Source of the DNA: a virus | Reading direction: 5' to 3' (one strand) | Virus record (IMG/VR): IMGVR_UViG_3300045257_000142 | Location: 1 to 38,263 of that record | Length of the DNA stretch: 38,263 nucleotides | Shown here: positions 1 to 38,263 of the stretch, one piece after another | Layout: each line of letters opens with the position of its first letter | How positions within the stretch are numbered: the stretch's first letter is position 1 | The notes under the pieces: model-generated | Databases searched by the model: none | What the model saw: only the letters and a program-made list of their open reading frames with translations | Told to the model about the DNA's origin: nothing | Translations under genes and position numbers: made by a program

Positions 1-127
1 TAATTTTGGAAAAGTATCAGGAGAACTTGGTCTTCATTGGCTCGACACGCTTGAAATCCGAGTTGAACCAAAGGACTTAAAAGATTCCTTTATAGATTTT
101 TACACTGAGTGCACACGACACAGGATT
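1..127. repeat. 127-bp terminal direct repeat (left copy)
   Basis: Bases 1-127 are identical to bases 38137-38263. The repeat lies inside the terL coding frame, and joining the two ends restores one uninterrupted reading frame. An exact 127-bp overlap is what a de Bruijn assembler run with k=127 leaves on a circular contig. The simplest reading is therefore an assembly overlap of a circular or circularly permuted genome, not a biological terminal repeat. Confidence 0.95.
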
Positions 128-559
128 CCACCATTAATGGCAGCGATAGAGAAGAAGTCTACTGGCGTTACCTTGGTTAGTATTCTAAAAGAATTGCGCG
201 GGATAACAATACGAGAAATAGAGAGAACGAGAGCTAGCGGTAGTAAGACACAAAGATTTCTTGAGATTCAGCCTTATGTGGCTTCAAAGCTAATATCTTT
301 TACAAGAGACGCTAAACATAAAGACCATTGCATAAAGCATATGATATCGATAACAGCTAATGATAGTCATCGTCACGACGATATTGCAGATACTTTTGCT
401 GATGCAGTACGACTGGCGCTTATAGACAAGACAGTATATAGTATCAATAAGACAGATAACACACGAAGTGAAATATTGAGCAAGTTGAATAGCAAATTCA
501 ATGAGCGATTAACAGCAGGGAACGCTAAAAACTATGGAAGTCGCAAAGAGATATTCTGA
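2..559 (+). CDS. terL: Terminase large subunit, C-terminal part (continues from 37133-38263)
   Basis: This is the 3' part of the packaging motor gene, open at the left window edge. The codon phase at base 2 continues exactly from the copy at the right end, and joined across the repeat the protein is 520 aa. This part carries the end of the RNase H-like nuclease domain; the acidic cluster near bases 377-410 (HDDIADTFADAV) fits the last catalytic aspartates. An internal ATG at 137 exists but is not the real start, because the frame is open upstream and matches the rest of the domain. The 3' end overlaps the portal gene by 26 bases, which is typical of coupled terL-portal pairs. Confidence 0.93.
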   Translation, partial: NFGKVSGELGLHWLDTLEIRVEPKDLKDSFIDFYTECTRHRIPPLMAAIEKKSTGVTLVSILKELRGITIREIERTRASGSKTQRFLEIQPYVASKLISFTRDAKHKDHCIKHMISITANDSHRHDDIADTFADAVRLALIDKTVYSINKTDNTRSEILSKLNSKFNERLTAGNAKNYGSRKEIF

Positions 560-2693
560 CCGTATTACCGACCTAAAAAAGACTGTTGAAGAAGCTCAAG
601 AATACTTCTCTCACAATGTCGAACGATTTAACGAGTTCATGCTTTTTGTCTTTAAGACATCCATGAGCCAAAAAGATGTTGCTGCCTTACAAACAACCGG
701 TAAGCCAACAATAGAATTTAATATACTCGAAGCTTATATTTCAAGATTAAGAGGCGAGTTTGCTACACAGCAACCGGCGCTAAACGTTAGAGCTGCCGAT
801 GGCGTGCCTCTTTCTTCCCTCACTCCAGAATTTGTTCACACACTAAAAGTTATAGAAGGATATTTATCTGCAATTTTATCAGAATCTGCTGATGATATGC
901 TCGCATATAATGTATATACTGATTTGTTGGCTGGTGGATTCTCAGTCGTAAAAGTAATGACAGAATACATTAATGAAATGTCATTTGAGCAAAATATTTG
1001 TTTTACACGTGTCTTTGACCCAACCTTATGTTTTTTTGACCCTCTAGCAAGGGATTCTCATAAAGGAGATGGTCGATATTGTGGTGAACTTTCACCAATG
1101 ACACGTAAAGCGTTCGAGGAGTCATATGGCAAGGATGCCACTCAAAAGATGACCTTTACTAGAGAATTATCTGGGTTTAGTTGGTCATTTAAAAATGAGT
1201 CGGAAGATATAGTATTGGTTTGTGACTTTTATGAAAAGAAATGCAAAAGAGAAAAGATTGTTAAACTTTCAAACGGGCATGTTGTAACAGAAAAGCAATA
1301 CAAAAAATTCATGAAAATATGGGAAGAAGAAGCTCATATTGAGCAGCCTCCAATCCCAGTTGGTGAACCAAGAATGACTACATTAGAAACTATATGTAGG
1401 TATCGCTTCTGTGAATCCATGGTGCTAGAATATGTCGAAACGGATTTTAAGCACCTCCCTTTAGTCTTTGTTGATGGTAATTCTGTAAGTATAACTGAAT
1501 CTGGTTCTACAGCTCAGATGACAAGACCTTATGTATACCACGGTAAAGGTATACAGATGCTGAAGAATTTCGCAGGGCAGAGTTTAGGGAATGAATTAGA
1601 AAATACTATACAGCATAAATTTATTGTTGCCGCAGAATCCATACCAACGCAATACCAATCTGCTTACCAAAACGTACAAAAAGCAGACGTTCTTATTTAT
1701 AATAATTTCCTTGACAGTCGCAGTCCAGATGTACAACTCCCTCCCCCTCGCGAGGTTAACCGTACTCCAATTCCCCCCGAAATTAGTCAGACGTTTAGAA
1801 TGTCAGATGAAATGACACAAGCTATCTTAGGATCATATGATGGGGCTGCTGGAATAAACAGAGACAACATGTCAGGAATTGCATTCTCTAGGTCAGCAAT
1901 ACAAAGCAACACGTCATCAAAACCGTATATTGTAGGATTCATTAAAGCTCTTAATAGAGTTGCGCAAATCATTGTAGATTTGATACCAAAATATTATAGA
2001 ACACCTAGAACACTACCAATTATGAAGCCAGATGGTAAGCGTTCGCATGTAGAGATAAACAAAAAAGGTTCTATCTACATGAATTATGACCCTAACTGTT
2101 TAGAGGTTAAGGTTGAAGCTGGTGTTAACTTTGCAACACAGAAAGAAATAGCCCTCAATACTATAATAAGCCTAATGCAAGCTTCCCCTCTTTTTGGTCA
2201 ATTTATGAACGAGCATGGGCTGCAAATCCTACTAGACAATATAGAGATTAGGGGAATTGAGGGTCTAAAAGAGAAAGCAGTAGAATTTGAACAGCAATTA
2301 GCACAAAATAGACAGCAACAAGAACAACAGCAAGCGCAACAATCTCAAGCGCAAATTGAACAGATGCAACAGCAAGCGCAAATTGAACAACAACGCATAC
2401 AGATTGAAATGGCTCAAGCTCAACGTTCATTACAGACTCCGAGTATTGAGCAGCTTGGCTTAATGTCTATACAAGAAAAAGCTAAATTGGATGCTGCAAA
2501 TGTGGCTCTTAAAGAACGAGATTCAGAAGCTAAATTTATGGAAGTAATGGCCAAGATTCAGATGCAGGGACTAGAATTAGATCAAAAGGCGGCACAGCAG
2601 GATGCTGAAACGGCTCGTGAAGTCATAAAGGATTTAACTGAGATGAGCAACACTTTCGAAAGAATAAATAAGGAGAGACATGATGAAAGGTAA
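534..2693 (+). CDS. Portal protein, P22-like
   Basis: This 719-aa protein would form the dodecameric ring at the head vertex through which DNA is packaged and ejected. Its position directly after terL, its length close to P22 gp1 (about 725 aa), and family-like segments support this: FDPTLCFFDPLARDSHKGD near residues 160-180 and the region around MSGIAFSRSAIQ near 445. The last 150 residues are a Gln/Ala-rich helical tail with long runs of Q, as in the barrel or crown region of P22-type portals. The start overlaps terL by 26 nt. The assignment rests on context and motif resemblance, not on an alignment. Confidence 0.9.
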   Translation: MEVAKRYSDRITDLKKTVEEAQEYFSHNVERFNEFMLFVFKTSMSQKDVAALQTTGKPTIEFNILEAYISRLRGEFATQQPALNVRAADGVPLSSLTPEFVHTLKVIEGYLSAILSESADDMLAYNVYTDLLAGGFSVVKVMTEYINEMSFEQNICFTRVFDPTLCFFDPLARDSHKGDGRYCGELSPMTRKAFEESYGKDATQKMTFTRELSGFSWSFKNESEDIVLVCDFYEKKCKREKIVKLSNGHVVTEKQYKKFMKIWEEEAHIEQPPIPVGEPRMTTLETICRYRFCESMVLEYVETDFKHLPLVFVDGNSVSITESGSTAQMTRPYVYHGKGIQMLKNFAGQSLGNELENTIQHKFIVAAESIPTQYQSAYQNVQKADVLIYNNFLDSRSPDVQLPPPREVNRTPIPPEISQTFRMSDEMTQAILGSYDGAAGINRDNMSGIAFSRSAIQSNTSSKPYIVGFIKALNRVAQIIVDLIPKYYRTPRTLPIMKPDGKRSHVEINKKGSIYMNYDPNCLEVKVEAGVNFATQKEIALNTIISLMQASPLFGQFMNEHGLQILLDNIEIRGIEGLKEKAVEFEQQLAQNRQQQEQQQAQQSQAQIEQMQQQAQIEQQRIQIEMAQAQRSLQTPSIEQLGLMSIQEKAKLDAANVALKERDSEAKFMEVMAKIQMQGLELDQKAAQQDAETAREVIKDLTEMSNTFERINKERHDER

Positions 2694-2868
2694 AAAGAAT
2701 TTTATAAAGGATGCTATAAAAAAACCAGGCGCACTACGTAAAGCGTTGCATGTAAAAAAAGGTGAAGATATATCTGAAGCTAAGCTAGAAAAGGCCGAGA
2801 GAAGCAAGAGCCCGTTGATGCGTCGTAGAGCAAATCTCGCCGAAACTTTGAAACATTTAAAAAAATGA
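2680..2868 (+). CDS. Small basic conserved phage protein
   Basis: A 62-aa, very lysine/arginine-rich protein overlaps the end of the portal gene by 14 nt, with a Shine-Dalgarno sequence (AAGGAGAG) inside the portal tail. The pattern KKPGALRKALHVKKGE followed by a basic RRRANLAETLKHLKK tail is one I recognise from small uncharacterised proteins beside portal genes in other tailed phages. The function is unknown; a nucleic-acid-binding or packaged basic peptide is possible. It starts at MMKG, and either of the two adjacent ATGs could be used. Confidence 0.75.
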   Translation: MMKGKKNFIKDAIKKPGALRKALHVKKGEDISEAKLEKAERSKSPLMRRRANLAETLKHLKK

Positions 2869-2916
2869 TGAAACACTAAAACAAATGATGTACAATATTT
2901 GTTTTGGAGTTTTATT

Positions 2917-3531
2917 ATGTTGTGTGTTGTATGTTGTATTGATATTGGTGATACTCATAAATATAAAAAATATTGTTCTGTAATTTGTAGAAATAAAGCT
3001 GCTTATGCAAAAACTATATCTAATAGTAAGATTTGTAATTTTTGTAATGTGAGTTTTTTAGGGTTTATTAAGCAAAAATTTTGCAGTCATAAGTGTTCTT
3101 ATGACTCTCGTGCTGATGTTATGAATAAATATTATCAATCAAAAAGAAAATATCCAAAGATAGAAGGTTTAAATAGATGTCAGATATATAGAAAGTTTAA
3201 CCCAGCTAAAGGACGAGAAGAATTATCAAAAGATAATATGAAACGAGTTATAGTTATTCAAGCTCTCGGTGGCTGTTGTAAAACATGCGGATATACAGAT
3301 GATATTCGTGCTCTTCAGTTAGATCATATTAATGATGATGGATATGAAGATAGGCGAGGAAAGGGAAAAATTGGGAAAATATATAGATATTATGTTAACA
3401 AACTGGATGAGGCAAAAGATATTTTACAAGTCCTTTGTGCAAATTGCCATGCGATAAAAACAAGTATATCTAGAGAGATCTCAAAAAAGAAAGCGAAAGA
3501 ATATAAGGACAGAAAAAATGCCTCTAATTAA
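2917..3531 (+). CDS. HNH homing endonuclease with zinc ribbons
   Basis: This is a probable free-standing homing endonuclease of 204 aa. The N-terminus has paired CxxC and CxxxC zinc-binding motifs (about residues 3-24 and 40-60). The C-terminal HNH nuclease shows LQLDHINDDG (residues 133-142, with D136 and H137 of the first HNH strand) and QVLCANCHAIK (171-181). I chose ATG 2917 because GGAG at 2906-2909 sits seven bases upstream; an upstream TTG at 2899 stays in frame but has no ribosome site. It interrupts two tiny genes of the portal cluster, and its 3' end overlaps the next gene by 14 nt, as expected of a mobile insertion. Confidence 0.88.
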   Translation: MLCVVCCIDIGDTHKYKKYCSVICRNKAAYAKTISNSKICNFCNVSFLGFIKQKFCSHKCSYDSRADVMNKYYQSKRKYPKIEGLNRCQIYRKFNPAKGREELSKDNMKRVIVIQALGGCCKTCGYTDDIRALQLDHINDDGYEDRRGKGKIGKIYRYYVNKLDEAKDILQVLCANCHAIKTSISREISKKKAKEYKDRKNASN

Positions 3532-3667
3532 GGGACCCAAAGCTAGGTCAAAACCAGCAATTGCTGCCAATATAAAAGCAGAAGAGAAAACGAAACCAAG
3601 ACGTCAGGCAATAGCCATCGCTCTGAGTCTTGCTGGAAAGTCTAAAAAGAAATCAAAATCTTATTAG
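3518..3667 (+). CDS. Small basic protein with QAIAIALS motif
   Basis: This 49-aa basic protein begins inside the last codons of the HNH gene. It holds PAIAANIKAEEKTKPRRQ followed by AIAIALSLAGKSKK. The K/R-QA-x-AIALS motif recurs in many small uncharacterised phage proteins, often close to portal or terminase genes; it resembles the end of the DUF6496-type sequences, though I cannot run a profile. Function unknown. Without the HNH insertion this gene would directly follow the 62-aa gene, so the two were probably once adjacent partners. Confidence 0.7.
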   Translation: MPLIKGPKARSKPAIAANIKAEEKTKPRRQAIAIALSLAGKSKKKSKSY

Positions 3668-3679
3668 TGAATACATTTT

Positions 3680-3749
3680 GGATATATAGCTCAGATAGTA
3701 GAGCAAGCGGCACATCGCGAGGTCCTTGGTGCAAGTCCAAGTATATCCA
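3680..3749 (+). tRNA. Degenerate tRNA-like element
   Basis: The acceptor stem GGATATA (3680-3686) pairs with TATATCC (3742-3748) and is followed by A. The D-stem GCTC/GAGC and T-arm CTTGG-TGCAAGT-CCAAG are perfect. The anticodon arm is not: only 20 nt separate the D- and T-arms instead of the usual 22 or more, the best pairing is GCG/CGC around a 6-nt loop GCACAT, and no U33 is present. D-loop G18 reads A and T-loop U55 reads G, so the D-loop/T-loop contact is also lost. It is therefore a decayed tRNA gene or a tRNA mimic rather than a decoding tRNA; a CAT triplet in the loop is the only hint of an anticodon. Confidence 0.6.
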
Positions 3750-3833
3750 TTTATTTTTAATAGACATATATACACTTATTTAAAATAGTGCCATACTTAA
3801 ATCGATATATTTTTTCCATATGTATATCCTTTA

Positions 3834-3865
3834 CCCCGCTTCTTGATGCATGAGGCGGGGGTTTT
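3834..3865 (+). terminator. Intrinsic terminator before the scaffold-coat operon
   Basis: The stem CCCCGC (3834-3839) pairs with GCGGGG (3855-3860), with CTT/GAG pairs possible inside, and is followed by GTTTT. It separates the terL-portal-HNH-tRNA-like segment from the promoter of the scaffold-coat operon. Confidence 0.75.
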
Positions 3866-3874
3866 AAAAGAAAG

Positions 3875-3903
3875 TTGACTTTATGTTTGTCTGCGAGTAA
3901 ACT
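3875..3903 (+). promoter_or_regulatory. Sigma-70-like promoter for the scaffold/coat operon
   Basis: TTGACT (3875-3880) and TAAACT (3898-3903) are separated by exactly 17 bases. The pair lies between the upstream terminator and a structured leader, so transcription would start near 3910. The -35 box matches 5 of 6 consensus bases and the -10 box 4 of 6. Confidence 0.55.
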
Positions 3904-3925
3904 GAATTATAGAATTAGTGCACGG

Positions 3926-4019
3926 GCACTATAAAACCGGTCTCACTTTTCCAGGTTTAGGTAAAATCTGGCGAACTCATCGTAAGAGGTCTTAACCGCG
4001 GTCACACGGGCAATAGTGC
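3926..4019 (+). ncRNA. Structured 5' leader of the scaffold-coat operon
   Basis: A closed, branched fold is visible. A long-range stem GCACTAT (3926-3932) pairs perfectly with ATAGTGC (4013-4019). Inside it ACCG (3936-3939) can pair with CGGT (3999-4002), and CCAGGTTT (3951-3958) forms an 8-bp hairpin with AAATCTGG (3964-3971), one pair being G-U, with the 5-nt loop AGGTA. The direct repeat CACGGGCA flanks the long-range stem (starting at 3921 and 4005). It ends 23 nt before the scaffold ATG. It could be a translational or transcriptional control leader; no known riboswitch is recognised. Confidence 0.45.
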
Positions 4020-4042
4020 AAAGAAAATGGAAGGTATTGTAA

Positions 4043-4765
4043 ATGGATGAACTGAATATGAGCGGAGCTCAGCCGGACCAAATTGAACCGCCTATGCAAC
4101 AACAGAAAATGTTGTCGCAGGACGAGGTCAATTCGCTAGTTGCACGAGAAAAGCAAAATGCGGCCGCCAGAGCTAGACAAGAAGTTGAAAGGGAGTATCA
4201 ACAAAAGGCAATGCAAGCGCAGCAACAGCAGCAAATGCAGAGTCAACAACAAGAGCAACAAAGGATGTCACAAGGCCCCTCTGAAGCCGATGCAGATGCT
4301 ATCTATCAACAAGTTCAAGAACGCTTTAATAAAGAGATGCAAGAACGTCAATTTCAACAAGAAATGGCTAATGTTGCAAATTCTTATCATGCGAAAATGG
4401 ACTATAGTCGAAAATCTTACGATGATTTTGATGAAATAACGGGCAAATTTGATCCAGTAGCTTTCCCACAACTCGTCTACTTAGTTAGCGGTATGGAGAA
4501 TGCAGGGGATATTATTTATGATTTAAGTAAAAACCCTCAAAAACTCGTTACTTTAAATTCATTGGCACAAAGCTCACCTCAGTTTGCACAAGCAGAATTG
4601 TTAAAGTTGTCTCAGTCTATATCGCAAAATAATAATGCGAGAACTGAAGCAGACCAATACTCAACTTCTGCTCCGCTAAATCCATTACAACCTTCCCGAG
4701 TATCTGGGAGCAATGGAAAGCTGACCGTGAGAGACTTAAGAGACATGCCTTGGCTTAAAGGTTAA
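4043..4765 (+). CDS. Scaffolding protein (putative)
   Basis: This 240-aa hydrophilic protein lies directly before the coat gene, the P22 gp8 position. A long Gln/Glu/Arg-rich helical segment (about residues 25-115) with runs of Q predicts an elongated coiled coil, as in scaffolds that guide procapsid assembly and then leave. The C-terminus has basic residues (GSNGKLTVRDLRDMPWLKG), in line with a C-terminal coat-binding patch, though this is inference. The start is preceded by GGAAGG and the structured leader. Assignment is by position and composition; P22 gp8 itself is longer, about 303 aa. Confidence 0.78.
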   Translation: MDELNMSGAQPDQIEPPMQQQKMLSQDEVNSLVAREKQNAAARARQEVEREYQQKAMQAQQQQQMQSQQQEQQRMSQGPSEADADAIYQQVQERFNKEMQERQFQQEMANVANSYHAKMDYSRKSYDDFDEITGKFDPVAFPQLVYLVSGMENAGDIIYDLSKNPQKLVTLNSLAQSSPQFAQAELLKLSQSISQNNNARTEADQYSTSAPLNPLQPSRVSGSNGKLTVRDLRDMPWLKG

Positions 4766-4793
4766 TCTCGTCTTGATGTAGGTAAGTAGATTG

Positions 4794-4816
4794 CTCCTTT
4801 GTTTTAACAAAGGGAG
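4794..4816 (+). promoter_or_regulatory. Hairpin that can mask the coat ribosome-binding site
   Basis: CTCCTTTGT (4794-4802) is complementary to ACAAAGGGAG (4807-4816) apart from one bulged G. The 3' arm contains the AAAGGGAG ribosome site of the coat gene at 4823. No T-run follows, so this is more likely a translational switch or mRNA-stability hairpin than a terminator. Confidence 0.5.
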
Positions 4817-4822
4817 ATTGAA

Positions 4823-6067
4823 ATGCCTACAAATATCTTGCAACAGGTTATTACCTATAATGAATCTAACCTTGCGCTTTTACTTAACTCGTTCTGTTTT
4901 TTAAGCACATCAAACAAAAAGTTTGTTGGCTTTAATGATGCTATCCCAAAAAACTTGGGTGACACTGTATCATTTGATTTGCCACCACGTTTTACCACAA
5001 CGAACTCACTGGTTGTAACATTCCAGCCTGCAGTTCAGCGTGTACAAAACTTAACGGTAGATCAACAAGCTTCAACTGCTTATGAGTTTACTGCCCAACA
5101 ATTTATTTTCAACGTTCGTGACTATATGCCGAAATTCGGTAAATCAGCTACTGCTGAGCTTGGTACACAAGTTGAAGCTAATGTTGCTCAATTAGCTGAG
5201 ACCAATACTTTTAGGTTCTACGGCGATGGAATAAATCCTATTAACAGCTATCTTCAGTTAGCCAACGCACTAAGTTTTTTCCGTAATTTTGGCGCAGTTC
5301 AAACAGATACAAAAGGTTACCTATCAGATTTAACCTTCCCTCTAATTGTTAACTCAGGCTTAAACCAGTTCACGATGGAACGTGGTAACCGAGAAGCAAT
5401 GTCATGGGAAATTGGTGATTTTAGTAAGTGTGAATGGTATCAATCCAATCTGCTTAAAACTCACCTTGCAGGAACAGAAGGAAACGCTGGCTCTACATTG
5501 ACAGTTGTATCAACTACACTAGACGCTAATGGCGCTGTTATTGCTATTACATTTAGCGGAACTAATGCTGCTACTGATGCAAACTCAATTAAAAAGTATG
5601 ACAAGTTCCAATTTAGTGATGGTGTTTCTGGAAAAGCAAATCTTAGATTTTTAACATTCATTGGTCATAAACAGTCACAATCTCCTGTACAGTTTAGAGC
5701 TACAGCTGACGCTGCTTCTACTGGTGGTTCTCAAGTAACGGTAAATATTTATCCTCCGCTACAAGCAAACTCAGGACAAGACCAAAACTTGAACACGCCA
5801 ATCGTAGCAGGTATGCAGGTAACTGTTCTTCCTGACCACAGATGTGGTTTGATTATGTCTGGCAACCCATTGTTCTTAGCTATGCCTAGACTACCTGAAG
5901 AAGTTCCATTCCCAACTTCAGTTGCGATGGATCCTGATTCAGGAGCTAGTATACGTCAGTACTACGGTTCGCTCTTCGGTCAAAACCAACGTGGAATGGT
6001 TCATGACGTTATTTGGGGAAGTACTCTAGTTGACGAATATGCAATGATGGTAGCTTTGCCTATATAA
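4823..6067 (+). CDS. Major capsid (coat) protein, P22 gp5-like
   Basis: This 414-aa protein follows the scaffold gene and is close in length to P22 coat (430 aa). The N-terminal third carries AIPKNLGDTVSFDLPPRF (about residues 40-57), LTVDQQASTAYEFT and FNVRDYMPKFG, a pattern I recognise from P22-type coat proteins of the HK97 fold. A beta-rich insertion with many Gly/Ala/Thr follows in the middle (about residues 215-325). It is preceded by a hairpin that covers its ribosome site and followed by a strong hairpin, which suggests that its expression is set separately. Confidence 0.9.
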   Translation: MPTNILQQVITYNESNLALLLNSFCFLSTSNKKFVGFNDAIPKNLGDTVSFDLPPRFTTTNSLVVTFQPAVQRVQNLTVDQQASTAYEFTAQQFIFNVRDYMPKFGKSATAELGTQVEANVAQLAETNTFRFYGDGINPINSYLQLANALSFFRNFGAVQTDTKGYLSDLTFPLIVNSGLNQFTMERGNREAMSWEIGDFSKCEWYQSNLLKTHLAGTEGNAGSTLTVVSTTLDANGAVIAITFSGTNAATDANSIKKYDKFQFSDGVSGKANLRFLTFIGHKQSQSPVQFRATADAASTGGSQVTVNIYPPLQANSGQDQNLNTPIVAGMQVTVLPDHRCGLIMSGNPLFLAMPRLPEEVPFPTSVAMDPDSGASIRQYYGSLFGQNQRGMVHDVIWGSTLVDEYAMMVALPI

Positions 6068-6072
6068 GAAAT

Positions 6073-6105
6073 TTGCGACGCAAATGCAGCGCAAATGCGT
6101 CGCAA
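6073..6105 (+). terminator. Long hairpin after the coat gene
   Basis: TTGCGACGCA (6073-6082) and TGCGTCGCAA (6096-6105) form a perfect 10-bp stem, extended by TGC/GCA pairs inside a small AA/AA internal loop. Only TGTTT follows, so termination is probably partial; it may instead stabilise the 3' end of the abundant coat mRNA. Confidence 0.55.
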
Positions 6106-6132
6106 TGTTTAAAGATTTAAAGGAGATAAAAA

Positions 6133-6879
6133 ATGTCGGTGAATACCCCAATCGTAAATGCTCGCGTTAAATACGTGAATGGATTAGAGATTGCTTATGC
6201 CACAACAACCACGTTTACGATGGCTGCTGGTGCTGCAAGCAATTCTACTAATATAGATGATATAGTTTTAAGTGCCCCTGTTACCAATACAATTACCTCT
6301 GTTGGTGTGAATGGTGTGGACATTGCAGCTGCTGTATTAAGCAGTTTTTATGCCGTGTATGTAATCGGTGATTCTACTGGCTACAAAGCAACCGCAAGCT
6401 TGTTATCTTTAAGTGCAACAGCCCCTTCTTTGCCTTTTGGATATGACATGTTTCGTCGTGTTGGTTATGTATTAACTGATGGTTCTGCTCTTTTAGTTAA
6501 GTTCTGGCAATATGGACATGCTAGTTCAAAAGATATGTGGTATGACACTGGTATTGCAACACCTGCAATTACTACATCAACAACCTATGTATCTCAGTCA
6601 TTAGCAGCAGGTATTCCTCCATCCTTAGTATGTGAGGCATATTTAAAAGTTGATTACACAGCAAATAGCGCTACTAATATTGCTACGTTTGCGCCATATG
6701 GATCAACTGCTTCAGTTGGCATGATTGTGTTTGGTTATGGTGTGGCAGCAGCTCAGCAAGGTATGGTAACAGTTCCAACAGCGCTTAACTCTACTGCTCC
6801 AAGTATTACCCATAAAGAAACATCAGCTAGTGATGCTCTTGTGATACTAGTAGCCGGTTATCAAGATAGTTTAGCGTAA
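6133..6879 (+). CDS. Hypothetical virion protein, possibly head decoration
   Basis: This 248-aa protein lies between coat and the gp4-like gene, with a clear ribosome site (AAAGGAGAT). It is low in charge and rich in Ala, Thr, Ser, Val and Gly, with alternating polar and hydrophobic runs typical of beta-sandwich structural proteins. I do not recognise a family. Its place in the head operon suggests a capsid decoration or head-fibre protein. P22 itself has no gene at this point, so this is an addition to the usual order. Confidence 0.6.
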   Translation: MSVNTPIVNARVKYVNGLEIAYATTTTFTMAAGAASNSTNIDDIVLSAPVTNTITSVGVNGVDIAAAVLSSFYAVYVIGDSTGYKATASLLSLSATAPSLPFGYDMFRRVGYVLTDGSALLVKFWQYGHASSKDMWYDTGIATPAITTSTTYVSQSLAAGIPPSLVCEAYLKVDYTANSATNIATFAPYGSTASVGMIVFGYGVAAAQQGMVTVPTALNSTAPSITHKETSASDALVILVAGYQDSLA

Positions 6880-6901
6880 TAAACTAAAGGAGAACCCCAA
6901 T

Positions 6902-7609
6902 ATGGCATATACAACCAATGAGCTCATAGCAGGTGCTTTTTATGCATCCGGCGTGGTTTCGCGCGAATTTGAGACGGTTAGTGGACAACAAATTGGGGAT
7001 GGCCTTAGTTGGCTAAATGATATATTGACTGAGAAAACAGTTGATGATGGGATGGTTCCATATGAATCAACCTATTCATTTACTGCGGTTCCAGGACAAG
7101 AAATATATTCCATACCAGATTTAATTTCGATTGATACCTTGGTTTTCTTTAAGCAGTCTGTACGTTTTAGTATGTCATATACAAAGCGGAATGCTTATTT
7201 TGGATCTAACCGTGTTGAAAGCATTAGAAGTTTGCCATACCAGTGGTATTTTGAGCGAAAGTTTGGTGGTGGCAATCTATATATATATTTTACGGCCGAT
7301 CAGAATTATCCGATGGAGCTTCATGGGACATTTAGGTTAGCTGAAGTTGCATTGAATCAAGATTTAAGTTTGACGATTGATAAGTTTTATACGACTTATC
7401 TGAGATATGCTTTAGCAGATAGAATTTGCTCAGAATACAATTATGTTACGCCTCCAAATGTGGTGAAACAACTTGGGAAATATGAAGGTTGGATAGATAA
7501 GAAATCTAAACTTATTGACCTTCAACTAGAAAAAGCTTCATCTCTTCAAGGAAGCAATGCTACCTATAGTTGGGCTTGGATCAACTTGGGTCGCGGATTC
7601 CTTCCTTAG
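6902..7609 (+). CDS. Head-to-tail adaptor, P22 gp4-like
   Basis: This 235-aa protein is predicted to form the first ring below the portal and close the packaged head. The opening TTNELIAGAFYASGVV...ISDGLxxLN-like pattern (here GDGLSWLNDILTEK), the central SFTAVPGQEIYSIPDLISID and the C-terminal FRLAEVALNQDLSL...YLRYALADRICSEYN match the layout of gp4-like tail accessory factors. P22 gp4 is 166 aa, so this one is longer. It sits in the expected place, immediately before the gp10-like gene. The ribosome site is AAAGGAGAA. Confidence 0.8.
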   Translation: MAYTTNELIAGAFYASGVVSREFETVSGQQIGDGLSWLNDILTEKTVDDGMVPYESTYSFTAVPGQEIYSIPDLISIDTLVFFKQSVRFSMSYTKRNAYFGSNRVESIRSLPYQWYFERKFGGGNLYIYFTADQNYPMELHGTFRLAEVALNQDLSLTIDKFYTTYLRYALADRICSEYNYVTPPNVVKQLGKYEGWIDKKSKLIDLQLEKASSLQGSNATYSWAWINLGRGFLP

Positions 7610-7647
7610 TTTAATTTGCTGTATTATACAGATTATTTGGAGTTTTA

Positions 7648-9237
7648 GTGGGAACAGAATTATCAACACAAGAAGCTGTTAATGTAGTTGGAAGCTCCAA
7701 ATTCGGCGTGTGGCCAAAAATCAACTTAGAAAAAACATACAATATGTATATTTCTGACCAGTGGATGATTTCTTTCCCTGGCTATAAGAAGGTTGCTAAT
7801 CCGGCTGCATCTGGAGAAGGGAGAGCTATATTCCGTTCAGTTCGTGGTGGATTTCTAGTAGCTGTTATTGGATCTGGAGTATATAGACTTAATTCTAATC
7901 TTGCGCCTATATTTATAGGAAATATTTCTACTATTAATGGAGAGGTTTTCATAGATGAGAATCTAAACGGTCAAATTTGTTTAGTAGATGGAACCAATGC
8001 CTATGTATATTATTATCCTGGTGGAACGCTTACTCTTCAAGACCTAAGAGATGAGAATAATGTAGCAATTATTCCAAATTATGTTTCATATCATAACTCA
8101 TTCTTTTTGATATCTTCAGCTAAAAGTAGCCCACAAAATGAACGATGGTTCGTTTTTGAATTTGCCAGCAATACAACAATAACTATTTTATCGGAACAAT
8201 CTATCTCTACGAAACCAGATAGAGCTATTGCCGTTAAACGAATACCAGGAAGAGGTAATAACGTTATTGTTCTTGGAGAGTCTGTAGCTGAAATATGGAC
8301 TTTTATTGGCGCAGAGCCTATTGGTGGTATTGATAGAATCTATACTAGAGTGTCATCCTATAATATAGATAATGGGTGTATATCGGTTTCTACTATAGCA
8401 GCCGGTGAAGATACAATTGCCTGGTTAGCAGTCAATGAAGCCAACTCTCCTGTAATTATGGTTACAAATGGCGCAGAAACCAAACAGATATCTACTGATG
8501 GAATAGACCATCTAATGGAGAGCATTAAGTTCCCAGAACAATCTACAGCATTCTTTTTTAGGCAGAATGGCCATTTATTCTATCAGTTAACATTTTTTAA
8601 TCCAGTTGATAATCTTACTTTGATGCACGACTTCACAAGTAATCAATTTTTTCATTTGTCAGATGAGAATCTAAATTTTCATATAGCAAGAGACATTGTT
8701 TATTTTAATGAGAAATCATACTTAATTTCCTTAAGAGATGCGTCGATATATGAAATTGGAGATGAGTTTAATACCTATGATTACTCTACGCTTCCAGATT
8801 CCATAGGTGAAGAAATTCCAAGGATAAGGATATGTAAGACAATAAGAAAAGAAGATAGTTCTACCTTTAGATGTGGAATGTTTACATTTTGGATAGAACA
8901 AGGTGTTACAACTTACACATTTAGTGATGGTTGCGATGGAGTCTTGATAACTGAGATAACAGAAGATGATATTGTTAGTGAATCTGGAATTACAATGTTA
9001 AGTGAAACAGGTTCTTGTACATTAGATAACAATAGGCCTAGAGTTGATATGTCTATTTCAAAAAATGGAAACCAATCATTTAGTAATGTTGTAGGCAGGG
9101 ATTTAAATGAGATGTCTCACTTTAGAAACCAAATTAGATGGCATAGAATCGGTCAAGCAAATGAATTAACAATACAGTTAAGGTTTTGGGGTTTGAATAG
9201 GTTTGTTGTTGCAGATGGTGTTGCTAGTATATACTAG
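7648..9237 (+). CDS. DNA-stabilisation / tail hub protein, P22 gp10-like
   Basis: This 529-aa protein is close to P22 gp10 (472 aa) in size and position. Features of the family are the SFPGYKKVA segment near residue 47, repeating beta-propeller-like blades with Gly-rich turns, and RWFVFEFASN and GENVAEIWxF-like motifs (here ESVAEIWTFIGA). In P22 gp10 joins gp4 to the tail needle and tailspikes. The start is GTG at 7648: GGAG at 7639-7642 lies five bases upstream and no ATG fits. An HNH gene has inserted just downstream. Confidence 0.82.
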   Translation: MGTELSTQEAVNVVGSSKFGVWPKINLEKTYNMYISDQWMISFPGYKKVANPAASGEGRAIFRSVRGGFLVAVIGSGVYRLNSNLAPIFIGNISTINGEVFIDENLNGQICLVDGTNAYVYYYPGGTLTLQDLRDENNVAIIPNYVSYHNSFFLISSAKSSPQNERWFVFEFASNTTITILSEQSISTKPDRAIAVKRIPGRGNNVIVLGESVAEIWTFIGAEPIGGIDRIYTRVSSYNIDNGCISVSTIAAGEDTIAWLAVNEANSPVIMVTNGAETKQISTDGIDHLMESIKFPEQSTAFFFRQNGHLFYQLTFFNPVDNLTLMHDFTSNQFFHLSDENLNFHIARDIVYFNEKSYLISLRDASIYEIGDEFNTYDYSTLPDSIGEEIPRIRICKTIRKEDSSTFRCGMFTFWIEQGVTTYTFSDGCDGVLITEITEDDIVSESGITMLSETGSCTLDNNRPRVDMSISKNGNQSFSNVVGRDLNEMSHFRNQIRWHRIGQANELTIQLRFWGLNRFVVADGVASIY

Positions 9238-9241
9238 ATGG

Positions 9242-9271
9242 TATAATAACTACTTTAATAGGGGTAGTTAT
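9242..9271 (+). promoter_or_regulatory. Promoter-like box and start-codon-masking hairpin of the second HNH gene
   Basis: TATAAT (9242-9247) is a consensus -10 box without a good -35. ATAACTAC (9246-9253) pairs perfectly over 8 bp with GTAGTTAT (9264-9271). The pairing buries the first two bases of the ATG at 9270, and most of the GGGG ribosome site falls in the loop. In T4, homing endonuclease genes such as I-TevI are silenced by similar hairpins until a late promoter starts inside the stem; the same logic may apply here. Confidence 0.5.
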
Positions 9272-9884
9272 GAGAGAAATGCATAAAAGTTTGGAGAAAG
9301 AGTGCCTTCATTGCAAAGTAAAAATAAGGGTGTATGTATCAGATATTAAAAGGGGAGGAGGCAAATACTGTTCTCCTTCTTGTAGTGGCAAGCATTCTAT
9401 AGAAATTAGACGAAAAAAATTAGAAGGAAGCCCATCAGAAAGATTTTTCAATAATATTATAAAATCTGATGATGATAAAGGATGTTGGATTTGGGTTGGA
9501 CTTGCAAGCAAGCAAGGATACGGAAGAATGACAATAAAAAAGAAGCAAAAATTAGCACATAGATATTCTTGGGAATTTCATTTTGGGGAAATACCAGAAA
9601 AAATGTTTATATGTCATAAATGTGATAATCCACCTTGCGTTAATCCTGCTCATTTGTTTGTAGGAAACAGATCAGATAATGCAAAAGATATGGTTAGTAA
9701 AAATAGAAATAGAGATGATAGAGGCTCTAATCATCCAATGGCAAAATTAAATGAAGAAAAAGTTATTAAAATAAGAGAAAGAATAAATTCTGGAGAAGTT
9801 CAGAAAGATTTAGCGAAAGAATACAATGTTAGCCCTATGACAATAAGCATGATAAAAAGAAGAATTAATTGGAATAATATTTAA
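9270..9884 (+). CDS. HNH endonuclease (HNH_3 type) with C-terminal HTH
   Basis: This 204-aa protein has three parts. An N-terminal zinc ribbon (C12xxC15...C34xxxC38) comes first. An HNH_3-type nuclease follows, with GCWIWVG (71-77), AHRYSWEFHFG (96-106), CHKCDNPPCVNPAHLFVG (115-132) and NRSDNAKDM. A C-terminal helix-turn-helix (160-200, KLNEEKVIKIRERI...YNVSPMTISMIKR) is of the type that gives homing enzymes site specificity. It sits between the gp10-like gene and a small tail gene, and its stop overlaps the next start (TAATG). It is unrelated in sequence to the HNH protein at 2917. Confidence 0.9.
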   Translation: MREMHKSLEKECLHCKVKIRVYVSDIKRGGGKYCSPSCSGKHSIEIRRKKLEGSPSERFFNNIIKSDDDKGCWIWVGLASKQGYGRMTIKKKQKLAHRYSWEFHFGEIPEKMFICHKCDNPPCVNPAHLFVGNRSDNAKDMVSKNRNRDDRGSNHPMAKLNEEKVIKIRERINSGEVQKDLAKEYNVSPMTISMIKRRINWNNI

Positions 9885-10180
9885 TGGCAACTACACAAAT
9901 ACCAAGTCTGCCACCTTTTTTCAATATGCGTTATACTGATGAGAATGGCGATTTAACTGTGAATGCACAGTTATATAATGACTTAACTTACCAAGTTTTA
10001 ACGCAGGTGGTTGATTACTTTAATACTGGATTGCAATTACCGAGAAAAACAACAGCAGAAATAACAGTATATTTAAATGATATAAACATTCCATTAGGAA
10101 CATTGTGGTTTAACACAGATTTAGTCAAGTTGCAGTTTAAATCTGCACCTGCAACAGTACAGACAGTAACAAGCACTTAA
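9884..10180 (+). CDS. Small virion-associated protein, unknown
   Basis: This 98-aa protein is read by TAATG overlap from the HNH gene. PSLPPFFNMRYTDENGDLTVNAQLYNDLTYQVLTQVVDYFN predicts an N-terminal extended segment followed by helices. It occupies the place where P22 has the tail-needle gene 26, but it is far shorter and shows no long trimeric coiled coil, so I do not call it a needle. It is probably a small tail or fibre-junction protein. Confidence 0.6.
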   Translation: MATTQIPSLPPFFNMRYTDENGDLTVNAQLYNDLTYQVLTQVVDYFNTGLQLPRKTTAEITVYLNDINIPLGTLWFNTDLVKLQFKSAPATVQTVTST

Positions 10181-10192
10181 AAGGATTTTATT

Positions 10193-10912
10193 ATGTGGCC
10201 ATTTAGCAATCAAAAGAACCCTCAAAATGAAGCGAATAAGTATTTAGATCAGATTGGTCCAATGCTTACACAGAATTACGACCCTTATTTACAGGCCGGA
10301 CGAGATCCCGCTGCTATGCAAGCGAAATTAATGAGTGGATTTGAACAAAACCCTGGTCAAAGAATGGCAATGGACCAAGCTTTGAAGCAACAAAGAGCAT
10401 ATGCCGGCGGTCAAGGTATGATGGGAACATCCAGCCAGCAATTAGGCGCTGGTAGATTAGCTGCTGCTCTTCAAAATGACAATATGCAACAGTACTACAA
10501 TAATAATAGAGACCTATTTAATACTGGATTAGGAGCTACTCAATCTTACACTGGTGATATGTCTAATCTATTAGGAACTCAAGGTCAGTTAGGATATAAC
10601 CAAGCCAGAGAAGACAATACAGGATGGAATGATATTCTCCAGGGTATTTTACAAGGCGCTGCTGGTGCAGGTATGGGTTATATGACCGGAGGAGCTCCTG
10701 GAGCAATAGCTGGAGGATTGGGTGGATTATCTGGTGGAATGTCTCAAAACAAGAATAGTTGGGATGTAAATAAATTTGGACAAAATATGAACAATTCCAA
10801 ATATGGTGGATTTGCATCTAATCAACAAAATCAGCAAGGACAACAGCAACCTCCTATGCAACAAGCGCAATCTCCGCTTTATTATCCTCAAGCTTCACCA
10901 TTTTGGAGATAG
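10193..10912 (+). CDS. Ejection (internal virion) protein, gp7-like by position
   Basis: This 239-aa protein is rich in Gln, Asn, Gly and Met. It contains a glycine-zipper hydrophobic stretch (residues 149-183, GILQGAAGAGMGYMTGG then GGLGGLSGG) that could insert into a membrane. A Gln/Pro-rich tail follows. P22-type phages place three ejection proteins (gp7, gp20, gp16) here, which leave the virion with the DNA and form a conduit through the envelope. The assignment is from position, composition and the membrane-active segment. Ribosome site AAAGGATT. Confidence 0.65.
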   Translation: MWPFSNQKNPQNEANKYLDQIGPMLTQNYDPYLQAGRDPAAMQAKLMSGFEQNPGQRMAMDQALKQQRAYAGGQGMMGTSSQQLGAGRLAAALQNDNMQQYYNNNRDLFNTGLGATQSYTGDMSNLLGTQGQLGYNQAREDNTGWNDILQGILQGAAGAGMGYMTGGAPGAIAGGLGGLSGGMSQNKNSWDVNKFGQNMNNSKYGGFASNQQNQQGQQQPPMQQAQSPLYYPQASPFWR

Positions 10913-10915
10913 AAA

Positions 10916-12013
10916 ATGCCATTTCAACCAATTAACTTTGCAAACATAGCTCCAATAGGGAAACCCTGGGCACGAAACTTTGCCGATAATTTAAGGCAAG
11001 GATTTGAGATGGGTAATCTTCCTCAGAAATTGATGGGAGAGAAGGAGCAACAGGCGCTCATGAATGCTTTTAATAGAGAAAGAGTGCAGCAAGCCCAAGC
11101 CGAAACTCCTTTTGCTGGACAAAATGCGCAGAATAATGCCTCTATCCTTCAAAACACGGCTAATTTTGCTCCTCAAATGTCTCAAGCTGATATTTCTCAT
11201 CGTATGGCGCAGGCTAAATCAGCTGAACAACAAGCAAATATGCCTTTTGGTGGTCAATTAAGCGGAGTCGCCAGAGAGGCTTTTGGATTGGAGCTTCTAA
11301 AACAACAATACGGACCTGAAAGTGAGGTCTATAAAAATGCTTTAAGAAGATATCAGGCTGATTTGCAGCAATCAGATGTGCTTAACCAATATAGACAAGC
11401 ATTAAGCGGGACCGCTGAAAAGAGAGCGTCTACAACTTTAGGTAAAACTGAAAGAGAAATAGAAGACATTTATAATAGACAAGATTTATCACTAGAAGCT
11501 AAAGAAGCTATGATTGATAGATATACTCTGCAAAGACAAAAACAAATATCTGATGAAGATTCTCGAAAGAAAGCATTGTTTGCTTCCAATGTAGATAAAA
11601 CTTTAGATCAAATTAATCCCAAAGATTTAACGCAGTATGGTGGCGCTAAAGGTGTCGCAAAACTACAAGTAGATAAATTGAAGGCAGCTACTGGAAATGA
11701 AACTAAAGAATACGCCAATTATCAAAAGTCTCTAACAGGAGCAAAGTTATTAGCAAAACAAATCAGGCAGTTCTATGGAGATTCTATAACACCTCAGGTT
11801 CAAGAGGCATTATCAGAGATGGTTAATCCTGCTACTTGGGAAAATAATCCTAGAATTGCTATGGACAAATTTAATCAGTTTAAAAAGATTTTACAATCTG
11901 AAACTGAGACCTATAGAGGCGCACTTAAGAATACCAGGGAATTTGAAGGTAAAAAAGAATCATCAAAAGGAAAAGATTTAACTTATGACCCTATAACAGG
12001 AAGTTTCTCATAA
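10916..12013 (+). CDS. Ejection (internal virion) protein, gp20-like by position
   Basis: This 365-aa, highly helical, soluble protein is rich in Gln, Ala, Lys and Glu. It starts three bases after the previous gene ends and stops in a TAATG overlap with the next. Residues 20-110 have repeated Q/A/N-rich helices (QQAQAETPFAGQNAQNN). The rest looks like long amphipathic helices, as in gp20-type DNA-transfer proteins. No enzymatic motif seen. Confidence 0.62.
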   Translation: MPFQPINFANIAPIGKPWARNFADNLRQGFEMGNLPQKLMGEKEQQALMNAFNRERVQQAQAETPFAGQNAQNNASILQNTANFAPQMSQADISHRMAQAKSAEQQANMPFGGQLSGVAREAFGLELLKQQYGPESEVYKNALRRYQADLQQSDVLNQYRQALSGTAEKRASTTLGKTEREIEDIYNRQDLSLEAKEAMIDRYTLQRQKQISDEDSRKKALFASNVDKTLDQINPKDLTQYGGAKGVAKLQVDKLKAATGNETKEYANYQKSLTGAKLLAKQIRQFYGDSITPQVQEALSEMVNPATWENNPRIAMDKFNQFKKILQSETETYRGALKNTREFEGKKESSKGKDLTYDPITGSFS

Positions 12014-13857
12014 TGATTAATGTAAACCTACCAAATGGTCAGAAATTACAATTTCCAGATGATACATCTCAAGAAGAGATGCGTTCTGCTATAGCCAGAA
12101 ATTTTCCTCAATATGATATGCAAGCTGTTAGAGCTGCCAGAAACGAGGAAGGAAAAAGCGCAACTCAGGATATGCCTCTGGAAGAAATGAAGCGTATATC
12201 TAATATTCCAAAACAACAAAACCGTCCAATGCCTGGTCCTGGACGAAGTCCTTTAGAGTATCAGGAATCTCCTGAAGAATCAGGTAGAAATATAGGTAAT
12301 GAACGTATGTTGAAGGGAATTAAACAATACGCTCCAGAGCTTATTGCCTCTGCATTGGTTCCAGAAGTTCCAGTTTTAGGCGCTCTATCGAAAATTCCTG
12401 GACTTGCAAAAGCTTTACAATCAAGTCCAAGATTGGCGAAATATGCGCAAAGTATTTTTGGTAATGCATTATCTCAAGGTGGAGTAGCAGCAGCATTCAA
12501 TCCTTCTACTGCTAAAGAAAGTGCTGCGATTTCCGGTGGGATAACAGCGCCATTTTCTGGATTGTCTGAATTAGCCATGTCTCAAAATCCAAAAGCAAAG
12601 TTAGCTGGAAAGTTAGGCTTAGGCTTAGGTGGCGCTGCATTAGGTTATGGGGCATCACAAATGCTTCCAGAGGGATTCTCTACAGCTGGCATTGTACCTG
12701 GAGTATTAGGAGGCGCCCTTTTGGGATACCGAGGTGGACCTACTAACATTTTAAGAGAAGACATACAAAAGGGAATTCAGGGAACCGGTCATGAAGCGAC
12801 AACTGAGGCTGCCAAAAGACTTGGTCTTCCTTATGTTACCCCTGCAGAAGCTTCTGGAAATCCATTTCTTGGAGCACAACAAGGTGCATTAGGTAGAACT
12901 CCTGAAGGCGCCCAAAAACTCTATCAAAAGGGACAAGAAAGATTGCAAGGGGAATCAAAATCCATAGAAAATCTATTAAGCGATGTATTTAATCCAAAGA
13001 CAGACGCTTCAAAAAAGAAAGCCTTATATCAAGAAGCATATGAAAAAAAACTTCCGTTAGGATTTATCAATAAACTGGATCAGAATGAAGTTATAAAAAA
13101 TGCAAAATCTTTTGTAAGCAAAGATCCGGTCTATAAAGAAGAGTTGAAAGGTTTAGATAAGAATAGTTTTGAATATTGGGATTTAATTAAAAGAAGACTT
13201 GATGATATGGGAACAGAATCATCAGTTAAGGGATCTAGATATAAGCCATCTTTAATAGATAAGACAAAGAAAAAATTAATATCTGAGATGGATAAAATTG
13301 CTCCTGAGTCTTATCCTCAAGCCAGATATTTGCATGAGAGAGAAAAAGCTAGGGAAGGCATTGAGAAAGCTTTCGATAAGAAATCTATGACTGGTACTAA
13401 TATGTATAAGACATTAGAGAGCAAGAAAGGCTTTGAAGATCTTATGAAAAATTTAAGAGGAGTTCCTAAAGCTCAAGAACAATTAAAAGATATGAAGCTT
13501 GTATTTAAAAATCTTATAAATAATCCAACAGCTAAAACGGCAAACAATCTTTCTAGAAATAGTTCTAATAAATTGGATATTAATGTTAAAGATGTAATGG
13601 GTTCTTTGAAAGAAGCATTAACTTTAGGTAAATATGATAAAGCTGCTGTTGATTTAATAACCAACCCAGAATGGGGTAAGGAATTAGCTGAGTTAGCAAA
13701 GGCTTCTCCAACTCAAAAAAATATATCTAAAGCGATAGATATGTTTGGTAAAGCGTTAGCTCAAAATCAGGCAAAAGATGTTTTAGATATAAAGTATAAA
13801 TATAATCAACCACAGACTGATCCAAATCAAGATGTTGAACAAGCAGGGAGCTACTAA
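12013..13857 (+). CDS. Large ejection (internal virion) protein, gp16-like by position
   Basis: This 614-aa protein has an N-terminal LPNGQKLQFPDDTSQEEM segment (residues 6-23), a short motif I have seen at the start of other phage internal proteins. A long Ala/Gly-rich hydrophobic region (about 110-240) with several possible membrane segments follows, then a charged helical C-terminal half. This matches gp16-type proteins that cross the inner membrane during ejection. I see no lysozyme or transglycosylase motif, so it does not supply an obvious cell-wall hydrolase. TAATG overlaps at both ends show tight coupling. Confidence 0.65.
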   Translation: MINVNLPNGQKLQFPDDTSQEEMRSAIARNFPQYDMQAVRAARNEEGKSATQDMPLEEMKRISNIPKQQNRPMPGPGRSPLEYQESPEESGRNIGNERMLKGIKQYAPELIASALVPEVPVLGALSKIPGLAKALQSSPRLAKYAQSIFGNALSQGGVAAAFNPSTAKESAAISGGITAPFSGLSELAMSQNPKAKLAGKLGLGLGGAALGYGASQMLPEGFSTAGIVPGVLGGALLGYRGGPTNILREDIQKGIQGTGHEATTEAAKRLGLPYVTPAEASGNPFLGAQQGALGRTPEGAQKLYQKGQERLQGESKSIENLLSDVFNPKTDASKKKALYQEAYEKKLPLGFINKLDQNEVIKNAKSFVSKDPVYKEELKGLDKNSFEYWDLIKRRLDDMGTESSVKGSRYKPSLIDKTKKKLISEMDKIAPESYPQARYLHEREKAREGIEKAFDKKSMTGTNMYKTLESKKGFEDLMKNLRGVPKAQEQLKDMKLVFKNLINNPTAKTANNLSRNSSNKLDINVKDVMGSLKEALTLGKYDKAAVDLITNPEWGKELAELAKASPTQKNISKAIDMFGKALAQNQAKDVLDIKYKYNQPQTDPNQDVEQAGSY

Positions 13858-16091
13858 TGGCTTTAGATCCGCATTATATAACCGATGGTCCTTTAGAAGA
13901 GGCCTTTTTAGACAAAGATTCAGGATTACCGCTGTCTGGGGGAACTATTACATTTTATAGAGATGTATCAAGATCAACTAAAAAAACAGTTTACCAACTC
14001 ACAGGTGCTCCACCTAATTATTCTTATGTAGCCTTAGATAATCCTTTAACGCTTAACTCTATAGGTGTGGTTCAAAATAACGGAGGGGACAATGTTGTCA
14101 TCTACTATTATCCTTATCTTGATGATGGCATCACTCCTGACCTTTATTATGTTGTGGTAAGAGACTTAAATGGTGTAGATCAGTTTACTCGTGAAGCATG
14201 GCCAAATGGTGTTGTATCATCTCAGGTTGATGGTGAATCTTCAGCTCCAGTTCAAAACCAAATATCTAATCCTCAATTTACAAAGATTTTGATAAATGAT
14301 GTTCCTGGATTAACCCCATCGACCACTACCTATACAGTTAGTTCTGCGACAAACCAGGTTTTTGCTTTTGCTCCGGATTGGAATTTCATTATATCTGGAA
14401 CTGGAACGGTTACTGTTAGTCGTATTGCGGTTGCTGGAAGTTCACAGGTTCCTACTAGTCCACCATACGTTATTCAAGTTGCTGTAAGCGCAGGAATTAC
14501 TTTCTGTTATCTCTCTCAAAGATTTAATACAAACTCAGGTTTGTGGTCTAGTACAATAACAGATAGTTTATTTTTATCTACCGCTTTATTAGCTAGAAAT
14601 GAGCTTGGAGCAGATACATCAATTCAAATGTATTACCATGCATCTTCTGGTACGGCTACATTGGTTCCTATTTTTGATGAGGCAATTCCTACTGGTATTT
14701 CTTATACGCTATATACCGGATCAAGTGGAGTTGCAATTCCAGTATCTGACAACTCGGATAGTGGGGAGTCAGGATATATTGATATCTATATATCTTTTGC
14801 ATCTAACTCGACTACCAGGATTAGCAGTGTTCAGGTTGTTCCAAGTTTTAATCCGGCTGCCGCACCAGTATTTCAGTATGACGAAACATCAGCTAATAGA
14901 GACCAAGCATTATTAGGAAGCTATTATATACCTCGTAATGCTATATCGCCCATTCCAAGTTTATTAACTGCTTGGGATTTTGCTTTAAATCCAGCTCAGT
15001 TTGGAGAATCAAAAACTATTACTGCTGGAACGCCCGGATATGTTTGGGATCAAACCATATGTAATAGTGTCACAGGTAATATTGCAGTAACTAGAAATTC
15101 TATTACAAATGCAATGAAGTTTACACCTGTATCAGCAAATGATTCATTTTATATGATTCAGTATCTAACTGGCGCAGAAGCAAAGGAAATGCTATTTACT
15201 AGGTTAAGTTCTAATATTTCTGCTTATTTAGGTGCAAGTGTTGGAACAGTAACAATGAAAGCTTACTTATTTGTAGGTACGGCTGCTTCTGTTGTTCCAA
15301 TTTTACCGTCTTCTTTGGGTACTCTTTCTACAGTTGGAGACTTTACTCTTACTGGTTCTGGATGGTCTGCAATACCTAGAAGTGGATTAGATGTAGCTAG
15401 AGCGCAGATAACAGCTGATAATCCAACAGTCGACAATGATATACAGTTTACTGGCTGGGAAATAATAGATTCTGCACAATTTAATGATACAGATAAATTT
15501 GCTATGGTAGTTACTTTCGCATGGACTACTGCTCCGGTTATTAATGTTGGATCTATATCTTTAACCAAAGGTGATTTACCAACTAGGCCTGCACCTAAGT
15601 CTAAGTCAGATGTATTATCTGAATGCCAATATTATTATGAAAAGAGCTATAATCAAGGTATCGATGCTGGAACTGCAAGTATACTTGGTGTCCTTTTAAG
15701 ACAACAAGGTGCTAATCCAACAAGCGATGGAACTCATACAGATATTGCAACACGATCTTTTGGATGGACATATGTTGTTCCTAAAAGAACAGCGCCTACA
15801 ATAGTATTGTATTCTCCTGTTACAGGAGCTTCAGCTAAAGTATCATATACATATTCATTTAATGGTGTGATTGAAACCGGAATTGGTTATCCTTATGATC
15901 AGGGATTACAAACAGGAACAAATCCTAATATTATTGGATGGGTACAAACATCAAATGGTATGTTTGGAGTATATTATTTTTCAAACTCACAAATTCTAAT
16001 AGAAACGGTAGCTGGAGTTCAAAATGGTACTGATGAAACATATATAACGTTTCATTACACAGCTGATTGTAGACTAGGGATTATAGCTTAA
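13857..16091 (+). CDS. Tail fibre protein, first of the array
   Basis: This 744-aa protein has three parts. The N-terminal block (about 1-125: DPHYITDGPLEEAFLDKDSG, GGTITFYRD, YQLTGAPPNYSYVALDNP, VVIYYYPYLDDG) is probably the virion-anchoring domain. A long beta-rich Ser/Thr/Gly shaft follows. The third part begins at LPTRPAPKSKSDVLSECQYYYEKSYNQG (about 577-604), a Cys-Tyr segment I recognise from distal parts of other fibre proteins, and is followed by a beta-sandwich-like C-terminus. It is the only fibre with this anchor, so it may attach the others to the tail. Confidence 0.72.
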   Translation: MALDPHYITDGPLEEAFLDKDSGLPLSGGTITFYRDVSRSTKKTVYQLTGAPPNYSYVALDNPLTLNSIGVVQNNGGDNVVIYYYPYLDDGITPDLYYVVVRDLNGVDQFTREAWPNGVVSSQVDGESSAPVQNQISNPQFTKILINDVPGLTPSTTTYTVSSATNQVFAFAPDWNFIISGTGTVTVSRIAVAGSSQVPTSPPYVIQVAVSAGITFCYLSQRFNTNSGLWSSTITDSLFLSTALLARNELGADTSIQMYYHASSGTATLVPIFDEAIPTGISYTLYTGSSGVAIPVSDNSDSGESGYIDIYISFASNSTTRISSVQVVPSFNPAAAPVFQYDETSANRDQALLGSYYIPRNAISPIPSLLTAWDFALNPAQFGESKTITAGTPGYVWDQTICNSVTGNIAVTRNSITNAMKFTPVSANDSFYMIQYLTGAEAKEMLFTRLSSNISAYLGASVGTVTMKAYLFVGTAASVVPILPSSLGTLSTVGDFTLTGSGWSAIPRSGLDVARAQITADNPTVDNDIQFTGWEIIDSAQFNDTDKFAMVVTFAWTTAPVINVGSISLTKGDLPTRPAPKSKSDVLSECQYYYEKSYNQGIDAGTASILGVLLRQQGANPTSDGTHTDIATRSFGWTYVVPKRTAPTIVLYSPVTGASAKVSYTYSFNGVIETGIGYPYDQGLQTGTNPNIIGWVQTSNGMFGVYYFSNSQILIETVAGVQNGTDETYITFHYTADCRLGIIA

Positions 16092-16110
16092 CAACTAAAA
16101 GGATTTAAAA

Positions 16111-16467
16111 ATGTCAACACCATACATAGCTCAACAAACAGTAACAGATTTCGGACTTCGATTTGCCGATTTAAAATATAGCGCCAAATTAGCTATAACA
16201 ACTGATACAACTTTAACAATTCCAGGTGGAGCACCAAGATATAAAGCGTTATTTAAATGTGTTGCTGCTGGTGAGGTTTGGGTTGCACTAAATGCAACTG
16301 CTGCCGCAACTGCAGGGACAACTTTTGCTGCAACTACATCTGAGATGCTAACTGGCGAATATTATATATGTCGTGAAGTAAAAGCCGGAGATGTTATACA
16401 TTTCTTCAGTACAACAGCTACTACAGATGTAAGTGTTATACTTTATGCATTAGGCACGAATAATTAA
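16111..16467 (+). CDS. Small beta-rich virion protein
   Basis: This 118-aa, Ala/Thr-rich, low-charge protein lies between two fibre genes, with the same AAAGGATTT ribosome site as other late genes here. The sequence (ALFKCVAAGEVWVALNATAAATAGTTF, then YYICREVKAGDVIHFFSTT) alternates strands and turns and could be a compact trimeric cap or decoration domain. No family recognised; a fibre-tip or capsid-binding role is inference from context. Confidence 0.55.
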   Translation: MSTPYIAQQTVTDFGLRFADLKYSAKLAITTDTTLTIPGGAPRYKALFKCVAAGEVWVALNATAAATAGTTFAATTSEMLTGEYYICREVKAGDVIHFFSTTATTDVSVILYALGTNN

Positions 16468-16484
16468 AAACTAGGGGGCCACGG

Positions 16485-17279
16485 ATGGCAGATATTAAGT
16501 TTAGTCAGTTTACAGCTGGCGGTAACTCAAGAGTAGGTGATATCGTCGTTGGCCTTCGTGGTGGCGATAATGTTAAATTTACATTTCCAGGTACTGGAAT
16601 AGAGGATGTAGACGGTAATTTCTTGCTTGGATATACGAGTATCGGAGCTACGGCAGTTAATTATATTAACGTTGCTAACGCAGCCACTACATTAAATCCA
16701 ACTATTTCTGCCGTAGGATCAGATACAAACATCGATTTACAGTTATCATCAAAGGGAACCGGTAGTGTTTTTATAAACGGTGTTACAGTTGATTATTTAA
16801 ATAACATATCTTCTATTGTTTCTGCCACGTTCCCAGGTTCAGGCTCAGGAAACGCTCTATTAAGGGCTCAGGCGACCGCGGGAACACCAACAGTGCAACT
16901 TCCTACATCGTCCGGCATATTGGCCTTAACGAGCGAAATACCGGGTGGTGGAGGGGTATTCTGGTCAACAATCTCAGGAACAACTCAAACAGCAACAGTT
17001 AATACAGGCTGGATCCCAACTAATGTTGGTTTGACAACTATCACATTGCCATCTACTGCTGCTATAGGTTCTGTAGTGTCAATACAGGGAGAAGGTTCTG
17101 GTGGTTGGACGATAACTGCTCCAGATTCTCAAATTATTCATGTAGGTTCTACGGCTACAAGCGCTGGTGGAACCGTTTCCTCAGCCAATAGGTATGATGC
17201 AATTACTTTAGTTTGCATAGTAGCCGATACAGAATGGGGTATGTACGGACCAGTTTCGTCCGGATTTGTAACAACTTAA
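16485..17279 (+). CDS. Fibre protein, shares C-terminal domain with next gene
   Basis: This 264-aa protein has residues 1-60 forming a unique head (FSQFTAGGNSRVGDIVVGLRGG). Short Gly/Thr fibre repeats follow, then a C-terminal domain from about residue 160 (WSTISGTTQTATVNTGW, TTITLPSTAAIGSVVSIQGEGSGGW). The C-terminal domain is clearly paralogous to that of the protein at 17294. The head motif KFSQFxxGG...DxVVGLRxGxNxKF is common at the start of podophage fibre proteins in my experience. Confidence 0.65.
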   Translation: MADIKFSQFTAGGNSRVGDIVVGLRGGDNVKFTFPGTGIEDVDGNFLLGYTSIGATAVNYINVANAATTLNPTISAVGSDTNIDLQLSSKGTGSVFINGVTVDYLNNISSIVSATFPGSGSGNALLRAQATAGTPTVQLPTSSGILALTSEIPGGGGVFWSTISGTTQTATVNTGWIPTNVGLTTITLPSTAAIGSVVSIQGEGSGGWTITAPDSQIIHVGSTATSAGGTVSSANRYDAITLVCIVADTEWGMYGPVSSGFVTT

Positions 17280-17293
17280 AGGGAATTTAAGAA

Positions 17294-18085
17294 ATGGCAA
17301 CTAATAATAATTTAAACTCAGCAACGGTTCCATTAACTCCCGCATTTGGGGGAACAGGCGTTGCCAATACAGGAACAATAACCGTTGGTGGAAATACGTC
17401 ATTTGTTGGGGCGCATACATTTGCAGGAACTATTACTGGCGATACAGCTGTAACATTTCCAACATCAGGAACGTTAGCAACAACAACAAGCGCATCTGGA
17501 ACTGTAAATAGTGGAACAACTAATCAGTTGGCTTATTATGCAAGTTCCACAAATGCTGTATCTGGTTTATCAACAACAGCTCGTTCAGTATTAACAACAG
17601 ATTCAGCTGGGGCGAATGCATGGATTGCATTAACAGATGGACAGATTGTAGTTGGAAGCAGTGCGGGAAGCCCTGCAGCTGCATCTTTATCAGCAGGAAC
17701 CGGAATTAGTATTACTCCAGGCTCAAATAGCATATCTATTGCAGCCACCGGAGCGGCAGGAATAACCTGGGCTAATATTTCTGGAACAACCCAAGCCGCA
17801 GCCGTCAATACTGGATTCGTAGTTGGAAATGCGAGTCAGACAACTATCACACTTCCGGCTACAGCAGCACTTGGTTCAACAGTTACGATTCAAGGTAAAG
17901 GAGCTGGTGGGTGGATTTTGGCAGCCAATACAGGTCAGACAATTCAGGTTGGTCAGACGGCATCAACTACAGCTGGATCAGTTACATCTGCAGCAGCCTT
18001 TGATTCAATACAGGTTGTGTGTATTACAGCCAACACAACATGGGCCACGATTAGTGTTCTAAGTAGTGGCGTAACCGTAGCATAA
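17294..18085 (+). CDS. Fibre protein, repeat module plus shared C-terminal domain
   Basis: This 263-aa protein is a mosaic. Residues 19-152 (from GGTGVANTGTITVGG) are a fibre-repeat module nearly identical in protein sequence to residues about 337-470 of the protein at 21714. Residues about 157-263 (WANISGTTQAAAVNTGF, TTITLPATAALGSTVTIQGKGAGGW) are the same domain as the C-terminus of the protein at 16485. It therefore joins parts of two neighbours and shows that modules are exchanged within the array. Confidence 0.68.
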   Translation: MATNNNLNSATVPLTPAFGGTGVANTGTITVGGNTSFVGAHTFAGTITGDTAVTFPTSGTLATTTSASGTVNSGTTNQLAYYASSTNAVSGLSTTARSVLTTDSAGANAWIALTDGQIVVGSSAGSPAAASLSAGTGISITPGSNSISIAATGAAGITWANISGTTQAAAVNTGFVVGNASQTTITLPATAALGSTVTIQGKGAGGWILAANTGQTIQVGQTASTTAGSVTSAAAFDSIQVVCITANTTWATISVLSSGVTVA

Positions 18086-18095
18086 AGGAATAAAT

Positions 18096-18764
18096 ATGGC
18101 CGTAACAACACAATTAAATACCGGAACGACTCCTTTAACTGTTGCAGAAGGAGGAAGTGGTGTGGCAACGCATACTACCGCATATGCACCTTTGGCAGCA
18201 GGCACAACAGCTACCGGAGCTACTCAAGTATGTTCTACCGGTCTTAGTACATCAGGATTCGTTTTAACATCTACCGGAGCAAGCAGCCTTCCTTCTTTTC
18301 AGGCTCCAACAGGGCCTACAGGCAGTCCAATATTGGTCAGCGTACCATTAACATTAGCTCAGTTTTTAGCTTTAAAGAATACGCCATTCCAGATTATAGC
18401 TGCACAAGGAGCGCATACTCTTATTGTGCCAATTAGTATTGTTGTTGAGCTTGTAATGGCTGGGGTCGCATTTTCTAATTTAGGGATAACAGGACTTCAA
18501 TATGGAAGTACAACTAACTTTGCTGGACAGCGTATAGCCGAGATTCCAGCTGCAAACATTCAAACTGTTACAGTAGATACAATATTAAATGTGCCAATTC
18601 AATATAGTGCCAGCACCTTATACCCAACAATGGTAGTTTATACGGGCTCTACATCTATAAATACAGCAGTATATATGTCTAGTACATCAACTACTCCTCT
18701 TGGTGGAACAGGTGCAACGGTTAATGTTAATGTAGTATATTCAGTTATAACAACAAGTGCATAA
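18096..18764 (+). CDS. Fibre protein with globular C-terminal domain
   Basis: This 222-aa protein has a GGSG repeat stub (residues 18-50) and the STSGFVLTSTGASSLPSFQ linker that also appears in the protein at 18778. From about residue 80 follows a globular domain (VPLTLAQFLALKNTPFQIIAAQGAHTL) related to the C-terminal domains at 18778 and 21714. In this shared domain a hydrophobic start is followed by Gly/Tyr-rich beta strands; it is probably the receptor-binding or trimerisation tip. Confidence 0.65.
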   Translation: MAVTTQLNTGTTPLTVAEGGSGVATHTTAYAPLAAGTTATGATQVCSTGLSTSGFVLTSTGASSLPSFQAPTGPTGSPILVSVPLTLAQFLALKNTPFQIIAAQGAHTLIVPISIVVELVMAGVAFSNLGITGLQYGSTTNFAGQRIAEIPAANIQTVTVDTILNVPIQYSASTLYPTMVVYTGSTSINTAVYMSSTSTTPLGGTGATVNVNVVYSVITTSA

Positions 18765-18777
18765 AAGGATTTAATAA

Positions 18778-20280
18778 ATGCCAGTTTTAAATTATCAAGT
18801 TAATGCTCCAGGGTATGGTGGAATAAATCCTAAGTTAGTTTACATTTTTACTAATGACCCAATTGCAGTTGTAACAACAACAAATTATATAGATTGGTTA
18901 GCAAATCCTAATGGAATATATCCTGGAGACGTTGCTTTAATTGTCACACAAGAAACACCAACATCAAATCTTGGTGTTGGATTCTATGAATTCGTAAGAG
19001 TTGGAACGACCAATCATTGGAATTTAATTCCTATAACTAATAGTCCAGCTTCCGTTAATTCAGTTACAGGAACACTTAACGAAATAATTGCCACACCAAC
19101 AATGGGTGATGTTGTAGTCTCGATCTATCCTAATCCTCAAATACCTGGAATTGCGTCTATTGGCTTACCTCATGGAACCACAGCTCAAAGAGCTGGGATA
19201 ATAGGAAGTATTAGATTTAATACAGATACGGGTCTTTTTGAAGGAACTCCCGATGGTACGACATGGGTTGCATTTGCATCCGGAAGTTCAGGTGTTAATA
19301 GTATAACCGGCACTATTAATCAAATTGTTGTTTCATCTCCAACTGGCAACGTCAATATATCAATTGATCCAGACCCAATACTTCCAGGAACAGCAGCAGT
19401 AACTCTTCCATCTGGAAATACAGGACAAAGAGGAAATATTGCGGGTTCTCTAAGATTTAACACTCAAACTAATGCTATTGAGTTAACAAATGATGGTACT
19501 AACTGGTATACGGTTCTTGATACAAATAATGGTGTATCAAGTGTAACAGGGACCGCAAACAGAATTACAGTAACTGGGACAACTAATGCCGTTGTAGATA
19601 TAGCCGCAACTTATGTAGGGCAGACAAGTATCACTACTTTAGGAACGGTTACAACAGGCACATGGCACGGAAGCACAATTACAGTTCCATTTGGGGGAAC
19701 AGGCGACACAAGTTTTACCGCTTTTGCTCCAATTTGTGGTGGCGTCACCAATACATCCGTATTAAAGTCGGCTGACACAGGTATCGCAACAGCAGGATTT
19801 GTTTTGACATCGACAGGATCTTCAAGTTTACCTACATGGCAAGTAGCACCAGGGAACGGAGCGTCTCAATACATAAGGATTCCATTGACTGGGAACCAGT
19901 TTATTGGAGTGGGCGGTCCAGTTATGCTGCTTCCAGCCCCGGGAGCTGGGCTTACATATATAGTTACAGCATGGGCTATTGAGGTTGCAGGTGGCTATTT
20001 TCAGGCTGGTATAGGAGGGTCATATCAGCAGATACAAACATTCTCAGGAACGGTCGATTCACGATTTGCATGTACTGGAGCAATTTCTCTTATTAATACG
20101 CAACCTTTATTGACTGGTATGTATCCTGTTAATGCTCAAACCATTACTGAAACTTCTGTTCCTTATTCGCCTATATTAGCTAATGCACCTTTATATTATG
20201 GTTGCACAGGAGCCCTAACAATTAATGGAGGAGCCTCAGCAGCAATTCATTTATATTACACAGTTGTAGCAGTTATATAA
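18778..20280 (+). CDS. Large fibre protein, shared head, shaft and tip
   Basis: This 500-aa protein has an N-terminal 85-aa head (MPVLNYQVNAPGYGGINPK) related to the heads at 20546 and 21714. It continues with SVTGTxNxI repeats, one shaft repeat ANRITVTGTTNAVVDIAATY-VGQTSITTLGTVTTGTWHG ending in GGTG, and a C-terminal tip related to those at 18096 and 21714. Shaft repeats of this SYVGQ-SITTLGTV-GGTG type are typical of trimeric phage fibres. Confidence 0.7.
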   Translation: MPVLNYQVNAPGYGGINPKLVYIFTNDPIAVVTTTNYIDWLANPNGIYPGDVALIVTQETPTSNLGVGFYEFVRVGTTNHWNLIPITNSPASVNSVTGTLNEIIATPTMGDVVVSIYPNPQIPGIASIGLPHGTTAQRAGIIGSIRFNTDTGLFEGTPDGTTWVAFASGSSGVNSITGTINQIVVSSPTGNVNISIDPDPILPGTAAVTLPSGNTGQRGNIAGSLRFNTQTNAIELTNDGTNWYTVLDTNNGVSSVTGTANRITVTGTTNAVVDIAATYVGQTSITTLGTVTTGTWHGSTITVPFGGTGDTSFTAFAPICGGVTNTSVLKSADTGIATAGFVLTSTGSSSLPTWQVAPGNGASQYIRIPLTGNQFIGVGGPVMLLPAPGAGLTYIVTAWAIEVAGGYFQAGIGGSYQQIQTFSGTVDSRFACTGAISLINTQPLLTGMYPVNAQTITETSVPYSPILANAPLYYGCTGALTINGGASAAIHLYYTVVAVI

Positions 20281-20284
20281 TATT

Positions 20285-20530
20285 ATGAAATTAACAAAAA
20301 TATTCATGGCTCCTATAAGTATAATTGTAATAGGATTTATAATATGTTTATGGGCGTTCATAGTGGTATATTCAAAAGTACTTAACAAAGATGAAACTAT
20401 AATTGAAAAAAAAATGGAAGAAGTTATAGAGAAGAATATAGAGAACGTTCTGAGTCTTCCTTCAGGTTCTTTAGAAGGGAAATTAGACTTCATGGTTCAA
20501 CCATTAGAACCTAAAGATGACAAAAATTAA
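20285..20530 (+). CDS. Small inner-membrane protein within the fibre array
   Basis: This 81-aa protein has one transmembrane segment (residues 9-30, PISIIVIGFIICLWAFIVVYS) and a charged helical tail (ETIIEKKMEEVIEKNIENVL) that may form a coiled coil, so the tail probably faces the periplasm or cytoplasm. It lies five bases after one fibre gene and 15 before the next and has no fibre features. It could be a spanin- or holin-like lysis component, or a membrane protein acting on superinfecting phage. No family is recognised. Confidence 0.6.
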   Translation: MKLTKIFMAPISIIVIGFIICLWAFIVVYSKVLNKDETIIEKKMEEVIEKNIENVLSLPSGSLEGKLDFMVQPLEPKDDKN

Positions 20531-20545
20531 TATAAGGAGATTCAA

Positions 20546-21703
20546 ATGACAATTTTAAGTTTCAACATAAACGAACCAGGGCAAGCAGGCGTTTTCCCAA
20601 GTATGATTAGAATTCAAACTAATAACACGCTGGCTCAAGTTTTAGTCACTGGATTCTTAGATGAAATGTTTTCAGAAAATGTGCCATTACAAAACGGAAT
20701 GATGGCTCTTGTTTCTACCAAACCATCTGTAAATTCTTCAGTTGTTAATACTAGTTGGCTAGAAGTTAAATTTGCATCTGGTCATTGGACATTAACTCCA
20801 ACTGCAGTAGCGCCAAGCTCAATAGCTCTTCCAACAATTGTAAATCATATGGCAGTTTTTACAGATACAGTCGGATCTTTAGGAGAAGATACATCTGTTG
20901 CAATTAATGGCGGGAATATTCAAGCAGGACTTAGTGGGACAGCTGGTTATGTTGCTTCATTCCCTGCAACCTTAGCAAAAGGTTCATTGAGATTAACGGC
21001 CGTTGCAAATACTGGCGATACATTAGTAACGTTATCAAATGCATTGCATGGACAGGCATCCGTATATTCTATTCCAGATAGTGGCGCCTCAACTGCTAAT
21101 TTTATTGTGTCAAAAACAACAGGGACACAATCAATAACTGTTGGAAGTTTGGCAGTAACAGCTGGTAACATTAGCGCTGGGTCTTCTGGTTCAGCAGGAA
21201 CTCTATCTTCATTTCCGACTACTGCATTAAAAGGATCTTTTAAAATTGCGGCAGTTGACAATACAGGTGATACATTAGTTACACTGTCAAATGTAGCACA
21301 TGGTCAAGCTTCAGTTTATAGCATTCCTGATGTAGGAAATGCATTAGGACGCGTTTTGGTTGGAGCGACCGCCACTCCATTTACAACAGGTCATTTATTG
21401 TCAGCATCTGGAACTGGTGGGGTTATAGCAGATTCAGGAATTGTTGCCGCAAATGTTCAATCATCAACCAACATTAAAGCAGTTACAACTGGTAATATTG
21501 GTGGCGCTGGAGCCGGACCTATAACTGTTACACAAGCAGCTTGTACATCTAGCAGCGTTATAATGTGTCAAGTTCAATCTTCTAGTAATCCATGTTATGT
21601 GATTACAGTTGTTCCAGGAACAGGAAGTTTTACAGTGACAACTAATACAGACCCTGGGGCTTCATTAATACTAAGTTACGTTTTATTTGTGGCTGCTCAA
21701 TAA
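20546..21703 (+). CDS. Fibre protein with internal duplicated repeats
   Basis: This 385-aa protein has a head domain (residues 1-88, starting TILSFNINEPGQAGVFPS) paralogous to the heads at 18778 and 21714. Two copies of an approximately 70-residue repeat follow; the first holds FPATLAKGSLRLTAVANTGD and the second FPTTALKGSFKIAAVDNTGD, each going on to TLVTLSNxxHGQASVYSIPD. The C-terminus (AACTSSSVIMCQVQSSSNPC) ends in a short beta domain with several cysteines. The repeat copies suggest recent internal duplication. Confidence 0.68.
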   Translation: MTILSFNINEPGQAGVFPSMIRIQTNNTLAQVLVTGFLDEMFSENVPLQNGMMALVSTKPSVNSSVVNTSWLEVKFASGHWTLTPTAVAPSSIALPTIVNHMAVFTDTVGSLGEDTSVAINGGNIQAGLSGTAGYVASFPATLAKGSLRLTAVANTGDTLVTLSNALHGQASVYSIPDSGASTANFIVSKTTGTQSITVGSLAVTAGNISAGSSGSAGTLSSFPTTALKGSFKIAAVDNTGDTLVTLSNVAHGQASVYSIPDVGNALGRVLVGATATPFTTGHLLSASGTGGVIADSGIVAANVQSSTNIKAVTTGNIGGAGAGPITVTQAACTSSSVIMCQVQSSSNPCYVITVVPGTGSFTVTTNTDPGASLILSYVLFVAAQ

Positions 21704-21713
21704 GGGGATTAAT

Positions 21714-23546
21714 ATGCCAATCATAAGCTCCAATTTTAACCAGATTGGGAATTCTGGGCAACAACCTGGAACATGTTTCATTGAAACAGATGATAGTTTA
21801 ACAACTATTCAAACTGCTGGATATTTGAATACACTAGAACGACAAGGATTACCATTAAGTGAAAACTTAATGGCTCTTGTAGGAATAAATAAAGGTGCAG
21901 CGAAATCTACTGTTTGGATGGCAATTCATTTTTCAAATGGAGATTGGAGTCTAGTACCTAGCGCTATAGAGCCTTCATTAAATGCTAAATATCTTGTTCA
22001 GCAACCTAATGCTACATTACCAAATGCACAGGCAATGTCGGCATTAGCCACTGGAATTGTAAAAAATACTACGACAACCGGTGTTCAATCAATAGCTGTT
22101 GCAAATGTTGATTATCAACCAGCGTTAAGCGGAGAATCATTAACAGCAGTTACTGTGGCAACGGATGATAAAATATTAATTCAAGATACAAGTGATTCTA
22201 ATAATTTAAAGACAGTAACTGCGCAAAGTGTTGCTGCTTTGGCTGGGGCCGTAACGAGTGTAACGGGAACAGCTAATAGAATCACATCATCAGGCGGCGC
22301 AACTCCTTCTATAGATATATCAGCTAGCTATGTTGGTCAGGGCTCAATAACTACTGTAGGCACTGTCAGCACGGGGGTATGGAATGGAACAGTTGTGGAT
22401 GTTCCGCACGGTGGTACAGGAGTAGCAACTTTAACTACGGCTAACGGTGTTCTTTGTGCTAACACGACAGCTACTGGTGCAGTTGTTACGGTTGCTCCAA
22501 GCTCTGACACAACTTTTGTTTTGACTTCTAATGGAACGAGTGCACCGCCAAGCTTTAAAGCAGCTGCAGGAGGAGGAGTAACAAGTGTTACAGGGACAAC
22601 CAATAGAGTGACATCTACCGGTGGATCAACTCCTGTAATTGATATATCAGCTAGTTATGTTGGACAAAGTAGCATTACCACACTTGGAACGGTAACATCA
22701 GGATTGATTCAACCTGGAGCTGGTGGAACAGGTGTTGCAAATACAGGAACTATAACAGTTGGTGGTAATACAGCGTTCTCTGGTGCTTTTACATTTACAG
22801 GAACTATAACAGGAAATACAGCCGTAACATTTCCTACATCAGGTACGTTGGCTACAACGGCAAGTGCATCTGGAACTGTAAATAGTGGGACTGCAAATCA
22901 GGTTGCATATTATGCAAGTACTACTAATGCCGTTTCAGGATTATCGACCACTGCGCGCGCTGCATTTACATCTAATTCAACGGGCGTTCCAACTTGGGTT
23001 GCTTTGACGGATGGGCAAGTTATTGTAGGTAGTACAGCTGGAAGCCCAGCAGCAGCTACTTTAACTGCGGGTACTGGAATAACAATAACTTCAGCTTCTA
23101 ATAGTATCACTGTTGCTTCGGCATCTGCTATCCAATCGGTTACATTTACACTTACTGCTGCAAATATTAAAGCCATGTTTGCAACACCTGTACAAGTTAT
23201 AGCTGCTCCTGGAGCTCATAAAATTATTGTTGTAACGGAAATTTTATGTGAGTTTGTGCGGGTAGCGCCATCATATACCGCAGGCGGATCATGGGGACTC
23301 CAGTATGGAAATTCTGCTCAGTTTGCTTCTCCTGGCGGTTATGTGTTGCTTTCTAGTATAGACCTAACCTCTGGATCAAATGATTTAGCCTTTGTATCAG
23401 CAAACCCAAATACGGGAGGTGTTAATGATACTGCAGATTATATTAATCAAGGCATCTTTGCTTCCAACCAAACTGCAGCTTATTTAACTGGAAATGGCAC
23501 CGTAACATTTACCTTATATTATTTAATAATGAACACAACTTCATAA
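21714..23546 (+). CDS. Largest mosaic fibre protein, shared head, three repeats and tip
   Basis: This 610-aa protein starts at ATG 21714, which follows AAGGGGATT; an in-frame start at 21687 would overlap the previous gene and is not supported. It has the head domain (1-85), two shaft repeats of the ANRxTSxGGxTPxIDISASYVGQ type (the first ending in GGTG), then the module shared with 17294 from residue about 337. From about residue 480 follows the tip domain (VTFTLTAANIKAMFATPVQVIAAPGAH) shared with 18096. It is the last fibre before the terminator. Confidence 0.7.
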   Translation: MPIISSNFNQIGNSGQQPGTCFIETDDSLTTIQTAGYLNTLERQGLPLSENLMALVGINKGAAKSTVWMAIHFSNGDWSLVPSAIEPSLNAKYLVQQPNATLPNAQAMSALATGIVKNTTTTGVQSIAVANVDYQPALSGESLTAVTVATDDKILIQDTSDSNNLKTVTAQSVAALAGAVTSVTGTANRITSSGGATPSIDISASYVGQGSITTVGTVSTGVWNGTVVDVPHGGTGVATLTTANGVLCANTTATGAVVTVAPSSDTTFVLTSNGTSAPPSFKAAAGGGVTSVTGTTNRVTSTGGSTPVIDISASYVGQSSITTLGTVTSGLIQPGAGGTGVANTGTITVGGNTAFSGAFTFTGTITGNTAVTFPTSGTLATTASASGTVNSGTANQVAYYASTTNAVSGLSTTARAAFTSNSTGVPTWVALTDGQVIVGSTAGSPAAATLTAGTGITITSASNSITVASASAIQSVTFTLTAANIKAMFATPVQVIAAPGAHKIIVVTEILCEFVRVAPSYTAGGSWGLQYGNSAQFASPGGYVLLSSIDLTSGSNDLAFVSANPNTGGVNDTADYINQGIFASNQTAAYLTGNGTVTFTLYYLIMNTTS

Positions 23547-23561
23547 AGGATTAAAACTGAA

Positions 23562-23744
23562 ATGAAATATCAATCTGGATCTATAGGTCTGTGTGTTGTA
23601 TTTATTATAGCGTGCGCTGCTGTCTATGCAGTGGGTTATTATGGATGTAATTATATGGATGACTCAGAAGAAGGTGACCTTCCAAGTATAGAATCTATTC
23701 AACTTACAGATATTGATAGCGAACTCTTAAAAAAAGTTAAATAG
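23562..23744 (+). CDS. Small membrane protein ending the late operon
   Basis: This 60-aa protein has an N-terminal hydrophobic segment (residues 8-29, IGLCVVFIIACAAVYAVGYYGC) and an acidic tail (YMDDSEEGDLPSIESIQLTDID). AAAGGATT precedes the start. It lies between the last fibre and the terminator, a common place for lysis or virion-release genes, but nothing in the sequence proves this. It and the 81-aa membrane protein at 20285 may act together. Confidence 0.58.
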   Translation: MKYQSGSIGLCVVFIIACAAVYAVGYYGCNYMDDSEEGDLPSIESIQLTDIDSELLKKVK

Positions 23745-23782
23745 CTATATTAATTTTAACCAAATTTACTGTACTTAATTGT

Positions 23783-23809
23783 GGTGATTATAAAGATAAT
23801 CACCCTTTT
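23783..23809 (+). terminator. Strong terminator of the late operon
   Basis: GGTGATTAT (23783-23791), loop AAAG, and ATAATCACC (23796-23804) form a perfect 9-bp stem followed by CTTTT. It ends the rightward late transcription unit. The stretch 23810-23891 holds nothing else I can support. Confidence 0.85.
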
Positions 23810-23891
23810 GAGAAAGTAGGGTTTGCTGCTGACTTATTTCAGTCATTTTACTTATATTTTATTTTTTGGAGAAACTTGGTTTTTTTTAGTC

Positions 23892-23939
23892 GGTGACAAT
23901 CTGTCACCATCTGATTTGAACCGGTTACAAATTGTCACC
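23892..23939. promoter_or_regulatory. Two near-identical 17-bp palindromes (operator-like)
   Basis: GGTGACAATCTGTCACC (23892-23908) is a perfect inverted repeat with 7-bp arms. GGTTACAAATTGTCACC (23923-23939) is the same site with one arm mismatch. The centres are 31 bp apart, close to three helical turns, so two dimers would bind the same face. Such pairs usually bind a repressor, an activator or a replication/partition protein. No coding gene covers them, and 23940-24035 has no other clear feature. Confidence 0.55.
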
Positions 23940-24035
23940 AGTTGATTTTGAATTGTAACTTATAACGACTTTCCCCCAAACTACGAGGGATTGCCGGCTT
24001 TAGTATTATGCAGGGTCAGTGTATATAGGAATAAA

Positions 24036-24111
24036 TGAACTGTCAAGGATTACTTGACCATTCAATTTGTAAGCCATCCTTACAAGTTCAGTTGTACGGA
24101 ATTATCGTACA
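24036..24111. repeat. Nested inverted repeats forming a three-way-junction-like fold
   Basis: TGAACT (24036-24041) pairs with AGTTCA (24085-24090). It encloses GTCAAG/CTTGAC (24042-24047, 24053-24058) and TTGTAAG/CTTACAA (24067-24073, 24079-24085; one base is shared with the outer stem). A third hairpin TGTACG/CGTACA (24093-24098, 24106-24111) follows. All stems are perfect. The structure lies where the rightward and leftward units converge and overlaps the last codons of the minus-strand gene at 24102; it may be the 3' end structure of the leftward mRNA or a protein-binding site. Confidence 0.5.
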
Positions 24112-24344
24112 GGTACAGTTAGACCCTCTATTTTAATTATCTTATCTTTCAAATTGTGATTTTCTATTGTAAGAGTCTTGATCATTAATGTTAATTGATC
24201 AAACAATTTGAGAATCTTCGTTTGATATTGATCTAAAAGCTCTTCATCCCTTCCTATATCTTTAGAACGTCTTTGCATAGTTAATAAACAATTGCTCAAA
24301 TCGTTCCTTTCTTTAAGAAAATCTATTTCAATTTCATCTTTCAT
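24102..24344 (-). CDS. Coiled-coil protein, last gene of the microcin-like cassette
   Basis: This 80-aa, charged, entirely helical protein has heptad-like spacing of Leu and Ile (LLDQYQTKILKLFDQLTLMIKTL). No membrane segment and no known domain. Its start overlaps the stop of the preceding membrane gene by four bases (ATGA), so it is translated together with the cassette. Perhaps it is a soluble partner of the 2-TM protein. Function unknown. Confidence 0.6.
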   Translation of the reverse strand: MKDEIEIDFLKERNDLSNCLLTMQRRSKDIGRDEELLDQYQTKILKLFDQLTLMIKTLTIENHNLKDKIIKIEGLTVPVR

Positions 24345-24628
24345 AAAATATCCAAATATTTCTTTTTATTTTTATCGTATTCTAAAGTTTTTAGTGCCTG
24401 CTCTAGTTCGCTTTTAAAAAAATCAGAAATAGTATTAATTGTCATAGTTGAAACAAGACCAACGATTAAGAAATAACTATATTCTTCGTACATATTATTA
24501 TCAATAAAATACCACAAACCAAATATTACAGCTGCAATAAATAAAAATCTAATTCTAGCGTTTAATTTACTGAAAAATCGTATTCTATCTATTTTATTAA
24601 TAATATTTCTTGTAAGTGGTATCATCAT
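24341..24628 (-). CDS. Two-TM membrane protein, candidate immunity protein
   Basis: This 95-aa protein has two hydrophobic segments (about 27-43, IRFLFIAAVIFGLWYFI, and 51-68, SYFLIVGLVSTMTINTIS), a basic N-terminus and a charged C-terminal tail. Small inner-membrane proteins of this size, placed directly after a microcin precursor, are the usual form of class II microcin immunity proteins. Here the start overlaps the stop of the Gly-rich leader peptide gene (TAATG). A holin reading is possible, since length and topology would also fit; the context favours immunity. Confidence 0.55.
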   Translation of the reverse strand: MMIPLTRNIINKIDRIRFFSKLNARIRFLFIAAVIFGLWYFIDNNMYEEYSYFLIVGLVSTMTINTISDFFKSELEQALKTLEYDKNKKKYLDIL

Positions 24629-24933
24629 TATTTTTTATTCTCTTTCCAAGCGTGATATGCCTCTGAATACATAAATGCAAATGCTGTACCAGTTCCAGCT
24701 ATGCTTCCACCAGCGATGCAACCATAAAGACCGCCTGTTCTTGCTCCATTTACACATCCAAAAACAGCCGCATTACTCGCTAATATTGCAGCCAATGTCC
24801 AGTCAGTATTACTATATGGATCTACTCTTGGTGTAGCAACGTAATGATTGCTGGTATCTACAAACTCACAGGTATAAATGTTACGTACTGCACCAGATAT
24901 GGATTTTAAATATTTATTTTCTAAAATTCTCAT
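24628..24933 (-). CDS. Class II microcin-like precursor peptide
   Basis: This 101-aa protein begins MRILENKYLKSISGA, which matches the N-terminal leader pattern of Gram-negative class II microcins: MRxL/I at the start and a cleavage site of SGG or SGA at residues 13-15 (microcin H47 uses ISGA, colicin V VSGG). The proposed mature part (16-101) holds a hydrophobic Gly/Ala-rich stretch (about 47-88: AAILASNAAVFG, TGGLYGCIAGGSIAGTG) as in colicin V, and three cysteines (22, 60, 72). ATGA overlap with the upstream leader gene and TAATG overlap with the 2-TM gene give one coupled unit. No export ABC transporter gene is in the window. Confidence 0.58.
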   Translation of the reverse strand: MRILENKYLKSISGAVRNIYTCEFVDTSNHYVATPRVDPYSNTDWTLAAILASNAAVFGCVNGARTGGLYGCIAGGSIAGTGTAFAFMYSEAYHAWKENKK

Positions 24934-25187
24934 GCTGTAAACATCTCCGGGTATAGAGATTTCATTACATGTAAATGATATTGGTAAGCCATCATATCCG
25001 ATTGCATGCTTCTAAAGCTTTCACCGGCATCAATTCTTTTTTGAAATTCTGGAGGTAAGCTTCCATCATATTGCATCGTGTATGCAACATATGAATATTC
25101 TTTAAAATTAGATTTAGACTCTTCTGTATATGTCATATTGACAGCGCCAGATACAAACTTGGTTTCTTCTATATTTAGTAAATTCAT
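24930..25187 (-). CDS. Second SGA-leader peptide, microcin-like partner
   Basis: This 85-aa protein begins MNLLNIEETKFVSGAV, and the leader lines up with that of the next gene (ILENKYLKSISGAV), so both may be processed after SGA by the same C39-type protease. The rest (16-85) is polar, Tyr/Met-rich and acidic, without a membrane segment, so on its own it does not look pore-forming. It may be the second peptide of a two-peptide system, or a modified or escort peptide. Ribosome site AAGGATT. Confidence 0.52.
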   Translation of the reverse strand: MNLLNIEETKFVSGAVNMTYTEESKSNFKEYSYVAYTMQYDGSLPPEFQKRIDAGESFRSMQSDMMAYQYHLHVMKSLYPEMFTA

Positions 25188-25268
25188 GATAATCCTTCTT
25201 TATTGTATAAGAAAAAGATTACCATGAAGTTACAACAATAGTAATTATTATTTTAATAATCTAGATAA

Positions 25269-25427
25269 CTATCTTTTAGGTGTTAACTTAATCTGATATA
25301 TCTGTCCATTTCCTGTATCTGCTCTATATGATGCTTCTTTTGTAAAATCAACAGATGAGCACCCAAATAGCCAACATAGTATAAATAAAACCCCCAGCAC
25401 TTCTAGGAATGAATACATGGTTTTCAT
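25269..25427 (-). CDS. Small lipoprotein
   Basis: This 52-aa protein has a signal peptide ending in the lipobox LFGC (Cys23), with Ser at +2, which directs to the outer membrane. The mature chain is only 30 aa (SSVDFTKEASYRADTGNG). The start is ATG 25427, preceded by GGGAG; an upstream in-frame ATG at 25472 would hide the signal peptide. Candidate roles are an o-spanin-like or bacteriocin-release-like lysis lipoprotein, or a superinfection-exclusion lipoprotein; it lies next to a tiny TM peptide. It lacks the Pro-rich body typical of Rz1. Confidence 0.68.
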   Translation of the reverse strand: MKTMYSFLEVLGVLFILCWLFGCSSVDFTKEASYRADTGNGQIYQIKLTPKR

Positions 25428-25431
25428 AATT

Positions 25432-25512
25432 TTAAAGCTCCCTAGATTCTTTTGCCCATAAAAAAAGTACAATAATAATTGTTAATGTAACAGCCTCAGG
25501 AAAATGGTGCAT
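25432..25512 (-). CDS. 26-aa single-TM peptide
   Basis: The short frame MHHFPEAVTLTIIIVLFLWAKESREL begins just after the recT stop (GGTGA, then five bases) and ends just before the lipoprotein gene, whose GGGAG ribosome site lies in its last codons. One membrane segment (about 8-20) with a charged C-terminus. Its size and tight placement between two real genes suggest a translated peptide, though 26 codons alone cannot prove it. It may work with the lipoprotein. Confidence 0.45.
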   Translation of the reverse strand: MHHFPEAVTLTIIIVLFLWAKESREL

Positions 25513-25513
25513 T

Positions 25514-26281
25514 TTATTCACCCATACCAGCTAATTTATCAGCTAGTTTATCTGATTGAGTTTGAATATCTACCACATTATCTTGGTCTGAAAGCATTCC
25601 TTCAACTACATCGCCCATTCTTTGGTCTCCTCTTTCTGCTGCTTCATCTAAAGCAATAGCATTATTCAAGGATATGGAGGAGGGAATCAGTTTTAAGAGA
25701 CGTCTAATGACAGTTTTTTGTGCCATTTGCTCCATATCTGTAACCCATGGACCAGATCCACCACTTCTAGAACGATTTCTTATCCTATTTATGTCTGCCA
25801 TGTTCATAAAATCAAACTGTTTATATCCGTTTTTCATTGTAACAACAGAATAAACCCCAATCATTGGACCCCTTTCAGCTATACTTGGATTGTGTTCTAT
25901 TGCTGGAGAAGTTCCCCTTCTCATGGAAAATTCATCATTTTGATATACACATGCCGCCTCTACAGACGTTATTCTGTCTGAACGATGGCTTAACTCTATC
26001 ATACCTTTATACCCCAACATTAGTGTTGCCTGTGTTCCGTAGGGGACTAAATAGACCATCCCTGAAATCCCAGGCTCTAATCCTAGTTGAGCGCATGACA
26101 TAATGGTACCACAGATAGATTCTACGGTGCATTTATTTAATGCGGAATTCTTTTTGAGCTCACTGTAAGCTAACATTATCAGTCTATCGGAGCACATATG
26201 AATTGGAAGAGCCTTATCTAGATAAGGTTGCATCTCCACTAATCTTTTATAAGCTGGAACTAAAGTTGAATTTATTGTCAT
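25514..26281 (-). CDS. recT: RecT single-strand annealing protein
   Basis: This 255-aa protein anneals complementary single strands during recombination-dependent replication or repair. Typical RecT features in order are CGTIMSCAQLGLEPG (57-71), YLVPYGTQATLMLGYKGMIELSHRSDRI (77-104), the D116-containing QNDEFSMRRG, and IEHNPSIAERGPMIGVYSV. It is the partner of the YqaJ nuclease upstream, from which it is separated by three bases. The ribosome site lies in the motif AACGAAGGACTTTA, which is repeated elsewhere in the window. A slightly acidic tail ends in DKLAGMGE. Confidence 0.93.
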   Translation of the reverse strand: MTINSTLVPAYKRLVEMQPYLDKALPIHMCSDRLIMLAYSELKKNSALNKCTVESICGTIMSCAQLGLEPGISGMVYLVPYGTQATLMLGYKGMIELSHRSDRITSVEAACVYQNDEFSMRRGTSPAIEHNPSIAERGPMIGVYSVVTMKNGYKQFDFMNMADINRIRNRSRSGGSGPWVTDMEQMAQKTVIRRLLKLIPSSISLNNAIALDEAAERGDQRMGDVVEGMLSDQDNVVDIQTQSDKLADKLAGMGE

Positions 26282-26284
26282 TTT

Positions 26285-27208
26285 TTAAAGTCCTTCGTTA
26301 AGTTGTTTTATTACAAATCTTCTTTGAGAAGAGCATGCTTTTGTATATTTTTTGTAAAGCTGTTCGTTCTCTTTTTTAAATGCAGATGCATCAAATCTGC
26401 TGGTTTCTCTTGTCTGTTTCCAAGTAGCTACTATTTTACCAGATGTAGATAGTAATGTATCTTTTTGACCCATGTATATTTTTATCTTATCTTCTATCTT
26501 TTTCTTCATATCTTCAGATTCTTTAATTGTTACTCTTAATTGTTCTAATTTGTCTATATCTTCTTGCATATCACCATTTGCAATAACTGGTTCTTGGATT
26601 GACTCATAGCCATATAAACTTAAAACTTCTTGTCCTGTTGAAGCATCAGGCGCAATTTCTGTTTTAACGGCGTTCCAGAACTTTTCATATTTCTTTATCA
26701 TCATTCCTTCAAGCTTCATATTTCTTTCAATAACATAATGCCTAAAATCAGAACCTCTTATAAGTACTGCAACATAAGCTCTTTTTGTATCTGTGACTAA
26801 CATATAATGAGACACCTGAAGAAGATAATGATCAGGTATTTTATTTTCACCTTGTTCCCCCCACCCTAATTCACTGGAAGAAGTCTTTGCTTCAAATATT
26901 GCATCATCTCCTATTCTCCCATCAATATTTCCTGCTATATATGGTATGGTTGGATGTTTTAATAAATTTCCATCTAATTTCACACTAAGATTTGTCTCAT
27001 GTTCAAACCATTCTCTCACTGCTGATTCAAGAAAGTTTCCGGCTTTTACATGAGGATTATCAGATATGTCTTTAGGTATTCTTTGTCTAATTTTTTCTTG
27101 CCATAACTCTATTATATTTCCCCATTTGGAGACACCACAAATTACAGCAGAATCAGAACCACAAATATAATTCAAACGCTCTTCTAGTTGTAAAGAAGTT
27201 AAACTCAT
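26285..27208 (-). CDS. YqaJ-family viral exonuclease
   Basis: This 307-aa protein has a YqaJ-like core: GVSKWGNIIELWQEKI (25-40), GNFLESAVREWFEHET (58-72) with E61, GNIDGRI (93-99) with D96, FEAKTS (105-110) with E106 and K108 of the D-ExK active site, and LLQVSHYM (129-136) with Q131. It would resect double-strand ends to give the 3' strands that RecT anneals, a Red-like pair. A helical tail (240-307) may touch RecT. The start overlaps the stop of the upstream 56-aa gene by three bases. Confidence 0.93.
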   Translation of the reverse strand: MSLTSLQLEERLNYICGSDSAVICGVSKWGNIIELWQEKIRQRIPKDISDNPHVKAGNFLESAVREWFEHETNLSVKLDGNLLKHPTIPYIAGNIDGRIGDDAIFEAKTSSSELGWGEQGENKIPDHYLLQVSHYMLVTDTKRAYVAVLIRGSDFRHYVIERNMKLEGMMIKKYEKFWNAVKTEIAPDASTGQEVLSLYGYESIQEPVIANGDMQEDIDKLEQLRVTIKESEDMKKKIEDKIKIYMGQKDTLLSTSGKIVATWKQTRETSRFDASAFKKENEQLYKKYTKACSSQRRFVIKQLNEGL

Positions 27209-27375
27209 CTCGTTCTGTCCTCTGCTGTCATATAGTCAGCTAAAAAGAAATCTGCGTGCTTTCTTTTTAGCTGAGATATTCTAAAGGTTTTATAAGCATC
27301 CATAATTAAATGCTCTAAAACATTAAAACAAACGTGCATAATAAACAAAATCAACATTAAAAATATAATAATCAT
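27205..27375 (-). CDS. 56-aa membrane peptide upstream of the exonuclease
   Basis: This 56-aa protein has an N-terminal hydrophobic segment (MIIIFLMLILFIMHVCF) and a charged, helical C-terminus (DAYKTFRISQLKRKHADFFLADYM). CGGAG lies seven bases upstream and its stop overlaps the yqaJ start (ATGA), so it belongs to the leftward operon. No family recognised. Confidence 0.6.
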   Translation of the reverse strand: MIIIFLMLILFIMHVCFNVLEHLIMDAYKTFRISQLKRKHADFFLADYMTAEDRTR

Positions 27376-27387
27376 ATTTTTGCTCCG

Positions 27388-27504
27388 TTAGTTAAAAAGA
27401 TAGTTCTTCCAGTTATTTTCTTGCTCAGTCCATACAGCTTCTCTCATTTCTGACTCTTCGGCTTCTATTTCATCTTCATCGCCGTGATAATATTCAAAAC
27501 CCAT
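27388..27504 (-). CDS. 38-aa acidic peptide
   Basis: This small, strongly acidic frame (GFEYYHGDEDEIEAEESEM...) has a perfect GGAGG ribosome site seven bases upstream and a TAATG overlap with the preceding small gene. The ribosome site and coupling support it; the function is unknown. It may bind a host protein, as many early phage acidic peptides do. Confidence 0.55.
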   Translation of the reverse strand: MGFEYYHGDEDEIEAEESEMREAVWTEQENNWKNYLFN

Positions 27505-27635
27505 TACACACCTCCTTGTATATACTCGTCTTGTTCCTTTTGTTCTATTTCTTCTCCTTTTTCTATTCCAAAAAAGAAGTTTATTAATTCATATTGATAA
27601 TCGCTTATCTTTCTATTTAATTCTGTATCGTTCAT
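27504..27635 (-). CDS. 43-aa first gene of the leftward operon
   Basis: This 43-aa frame (MNDTELNRKISDYQYELINFFFGIEKGEE...) is the first gene after the leftward promoter. AAGGA precedes the start within the GAAGGACTTTAAAA motif that also precedes recT. It is acidic and helical. Function unknown. Confidence 0.55.
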   Translation of the reverse strand: MNDTELNRKISDYQYELINFFFGIEKGEEIEQKEQDEYIQGGV

Positions 27636-27686
27636 TTTTAAAGTCCTTCATTCAATTTTTGCAGCCACAATTGACTACATGAATGA

Positions 27687-27715
27687 AGTATAAAGTACCG
27701 TGACACGAGAGTCAA
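27687..27715 (-). promoter_or_regulatory. Near-consensus leftward promoter
   Basis: Read on the minus strand, TTGACT (27715-27710) and TATACT (27692-27687) are separated by exactly 17 bases. The transcript would start near 27680 and cover the small leftward genes, yqaJ, recT and probably the lipoprotein and microcin-like cassette. It is the best promoter in the window and likely reads early with host RNA polymerase. Confidence 0.72.
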
Positions 27716-27805
27716 CACTTTTTTTACTTATTTATTTTTTTTATTTCTGTTGTTTATACTCAATAAGTGTAGTAACATTCCTCAATAACTATTAAAGAGG
27801 TGTAT

Positions 27806-27997
27806 ATGATTGAAGAAAGAAAGGTAACGACCATGACAATTAGACTCAGCATGGAAGATTATGCTCGTGTTAAAAGAGTGTGTAATAGAGACGAGATAAA
27901 GCCTGCTGTCTTTGCTTATGAAAGACTCATGGACGGTATAAACGACCTTATTAAGAAACAAGAGAAAGAAGGCTATCAATGTATGAACTTGTTGTGA
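27806..27997 (+). CDS. Ribbon-helix-helix type regulator (putative)
   Basis: This 63-aa protein has a basic strand-like N-terminus (VTTMTIRLSMEDYARVKRVC, residues 7-26) followed by two helices, the layout of Arc/MetJ ribbon-helix-helix repressors. The start is ATG 27806, with GAGG five bases upstream; the in-frame GTG at 27800 lies in that site. It is divergent from the leftward operon, with direct repeats CTCAATAA at 27759 and 27781 (22 bp apart) in the control region that could be its operator. It overlaps the opposite-strand gene at 27976 by 22 nt. Confidence 0.6.
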   Translation: MIEERKVTTMTIRLSMEDYARVKRVCNRDEIKPAVFAYERLMDGINDLIKKQEKEGYQCMNLL

Positions 27998-28224
27998 CAT
28001 AAGTCTGCCGAGAAGTTATGGTACCTACAAGCGCATATAAGCCACTCCATTGGAACGCAAAACTGTTCCCCGGTGTCTAGGGTTATATCAAGGTAGTTTT
28101 CAAATTCTGACGGTCTTATATCGAAATAATCGACATTATCTTCTTGGATGTAAGATTCTTCTGCAGCGTTTTCGTCTGGCTCGTAATCGGCTGGGTCGCT
28201 GCTTAGCAGTTTGAAATATGACAT
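27976..28224 (-). CDS. Acidic small protein, convergent with the RHH gene
   Basis: This 82-aa protein starts at ATG 28224 with GGAG upstream; a TTG at 28254 is in frame but less likely. It is highly acidic (DPADYEPDENAAEESYIQED, residues 10-29) with a folded C-terminal half containing four cysteines. Acidic phage proteins of this size often inhibit DNA-binding proteins. Its end overlaps the RHH gene's end in antisense. No family recognised. Confidence 0.5.
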   Translation of the reverse strand: MSYFKLLSSDPADYEPDENAAEESYIQEDNVDYFDIRPSEFENYLDITLDTGEQFCVPMEWLICACRYHNFSADLCHNKFIH

Positions 28225-28303
28225 ACAAATACACTCCGTGTTATTAATACCCAAATTTTAGTATTACACAGATTTTAATAAAAAAATAAATGAGGAAAAA
28301 TAA

Positions 28304-28546
28304 ATGCATGCAGATTATCTTCTTATGAATTATTTTTTATCTGCTGGTGAAGATGTTTTGTTCAATAGACGGACAACGGCACAAATAATAGGAGAGACTC
28401 GAGCATGGATGGATCAAAGAGCTATAAGGGGTGGAGGAATTCCATACACACGAAAAGGGTGTAGATGTTTTTATATGAAAAGGGATATTTTGAAATGGTT
28501 AGAGGAGTTTAGACATAAAAAAGTCGGCAATAATGATAACTGGTAA
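28304..28546 (+). CDS. Excisionase/MerR-like HTH protein
   Basis: This 80-aa basic protein holds NRRTTAQIIGETRAWMDQRA (21-40), a helix-turn-helix, then a wing and YMKRDILKWLEEFRHKK. That is the usual form of excisionase-like or MerR-type small DNA-binding proteins. With no integrase gene in the window it is more likely a transcription or replication regulator. Ribosome site GAGGA. Confidence 0.68.
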   Translation: MHADYLLMNYFLSAGEDVLFNRRTTAQIIGETRAWMDQRAIRGGGIPYTRKGCRCFYMKRDILKWLEEFRHKKVGNNDNW

Positions 28547-28642
28547 AGGAACATAAACAATATAAATACGAACGAAGGACTTTACTCTTGTCTTTTTTGA
28601 TATTAGAGAAGGATCTTTTTCATTATCACAATTACCGACACA

Positions 28643-28737
28643 ATATTACGATAAACTATTTTTATTTAAAAGACAAATCATTAATTCAAGGATAAATTAA
28701 CAATTTGGTTTTTATTTTCAATAATCTATCGTAATAT
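28643..28737. repeat. Perfect 11-bp inverted repeat, 73-bp spacer
   Basis: ATATTACGATA (28643-28653) and TATCGTAATAT (28727-28737) are exact complements, separated by 73 bases of AT-rich sequence. The spacing suits looping by a bound dimer better than a hairpin. The site lies upstream of the replication genes. Confidence 0.55.
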
Positions 28738-28782
28738 ATACACCTAAAATGCAAATATAAAATCTGCATTTCAAAATTTTTC

Positions 28783-28815
28783 CCTTAAATAAAATTTCTG
28801 AGGTTTTATTTAAGG
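28783..28815. repeat. Perfect 12-bp hairpin
   Basis: CCTTAAATAAAA (28783-28794) pairs with TTTTATTTAAGG (28804-28815) over a 9-nt loop. A smaller hairpin AAATGCA/TGCATTT (28747-28753, 28765-28771) lies just before it. No T-run follows on either strand, so it is not a standard terminator. Confidence 0.55.
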
Positions 28816-28997
28816 CCTAAAAGTCCGTACCACAGGACAACCATATACAAATGGAAAGCATATCTTAATGTATCAGACAGTACAATGCAATAGTTTTAAT
28901 CAACTTTCTAGCTATTCACCTCAAAATAATCTAAATCATTTAACTTCAAAAAATTCTCACGGATCTGAATTCCATATATTCTGGCTTGATAGTGGCT

Positions 28998-29030
28998 AAT
29001 TAGAATCAATTTATCATTTAAATTCTAATT
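28998..29030. repeat. 9-bp inverted repeat before the first replication gene
   Basis: AATTAGAAT (28998-29006) and ATTCTAATT (29022-29030) flank a 15-nt AT-rich spacer, 22 bases before the ATG at 29052. It is a possible operator or autoregulatory site for the winged-helix proteins. Confidence 0.45.
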
Positions 29031-29051
29031 AACTAACTAATCGGAAAAAAT

Positions 29052-29360
29052 ATGAAAGATTCAAGTACTACAATTTCAACTTATGTTATTCGAAATCTTC
29101 CCGTTGCGGCTTTAGGGTTGTATGTATATCTGCGTTCCTTTCCTGATGGATTTAAAGGAAATACTTCTGCATTAATGAAAGATTTAGGTATTGGAGATTG
29201 TGTCTATAGAAAAAGTATGACGATATTGAATGCATGCAATCTTATTTATTATAAACAAGAACGAAAAGATGGCGGACGGTATATAGGAAGAACCATCATG
29301 GTTGATGATGGGTCTGACTTTATGCCGTTAATCGGATTGAATAAAAAAAAGGAGATTTAA
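29052..29360 (+). CDS. Winged-helix protein, short paralogue of the replication initiator
   Basis: This 102-aa protein has an N-terminal hydrophobic/basic helix (VIRNLPVAALGLYVYLRSFPDG) and a winged-helix pattern (KDLGIGDCVYRKSMTILNACNLIYYKQERKDGGRY). It lines up with residues about 30-105 of the next protein, so the pair arose by duplication. By itself it contains only the DNA-binding domain and could modulate the initiator or bind the same sites. The ribosome site is weak. Confidence 0.6.
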   Translation: MKDSSTTISTYVIRNLPVAALGLYVYLRSFPDGFKGNTSALMKDLGIGDCVYRKSMTILNACNLIYYKQERKDGGRYIGRTIMVDDGSDFMPLIGLNKKKEI

Positions 29361-29361
29361 A

Positions 29362-30219
29362 ATGAAGCAAATAAATATAGAGAAATATAACTCACACGAT
29401 TTTGAAGGGATGGTACAAGAAAAGTGGCCATTTTCTCAGATGCCAAACTATGTTCTTCAAAATATAGATAATGCTGTTGCTCAAGGGGTATGGACTCATG
29501 TTCAAAGTCTTCCTCCTGACTGGAGTTTAAACAAAACATATATTATTAATAAATTTTCACTAAGTGAAAAGCTTTATAAAAAAACAATGTCTTATTTAAA
29601 ACGATGCAATTTAATTGATTATGAAAAATATAGAAGCAGCACAGGTACTTTTATTAAAACAAGGATAGTGGTCAAAAATGGATCAAAATTTATACACCCA
29701 AAAGATCACAAGAACGAAGCTATGCAGCTTAATCCTTCTATAAATGACAATATTTTCAACGATAAATCCACTGGGGTGGAAAACGACCTAGTGGATGAAT
29801 GCTCGATATCCACTGGGGCGGAAAACGACCCGGGTGGATATCGACCCGAGTCGGATAAGGTACCCCTTACAAATATAACAAATATTAAAAATATAAATAT
29901 AACTACTACTACTCCGGATAGTAGTAGTTCAATTGATATTCAAGAATTAGAAGAGTTTGGATTCCAAGAGTTTCATGCGCAGCAATTATCTGAAATATGT
30001 GAGTCAGTCGATAATATTAATTACTCAATAATAAATTATAAGGAAGCACTAAAAAATAAATTATTTAATAGTAAGATTAAAAACAAGGTCGGTTATTTTA
30101 TGGGCATAATGAGAACAGCAGGTGTATTTGAGCCAGTAGGTAAAAGAGTTCTAACTCCTATCGAGCAGAAAACCAGATATCACATAGAAAATAATTTAGA
30201 CAACAGGTACGGAATATAG
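29362..30219 (+). CDS. Replication initiator-like winged-helix protein
   Basis: This 285-aa protein has an N-terminal winged helix (about 25-110: SQMPNYVLQNIDNAVAQGVW, FSLSEKLYKKTMSYLKRC) and a variable linker (135-165) encoded by iteron-like repeats. A C-terminal helical domain (195-285) of the DnaD/RepO type of size and pattern ends in NKVGYFMGIMRTAGVF. The layout, with repeats inside the gene, is like lambda O, which binds its own origin inside the gene. It would load host replication proteins; no phage polymerase or helicase is present. Ribosome site AAAAGGAG. Confidence 0.65.
   Translation: MKQINIEKYNSHDFEGMVQEKWPFSQMPNYVLQNIDNAVAQGVWTHVQSLPPDWSLNKTYIINKFSLSEKLYKKTMSYLKRCNLIDYEKYRSSTGTFIKTRIVVKNGSKFIHPKDHKNEAMQLNPSINDNIFNDKSTGVENDLVDECSISTGAENDPGGYRPESDKVPLTNITNIKNINITTTTPDSSSSIDIQELEEFGFQEFHAQQLSEICESVDNINYSIINYKEALKNKLFNSKIKNKVGYFMGIMRTAGVFEPVGKRVLTPIEQKTRYHIENNLDNRYGI
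29766..29857 (+). repeat. Iteron-like repeats inside the initiator gene (origin candidate)
   Basis: Two repeats of 31 and 32 bp (29766-29796, 29808-29839) both start ATCCACTGGGG and end GTGGAT around a shared GGAAAACGACC core; each end pair is an inverted repeat. A third partial copy, CGACCCGAGTCGGAT, follows at 29843-29857. At protein level they give STGVEND and STGAEND. In-gene repeats of this kind mark the lambda-type origin. Confidence 0.6.
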
Positions 30220-30223
30220 AATT

Positions 30224-30246
30224 TTATCCACAATTTTTGTGAATAA
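30224..30246. promoter_or_regulatory. Two inverted consensus DnaA boxes
   Basis: TTATCCACA (30224-30232) and, inverted, TGTGAATAA (30238-30246, reading TTATTCACA on the minus strand) both match the DnaA box consensus TTATNCACA perfectly, five bases apart. They lie in the gap after the initiator gene and about 370 bases after the iterons, and so suggest host DnaA helps open or control the origin. Confidence 0.7.
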
Positions 30247-30281
30247 CTCATGTATAAAAAATAATAAGGAAAGTTAAATAA

Positions 30282-30539
30282 ATGATTAAGACTATAATGG
30301 ATTGGGGAAAGAAAGGCGTACATCGACTCGCACATAACAAAACATTGGATAGTTTAAATAATCATGAGATTGGACCGGAAGAGGCAGATTTACTATACGA
30401 GGATATATTCTTCAAGCAAATAAGGATTATACAAAGGCAACATAAGACAGCGGAGTTAGAGAAAAAGAAGAAAATAGAAGCGAAAGAAACCTTTCGTTTC
30501 AAATTAAGTAATATAACCAAAAAACAGGAGAAACAATGA
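30282..30539 (+). CDS. Small basic helical early protein
   Basis: This 85-aa protein is rich in Lys and Glu, with a helical charged C-terminal half (TAELEKKKKIEAKETFRFKLSN). AAGGAAAG precedes the start. Its stop overlaps the next gene (ATGA). No known domain; its place after the origin suggests an accessory role in replication or host take-over. Confidence 0.55.
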   Translation: MIKTIMDWGKKGVHRLAHNKTLDSLNNHEIGPEEADLLYEDIFFKQIRIIQRQHKTAELEKKKKIEAKETFRFKLSNITKKQEKQ

Positions 30540-30700
30540 AAACATTATCAAATGAACTTACTTGCTCAATATCAGGCGGACAAAACGAGGAAGTGCAATA
30601 CTATGGAAGATATATCGTAGAAAACATGGAGGACGGGAAGGTTAGGATGATTATGTGTTTGGTTGCTGAGGGGGATCTTAAAGCGCCAAAAGCTTATTAA
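30536..30700 (+). CDS. 54-aa early protein
   Basis: This short frame starts MKTLSNELTCSISGGQNEEV and ends in EGDLKAPKAY. A perfect AGGAG lies five bases upstream and the start overlaps the previous stop. It has alternating charged and hydrophobic residues as in a small beta-sheet protein. Function unknown. Confidence 0.6.
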   Translation: MKTLSNELTCSISGGQNEEVQYYGRYIVENMEDGKVRMIMCLVAEGDLKAPKAY

Positions 30701-30721
30701 CTTATAAATGGGAGAAACATT

Positions 30722-32011
30722 ATGACTGTCACAGCACAAGATTTAGAGGGTTTAGAAGTATCAGTTCCTGAGCCAACAATAGAAGTGGGCACATCAGAGC
30801 CATTACCTCCGAGCTATTCTTTTCGTGCATTACCAACCATCGATGTATCTTCTCCCATTCCTTCACCCTTAAAACTAAAAGAAAATTCTATAAAAAATAG
30901 GCATCTGGCTAGATTTTGTAATGTTATGGCTGTAGAGCCGGAATCTAGAAATCATTTGTCTGCTATGCAAAATATTGGTCATTATTTATCAACTAGGGTT
31001 GATGAGTTAGCAATACTGAAAGCAAAAATTATTTCTGGCGAGACAGAGATAGCGTCTACGTGGTCTTATCTAAGCTCTTTAACTTCGGCAGACTACACAT
31101 TAATGAGCGACGATAATAGAAGTGCCGTGGCTGCCTTTAAAGAATGGGTAGCTACTGATGTTGAGCTCCTAGCTAAGATTAGTTTGGAATGTCTTATGGC
31201 CCTTGGCCAGGATGAGAATTTTTATAGGTTTGTATTTGTTACTTTAGTAAGTGAGTTCTCTCCAGGATGCGCCGGAATTATGCGTGGTTTCAACGCTAAG
31301 CTACTTTTGGAGGGTACGGCAGAGCAAACATCCAAGTTTGGACTGAACGGCTTTATACGGCGTTGTGAAGAGCTTCCAGTTGAAGCTATTAAACAATTGG
31401 GTGATTCTAATCCAAGGATAGCCAGAAACCTATTAATAGATTTACAAGGGCATCCATCATTCGATGCAATTTCAGAATATTTTTATAACAAACATTGGCC
31501 GACTGAAGTGGCCCAAAAGAATCCAAAGCCTAAACCAACGACACCGCGGTTTCTCCCTAGAAAAAAGTCTAAAAAACCCTCGGGTCAATCGTATGGGAAA
31601 AAAGAGTCAGGTATTGGTCGAAGAGCTCTCGATTTTTGCCTTGGTGCTTTTTTCTTGGCTTCTGGATATGCGCTATATACAATTCCAGCAGCATTGCAGT
31701 TAGTTATTTTTTCAGCACCATATGTTTTTGTTGCCAGCGCTGCCATGTTAGGGGTCTATAAGCTAAAACAATTATGTACAAAGACAAAAAGAAAAACCAA
31801 AGCGCGAGCAATTCCGGTTCCTGAAGATTCAGATAATGAGGTAGGACCTGCGCCAGCTCAGACTGTTGAAATACCGTTAGATGAGGAAGTGATAGATGCC
31901 AGGGACGATATGTCTGAAGAGCAGTTTCATGATAAAGGTCTTGGTTTTATAGACACCATAGAAGAGGAAACCCCAAGAAGAGGATCGAATGCCAGTTTAC
32001 AAGGAATCTAA
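30722..32011 (+). CDS. Large two-TM protein of unknown function (effector-like)
   Basis: This 429-aa protein has a Pro/Ser-rich disordered N-terminus (1-55) and a helical domain (60-260). A basic Pro/Lys linker (265-300) leads to two closely spaced membrane segments (about 303-322 and 325-346). The cytoplasmic-looking tail is basic, then acidic (AIPVPEDSDNEVG; IEEETPRRGSNASLQ). The hydrophobic hairpin with long soluble ends is like inclusion-membrane or other host-directed proteins of intracellular bacteria, but I recognise no family. GGGAG precedes the start; its end overlaps the VRR-NUC gene by 23 nt. Confidence 0.6.
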   Translation: MTVTAQDLEGLEVSVPEPTIEVGTSEPLPPSYSFRALPTIDVSSPIPSPLKLKENSIKNRHLARFCNVMAVEPESRNHLSAMQNIGHYLSTRVDELAILKAKIISGETEIASTWSYLSSLTSADYTLMSDDNRSAVAAFKEWVATDVELLAKISLECLMALGQDENFYRFVFVTLVSEFSPGCAGIMRGFNAKLLLEGTAEQTSKFGLNGFIRRCEELPVEAIKQLGDSNPRIARNLLIDLQGHPSFDAISEYFYNKHWPTEVAQKNPKPKPTTPRFLPRKKSKKPSGQSYGKKESGIGRRALDFCLGAFFLASGYALYTIPAALQLVIFSAPYVFVASAAMLGVYKLKQLCTKTKRKTKARAIPVPEDSDNEVGPAPAQTVEIPLDEEVIDARDDMSEEQFHDKGLGFIDTIEEETPRRGSNASLQGI

Positions 32012-32405
32012 TAGTCAGATTCAATTATTAAGATGGTTTAGGCTGCAGTACCCCGATTTAGCAGATTTGCTAGTCGGGTATCCTGCTGGAAACAAAATGA
32101 ACCTTCTTACTGCTGTAAGGATGAAAGCAATGGGGTTGAGGCCTGGAATGCCAGATTTACAATTATTGATACCTAAAATTTATTATAAAACGCTCGCGCC
32201 TTCTGGAATGTATTTTATAAAAGAAACAACTTTCTGTCCTGGAATGTTCATAGAGATGAAATCTGAACGAGGGAAGCTGTCTAAATTACAAAAAGAGTTT
32301 CATAATAAGTTAAGAACCCTACATTATACCATTGTAACCTGTTACAGTTTTGAAGAGGCGAAATGTGAAATTCAGAAATATTTAAAACCTGATACCGAAC
32401 ATTAA
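31989..32405 (+). CDS. VRR-NUC domain nuclease
   Basis: This 138-aa protein has the VRR-NUC pattern: an N-terminal E/Q helix (ESNSQIQLLRWFR), PAGNK (32-36), GLRPGMPDLQLL (49-60) with D56, FIEMKSERGKLSKLQKEF (87-104) with E89, K91 and Q101, and a C-terminal VTCYSFEEAKCEIQKYL. It belongs to the PD-(D/E)XK fold, and phage members are thought to process branched or structured DNA. GAGGA lies in the tail of the preceding gene. Confidence 0.88.
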   Translation: MPVYKESNSQIQLLRWFRLQYPDLADLLVGYPAGNKMNLLTAVRMKAMGLRPGMPDLQLLIPKIYYKTLAPSGMYFIKETTFCPGMFIEMKSERGKLSKLQKEFHNKLRTLHYTIVTCYSFEEAKCEIQKYLKPDTEH

Positions 32406-32448
32406 AAATCACTACTCAATAATTAATTATTTTATTTTAGAGTTAGCT

Positions 32449-32477
32449 TTGTGATAAAGTCTTAATACATATATACA
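32449..32477 (+). promoter_or_regulatory. Promoter candidate before the small-terminase operon
   Basis: TTGTGA (32449-32454) and TATACA (32472-32477) are 17 bases apart, and the start codon at 32493 is near the expected transcript start. It would begin transcription of the small-terminase, RNA-polymerase-mimic and terL operon. A 14-bp AT palindrome lies just upstream. Confidence 0.5.
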
Positions 32478-32492
32478 AAATAGGGAAATTTT

Positions 32493-32813
32493 ATGGATTT
32501 AAGAAAAGGTTCAGAAGTTAAAGAAGGGAAAAGGCGCTGTATTCGTTGTAGAGGCCGAAAGAAGTTATATAAGACAAATGGTGGATGGTCTTTCGAAAAC
32601 TCGGGTGGAACATTAACGGACTGCATTTTATGCATGGGTACAGGGTTGATAGACCTTCATAAGGATGGGGTTGAACTTATTTGTGGTTCCGACCTAATTC
32701 CTATTTCTAAAGAAACGAGATTAAAATTGGAGAAAGAAGATGCCAAAGAATCCAAAAAACGAAGAAAGCCAGCCAAAGAAAAAGAAGTCTCCGCCTTCGA
32801 CAAAGAATACTGA
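32493..32813 (+). CDS. DnaJ-type zinc-finger protein
   Basis: This 106-aa protein has CIRCRGRKKLY (Cys16, Cys19) and CILCMGTG (Cys44, Cys47), a pair of CxxCxGxG-like knuckles as in the DnaJ zinc finger, in a small phage context. A long charged, Lys-rich tail follows. The last 74 nt overlap the small terminase gene. It may bind nucleic acid or a partner protein; similar short zinc proteins occur near phage packaging genes. Confidence 0.68.
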   Translation: MDLRKGSEVKEGKRRCIRCRGRKKLYKTNGGWSFENSGGTLTDCILCMGTGLIDLHKDGVELICGSDLIPISKETRLKLEKEDAKESKKRRKPAKEKEVSAFDKEY

Positions 32814-33381
32814 ACCAAAAAGAAAGAAAGTACACACAGAAGCCCAAGAAGCTTACTATACGCGTAAGAGCGAAGCCTGTAGGTTACTAAAAGCAGAGAT
32901 AGAGGCCTATTCAAAACCAAAAACAGGTAGACCGTCTATGTTTACAGAAGAACTAGCGGAATATATTTGCGACAGAATTGCTTCTAGTCCAAAGAGTGTA
33001 AAAACATTATGTGCAGAAGATGACCGTATGCCAGACCAATGTAGCATCAACCTTTGGTGCTGGAAATACCCAACCTTCTTCCTCCAATATCAGCTAGCTA
33101 AATCACAACAAGCGCACTGGATGGCTGATGATTGTGAGGAGATTGCGAAAGAAGTTGATTATATTACTGACCAACAAGGCACTCAAAGAGTTGATCCAGG
33201 TTTTATTGCGAGCAGAAGATTAATGGTCGACACAAAAAAATGGCATGCGTCTAAGCTTGCTCCCACTGTGTTCGGAGATAGAAAGGCTGTTGAAGCGCTA
33301 CAGGGTGAGAATGAGAGCATTAAGGCTGAGCTAATGGCTCTTAAGTTGCAACTAGCTGAAGTTAATAAGAAGGAATATTGA
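32740..33381 (+). CDS. Terminase small subunit
   Basis: This 213-aa protein has a basic N-terminus (1-30) and the HTH-containing GRPSMFTEELAEYICDRIASS (63-83). The pattern of a short HTH (SINLWCWKYPTFFLQYQLAKSQQA) and LMVDTKKWHASKLAPTVFGDR (161-181) is typical of the small terminases that recognise pac/cos and give DNA to TerL. A helical Glu/Lys tail ends in KKEY. GGAGAAAGA precedes ATG 32740. Unlike most phages, terL lies 3.75 kb downstream with a block of small genes between. Confidence 0.85.
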   Translation: MPKNPKNEESQPKKKKSPPSTKNTEPKRKKVHTEAQEAYYTRKSEACRLLKAEIEAYSKPKTGRPSMFTEELAEYICDRIASSPKSVKTLCAEDDRMPDQCSINLWCWKYPTFFLQYQLAKSQQAHWMADDCEEIAKEVDYITDQQGTQRVDPGFIASRRLMVDTKKWHASKLAPTVFGDRKAVEALQGENESIKAELMALKLQLAEVNKKEY

Positions 33382-33539
33382 TGGAATTTTTAAACCCAAT
33401 CCAGAAAGGATTTGCAGAAGCATTAAAAGAACTACAAAAACTATATCGCCAGATGGACGATGAAATTGCTGAGATAAAGTATGACAACAAACAACTTCAA
33501 GAAGAGGTAATTAATATAAAACGGAATATGTCTAAATGA
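33381..33539 (+). CDS. 52-aa coiled-coil protein
   Basis: This small helical frame (MEFLNPIQKGFAEALKELQK...) overlaps the small-terminase stop (TGATG) within the repeated AAGGAATATTGATG junction. It has strong heptads and high charge; a small oligomeric or adaptor role is likely. Function unknown. Confidence 0.62.
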   Translation: MEFLNPIQKGFAEALKELQKLYRQMDDEIAEIKYDNKQLQEEVINIKRNMSK

Positions 33540-33551
33540 TAAGGAATACTG

Positions 33552-33881
33552 ATGGGTAACGATGAAGCTTCCGAACCAGATGGAGAATTGCCATGGCGCC
33601 CTACTATTGAAGAGATAGAAGAGGCAATAGAAGAGTTTGACGTATTAGAACATTATGATCACGTTCCGGATGATGACTATGCGGAAATGTCTTATGGATA
33701 CTATAAGCGGATATTAAAGGTTTTCAAATGGTTCAAAGATGAGCACGATAAATATAGAGATTGCGCAATCAGTGCCTGGCGAAAAGAAGATATTCTTCTT
33801 GAAAGAATCAAATGGTTTGAAATAGAGAAAGAACAACTAGAAGAGCAGTTAGAAGAAATAAAAAGGAATATTGATGGTTAA
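33552..33881 (+). CDS. Acidic coiled-coil protein
   Basis: This 109-aa protein is rich in Glu and Asp (PTIEEIEEAIEEFDVLE), with a helical tail (LLERIKWFEIEKEQLEEQLEEIKRN). It is preceded by the AAGGAATACTGATG cassette at 33541-33554, which here is noncoding. It may form a coiled coil with its small neighbours. Confidence 0.6.
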   Translation: MGNDEASEPDGELPWRPTIEEIEEAIEEFDVLEHYDHVPDDDYAEMSYGYYKRILKVFKWFKDEHDKYRDCAISAWRKEDILLERIKWFEIEKEQLEEQLEEIKRNIDG

Positions 33882-34134
33882 CCCAAAATCAGAAAGAGAA
33901 GTCATCAGTGACTACTTCTATGATATAAGAGAAATTTGGAATGATATTGATACATTAGAACGCCAAGCGAGCCAGACATTAAATTTTCTAGGCGATATAA
34001 ATACAAAAAATAAAGAATATGATGGAACGTGGGAAATTCAACCAGATGCTATGGTTGGTCTTGCGCACAGGATTCTTATTAAAATGTCGGCTCTTGCTGA
34101 AAAATACTACAATGAAGAGATTTTTGAAGAATAA
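33874..34134 (+). CDS. 86-aa helical protein
   Basis: The start is ATG 33874, inside the third AAGGAATATTGATG cassette, overlapping the previous gene by 8 nt. It is predicted helical with mixed charge (SEREVISDYFYDIREIWNDI). A TTG start at 33871 would add one residue and is less likely. Function unknown. Confidence 0.6.
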   Translation: MVNPKSEREVISDYFYDIREIWNDIDTLERQASQTLNFLGDINTKNKEYDGTWEIQPDAMVGLAHRILIKMSALAEKYYNEEIFEE

Positions 34135-34146
34135 GAAGGAATATTG

Positions 34147-34308
34147 ATGACTGAAGATAATCTGGCTCAGGCCTTGGTTCATATTGGAAAAGCTTTAGAT
34201 AGGCTTGAAGAGAAATATGAAACTATAACAACTCTTAAATTACAGGTTGCATCATTGATGCAAGACATTAAAAACTTAGAAGAATATATTAAAACCCAGG
34301 AGTACTGA
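34147..34308 (+). CDS. 53-aa coiled-coil protein
   Basis: This short helical frame (MTEDNLAQALVHIGKALDRL...) has an ATG within the fourth junction cassette and a stop in the fifth, where it overlaps the sigma-like gene (TGATG). It resembles the 52-aa protein at 33381 in size and heptad layout; the two may be distant duplicates. Confidence 0.6.
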   Translation: MTEDNLAQALVHIGKALDRLEEKYETITTLKLQVASLMQDIKNLEEYIKTQEY

Positions 34309-34610
34309 TGTTATATGGGATAGAAAGATTTTTTGATGTTTTTAACAAACAGGCGATTTATCTTAATAGTATACCAACTGACAATCAAATGTCATTCATA
34401 TTACCTATTACAACAGACGAAATTAGACTTTTAAAATTAAGATTCAATCAGGATGGTACTTATAAAGATTCTCTTCGATCTATAGGAAAAGAATATGGAG
34501 TTACCGGAGAAAGAATAAGGCAGAGAATAGAAAAAGCATTAAGAAAACTACGACAACCATCCAGAAGTGAAGATTTAATAGGGTTTTTAAATAAAGAAAA
34601 GGAGTGTTGA
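34308..34610 (+). CDS. Sigma-70 region 4-like protein
   Basis: This 100-aa protein is nearly a stand-alone sigma region 4. Residues 36-94 (DEIRLLKLRFNQDG, then LRSIGKEYGVTGERIRQ, EKALRKLRQPSRSEDLIGFL) match the end of RpoD-type sigma factors closely, including the RKLRxPSRSE signature. In the recognition helix, the equivalents of E. coli sigma-70 E585, R588 and Q589 (here E68, R71, Q72) are kept and R584 is Gly67. There is no region 2 or 3, so it cannot melt promoters alone; it may replace or bridge region 4 at -35 or bind the beta-flap. It is coupled to the next gene. Confidence 0.88.
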   Translation: MLYGIERFFDVFNKQAIYLNSIPTDNQMSFILPITTDEIRLLKLRFNQDGTYKDSLRSIGKEYGVTGERIRQRIEKALRKLRQPSRSEDLIGFLNKEKEC

Positions 34611-35374
34611 TGTCTAATGAAATGAGCCTATTAAGCATTGTCGCAGAGGCAGAAGAGCAACTTTATAAGAACATGGGGTCTCAACCTTCCATAGACGATT
34701 TGGCTAGATATATATGGACATCCAAGAGAGAGCTGCAGATATTTCTTATGAGATATAAAGATGAGGCCCCTCTAAAGGATATAGGCTTGGCATTTGATAT
34801 AGGTCCAGACAGAGTTACTCAATTGCTGCATAAATTTTCACATAACTTATTGCAATTTTGTTGCAGAATAAAAAATGATGTTGTGGAAAAAAAATATATT
34901 CCTTTGGGTGGGATAGACGGCCCATTAGATACAAAAGAACATCTCCTGGAGAGAAAAATAAAAAGTTTCACCGAAAGAGTTTCAAAGCTTAGGGCTTTGT
35001 TAGTAAAGATGGAAGAAAAAAACTACAAACTGCATGTGGAATTATCAGATTCAACAGAAGAATTTAATGAGCTTAGCTCTGAATTGATTACCATAAAGAA
35101 TTGTTTTTCTCGTTTGTTTGAAAAAAAAGAAGATGCGAATGTTTCTATTTTTGATAAAGAAATAGATGAATGCGAATTCACAACCAGAGTAAAAAATGGT
35201 TTGCGTGGTGAACAAGTAGGAACAGTAGGTCAGTTAGTTAAAGTAAAAGAGAAGGATCTATTTAAGATTCCCGGCATAGGAAAGAAGTATGTAAGGCAAA
35301 TAAAAGCATTTTTAAATAAAAATGATCTTAAATTAGGAATGGATATGGAAGATGGAAGAGCAGATGAAGAATGA
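34610..35374 (+). CDS. Sigma-like / RNA polymerase alpha-CTD-like fusion protein
   Basis: This 254-aa protein has three parts. The first (about 5-85: EAEEQLYKNMGSQPSIDDLARYIW, then LKDIGLAFDIGPDRVTQLL) is sigma region 3/4-like. The second (105-170) is a coiled coil. The third (181-245, FDKEIDECEFTTRVKNGLRG, LVKVKEKDLFKIPGIGKKYV, IKAFLNKNDLKLGM) follows E. coli alpha-CTD over its whole length. R193, N196, G224 and K226 line up with the DNA-contact residues R265, N268, G296 and K298. No other phage protein with this fusion is known to me. The start is ATG 34610 in the last junction cassette. Confidence 0.85.
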   Translation: MSNEMSLLSIVAEAEEQLYKNMGSQPSIDDLARYIWTSKRELQIFLMRYKDEAPLKDIGLAFDIGPDRVTQLLHKFSHNLLQFCCRIKNDVVEKKYIPLGGIDGPLDTKEHLLERKIKSFTERVSKLRALLVKMEEKNYKLHVELSDSTEEFNELSSELITIKNCFSRLFEKKEDANVSIFDKEIDECEFTTRVKNGLRGEQVGTVGQLVKVKEKDLFKIPGIGKKYVRQIKAFLNKNDLKLGMDMEDGRADEE

Positions 35375-35816
35375 GATTAAGAAGAAGCATTTTCATATAG
35401 ATTCTATGAAATTTAAACACATAGAATGGGACGAAGAAGACTGGGGTATTAGTTTAAAGATATCTGAAAAAGAAGACGTTAATAATATAACAATTCCTAT
35501 ATTGTCAGAGCTGAATTATGCTATGTCAAGATTAGAGGATCTTTATAAATTTCTTGGGGAAGTCATAGATAGAAAAACCGGGAAATCTAATGGGGCGCAA
35601 TTAAAACATTTTAGATGGTTAATTGAATCTATGTCGGACACAATTGATAAAGCTTACCAAATCCCCAGCAAACAAGCCCTTATCAATACAATAAAAGAAT
35701 GCCTTGACACCCTGGACTTGGTAGACGAAGAAAAAGAAAGATGGCAAAAGAGAGCATTTGCACTAGAAGATAAATATGAACCAGATGAAGATTATGAAGA
35801 GGATGAAGATGACTAA
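35352..35816 (+). CDS. 154-aa acidic protein of the packaging/transcription operon
   Basis: This protein has a basic N-terminus (MKNEIKKKHFHIDSMKFKHIEWDEEDW) and a very acidic tail (EPDEDYEEDEDD). It overlaps the fusion gene by 23 nt. ATG 35352 gives 154 aa; ATG 35364 gives 150 aa and has GGAAGAG just upstream, so that start is possible as well. The acidic tail could contact a basic surface of RNA polymerase or DNA-binding proteins; function unknown. Confidence 0.6.
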   Translation: MEEQMKNEIKKKHFHIDSMKFKHIEWDEEDWGISLKISEKEDVNNITIPILSELNYAMSRLEDLYKFLGEVIDRKTGKSNGAQLKHFRWLIESMSDTIDKAYQIPSKQALINTIKECLDTLDLVDEEKERWQKRAFALEDKYEPDEDYEEDEDD

Positions 35817-36195
35817 GGAAGAAAAGATTATAGCCCTACACCAAGAGCTAAATGAAGAATATGCAAAACTATCAGAAACATCCCTAAGTGATATTAGTGA
35901 ATATGATGATGAAGACTGGAAGACATTGCGCATAGAGTGCGGAAGTGAAAAGGATATTATGCCAGCCTTTAAATGGGCCAACAGGACAATTACTGACCAT
36001 TTCTCCGATAAGTTCACTAAGCCAGGAGTTTACGATATCCTTTTCTGTGTTAGCTATCGTGGAGAGTTTGATAACTCAGAAGAAGCTAATCAAAATAGAG
36101 CTAAGATAAAGGCTGCTCAGGAACTGATTAGCAACAAAGCCAAAGTTGAAATGGCAAAGATTGAGGCTGAATATTCAGAAGTGGAGCAACACTAA
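35809..36195 (+). CDS. 128-aa helical protein
   Basis: The start is ATG 35809, with AGAGG six bases before it; an upstream ATG at 35776 lies deep in the previous gene. The middle (DIMPAFKWANRTITDHFSDK) is mixed, and the C-terminal half is a charged helix (AKIKAAQELISNKAKVEMAK). It overlaps the genes on both sides. No family recognised. Confidence 0.6.
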   Translation: MTKEEKIIALHQELNEEYAKLSETSLSDISEYDDEDWKTLRIECGSEKDIMPAFKWANRTITDHFSDKFTKPGVYDILFCVSYRGEFDNSEEANQNRAKIKAAQELISNKAKVEMAKIEAEYSEVEQH

Positions 36196-36500
36196 TGCCT
36201 ATCGACTTCCAAGAAAAGATATATCCTTGTTTTAAACGATTTATCGAATCGAAAGATAAGGAGAGCCTTGGAGTGGAGATAAAGAAAATCATTGAAGATA
36301 CTCCAACTGCAGACAAAATAGAGTTTGTAGTTCAACTTAGATCTTTCCTTGCTATTATAACTGCCATTAATGAAGGCCAGAGTCTTGGTTCCGACCAGAT
36401 GCAAGCACTATATAATGGCCCAATGATGACTATGATGACCATGGCGTTAGCACAACAGACTGAAGATGCATCCAAAGAAGAAAAAAAGGTAAAACCATAA
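36195..36500 (+). CDS. 101-aa protein, unknown
   Basis: It starts by TAATG overlap. An N-terminal charged half is followed by a Met-rich stretch (MQALYNGPMMTMMTMALAQQ, residues 69-88) and a Lys/Glu tail. The Met-rich part might be a buried or membrane-touching helix. Function unknown. Confidence 0.58.
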   Translation: MPIDFQEKIYPCFKRFIESKDKESLGVEIKKIIEDTPTADKIEFVVQLRSFLAIITAINEGQSLGSDQMQALYNGPMMTMMTMALAQQTEDASKEEKKVKP

Positions 36501-36739
36501 TGAATGAAATAAAAAATCAAAATGTAGATGGAATAATTAGGCTTCTACTTGGGATGGTAATCTTATATCAGTCTGACAAAGGGGAAGATTTAAATTTAGA
36601 TAAATTAGCTAAAGAATTAGAAACCGCAACAGGGGACGGTTTTTTCGCTGACACTTTGAGGTCAAATATAGCACATGCGGTAAAATTGTGTCCTTATGAG
36701 GAGATGGTTGGTTTTTTTAATTTTAGAATAGAGCGCTAG
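36500..36739 (+). CDS. 79-aa protein, unknown
   Basis: This small mixed alpha/beta-looking protein (VDGIIRLLLGMVILYQSDKG...) has a hydrophobic N-terminal helix, too short and broken for a sure membrane segment. Its start overlaps the previous stop (TAATG). Function unknown. Confidence 0.56.
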   Translation: MNEIKNQNVDGIIRLLLGMVILYQSDKGEDLNLDKLAKELETATGDGFFADTLRSNIAHAVKLCPYEEMVGFFNFRIER

Positions 36740-36743
36740 AAAA

Positions 36744-37136
36744 ATGGTAGCCTTAAAAGTACCAAAAATAAATCCTTTCCATATGAATCCAATTGAACAT
36801 CTTGGATTTCCTAAAGATATATTGGAATTCTTGAAGAAGGCTAATATATTGCTTGTTGGAGACTTGCTTATACATAGAAAGCGGGAAGTACTTAGAATTC
36901 CAGGGATAGCAAAAACTAGATTTAAAAGAATTGAAATGATTCTAAGTGCGCACAAGTTAATGTTGTCAGAATCATATGAGAATGGCGCAGGAAGATTTGG
37001 GTACATACATCCAGAATATCATACGTGGGATCATTCTGTAACTATAGTATGGCCGCCAGATATTCCAGGACGGAAGAAAACTTTCAAGGAGATATATGTG
37101 GATTGTGTTGTAGAGGGGATAGTTAATTATGTATGA
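36744..37136 (+). CDS. Second alpha-CTD-like protein, DNA-contact residues lost
   Basis: This 130-aa protein has residues 15-74 (NPIEHLGFPKDILEFLKKAN, LLVGDLLIHRKREVLRIPGI, FKRIEMILSAHKLML) following the RNA polymerase alpha-CTD pattern. The places of E. coli R265, N268, G296 and K298 are Asp, Glu, Ala and Thr, so normal UP-element binding is unlikely. A unique C-terminal part (75-130, Trp/Pro/His-rich) follows. It may bind partner proteins, or compete with the host domain. The stop overlaps the terL start (ATGA). Confidence 0.78.
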   Translation: MVALKVPKINPFHMNPIEHLGFPKDILEFLKKANILLVGDLLIHRKREVLRIPGIAKTRFKRIEMILSAHKLMLSESYENGAGRFGYIHPEYHTWDHSVTIVWPPDIPGRKKTFKEIYVDCVVEGIVNYV

Positions 37137-38263
37137 AGGTTGATATAGAACGAGAAACCTTAGTTGCAGAGCTTCAGGGAAGTCTACTAGAGTTCTGTAA
37201 AGTATTTTACCCTCTCCTCACTGGACGAGATTTTATTATATCTGTACCTATTGGGAGAGAACCACATGCGGTCACGATATCACGGGCTCTTACGAGAGCT
37301 GCCAGGCTTCAAATACCTTCGCAGAGACTTATTATCAACGTCCCACCCGGACATGGTAAGTCAACCTTCCTATGTATGTGGGTGGCTTGGACTCTTTCTA
37401 AGTATCCTGACTCTCGTTATCTTTATATCTCATATTCTAAATCATTGGCCGCCAAGCATACTGAGACTATTAAACGTATTATTGGCCTTCGTCATTACAA
37501 GTATCTATTCGATGTATCTATTCGATGGGATAGTAAGGCGAAGGAATTCTTCCAGACTACTCACGGGGGTTCTATTGCTGCTTTTGGTTCAGCTGGTGCT
37601 ATCGTGGGACAGGATGGTGGCTTGCCTGGCTTAGACCGATTCTCTGGGGCCGTAATTATGGATGATAGTCATAAGATAGACGAGGCTCATTCAAATACAA
37701 TTCGTGAAGGTGTTATTGAGAACTATCGTGAAACAATCCAGCAGCGTGCTCGCGGCGTTAATGTACCCTACATTTATATTGGTCAGCGTGTACATGAGGC
37801 TGACTTAGCCGCGTACCTTATTGATGGTAAGGATGGATACGAATGGGAGAAGGTTATATTACAAAGCATTGACTCACTTGGTAATGCATTATATCCAGAA
37901 GCTTTTCCATTAGAATCATTGCTCATCAAACAAGACAAAGACCCCTACGTTTTCGCAAGCCAGTTTCAACAGAATCCCATACCTGCCGGAGGTGGATTAT
38001 TTAAACCAGATTGGTTCATTACCTTAGATGAAGAACCAGAGATGTTAATTACATTTATTACATGTGACACAGCCGAGACCGATAAAAATTGGAACGATTC
38101 TACGGTGTTCTCTTTTTGGGGAGTTTACCAGATAACTAATTTTGGAAAAGTATCAGGAGAACTTGGTCTTCATTGGCTCGACACGCTTGAAATCCGAGTT
38201 GAACCAAAGGACTTAAAAGATTCCTTTATAGATTTTTACACTGAGTGCACACGACACAGGATT
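37133..38263 (+). CDS. terL: Terminase large subunit, N-terminal part (runs on into 2-559)
   Basis: These 377 codons open at the right edge continue at base 128 of the window. Walker A VPPGHGKST (70-78), Walker B AVIMDD (173-178) and the IYIGQRV coupling segment (214-220) form the ATPase. CDTAET (311-316, D312) opens the RNase H-like nuclease. GAGGGG lies upstream and the start overlaps the previous stop (ATGA). It is of the P22/Sf6-like headful or related type, but the packaging mode cannot be settled from sequence alone. Joined, the protein is 520 aa. Confidence 0.95.
   Translation, partial: MKVDIERETLVAELQGSLLEFCKVFYPLLTGRDFIISVPIGREPHAVTISRALTRAARLQIPSQRLIINVPPGHGKSTFLCMWVAWTLSKYPDSRYLYISYSKSLAAKHTETIKRIIGLRHYKYLFDVSIRWDSKAKEFFQTTHGGSIAAFGSAGAIVGQDGGLPGLDRFSGAVIMDDSHKIDEAHSNTIREGVIENYRETIQQRARGVNVPYIYIGQRVHEADLAAYLIDGKDGYEWEKVILQSIDSLGNALYPEAFPLESLLIKQDKDPYVFASQFQQNPIPAGGGLFKPDWFITLDEEPEMLITFITCDTAETDKNWNDSTVFSFWGVYQITNFGKVSGELGLHWLDTLEIRVEPKDLKDSFIDFYTECTRHRI
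38137..38263. repeat. 127-bp terminal direct repeat (right copy)
   Basis: Identical to bases 1-127 and inside terL; see the left copy. Removing one copy gives a 38,136-bp circle. Confidence 0.95.

Follow-up and report, generated by a model that had tools for sequence, protein, structure and literature searches.

The genome of a phage (IMG/VR record IMGVR_UViG_3300045257_000142; the whole virus record of 38,263 bases is here called the window) encodes three small peptides, pepA, pepB and pepC, whose N-terminal leaders strongly resemble, beyond chance, the double-glycine-type leaders cut by C39-domain transporters. Export of these peptides by a C39 system of the host is well supported by their sequences. 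The best reading of the ensemble, to which we give about an even chance, is an exporter-less class II microcin-like module that would use the colicin V-type exporter of the host. More tentatively, and with slightly less than even confidence, we propose a whole clade of non-integrating Legionellales phages whose peptides would share only a host export address and be released via host secretion, no exporter being brought along.

If this is true, phages can use host type I secretion by carrying cargo alone, and from infected cells that are still alive they direct a system of bacteriocins or communication that works outside the cell prior to lysis. The named peptides would be testable candidates for studying how phages influence the rivalry of infected with uninfected cells, and microcin-like peptides would be extended to phages of amoeba-associated bacteria. 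The analysis also suggests a rule for genome mining, i.e. running a host-trained leader matrix over phage ORFs, which may reveal many more such peptides.

Peptide genes and leader statistics

Four ORFs on the minus strand (24102-25187) form a translationally coupled operon with overlaps of 4, 1 and 4 nt, and their coordinates confirm the place at which an earlier, sequence-only reading had put a microcin-like operon. The first gene, pepA (24930..25187, minus strand), specifies an 85-aa precursor with the leader MNLLNIEETKFVSGA (FVSGA type) and a 70-aa mature part; the second, pepB (24628..24933, minus strand), a 101-aa precursor with the leader MRILENKYLKSISGA (ISGA type) and an 86-aa Gly/Ala-rich mature part. 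They are followed by TM2 (24341..24628, minus strand), a two-helix small membrane protein of 95 aa (hydrophobic segments 24-42 and 53-71) and candidate immunity protein, and by the last gene of the operon, for a coiled-coil-like protein of 80 aa (24102..24344, minus strand), which shares a 4-nt overlap with TM2. The core of pepB carries Gly at every fourth residue (59-63-67-71-75), a Gly-zipper with GxxxG present, and two cysteines (Cys60 and Cys72), both conserved. Mature pepA looks soluble, with no GxxxG and no obvious membrane-active sequence. C-termini such as YHAWKENKK are without the Gly/Ser-rich siderophore motif of class IIb microcins.

The minus-strand gene order is yqaJ, recT, a 52-aa putative lipoprotein, pepA, pepB, TM2 and the coil protein. 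The YqaJ/RecE-like exonuclease (26285..27208, minus strand; PF09588, E 6e-24) served as anchor for finding relatives, and the RecT annealing protein (25514..26281, minus strand; Pfam PF03837, E 6e-47) as genomic anchor upstream of the operon. The lipoprotein gene (25269..25427, minus strand), between recT and pepA, has an ATG start and a lipobox-like LFGC; similar small lipoprotein genes occupy the same place in the related contigs L002, L010, L011, L012 and L015. The third peptide, pepC (30536..30700, plus strand), was missed by the sequence-only reading, so that the peptide set is larger than noted there. It is a 54-aa precursor with the leader MKTLSNELTCSISGG (ISGG type) and a 39-aa mature part, shorter than the usual class II microcin core, and its neighbours are replication genes, away from any membrane protein.

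Leaders were scored with a matrix of 12 positions (-13 to -2), trained on 19 Legionellales leaders and on no phage sequence; the training peptides lie beside C39 exporters or were found by PF10439, and were picked by eye. Among the 117 ATG ORFs of the window, the matrix places pepB (13.1), pepC (11.0) and pepA (9.2) first, the fourth ORF scoring 3.6, so that both of the coupled genes for which matching SGA leaders had been claimed stand in the top three. In 200 Markov shuffles of the window a third-best score of at least 5 never occurred (0/200; maximum 3.7), and a best score of at least 9 occurred in 2/200. Control DNA of 340,646 bases (five P22-like phages and two Legionellales regions) yielded a single ORF among 1,227 with a score of at least 9, and this one was without Gly at -2. 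In the rest of the relatives' contigs (12 stretches), no ORF scored 5 or more. Because the three peptides rank first and no shuffle matches the set of three, the leaders are not a product of chance. Leaders of this kind are short and degenerate, and no curated family model matched, which would fit an accidental likeness of short N-termini to double-glycine leaders; set against the shuffles, the one control ORF in 1,227 and the retention of the leaders at fixed positions in related phages, such an accident is very hard to credit. The model TIGR01847 had no match in the window genome (control genomes: six with a match, one over cut-off).

All 23 leader peptides identified here (22 distinct) have Gly at -2 and Gly, Ala or Ser at -1. 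The Ser variant occurs in the pepA leader of L002, which ends in GS, likewise a C39 cleavage type. The pepA and pepB leaders of the window end in GA and that of pepC in GG, in agreement with the signal of class II microcins and with the GG or GA type described for the C39 cleavage site (PMC10233263). Identity among homologues is higher in the leader than in the body for pepC (0.42 vs 0.28) and pepB (0.46 vs 0.37), with no excess for pepA (0.40 vs 0.39).

Conservation in related phages

A YqaJ scan gave eight loci, six of them on contigs new to the set; scans with pepA, pepB and RecT added L002 and L005, and a scan with pepC added L006 and L007. Leader peptides are encoded downstream of recT in all eight contigs that cover this stretch (window included), pepA in seven and pepB in seven, and the homologues keep the leader similarity on which the sequence-only reading depended. 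A TM2 homologue of 60-97 aa comes after pepB in 7/7 contigs; most have one or two hydrophobic segments, that of L002 being below threshold, and L013 has a short coil gene that separates pepB from the TM2 homologue. Adjacent pepA and pepB with a 4-nt overlap were found in the window and L002, while a third ORF intervenes in L010 and L011; the start codon of pepA is uncertain in L013 and GTG in L015. At the same site downstream of recT, L014 encodes a different peptide, MIELNVSEVEQVSGG followed by a hydrophobic helix, and recognisable homologues of pepA, pepB and pepC are absent from this contig, as if the cargo had been swapped and the export address kept. Two further ORFs were observed near these sites. 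One in L014 (12225-12392, plus strand), whose cleavage site is degenerate (SLGT) and whose hydrophobic helix is similar, is a possible paralogue of the adjacent leader peptide; the other, in L012 (12037-12201, plus strand), lies right before pepA, ends in KSRLETISGGAGYERDMAGIL and is possibly an extra or degraded leader peptide.

The pepC gene is kept in 8/9 contigs that cover the stretch from the replication gene to the VRR-NUC gene (present in the window, L005, L006, L007, L010, L011, L012 and L015; absent from L013). The L006 and L007 sequences are identical, and the homologues in L012 and L015 were recognised by their place and a weaker leader (YGG, VGG).

Where compared, the terminases of these phages are 80-94% identical, but pepA and pepB are down to about 25-40%; the mature parts of the pepA, pepB and pepC homologues share roughly 25-40%. 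Compared with L002, the 91% relative, pepA has a dN/dS of 0.046 and pepB one of 0.037 (RecT 0.065, YqaJ 0.09); both are real, constrained proteins under purifying selection as strong as that on RecT. Conserved leaders with diverging mature parts, in a phage without its own exporter, could also be expected of decoys that occupy or jam the host exporter, leaving the host's own GG-leader bacteriocins or signals unsecreted during infection. Such a decoy has, however, no need of a mature part of 70-86 aa conserved at these dN/dS values, and a membrane protein partner would be unexpected; we regard this explanation as improbable.

Searches of family models returned nothing significant for pepA, pepB and the coil protein in Pfam, PHROGs, NCBIfam and PADLOC; for pepC there was no Pfam match up to E 1 and nothing significant in PADLOC. 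Neither pepA nor pepB has a sequence family match to any microcin, and tblastn gave no match of the two to annotated phages, nor of pepB and two replication proteins to plasmids. Matches of a sequence search of solved structures were due to chance, as were, in our judgement, the hits of pepA and pepB profiles in the 143 genomes of Legionellales, which had best E values of 0.05 and 0.004 and lay for the most part within longer ORFs. TM2 has a weak match to DUF2628 (E 5e-4, under cut-off); its weak match to a toxin subunit is surely chance. AlphaFold2 modelled pepB as one long helix (45-98) at low confidence (mean pLDDT 62.5), a second model was likewise of low confidence (61.0), and Foldseek of the pepA model gave no match at E <= 0.001.

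These searches bear on the possibility that pepB or TM2 is a holin or another lysis or virion component and the resemblance of the leader incidental. The window proteins scanned included no recognisable holin or endolysin, a long helix as predicted for pepB would suit such a role, and the neighbouring lipoprotein has a sub-threshold spanin match in PHROGs (E 0.48). Against this, up to E 1 neither pepA nor pepB hits a PHROG for a holin, spanin, endolysin or structural protein, the virion and lysis families among which, as the sequence-only reading had warned, their homologues might have fallen. The leader matrix statistics and the conserved SGA/SGG sites likewise argue against it, as do the position of the operon beside recT/yqaJ, on the other strand from the virion genes, and the presence of another leader peptide, pepC, elsewhere in the genome. 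A lysis or virion role is accordingly even a little less probable than the decoy.

Exporters, host and comparison with known systems

The C39 domain (PF03412) was detected in none of the 10 phage records, several of which are fragments (control positive in 8/14 genomes), and the same holds for the tyrosine integrase (PF00589; control 14/14), in keeping with the earlier remarks that neither a transporter nor an integrase is encoded. The search for host C39 transporters that had been recommended was more productive: a C39 domain is present in 101/143 genomes of the Legionellales, in 99 of them over cut-off, which makes this a plausible host order. When bacterial genomes were scanned with the terminase, a single relative (63% identity) came up, on a contig of 5.9 kb in a MAG named uncultured Legionella sp.; in this MAG an adaptor gene overlaps the gene of a C39 transporter in which Cys, His and Asp are all in place. 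Portal relatives at 40-53% identity occur in 3/143 Legionellales genomes, one within a 3.3-Mb contig, and a sample of 369 gammaproteobacterial genomes contained five other genomes with portal matches, at 21-25%. Related prophage-like regions in two Legionellales genomes (G138, G140) had no leader peptides; the trait thus belongs to the clade of the window, and the host link consists of more distant relatives and one binned contig. On this evidence the phage host is probably a relative of Legionella.

Genes for GG-leader peptides adjoin several Legionellales C39 exporters. PF10439 gave weak matches in 14 of the 143 genomes and none over cut-off, and GG-leader ORFs were recovered at 7 of these loci; of 31 C39 loci, 13 (L022 included) agreed with a strict pattern for the C39 triad. 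Many exporter-linked leaders of Legionellales (L065-L084, L087-L098) possess a conserved N-terminal extension of the type ERVxAYxLAxxI. The phage leaders lack this ERVxAYxLAxx extension, which makes the assignment of a cognate exporter tentative. A colicin V-type T1SS (LB1SS), whose ABC transporter has a C39 domain, has been described in Legionella (PMC6959600); this bacterial system, absent from the phage, is the likely export machine for the phage peptides.

In the microcin-like reading, which we prefer, pepA, pepB and, separately, pepC would be made with 15-residue double-glycine-type leaders addressed to the C39 T1SS of the host, whose ABC transporter would cut after GA or GG, and the mature peptides would leave via the adaptor and TolC. 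The glycine zipper and two Cys suggest that pepB would be a microcin-like membrane-active peptide, with pepA as partner peptide, and TM2 would be the immunity protein shielding the infected or carrier cell. The pay-off would be that the carrier cell outcompetes uninfected kin during a non-integrated carrier state, and it is this state that would make a bacteriocin profitable. We infer host identity, actual export, toxicity, immunity and timing alike, the toxin and immunity steps from the anatomy of the operon (Gly ladder, two Cys, linked membrane protein, overlapping ORFs). Against this reading, a bacteriocin makes less sense for a purely lytic phage, and a ParA-type ATPase occurs in 1/10 records.

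Alternatively, the peptides may be exported by the host C39 system and not be bacteriocins, acting as a surface coat or modification or as signals, for instance in superinfection exclusion or in phage-phage or host-density sensing, with TM2 and the lipoprotein as envelope partners instead of immunity factors. The leader and export evidence fits this equally, mature pepA does not look membrane-active, pepC lies among replication genes wherever it is kept, and small proteins with a GG motif control biofilm in Synechococcus (PMC4997328). However, the succession of a glycine-zipper peptide and TM2 in every contig with pepB resembles a toxin with its immunity protein, and at 39-86 aa the mature parts exceed what one would expect of a signal. 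Surface or signalling roles are thus a serious rival, above all for pepC, and on the whole unlikely without being negligible.

The microcin-like reading invites comparison with several known systems. Class IIb two-peptide bacteriocins of lactic acid bacteria combine two adjacent GG-leader peptide genes with one membrane protein and carry GxxxG motifs. The phage operon shares the adjacent leader-peptide genes, the single membrane protein and, in pepB, the GxxxG repeats, but mature pepA is without GxxxG and the carrier is a Gram-negative phage. SPbeta is an integrated Gram-positive prophage with its own modification genes and SunT transporter, the latter serving as exporter for sublancin and its type of leader. 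By contrast, the phage peptides look unmodified, and the setting is Gram-negative, with neither exporter nor tyrosine integrase in the 10 records. What the two have in common is a bacteriocin and immunity (SunA/SunI/SunT in the Bacillus prophage, both putative here) on a phage. Sublancin with its immunity on SPbeta (PMC6391423) takes away the novelty that the sequence-only reading had seen in a phage-borne bacteriocin with immunity, while the microcin-like traits it had described, i.e. the leaders, the Gly/Ala-rich core and the adjacent small membrane protein, stand.

Class II microcins are described as having a signal of 15-18 aa ending in GG or GA, a core of about 5-10 kDa, an adjacent immunity protein of 51-216 aa, usually with TM helices, PCAT (C39) and MFP export genes in the producer genome, and antibacterial activity (PMC10233263, PMC9746304). 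The mature lengths of pepA (70 aa) and pepB (86 aa) agree with this core size. Microcin V (CvaC/Cvi with CvaAB-TolC), as presented in the same sources, resembles the phage module in its 15-residue leader ending in GA/GG, its Gly-rich core without post-translational enzymes, and a small adjacent membrane protein with overlapping ORFs (PMC10233263, PMC9746304). The phage module differs in that it sits in a phage with no exporter genes there, has no sequence match, and comprises two leader peptides per operon and a third elsewhere. Signal and core size agree with the definition, TM2 is a candidate for the immunity protein, and export genes are missing from the phage; we therefore call the module microcin-like and do not file it as a microcin.

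The gonococcal nap island (NapA-C, NapI, NapP, NapF) likewise has several GG-leader peptides and a putative immunity protein, but it is chromosomal, has its own C39 peptidase and export channel, and its peptides act in autolysis; NapC shares 68.9% identity with a protein of an inovirus (PMC11798529). Besides the sublancin and inovirus/NapC precedents, searches of open-access literature brought up no report of an exporter-less double-glycine peptide set in a phage. Phage-borne bacteriocins as such are not new. What makes this case unusual is the number of peptides, their Gram-negative background and the lack of an exporter; to judge from the literature searched, the novelty lies in a clade of phages that carry several peptides for C39 export without an exporter of their own.

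Genome layout and further features

Because the window ends in a direct terminal repeat of 127 bp (left copy 1..127, right copy 38137-38263; no strand assigned), the genome is complete and circular, and the large terminase gene runs across both ends. A P22-like virion module is recognisable from portal (phrog_156), coat, scaffold, head closure and DNA ejection matches. Two HNH endonuclease genes within this module (2899-3531 and 9270-9884, plus strand) are probably homing endonucleases.

In L005 the large terminase ORF (815-3448, minus strand; 877 aa) carries a long intein-like insertion that is missing in the relatives, with an HNH-like ORF (1940-2662) opposite to it. L014, the one record with the ParA-type ATPase family (PF13614, E 1e-21), encodes it together with a ParG-like protein (PF09274 over cut-off) at 4214-5099 on the minus strand, and this partition pair may indicate a plasmid-like prophage in L014. 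A small ribbon-helix-helix-like protein of the window (27800-27997, plus strand), with homologues in several relatives and without a clear Pfam match, is a possible repressor or partition partner. Finally, a 256-aa protein (34604-35374, plus strand) joins a sigma-70 region 4-like part (E 3e-4) to the C-terminal domain of an RNA polymerase alpha subunit (PF03118, E 3e-12). It may be a transcription factor of uncommon design, supplied by the phage; the gene just ahead of it (34308-34610) encodes another sigma region 4-like protein.

Follow-up and report, generated by a model that had tools for sequence, protein, structure and literature searches.

What might an isolated copy of sigma-70 region 4 do in a phage genome, where it adjoins a gene for a protein with the C-terminal domain of the RNA polymerase alpha subunit (alpha-CTD)? 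The window, that is, the whole stretch of 38,263 nucleotides analyzed here, represents a phage genome that is complete and circularly permuted: the same 127 bases stand at both of its ends, and the large terminase gene spans this 127-bp terminal repeat. Its portal, large terminase, major head, and RecT/RecE-like proteins indicate a small tailed phage, for which annotated phages gave just distant large-terminase matches (about 30% identity). Relatives belonging to the same clade (L003, L005, etc.) were gathered by portal and terminase searches. A search for the host returned three contigs that had been binned, probably wrongly, into MAGs from unrelated phyla.

The region 4 gene, here called s4, is located in a variable block flanked by the genes of the small and large terminase subunits (Table 1). 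The ribosome-binding context AAGGAATA(T/C)TGATG is repeated ahead of four consecutive small genes (positions 33381 to 34160). Elsewhere in the window, two small proteins encoded on the minus strand (24628 to 24933 and 24930 to 25187) have a double-glycine-leader-like start and are possibly bacteriocin-like.

TABLE 1 Coordinates of s4 and of the features around it in the window
Feature	Position	Strand	Basis or remark
Conserved putative operon promoter, AGTTAGCTTTG-TGA-TAAAGT	32441..32460	+	Extended -10, no -35 hexamer, A/T-rich upstream
Terminase small subunit	32740..33381	+	Upstream boundary of variable block
Stand-alone sigma-70 region 4 protein (s4), 100 aa	34308..34610	+	Profile match and alignment; Gly67 codon at 34506-34508
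s4'-coiled coil-alpha-CTD protein, 254 aa	34610..35374	+	Adjoins s4
s4', degenerate region-4-like domain at N terminus of 254-aa protein	34724..34834	+	22.6 bits, subthreshold
Predicted long helix (coiled coil) separating s4' and alpha-CTD	34934..35116	+	AlphaFold2, helix 109-169
RNA polymerase alpha-CTD domain of 254-aa protein	35126..35317	+	Profile, alignment, structure comparison
Core small protein of clade	35809..36195	+	Joined to s4 in L028, to DnaG zinc ribbon in L005
Second alpha-CTD-like protein	36744..37136	+	265 position without Arg, so that this DNA-binding residue is lost; 85% conservation in L003
Terminase large subunit, N-terminal part	37133..38263, continuing at 1-559 across 127-bp repeat	+	Downstream boundary of variable block

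A stand-alone region 4 and its alpha-CTD neighbor

The s4 open reading frame is intact, with an ATG start and an SD-like AGGAG just 5' of it, and its product scored above the curated cutoff of the Pfam family Sigma70_r4 (PF04545; 39.9 bits versus 24.1, E value of 2.9e-10), which confirms the stand-alone region 4 proposed in an earlier note made from the sequence alone. The closest solved structures were RpoD region 4 chains (E value of about 1e-11). In the alignment to Escherichia coli sigma-70, 31 of 64 residues were identical, with homology over regions 4.1 and 4.2 and the C-terminal tail, and the features that the note had read in the letters were all found: the ERIRQ helix, the RKLRQPSRSE signature (within an LRKLRxPSRSE tail), and a glycine opposite R584 of sigma-70, which is Gly67. 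Around it, T583, E585, R586, R588, and Q589 are retained, as is the K593/R596/R599/R603 face. Thus, s4 differs from RpoD region 4 in standing alone, without regions 1 to 3, in having Gly for R584, and in having LRQP for LRHP.

No Sigma70_r2 match was detected at an E value of ≤1 in s4, the window, or 22 relatives, by a search that was positive for control genomes and that could miss a region-2-type partner as diverged as gp55; the statement that s4 is not a whole sigma factor therefore stands. The opposite case, in which close homologues are full-length sigma factors and the window copy is truncated by a frameshift, was excluded, since region 2 was found nowhere in this set and the homologues in L005, L006, and L028 are not full-length sigma factors but are equally short or fused. 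Because relatives carry s4 as a stand-alone gene or in fusions, it is not a broken sigma factor. Comparison of the window with L006 indicated purifying selection (pN/pS ratio of 0.35; 95% interval, 0.22 to 0.52).

The stop codon of s4 overlaps the start of the next gene at 34610 (TGATG), so that the overlap on which translational coupling had been proposed is real, but it is not specific: 10 of the 13 adjacent gene pairs in the operon overlap, and the junction is therefore no argument for cooperation between s4 and the alpha-CTD protein. The cooperation itself found better grounds in L006, where sigma-4, coiled coil, and alpha-CTD lie within one 259-amino-acid open reading frame and are made as one polypeptide. 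Over its N-terminal 98 amino acids it shares 68% identity with the window s4, and over its C-terminal half it shares 42% with the tail of the 254-amino-acid neighbor. This fusion, known from one contig, is a direct piece of evidence, and the strongest one, that sigma-4 and alpha-CTD are functionally linked. No phage sigma-4/alpha-CTD fusion turned up in the phage collection, in PHROGs, or in the open-access literature searched.

The assignment of the neighbor's alpha-CTD (PF03118) was also clear, with 46.5 bits against a curated cutoff of 23.8, and Foldseek matched the domain to alpha-CTD chains of E. coli with a TM score of about 0.9. It has the same fold as the RNA polymerase domain and the same DNA-binding residues (the equivalents of R265, N268, G296, and K298 are retained, and positions 259 and 261 are acidic), but in the window an alpha subunit is not what carries it; it is attached to a coiled coil that also bears a sigma-4-like domain. 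This second, degenerate region-4-like domain (s4') was missed in the earlier note; its equivalents are L005:5394-5900 and the broken gene of L003, an s4'-like gene over two frames (L003:5316-5664; region 4 match of 29.9 bits) that may reflect decay, an assembly error, or frameshifting. For both the L006 fusion and the window protein, AlphaFold gave a region-4-like helical bundle, a long helix (at residues 109 to 182 in L006, matching that of the window), and an alpha-CTD fold; since pTM was low for both, the arrangement of these domains is not predicted. In a tblastn search against annotated phages, most matches of the alpha-CTD protein were RpoA genes from records that are bacterial or contaminants; one further match was an unannotated record of a fecal phage. 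In L051, L086, and L095, alpha-CTD-like genes occupy a second location, between the large terminase subunit and the portal; their products keep the Arg265 position, and those of L086 and L095 have a C-terminal helical part.

Among the relatives, s4 occurs as a 111-amino-acid stand-alone gene or in fusions, with the alpha-CTD in L006 and with the core small protein in L028, and in L005, s4, alpha-CTD, and s4' are three adjacent genes. L026/L027 and L030 have none of the module genes between their terminase genes. A search for homologues of s4 or of the coiled-coil alpha-CTD part retrieved only L006, L005, and L028, together with a doubtful match in L108, with unrelated surroundings. In all four phage s4 copies, LRQP replaces the LRHP of E. 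coli RpoD, and the N-terminal extension has E6 and F8; these common features fit a common origin of the four copies, and the large-terminase tree is compatible with one origin followed by losses. Larger proteins with a full region 4 at the end (63.9 bits in L097) and an unrelated N-terminal part are found in L097:3144-3770 and L083:1-414.

Recognition helix, flap helix, and the operon promoter

We counted retained residues in the alignment to E. coli sigma-70. For the -35 element we used a list of 11 contacts in region 4.2, whose positions beyond R584, E585, and R588 we take to be contacts as well; 8 of them are retained in the window, 10 in both L005 and L028, and 4 in L006. The flap-helix residues L598, E605, L607, F610, and L611 are all present in the window, L005, and L028, and four of the five are present in L006, against one of five in the s4' copies. 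R584, E585, and R588 are documented -35 contacts (PMC2613000), and H5 is a flap-binding part of sigma (PMC2988021). Judged from these alignments, the conserved property of s4 is its flap-facing C-terminal helix and not its -35 preference, because the recognition helix is complete in two relatives and wholly lost in one. For the same reason, the "edited -35 recognition" of the earlier note holds as regards the glycine but is weakened as the key feature of the protein.

The face toward the alpha-CTD offers a further comparison. In the host, D259 and E261 of alpha touch R603 of sigma (PMC5511352). The window s4 keeps R603, and positions 259 and 261 of the window alpha-CTD are acidic; the tethered domains of L006 differ on both faces (R603S, with K at 259 and at 261). 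The charges of the window pair could touch as they do in the host; with three examples, this is at most suggestive.

Upstream of the operon, we found one conserved element (consensus, AGTYAGCTTTG-TGA-TAAAGT), which we infer to be a promoter because of this consensus and its conservation; it is the only conserved promoter of the operon. The motif is conserved in seven clade members, s4-less ones included. Six of the seven are without a -35 hexamer of 4/6 or better, and six of the seven have a very A/T-rich UP region. A family of promoters with this motif was excluded, as the window genome has a single site, and a generic sigma-70 promoter scan of the window gave no excess over shuffled sequences (39 versus 38.4). 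A -35 preference matched to R584G was also ruled out, since the promoter does not covary with the recognition helix.

These data bear on the idea, in line with the earlier note, that s4 is a true promoter reader, a sigma-4 of changed -31 specificity that, with the alpha-CTD, recruits polymerase to phage promoters with altered -35/UP elements. E585, R588, and Q589 of s4 and R265, N268, and K298 of the alpha-CTD are kept, substitutions of R584 in sigma-70 relax or change specificity at -31 (PMC2613000), and the window, L003, L005, and L006 all have the A/T-rich TTATTT at the -35 position. However, the same promoter is found in L005, with its full R584 helix, and in L006, with the helix erased; it exists in a single copy in the genome and has no conserved -35 hexamer. 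We consider this explanation unlikely.

Possible roles on the host polymerase

Phages are known to hijack the polymerase of the host by means of small, unrelated proteins whose targets are sigma-4, alpha, or the flap. The reading that we tentatively prefer, a possibility somewhat short of an even bet, is that s4 is a sigma-4 mimic that docks on the host beta-flap with its alpha-CTD-like partner and biases the polymerase away from -35/UP promoters and toward the late operon. The phage would have captured two promoter-reading pieces of the bacterial RNA polymerase, sigma region 4 and the alpha-CTD, and both would be made from the late operon and act as an accessory pair. Most likely, s4 would dock on the flap via its conserved C-terminal helix, in competition with host sigma region 4, and would bring along the coiled-coil alpha-CTD protein (covalently in L006), which could hold upstream A/T-rich DNA. 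Losses would fall on the host promoters that depend on -35 and UP contacts, and the late operon of the phage, with its extended -10, A/T-rich upstream DNA, and no -35 element, would be spared or favored. We infer the flap binding, the competition with host sigma, the physical association of the two proteins of the window phage, and the change in promoter choice.

Some observations speak against this flap-docking reading. L003, L026/L027, and L030 keep the same promoter without an intact s4, so s4 is not required by the operon promoter, and s4 is encoded inside the very operon whose promoter it would favor. Most -35 contacts are kept in the window s4, which fits DNA reading equally well, and the position of the block between terminase genes, like that of the alpha-CTD-like genes between terminase and portal, fits a role in packaging.

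Such a role, for which sigma-4 and alpha-CTD would have been recruited simply to bind DNA in packaging or in the regulation of terminase and would do nothing at the polymerase, seems to us quite improbable. The genes sit between the small and large terminase subunits in relatives as in the window, and the second location in L051, L086, and L095 is likewise next to the terminase, but the s4 of L006 keeps its flap helix although its DNA-reading helix is lost, and packaging does not need these genes, because phages of the same clade are without them. Least probable is that the proteins are inhibitors or decoys only, isolated pieces of host machines that poison the host polymerase (and, in relatives, the primase) and so shut off the host, without redirecting the polymerase: the variable block of L005 and L028 does hold DnaG zinc-ribbon proteins and therefore collects isolated host-machine domains, but the location in the late operon suggests expression too late for shutoff, and there is no sign of toxicity. 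These ribbons are of the CHC2 type (L005:7679-8473, 77.5 bits; L028:6769-7458, 88.1 bits), and the one in L005 forms a fusion with the clade's core small protein.

Among known systems, T4 gp33 and AsiA are the closest working analogues, neither being homologous to sigma-4. Like s4, which we propose in the place of sigma-4 on the flap, gp33 is a small phage protein; it is a flap-bound sigma-4 mimic in late transcription that reads no DNA sequence (PMC2988020). However, gp33 does not resemble sigma in sequence, and its partners are gp55 and the gp45 clamp, whereas s4 is a true sigma-4 homologue with an alpha-CTD partner and with no region-2 partner found in the genome. AsiA blocks the contacts of sigma-4 with -35 DNA and the flap, and TGn/-10 promoters are immune to it (PMC2988021). 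The same outcome would be expected here, with -35-dependent promoters losing and extended -10 promoters spared, but AsiA binds and remodels host sigma-4, whereas s4 is a copy of sigma-4 itself, and we saw no homologue of AsiA or MotA. SigO/RsoA of Bacillus subtilis is a two-subunit sigma factor with sigma regions on separate polypeptides; for s4, no separate region-2 subunit was found in the window with Sigma70_r2.

A further proposal, which we regard as rather doubtful, is that sigma region 4 and alpha-CTD, which are in contact on natural promoters, have been transferred as the complete upstream promoter-reading head of bacterial RNA polymerase to a separate coiled-coil module, swappable onto the host polymerase by a phage without a sigma factor of its own. 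In a phage that duplicates and links sigma-4 and alpha-CTD, nature would have provided a minimal form of the -35/UP reading head. With it, one could test whether region 4 is able to work in trans when the sigma of the polymerase retains region 2, and how the work is divided among sigma-4, flap, and alpha-CTD contacts, with the relatives as a natural mutant series in which the recognition helix goes from intact to erased.

Follow-up and report, generated by a model that had tools for sequence, protein, structure and literature searches.

The phage genome analysed here (the window, 38,263 nt) encodes, in two overlapping genes, a stand-alone copy of region 4 of a bacterial sigma factor (sigma4) and a fusion protein in which a sigma4-like domain is joined through a coiled coil to the C-terminal domain of the RNA polymerase alpha subunit (alpha-CTD). 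The two domains recur together in relatives of this phage and in phages of the human gut. We propose that the products of the two genes act in trans as a module for promoter recognition, built from sigma4 and alpha-CTD copies of host origin, that recruits or re-aims the host polymerase; we regard the chances of this proposal as evenly balanced.

Genome organization

An exact terminal repeat of 127 nt (1-127 and 38137-38263) points to an assembly that is circular and apparently complete, with 38,136 bp, and the reading frame of the terminase large subunit (TerL) spans the circular join. The genome also encodes a P22-like portal, a small terminase subunit (TerS) of the Sf6 type, RecT, YqaJ, and head and connector proteins. 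The sigma4/alpha-CTD genes lie within a rightward gene run that extends from TerS to TerL (Table 1). Small genes make up this variable TerS-TerL interval. Four of them, closely packed, probably belong to the same operon as the sigma4 gene. A 20-nt cassette of stop codon, ribosome-binding site and start codon, AATAAGAAGGAATATTGATG (repeat family D6), is found at four successive gene junctions (33364, 33535, 33857 and 34130), as if the small genes had been inserted or duplicated by means of a common boundary.

Table 1. Coordinates of the sigma4 and alpha-CTD genes, their domains and the genes that border them.
Feature	Position	Strand	Evidence	Remarks
Terminase small subunit (Sf6 type)	32740..33381	+	PF20901 1.3e-22; phrog_1482 8.6e-27	Left border of the module interval
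Four small genes, closely packed	33378..34308	+		No assigned function; between TerS and the sigma4 gene
Stand-alone sigma region 4, 100 aa	34308..34610	+	PF04545 39.9 bits (cut-off 24.1); RpoD chains in the PDB 7e-12	Nearest to the primary sigma factor RpoD
Fusion protein, 254 aa	34610..35374	+		sigma4-like N-domain (residues ~5-95), heptad coiled coil (109-174), alpha-CTD (178-245)
Sigma region 3/4-like HTH domain (sigma4')	34622..34894	+	PF04545 sub-threshold; FliA/WhiG; pLDDT ~96	
Coiled coil, about nine heptads	34934..35131	+	Single helix 109-174; 15 of 19 a/d positions hydrophobic	
alpha-CTD	35141..35344	+	PF03118 E=3e-12; VIA Z 13.5 to 3n4m_C, 13.3 to 3n97_C	
Protein with degenerate alpha-CTD, 130 aa	36744..37136	+	PF03118 21.6 bits, below cut-off	
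Terminase large subunit	37133..38263, on to 559 across the join	+	Reading frame, 127-nt repeat, relatives	Right border

Promoter-like sites are not enriched (60 found compared to 55.6 expected, and 67 compared to 64.9), so that no promoter set can be assigned to the module. A survey of repeats in the window revealed no obvious operator family, just the ribosome-binding-site cassette. An imperfect inverted repeat with 29-nt arms (28643-28737), located inside a 0.5-kb intergenic gap (28547-29051), is a possible operator or origin. Elsewhere in the genome, two HNH endonuclease genes (2899-3531 and 9270-9884) are inserted among the structural genes, and the repetitive genes of 17347-23020, which their position marks as tail-fibre-like, have in common a 300-nt direct repeat (76%) as well as shorter ones, suggesting internal recombination.

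Structure of the fusion protein

The fusion gene starts at an ATG preceded by AGGAG (34600-34604) and ends with a stop codon at 35372-35374. The TGA stop codon of the upstream sigma4 gene (34608-34610) overlaps this ATG within TGATG, and the two genes are translationally coupled. The three-part architecture given in a preliminary description of this DNA (a sigma-like region, a coil and an alpha-CTD) is borne out by Pfam and NCBIfam profiles, the AlphaFold model and heptad analysis. A single-sequence scan of IMG/VR returned no close homologues of the 254-aa protein. One viral structure entry, A0A8S5MGL5 (257 aa, named 'DNA directed RNA polymerase subunit'), matches the model over 123-158 columns with a poor TM and may be a related fusion.

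The C-terminus is a true RNA polymerase alpha-CTD, and chance resemblance is excluded. It scores 46.5 bits against PF03118 (RNA_pol_A_CTD), compared to a cut-off of 23.8, and the strong matches of the protein to PDB sequences by phmmer are all RpoA chains (best 2.3e-10). Residues 178-245 are modelled by AlphaFold at a pLDDT of ~95 and adopt the alpha-CTD fold, with Z values of 13.3-13.9 to alpha-CTD chains (1.5-2.6 Å over 72-76 residues). Among the matches listed in a PDB fold search with the full fusion model, all are alpha-CTD, since this single domain takes up the whole listing; the structure matches include 3n97, which contains alpha-CTD and sigma4 on UP/-35 DNA.

Residues of the alpha-CTD were numbered by alignment to RpoA of E. 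coli MG1655. The overall identity is ~36%, and the DNA-binding residues are retained, with equivalents of R265, N268, G296, K297 and K298 all present. The positions cited in the preliminary description (F181, D182, R193, N196, G224, K226 and L242-G243-M244) are exact, and R193, N196, G224 and K226 align with R265, N268, G296 and K298 of E. coli as had been claimed. Asp258 and Glu261, which belong to the '261' surface, are also retained. This surface of alpha-CTD faces sigma4. Substitutions include S299 to Tyr, C269 to Gly and E302 to Gln.

The N-terminal domain, termed sigma4' here, had been likened to sigma region 3/4 over its first 85 residues. This likeness is right, although it is weak by sequence: the domain scores 20.9 bits against PF04545, under the cut-off of 24.1 (E=2.6e-4), and residues 10-76 match positions 148-215 of the NCBIfam FliA/WhiG profile (E=2.8e-4), covering region 4 and the last part of region 3. 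Confident helices are predicted for residues 11-80 (pLDDT ~96). A chance origin of the sigma-like match is unlikely. The preliminary description was to fall if the C-terminus proved to be a generic helix-hairpin-helix (HhH) and the N-terminus lacked a sigma-type HTH; this check did not refute it. The C-terminus proved to be specifically an alpha-CTD, and both the profiles and several weak viral matches of the N-terminus in the whole-protein structure search are sigma factors.

In E. coli sigma70 numbering, sigma4' has P584, D585, T588, H596 and L599, and thus lacks the equivalents of R584, R588, R596 and R599. The domain therefore looks worn as a -35 reader. Sigma4' and alpha-CTD are connected by a 66-residue helix in the model, in which the hydrophobicity peaks at a period of 3.5 (p=0.026), consistent with the heptad pattern of Table 1.

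The stand-alone sigma4 and a second alpha-CTD

The protein encoded immediately upstream scores well above the PF04545 cut-off and matches RpoD chains of the PDB (Table 1). It retains E585, R586, R588, Q589, K593, R596, R599 and R603 in sigma70 numbering, with R584 replaced by Gly. It is unambiguously a stand-alone region 4 and carries most of the -35-reading residues. Docking of the fusion protein itself at the place of region 4, as first suggested, is not supported, given the arginines that sigma4' lacks; its stand-alone neighbour is the better candidate for this role.

Both the stand-alone sigma4 gene and a degenerate alpha-CTD encoded farther downstream (36744-37136) had been missed in the preliminary description. 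The latter protein has D265, E268, A296 and T298, so that its DNA determinants are lost. The end of its gene overlaps the start of TerL, and a copy with 85% identity is found directly before TerL in a related phage (L010, 7269-7661). The link of this gene to the sigma4/alpha-CTD module is uncertain.

Relatives in the podophage-like clade

Scans with the portal and TerL identified ~90 related contigs. Wherever sigma4 was found in this clade (the window, L010, L012, L013, L035, L037, L039 and L045), it is located between TerS and TerL. In L013, a single 259-aa protein consists of a sigma4 that is 68% identical to the stand-alone sigma4 of the window, followed by the same coil and an alpha-CTD. 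Shuffle tests gave a z of 69 for this N-domain against the stand-alone sigma4, and z values of 32 and 22 for the coil and the alpha-CTD against those of the window fusion. Similarity between the L013 N-domain and sigma4' was not detectable by the same test (z 0.35). These values indicate that one coil/alpha-CTD body has been combined with distinct sigma4 domains. Sigma4' is instead closest to sigma4 of L035 (z 11), followed by that of L037 (z 8). A scan with the A2 alignment returned the L013 contig again and nothing further.

At 584, 585, 586, 588 and 589, the fused sigma4 of L013 has S, G, C, S and G, so that its recognition helix is lost as well; both fused copies of sigma4 therefore look like poor -35 readers. 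The alpha-CTD of L013 has a threonine at the position of R265. In L012, a sigma4, an alpha-CTD and a second sigma4 are encoded by three consecutive genes, and the DNA determinants of the alpha-CTD are lost.

Sigma4 is present without an alpha-CTD fusion in L010, L035, L037, L039 and L045, and none of 50 further relatives contains an alpha-CTD above the cut-off. Divergent alpha-CTD-like domains were found behind a coil in L102 (5324-5806, minus strand) and behind a cysteine-rich, zinc-ribbon-like stretch in L052 (716-1054). Neither sigma4 nor alpha-CTD genes were found in L033 and L034, whose TerL is 91% identical. Thus, being absent from close relatives, the module is an accessory and fast-changing part of the variable interval. 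A small protein encoded at 35776-36195 of the window also has relatives in these intervals: in L035, a sigma4 domain continues in frame into a homologue of it (6785-7543), and the TerS-TerL interval of L012 (5893-8473) contains more than one copy of its family.

Gut phages and wider distribution

The human-gut phages MT835636 (L003/L006) and MT837876 (L004/L007-L009) encode proteins of 303-332 aa with the order HTH_17, sigma4, coil and alpha-CTD, in which HTH_17, sigma4 and alpha-CTD all exceed their Pfam cut-offs. The additional N-domain is HTH_17/excisionase-like. In L003 the fusion gene precedes TerS and TerL by ~4.3 kb and has the same orientation; in L008 it is instead near tyrosine-recombinase-like genes. 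A scan of genome contigs with the alignment of the gut-phage family gave one match only, of 55 residues, on an Acholeplasmataceae contig, which is probably the RpoA of that organism. A sample of 149 genomes from the phylum of this organism, scanned without a positive control, gave nothing at 1e-16.

Sigma region 2 (PF04542) and the N-terminal domain of the alpha subunit (alpha-NTD, PF01000) were both absent from the window and from seven relatives; the control genomes were positive for each. The proteins are therefore not a whole sigma factor or alpha subunit and, if they act in transcription, must work with the host enzyme. Phages thus repeatedly pair the two domains with which the host polymerase reads promoter DNA upstream of -10, without the parts for tight core binding or DNA melting.

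Proposed function

In the proposed mechanism, the coil would dimerise the fusion protein and so place two alpha-CTDs on the minor groove of AT-rich (UP-like) DNA. The worn sigma4' domain would act as a protein-binding surface, and the stand-alone sigma4, provided through coupled translation, would form a complex with the fusion and contribute -35 reading and/or contact with the beta-flap. The acidic 261 face of alpha-CTD would touch sigma4, as at normal promoters. The pair, bound to RNA polymerase, would recruit or re-aim the host enzyme to chosen phage promoters, presumably for activation rather than repression, with host sigma region 2 still opening the -10 box. The most likely targets would be the promoters of the adjoining packaging and structural genes.

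The proposal draws on the true alpha-CTD with its DNA determinants and its match to 3n97, the strong sigma4 whose gene overlaps that of the fusion, the recurrent pairing of the two, the constant placement of sigma4 between TerS and TerL in the clade, and the absence of sigma region 2 and alpha-NTD. It is weakened by a gene position that would equally suit packaging, the sub-threshold score and lost key residues of sigma4', the accessory distribution, the lack of promoter enrichment, the loss of DNA determinants in the alpha-CTDs of L012 and of the 36744 protein, and the threonine at R265 in L013. The late-gene switch of the preliminary description was deduced from gene position and is weakened by the two phages of near-identical TerL that have neither gene; that such close relatives do without the module speaks against a switch that is essential. 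In a more specific form, the pair would be a detached 'upstream half' of the holoenzyme (sigma4 and a dimeric alpha-CTD, with neither alpha-NTD nor sigma region 2) that docks in trans and resets how upstream promoter DNA is read. We put this forward tentatively, as possible rather than probable. If true, promoters would be re-programmed by domain mimicry, with neither an anti-sigma factor nor a complete sigma factor involved.

The retention of both the DNA-binding (265) and the sigma4-facing (D258, E261) residues in an alpha-CTD that has no alpha-NTD for polymerase assembly would also suit a decoy for host takeover. Here, the dimeric alpha-CTD would occupy UP elements and the surfaces of host activators or sigma4, and the sigma4 copies the beta-flap, weakening strong host promoters such as those of rRNA instead of activating those of the phage. 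Phage attack on alpha-CTD has precedents: T4 Alt modifies its R265 (PMC2988021), and G1 Gp67 blocks its contact with UP (described in PMC11598898). However, the gene shares its operon with the packaging genes, apart from the leftward operon of the recombination genes, and a decoy would not need an adjoining sigma4 with most -35 residues intact. We consider a decoy unlikely.

Also unlikely is a classical repressor or activator, in which HTH and HhH would be solely DNA binders without specific polymerase contacts. The recurrence of two polymerase-derived domains together in several arrangements would be unexpected for a generic HTH/HhH pairing, even though the gut relatives carry an HTH_17/excisionase-like N-domain, the sigma4-like HTH is common as a DNA-binding fold and sigma4' is degenerate.

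As a packaging accessory, the HhH/HTH proteins would help terminase to choose or bend DNA, a role that would fit genes that are all located between TerS and TerL, one of which (36744) overlaps the TerL start. This function is improbable, since close relatives with near-identical TerL dispense with the module, the interval consists of variable small genes, and the stand-alone sigma4 is plainly RpoD-like. Finally, decaying or neutral cargo without selected function, to which the accessory distribution and the residues lost in several copies could point, is highly improbable given the intact frames, good ribosome-binding sites, overlapping starts, DNA-binding residues kept in the fusion alpha-CTD despite its low overall identity, and a coil conserved with L013.

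Comparison with known systems

Single-domain alpha-CTD and sigma4 proteins of phages are already known, and their combination is apparently undescribed. A full-text search of the literature outside subscription papers found no description of a phage sigma4 joined with alpha-CTD, an absence that is not proof, and other databases may contain annotated examples. BFVD lists sigma4-only phage proteins and, separately, phage proteins named 'RNA polymerase, alpha subunit, C-terminal' (A0A6J5QDR9, A0A6J5L490, A0A2P1JY10 and others); the latter are 111-240 aa long, with listed alignments that are mostly the length of an alpha-CTD and no sigma4 named. That the combination recurs both in gut phages and in the podophage-like clade suggests a general strategy, overlooked because annotation labels its parts one by one as 'alpha subunit' or 'sigma factor'.

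The C-terminus of the fusion corresponds to the CTD of the bacterial alpha subunit in sequence, fold and main DNA-contact residues. Unlike that subunit, the fusion is phage-encoded, lacks alpha-NTD and has its alpha-CTD linked by a coil to a preceding sigma4-like domain. The stand-alone sigma4 is a region-4-only protein, like the 'minimal' sigma factors with a single HTH that have been reported from jumbo phages (PMC7824862). In contrast to these, it adjoins an alpha-CTD gene, is fused with alpha-CTD in L013 and is not from a jumbo phage.

Small regulators encoded beside packaging genes are also represented by the late regulators RinA and Ltr of staphylococcal phages (PMC13123087). These are ~130 aa, have no reported similarity to known factors and no described alpha-CTD, and their genes are upstream of TerS, directly upstream of their own promoter.

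Established phage tactics include binding, modifying or replacing sigma and modifying alpha-CTD. T4 AsiA, MotA and Alt (PMC2988021) act at the corner of the host polymerase formed by sigma4, the beta-flap and alpha-CTD. The T4 factors bind or modify the host domains, whereas the phage described here supplies copies of them. A module that copies just the two upstream promoter-reading domains would be a minimal, portable device for re-targeting bacterial RNA polymerase, and would allow the coupling of sigma4 and alpha-CTD to be tested directly, apart from the holoenzyme. We class it among phage factors that redirect the host polymerase, which it would do through combined copies of sigma4 and alpha-CTD.
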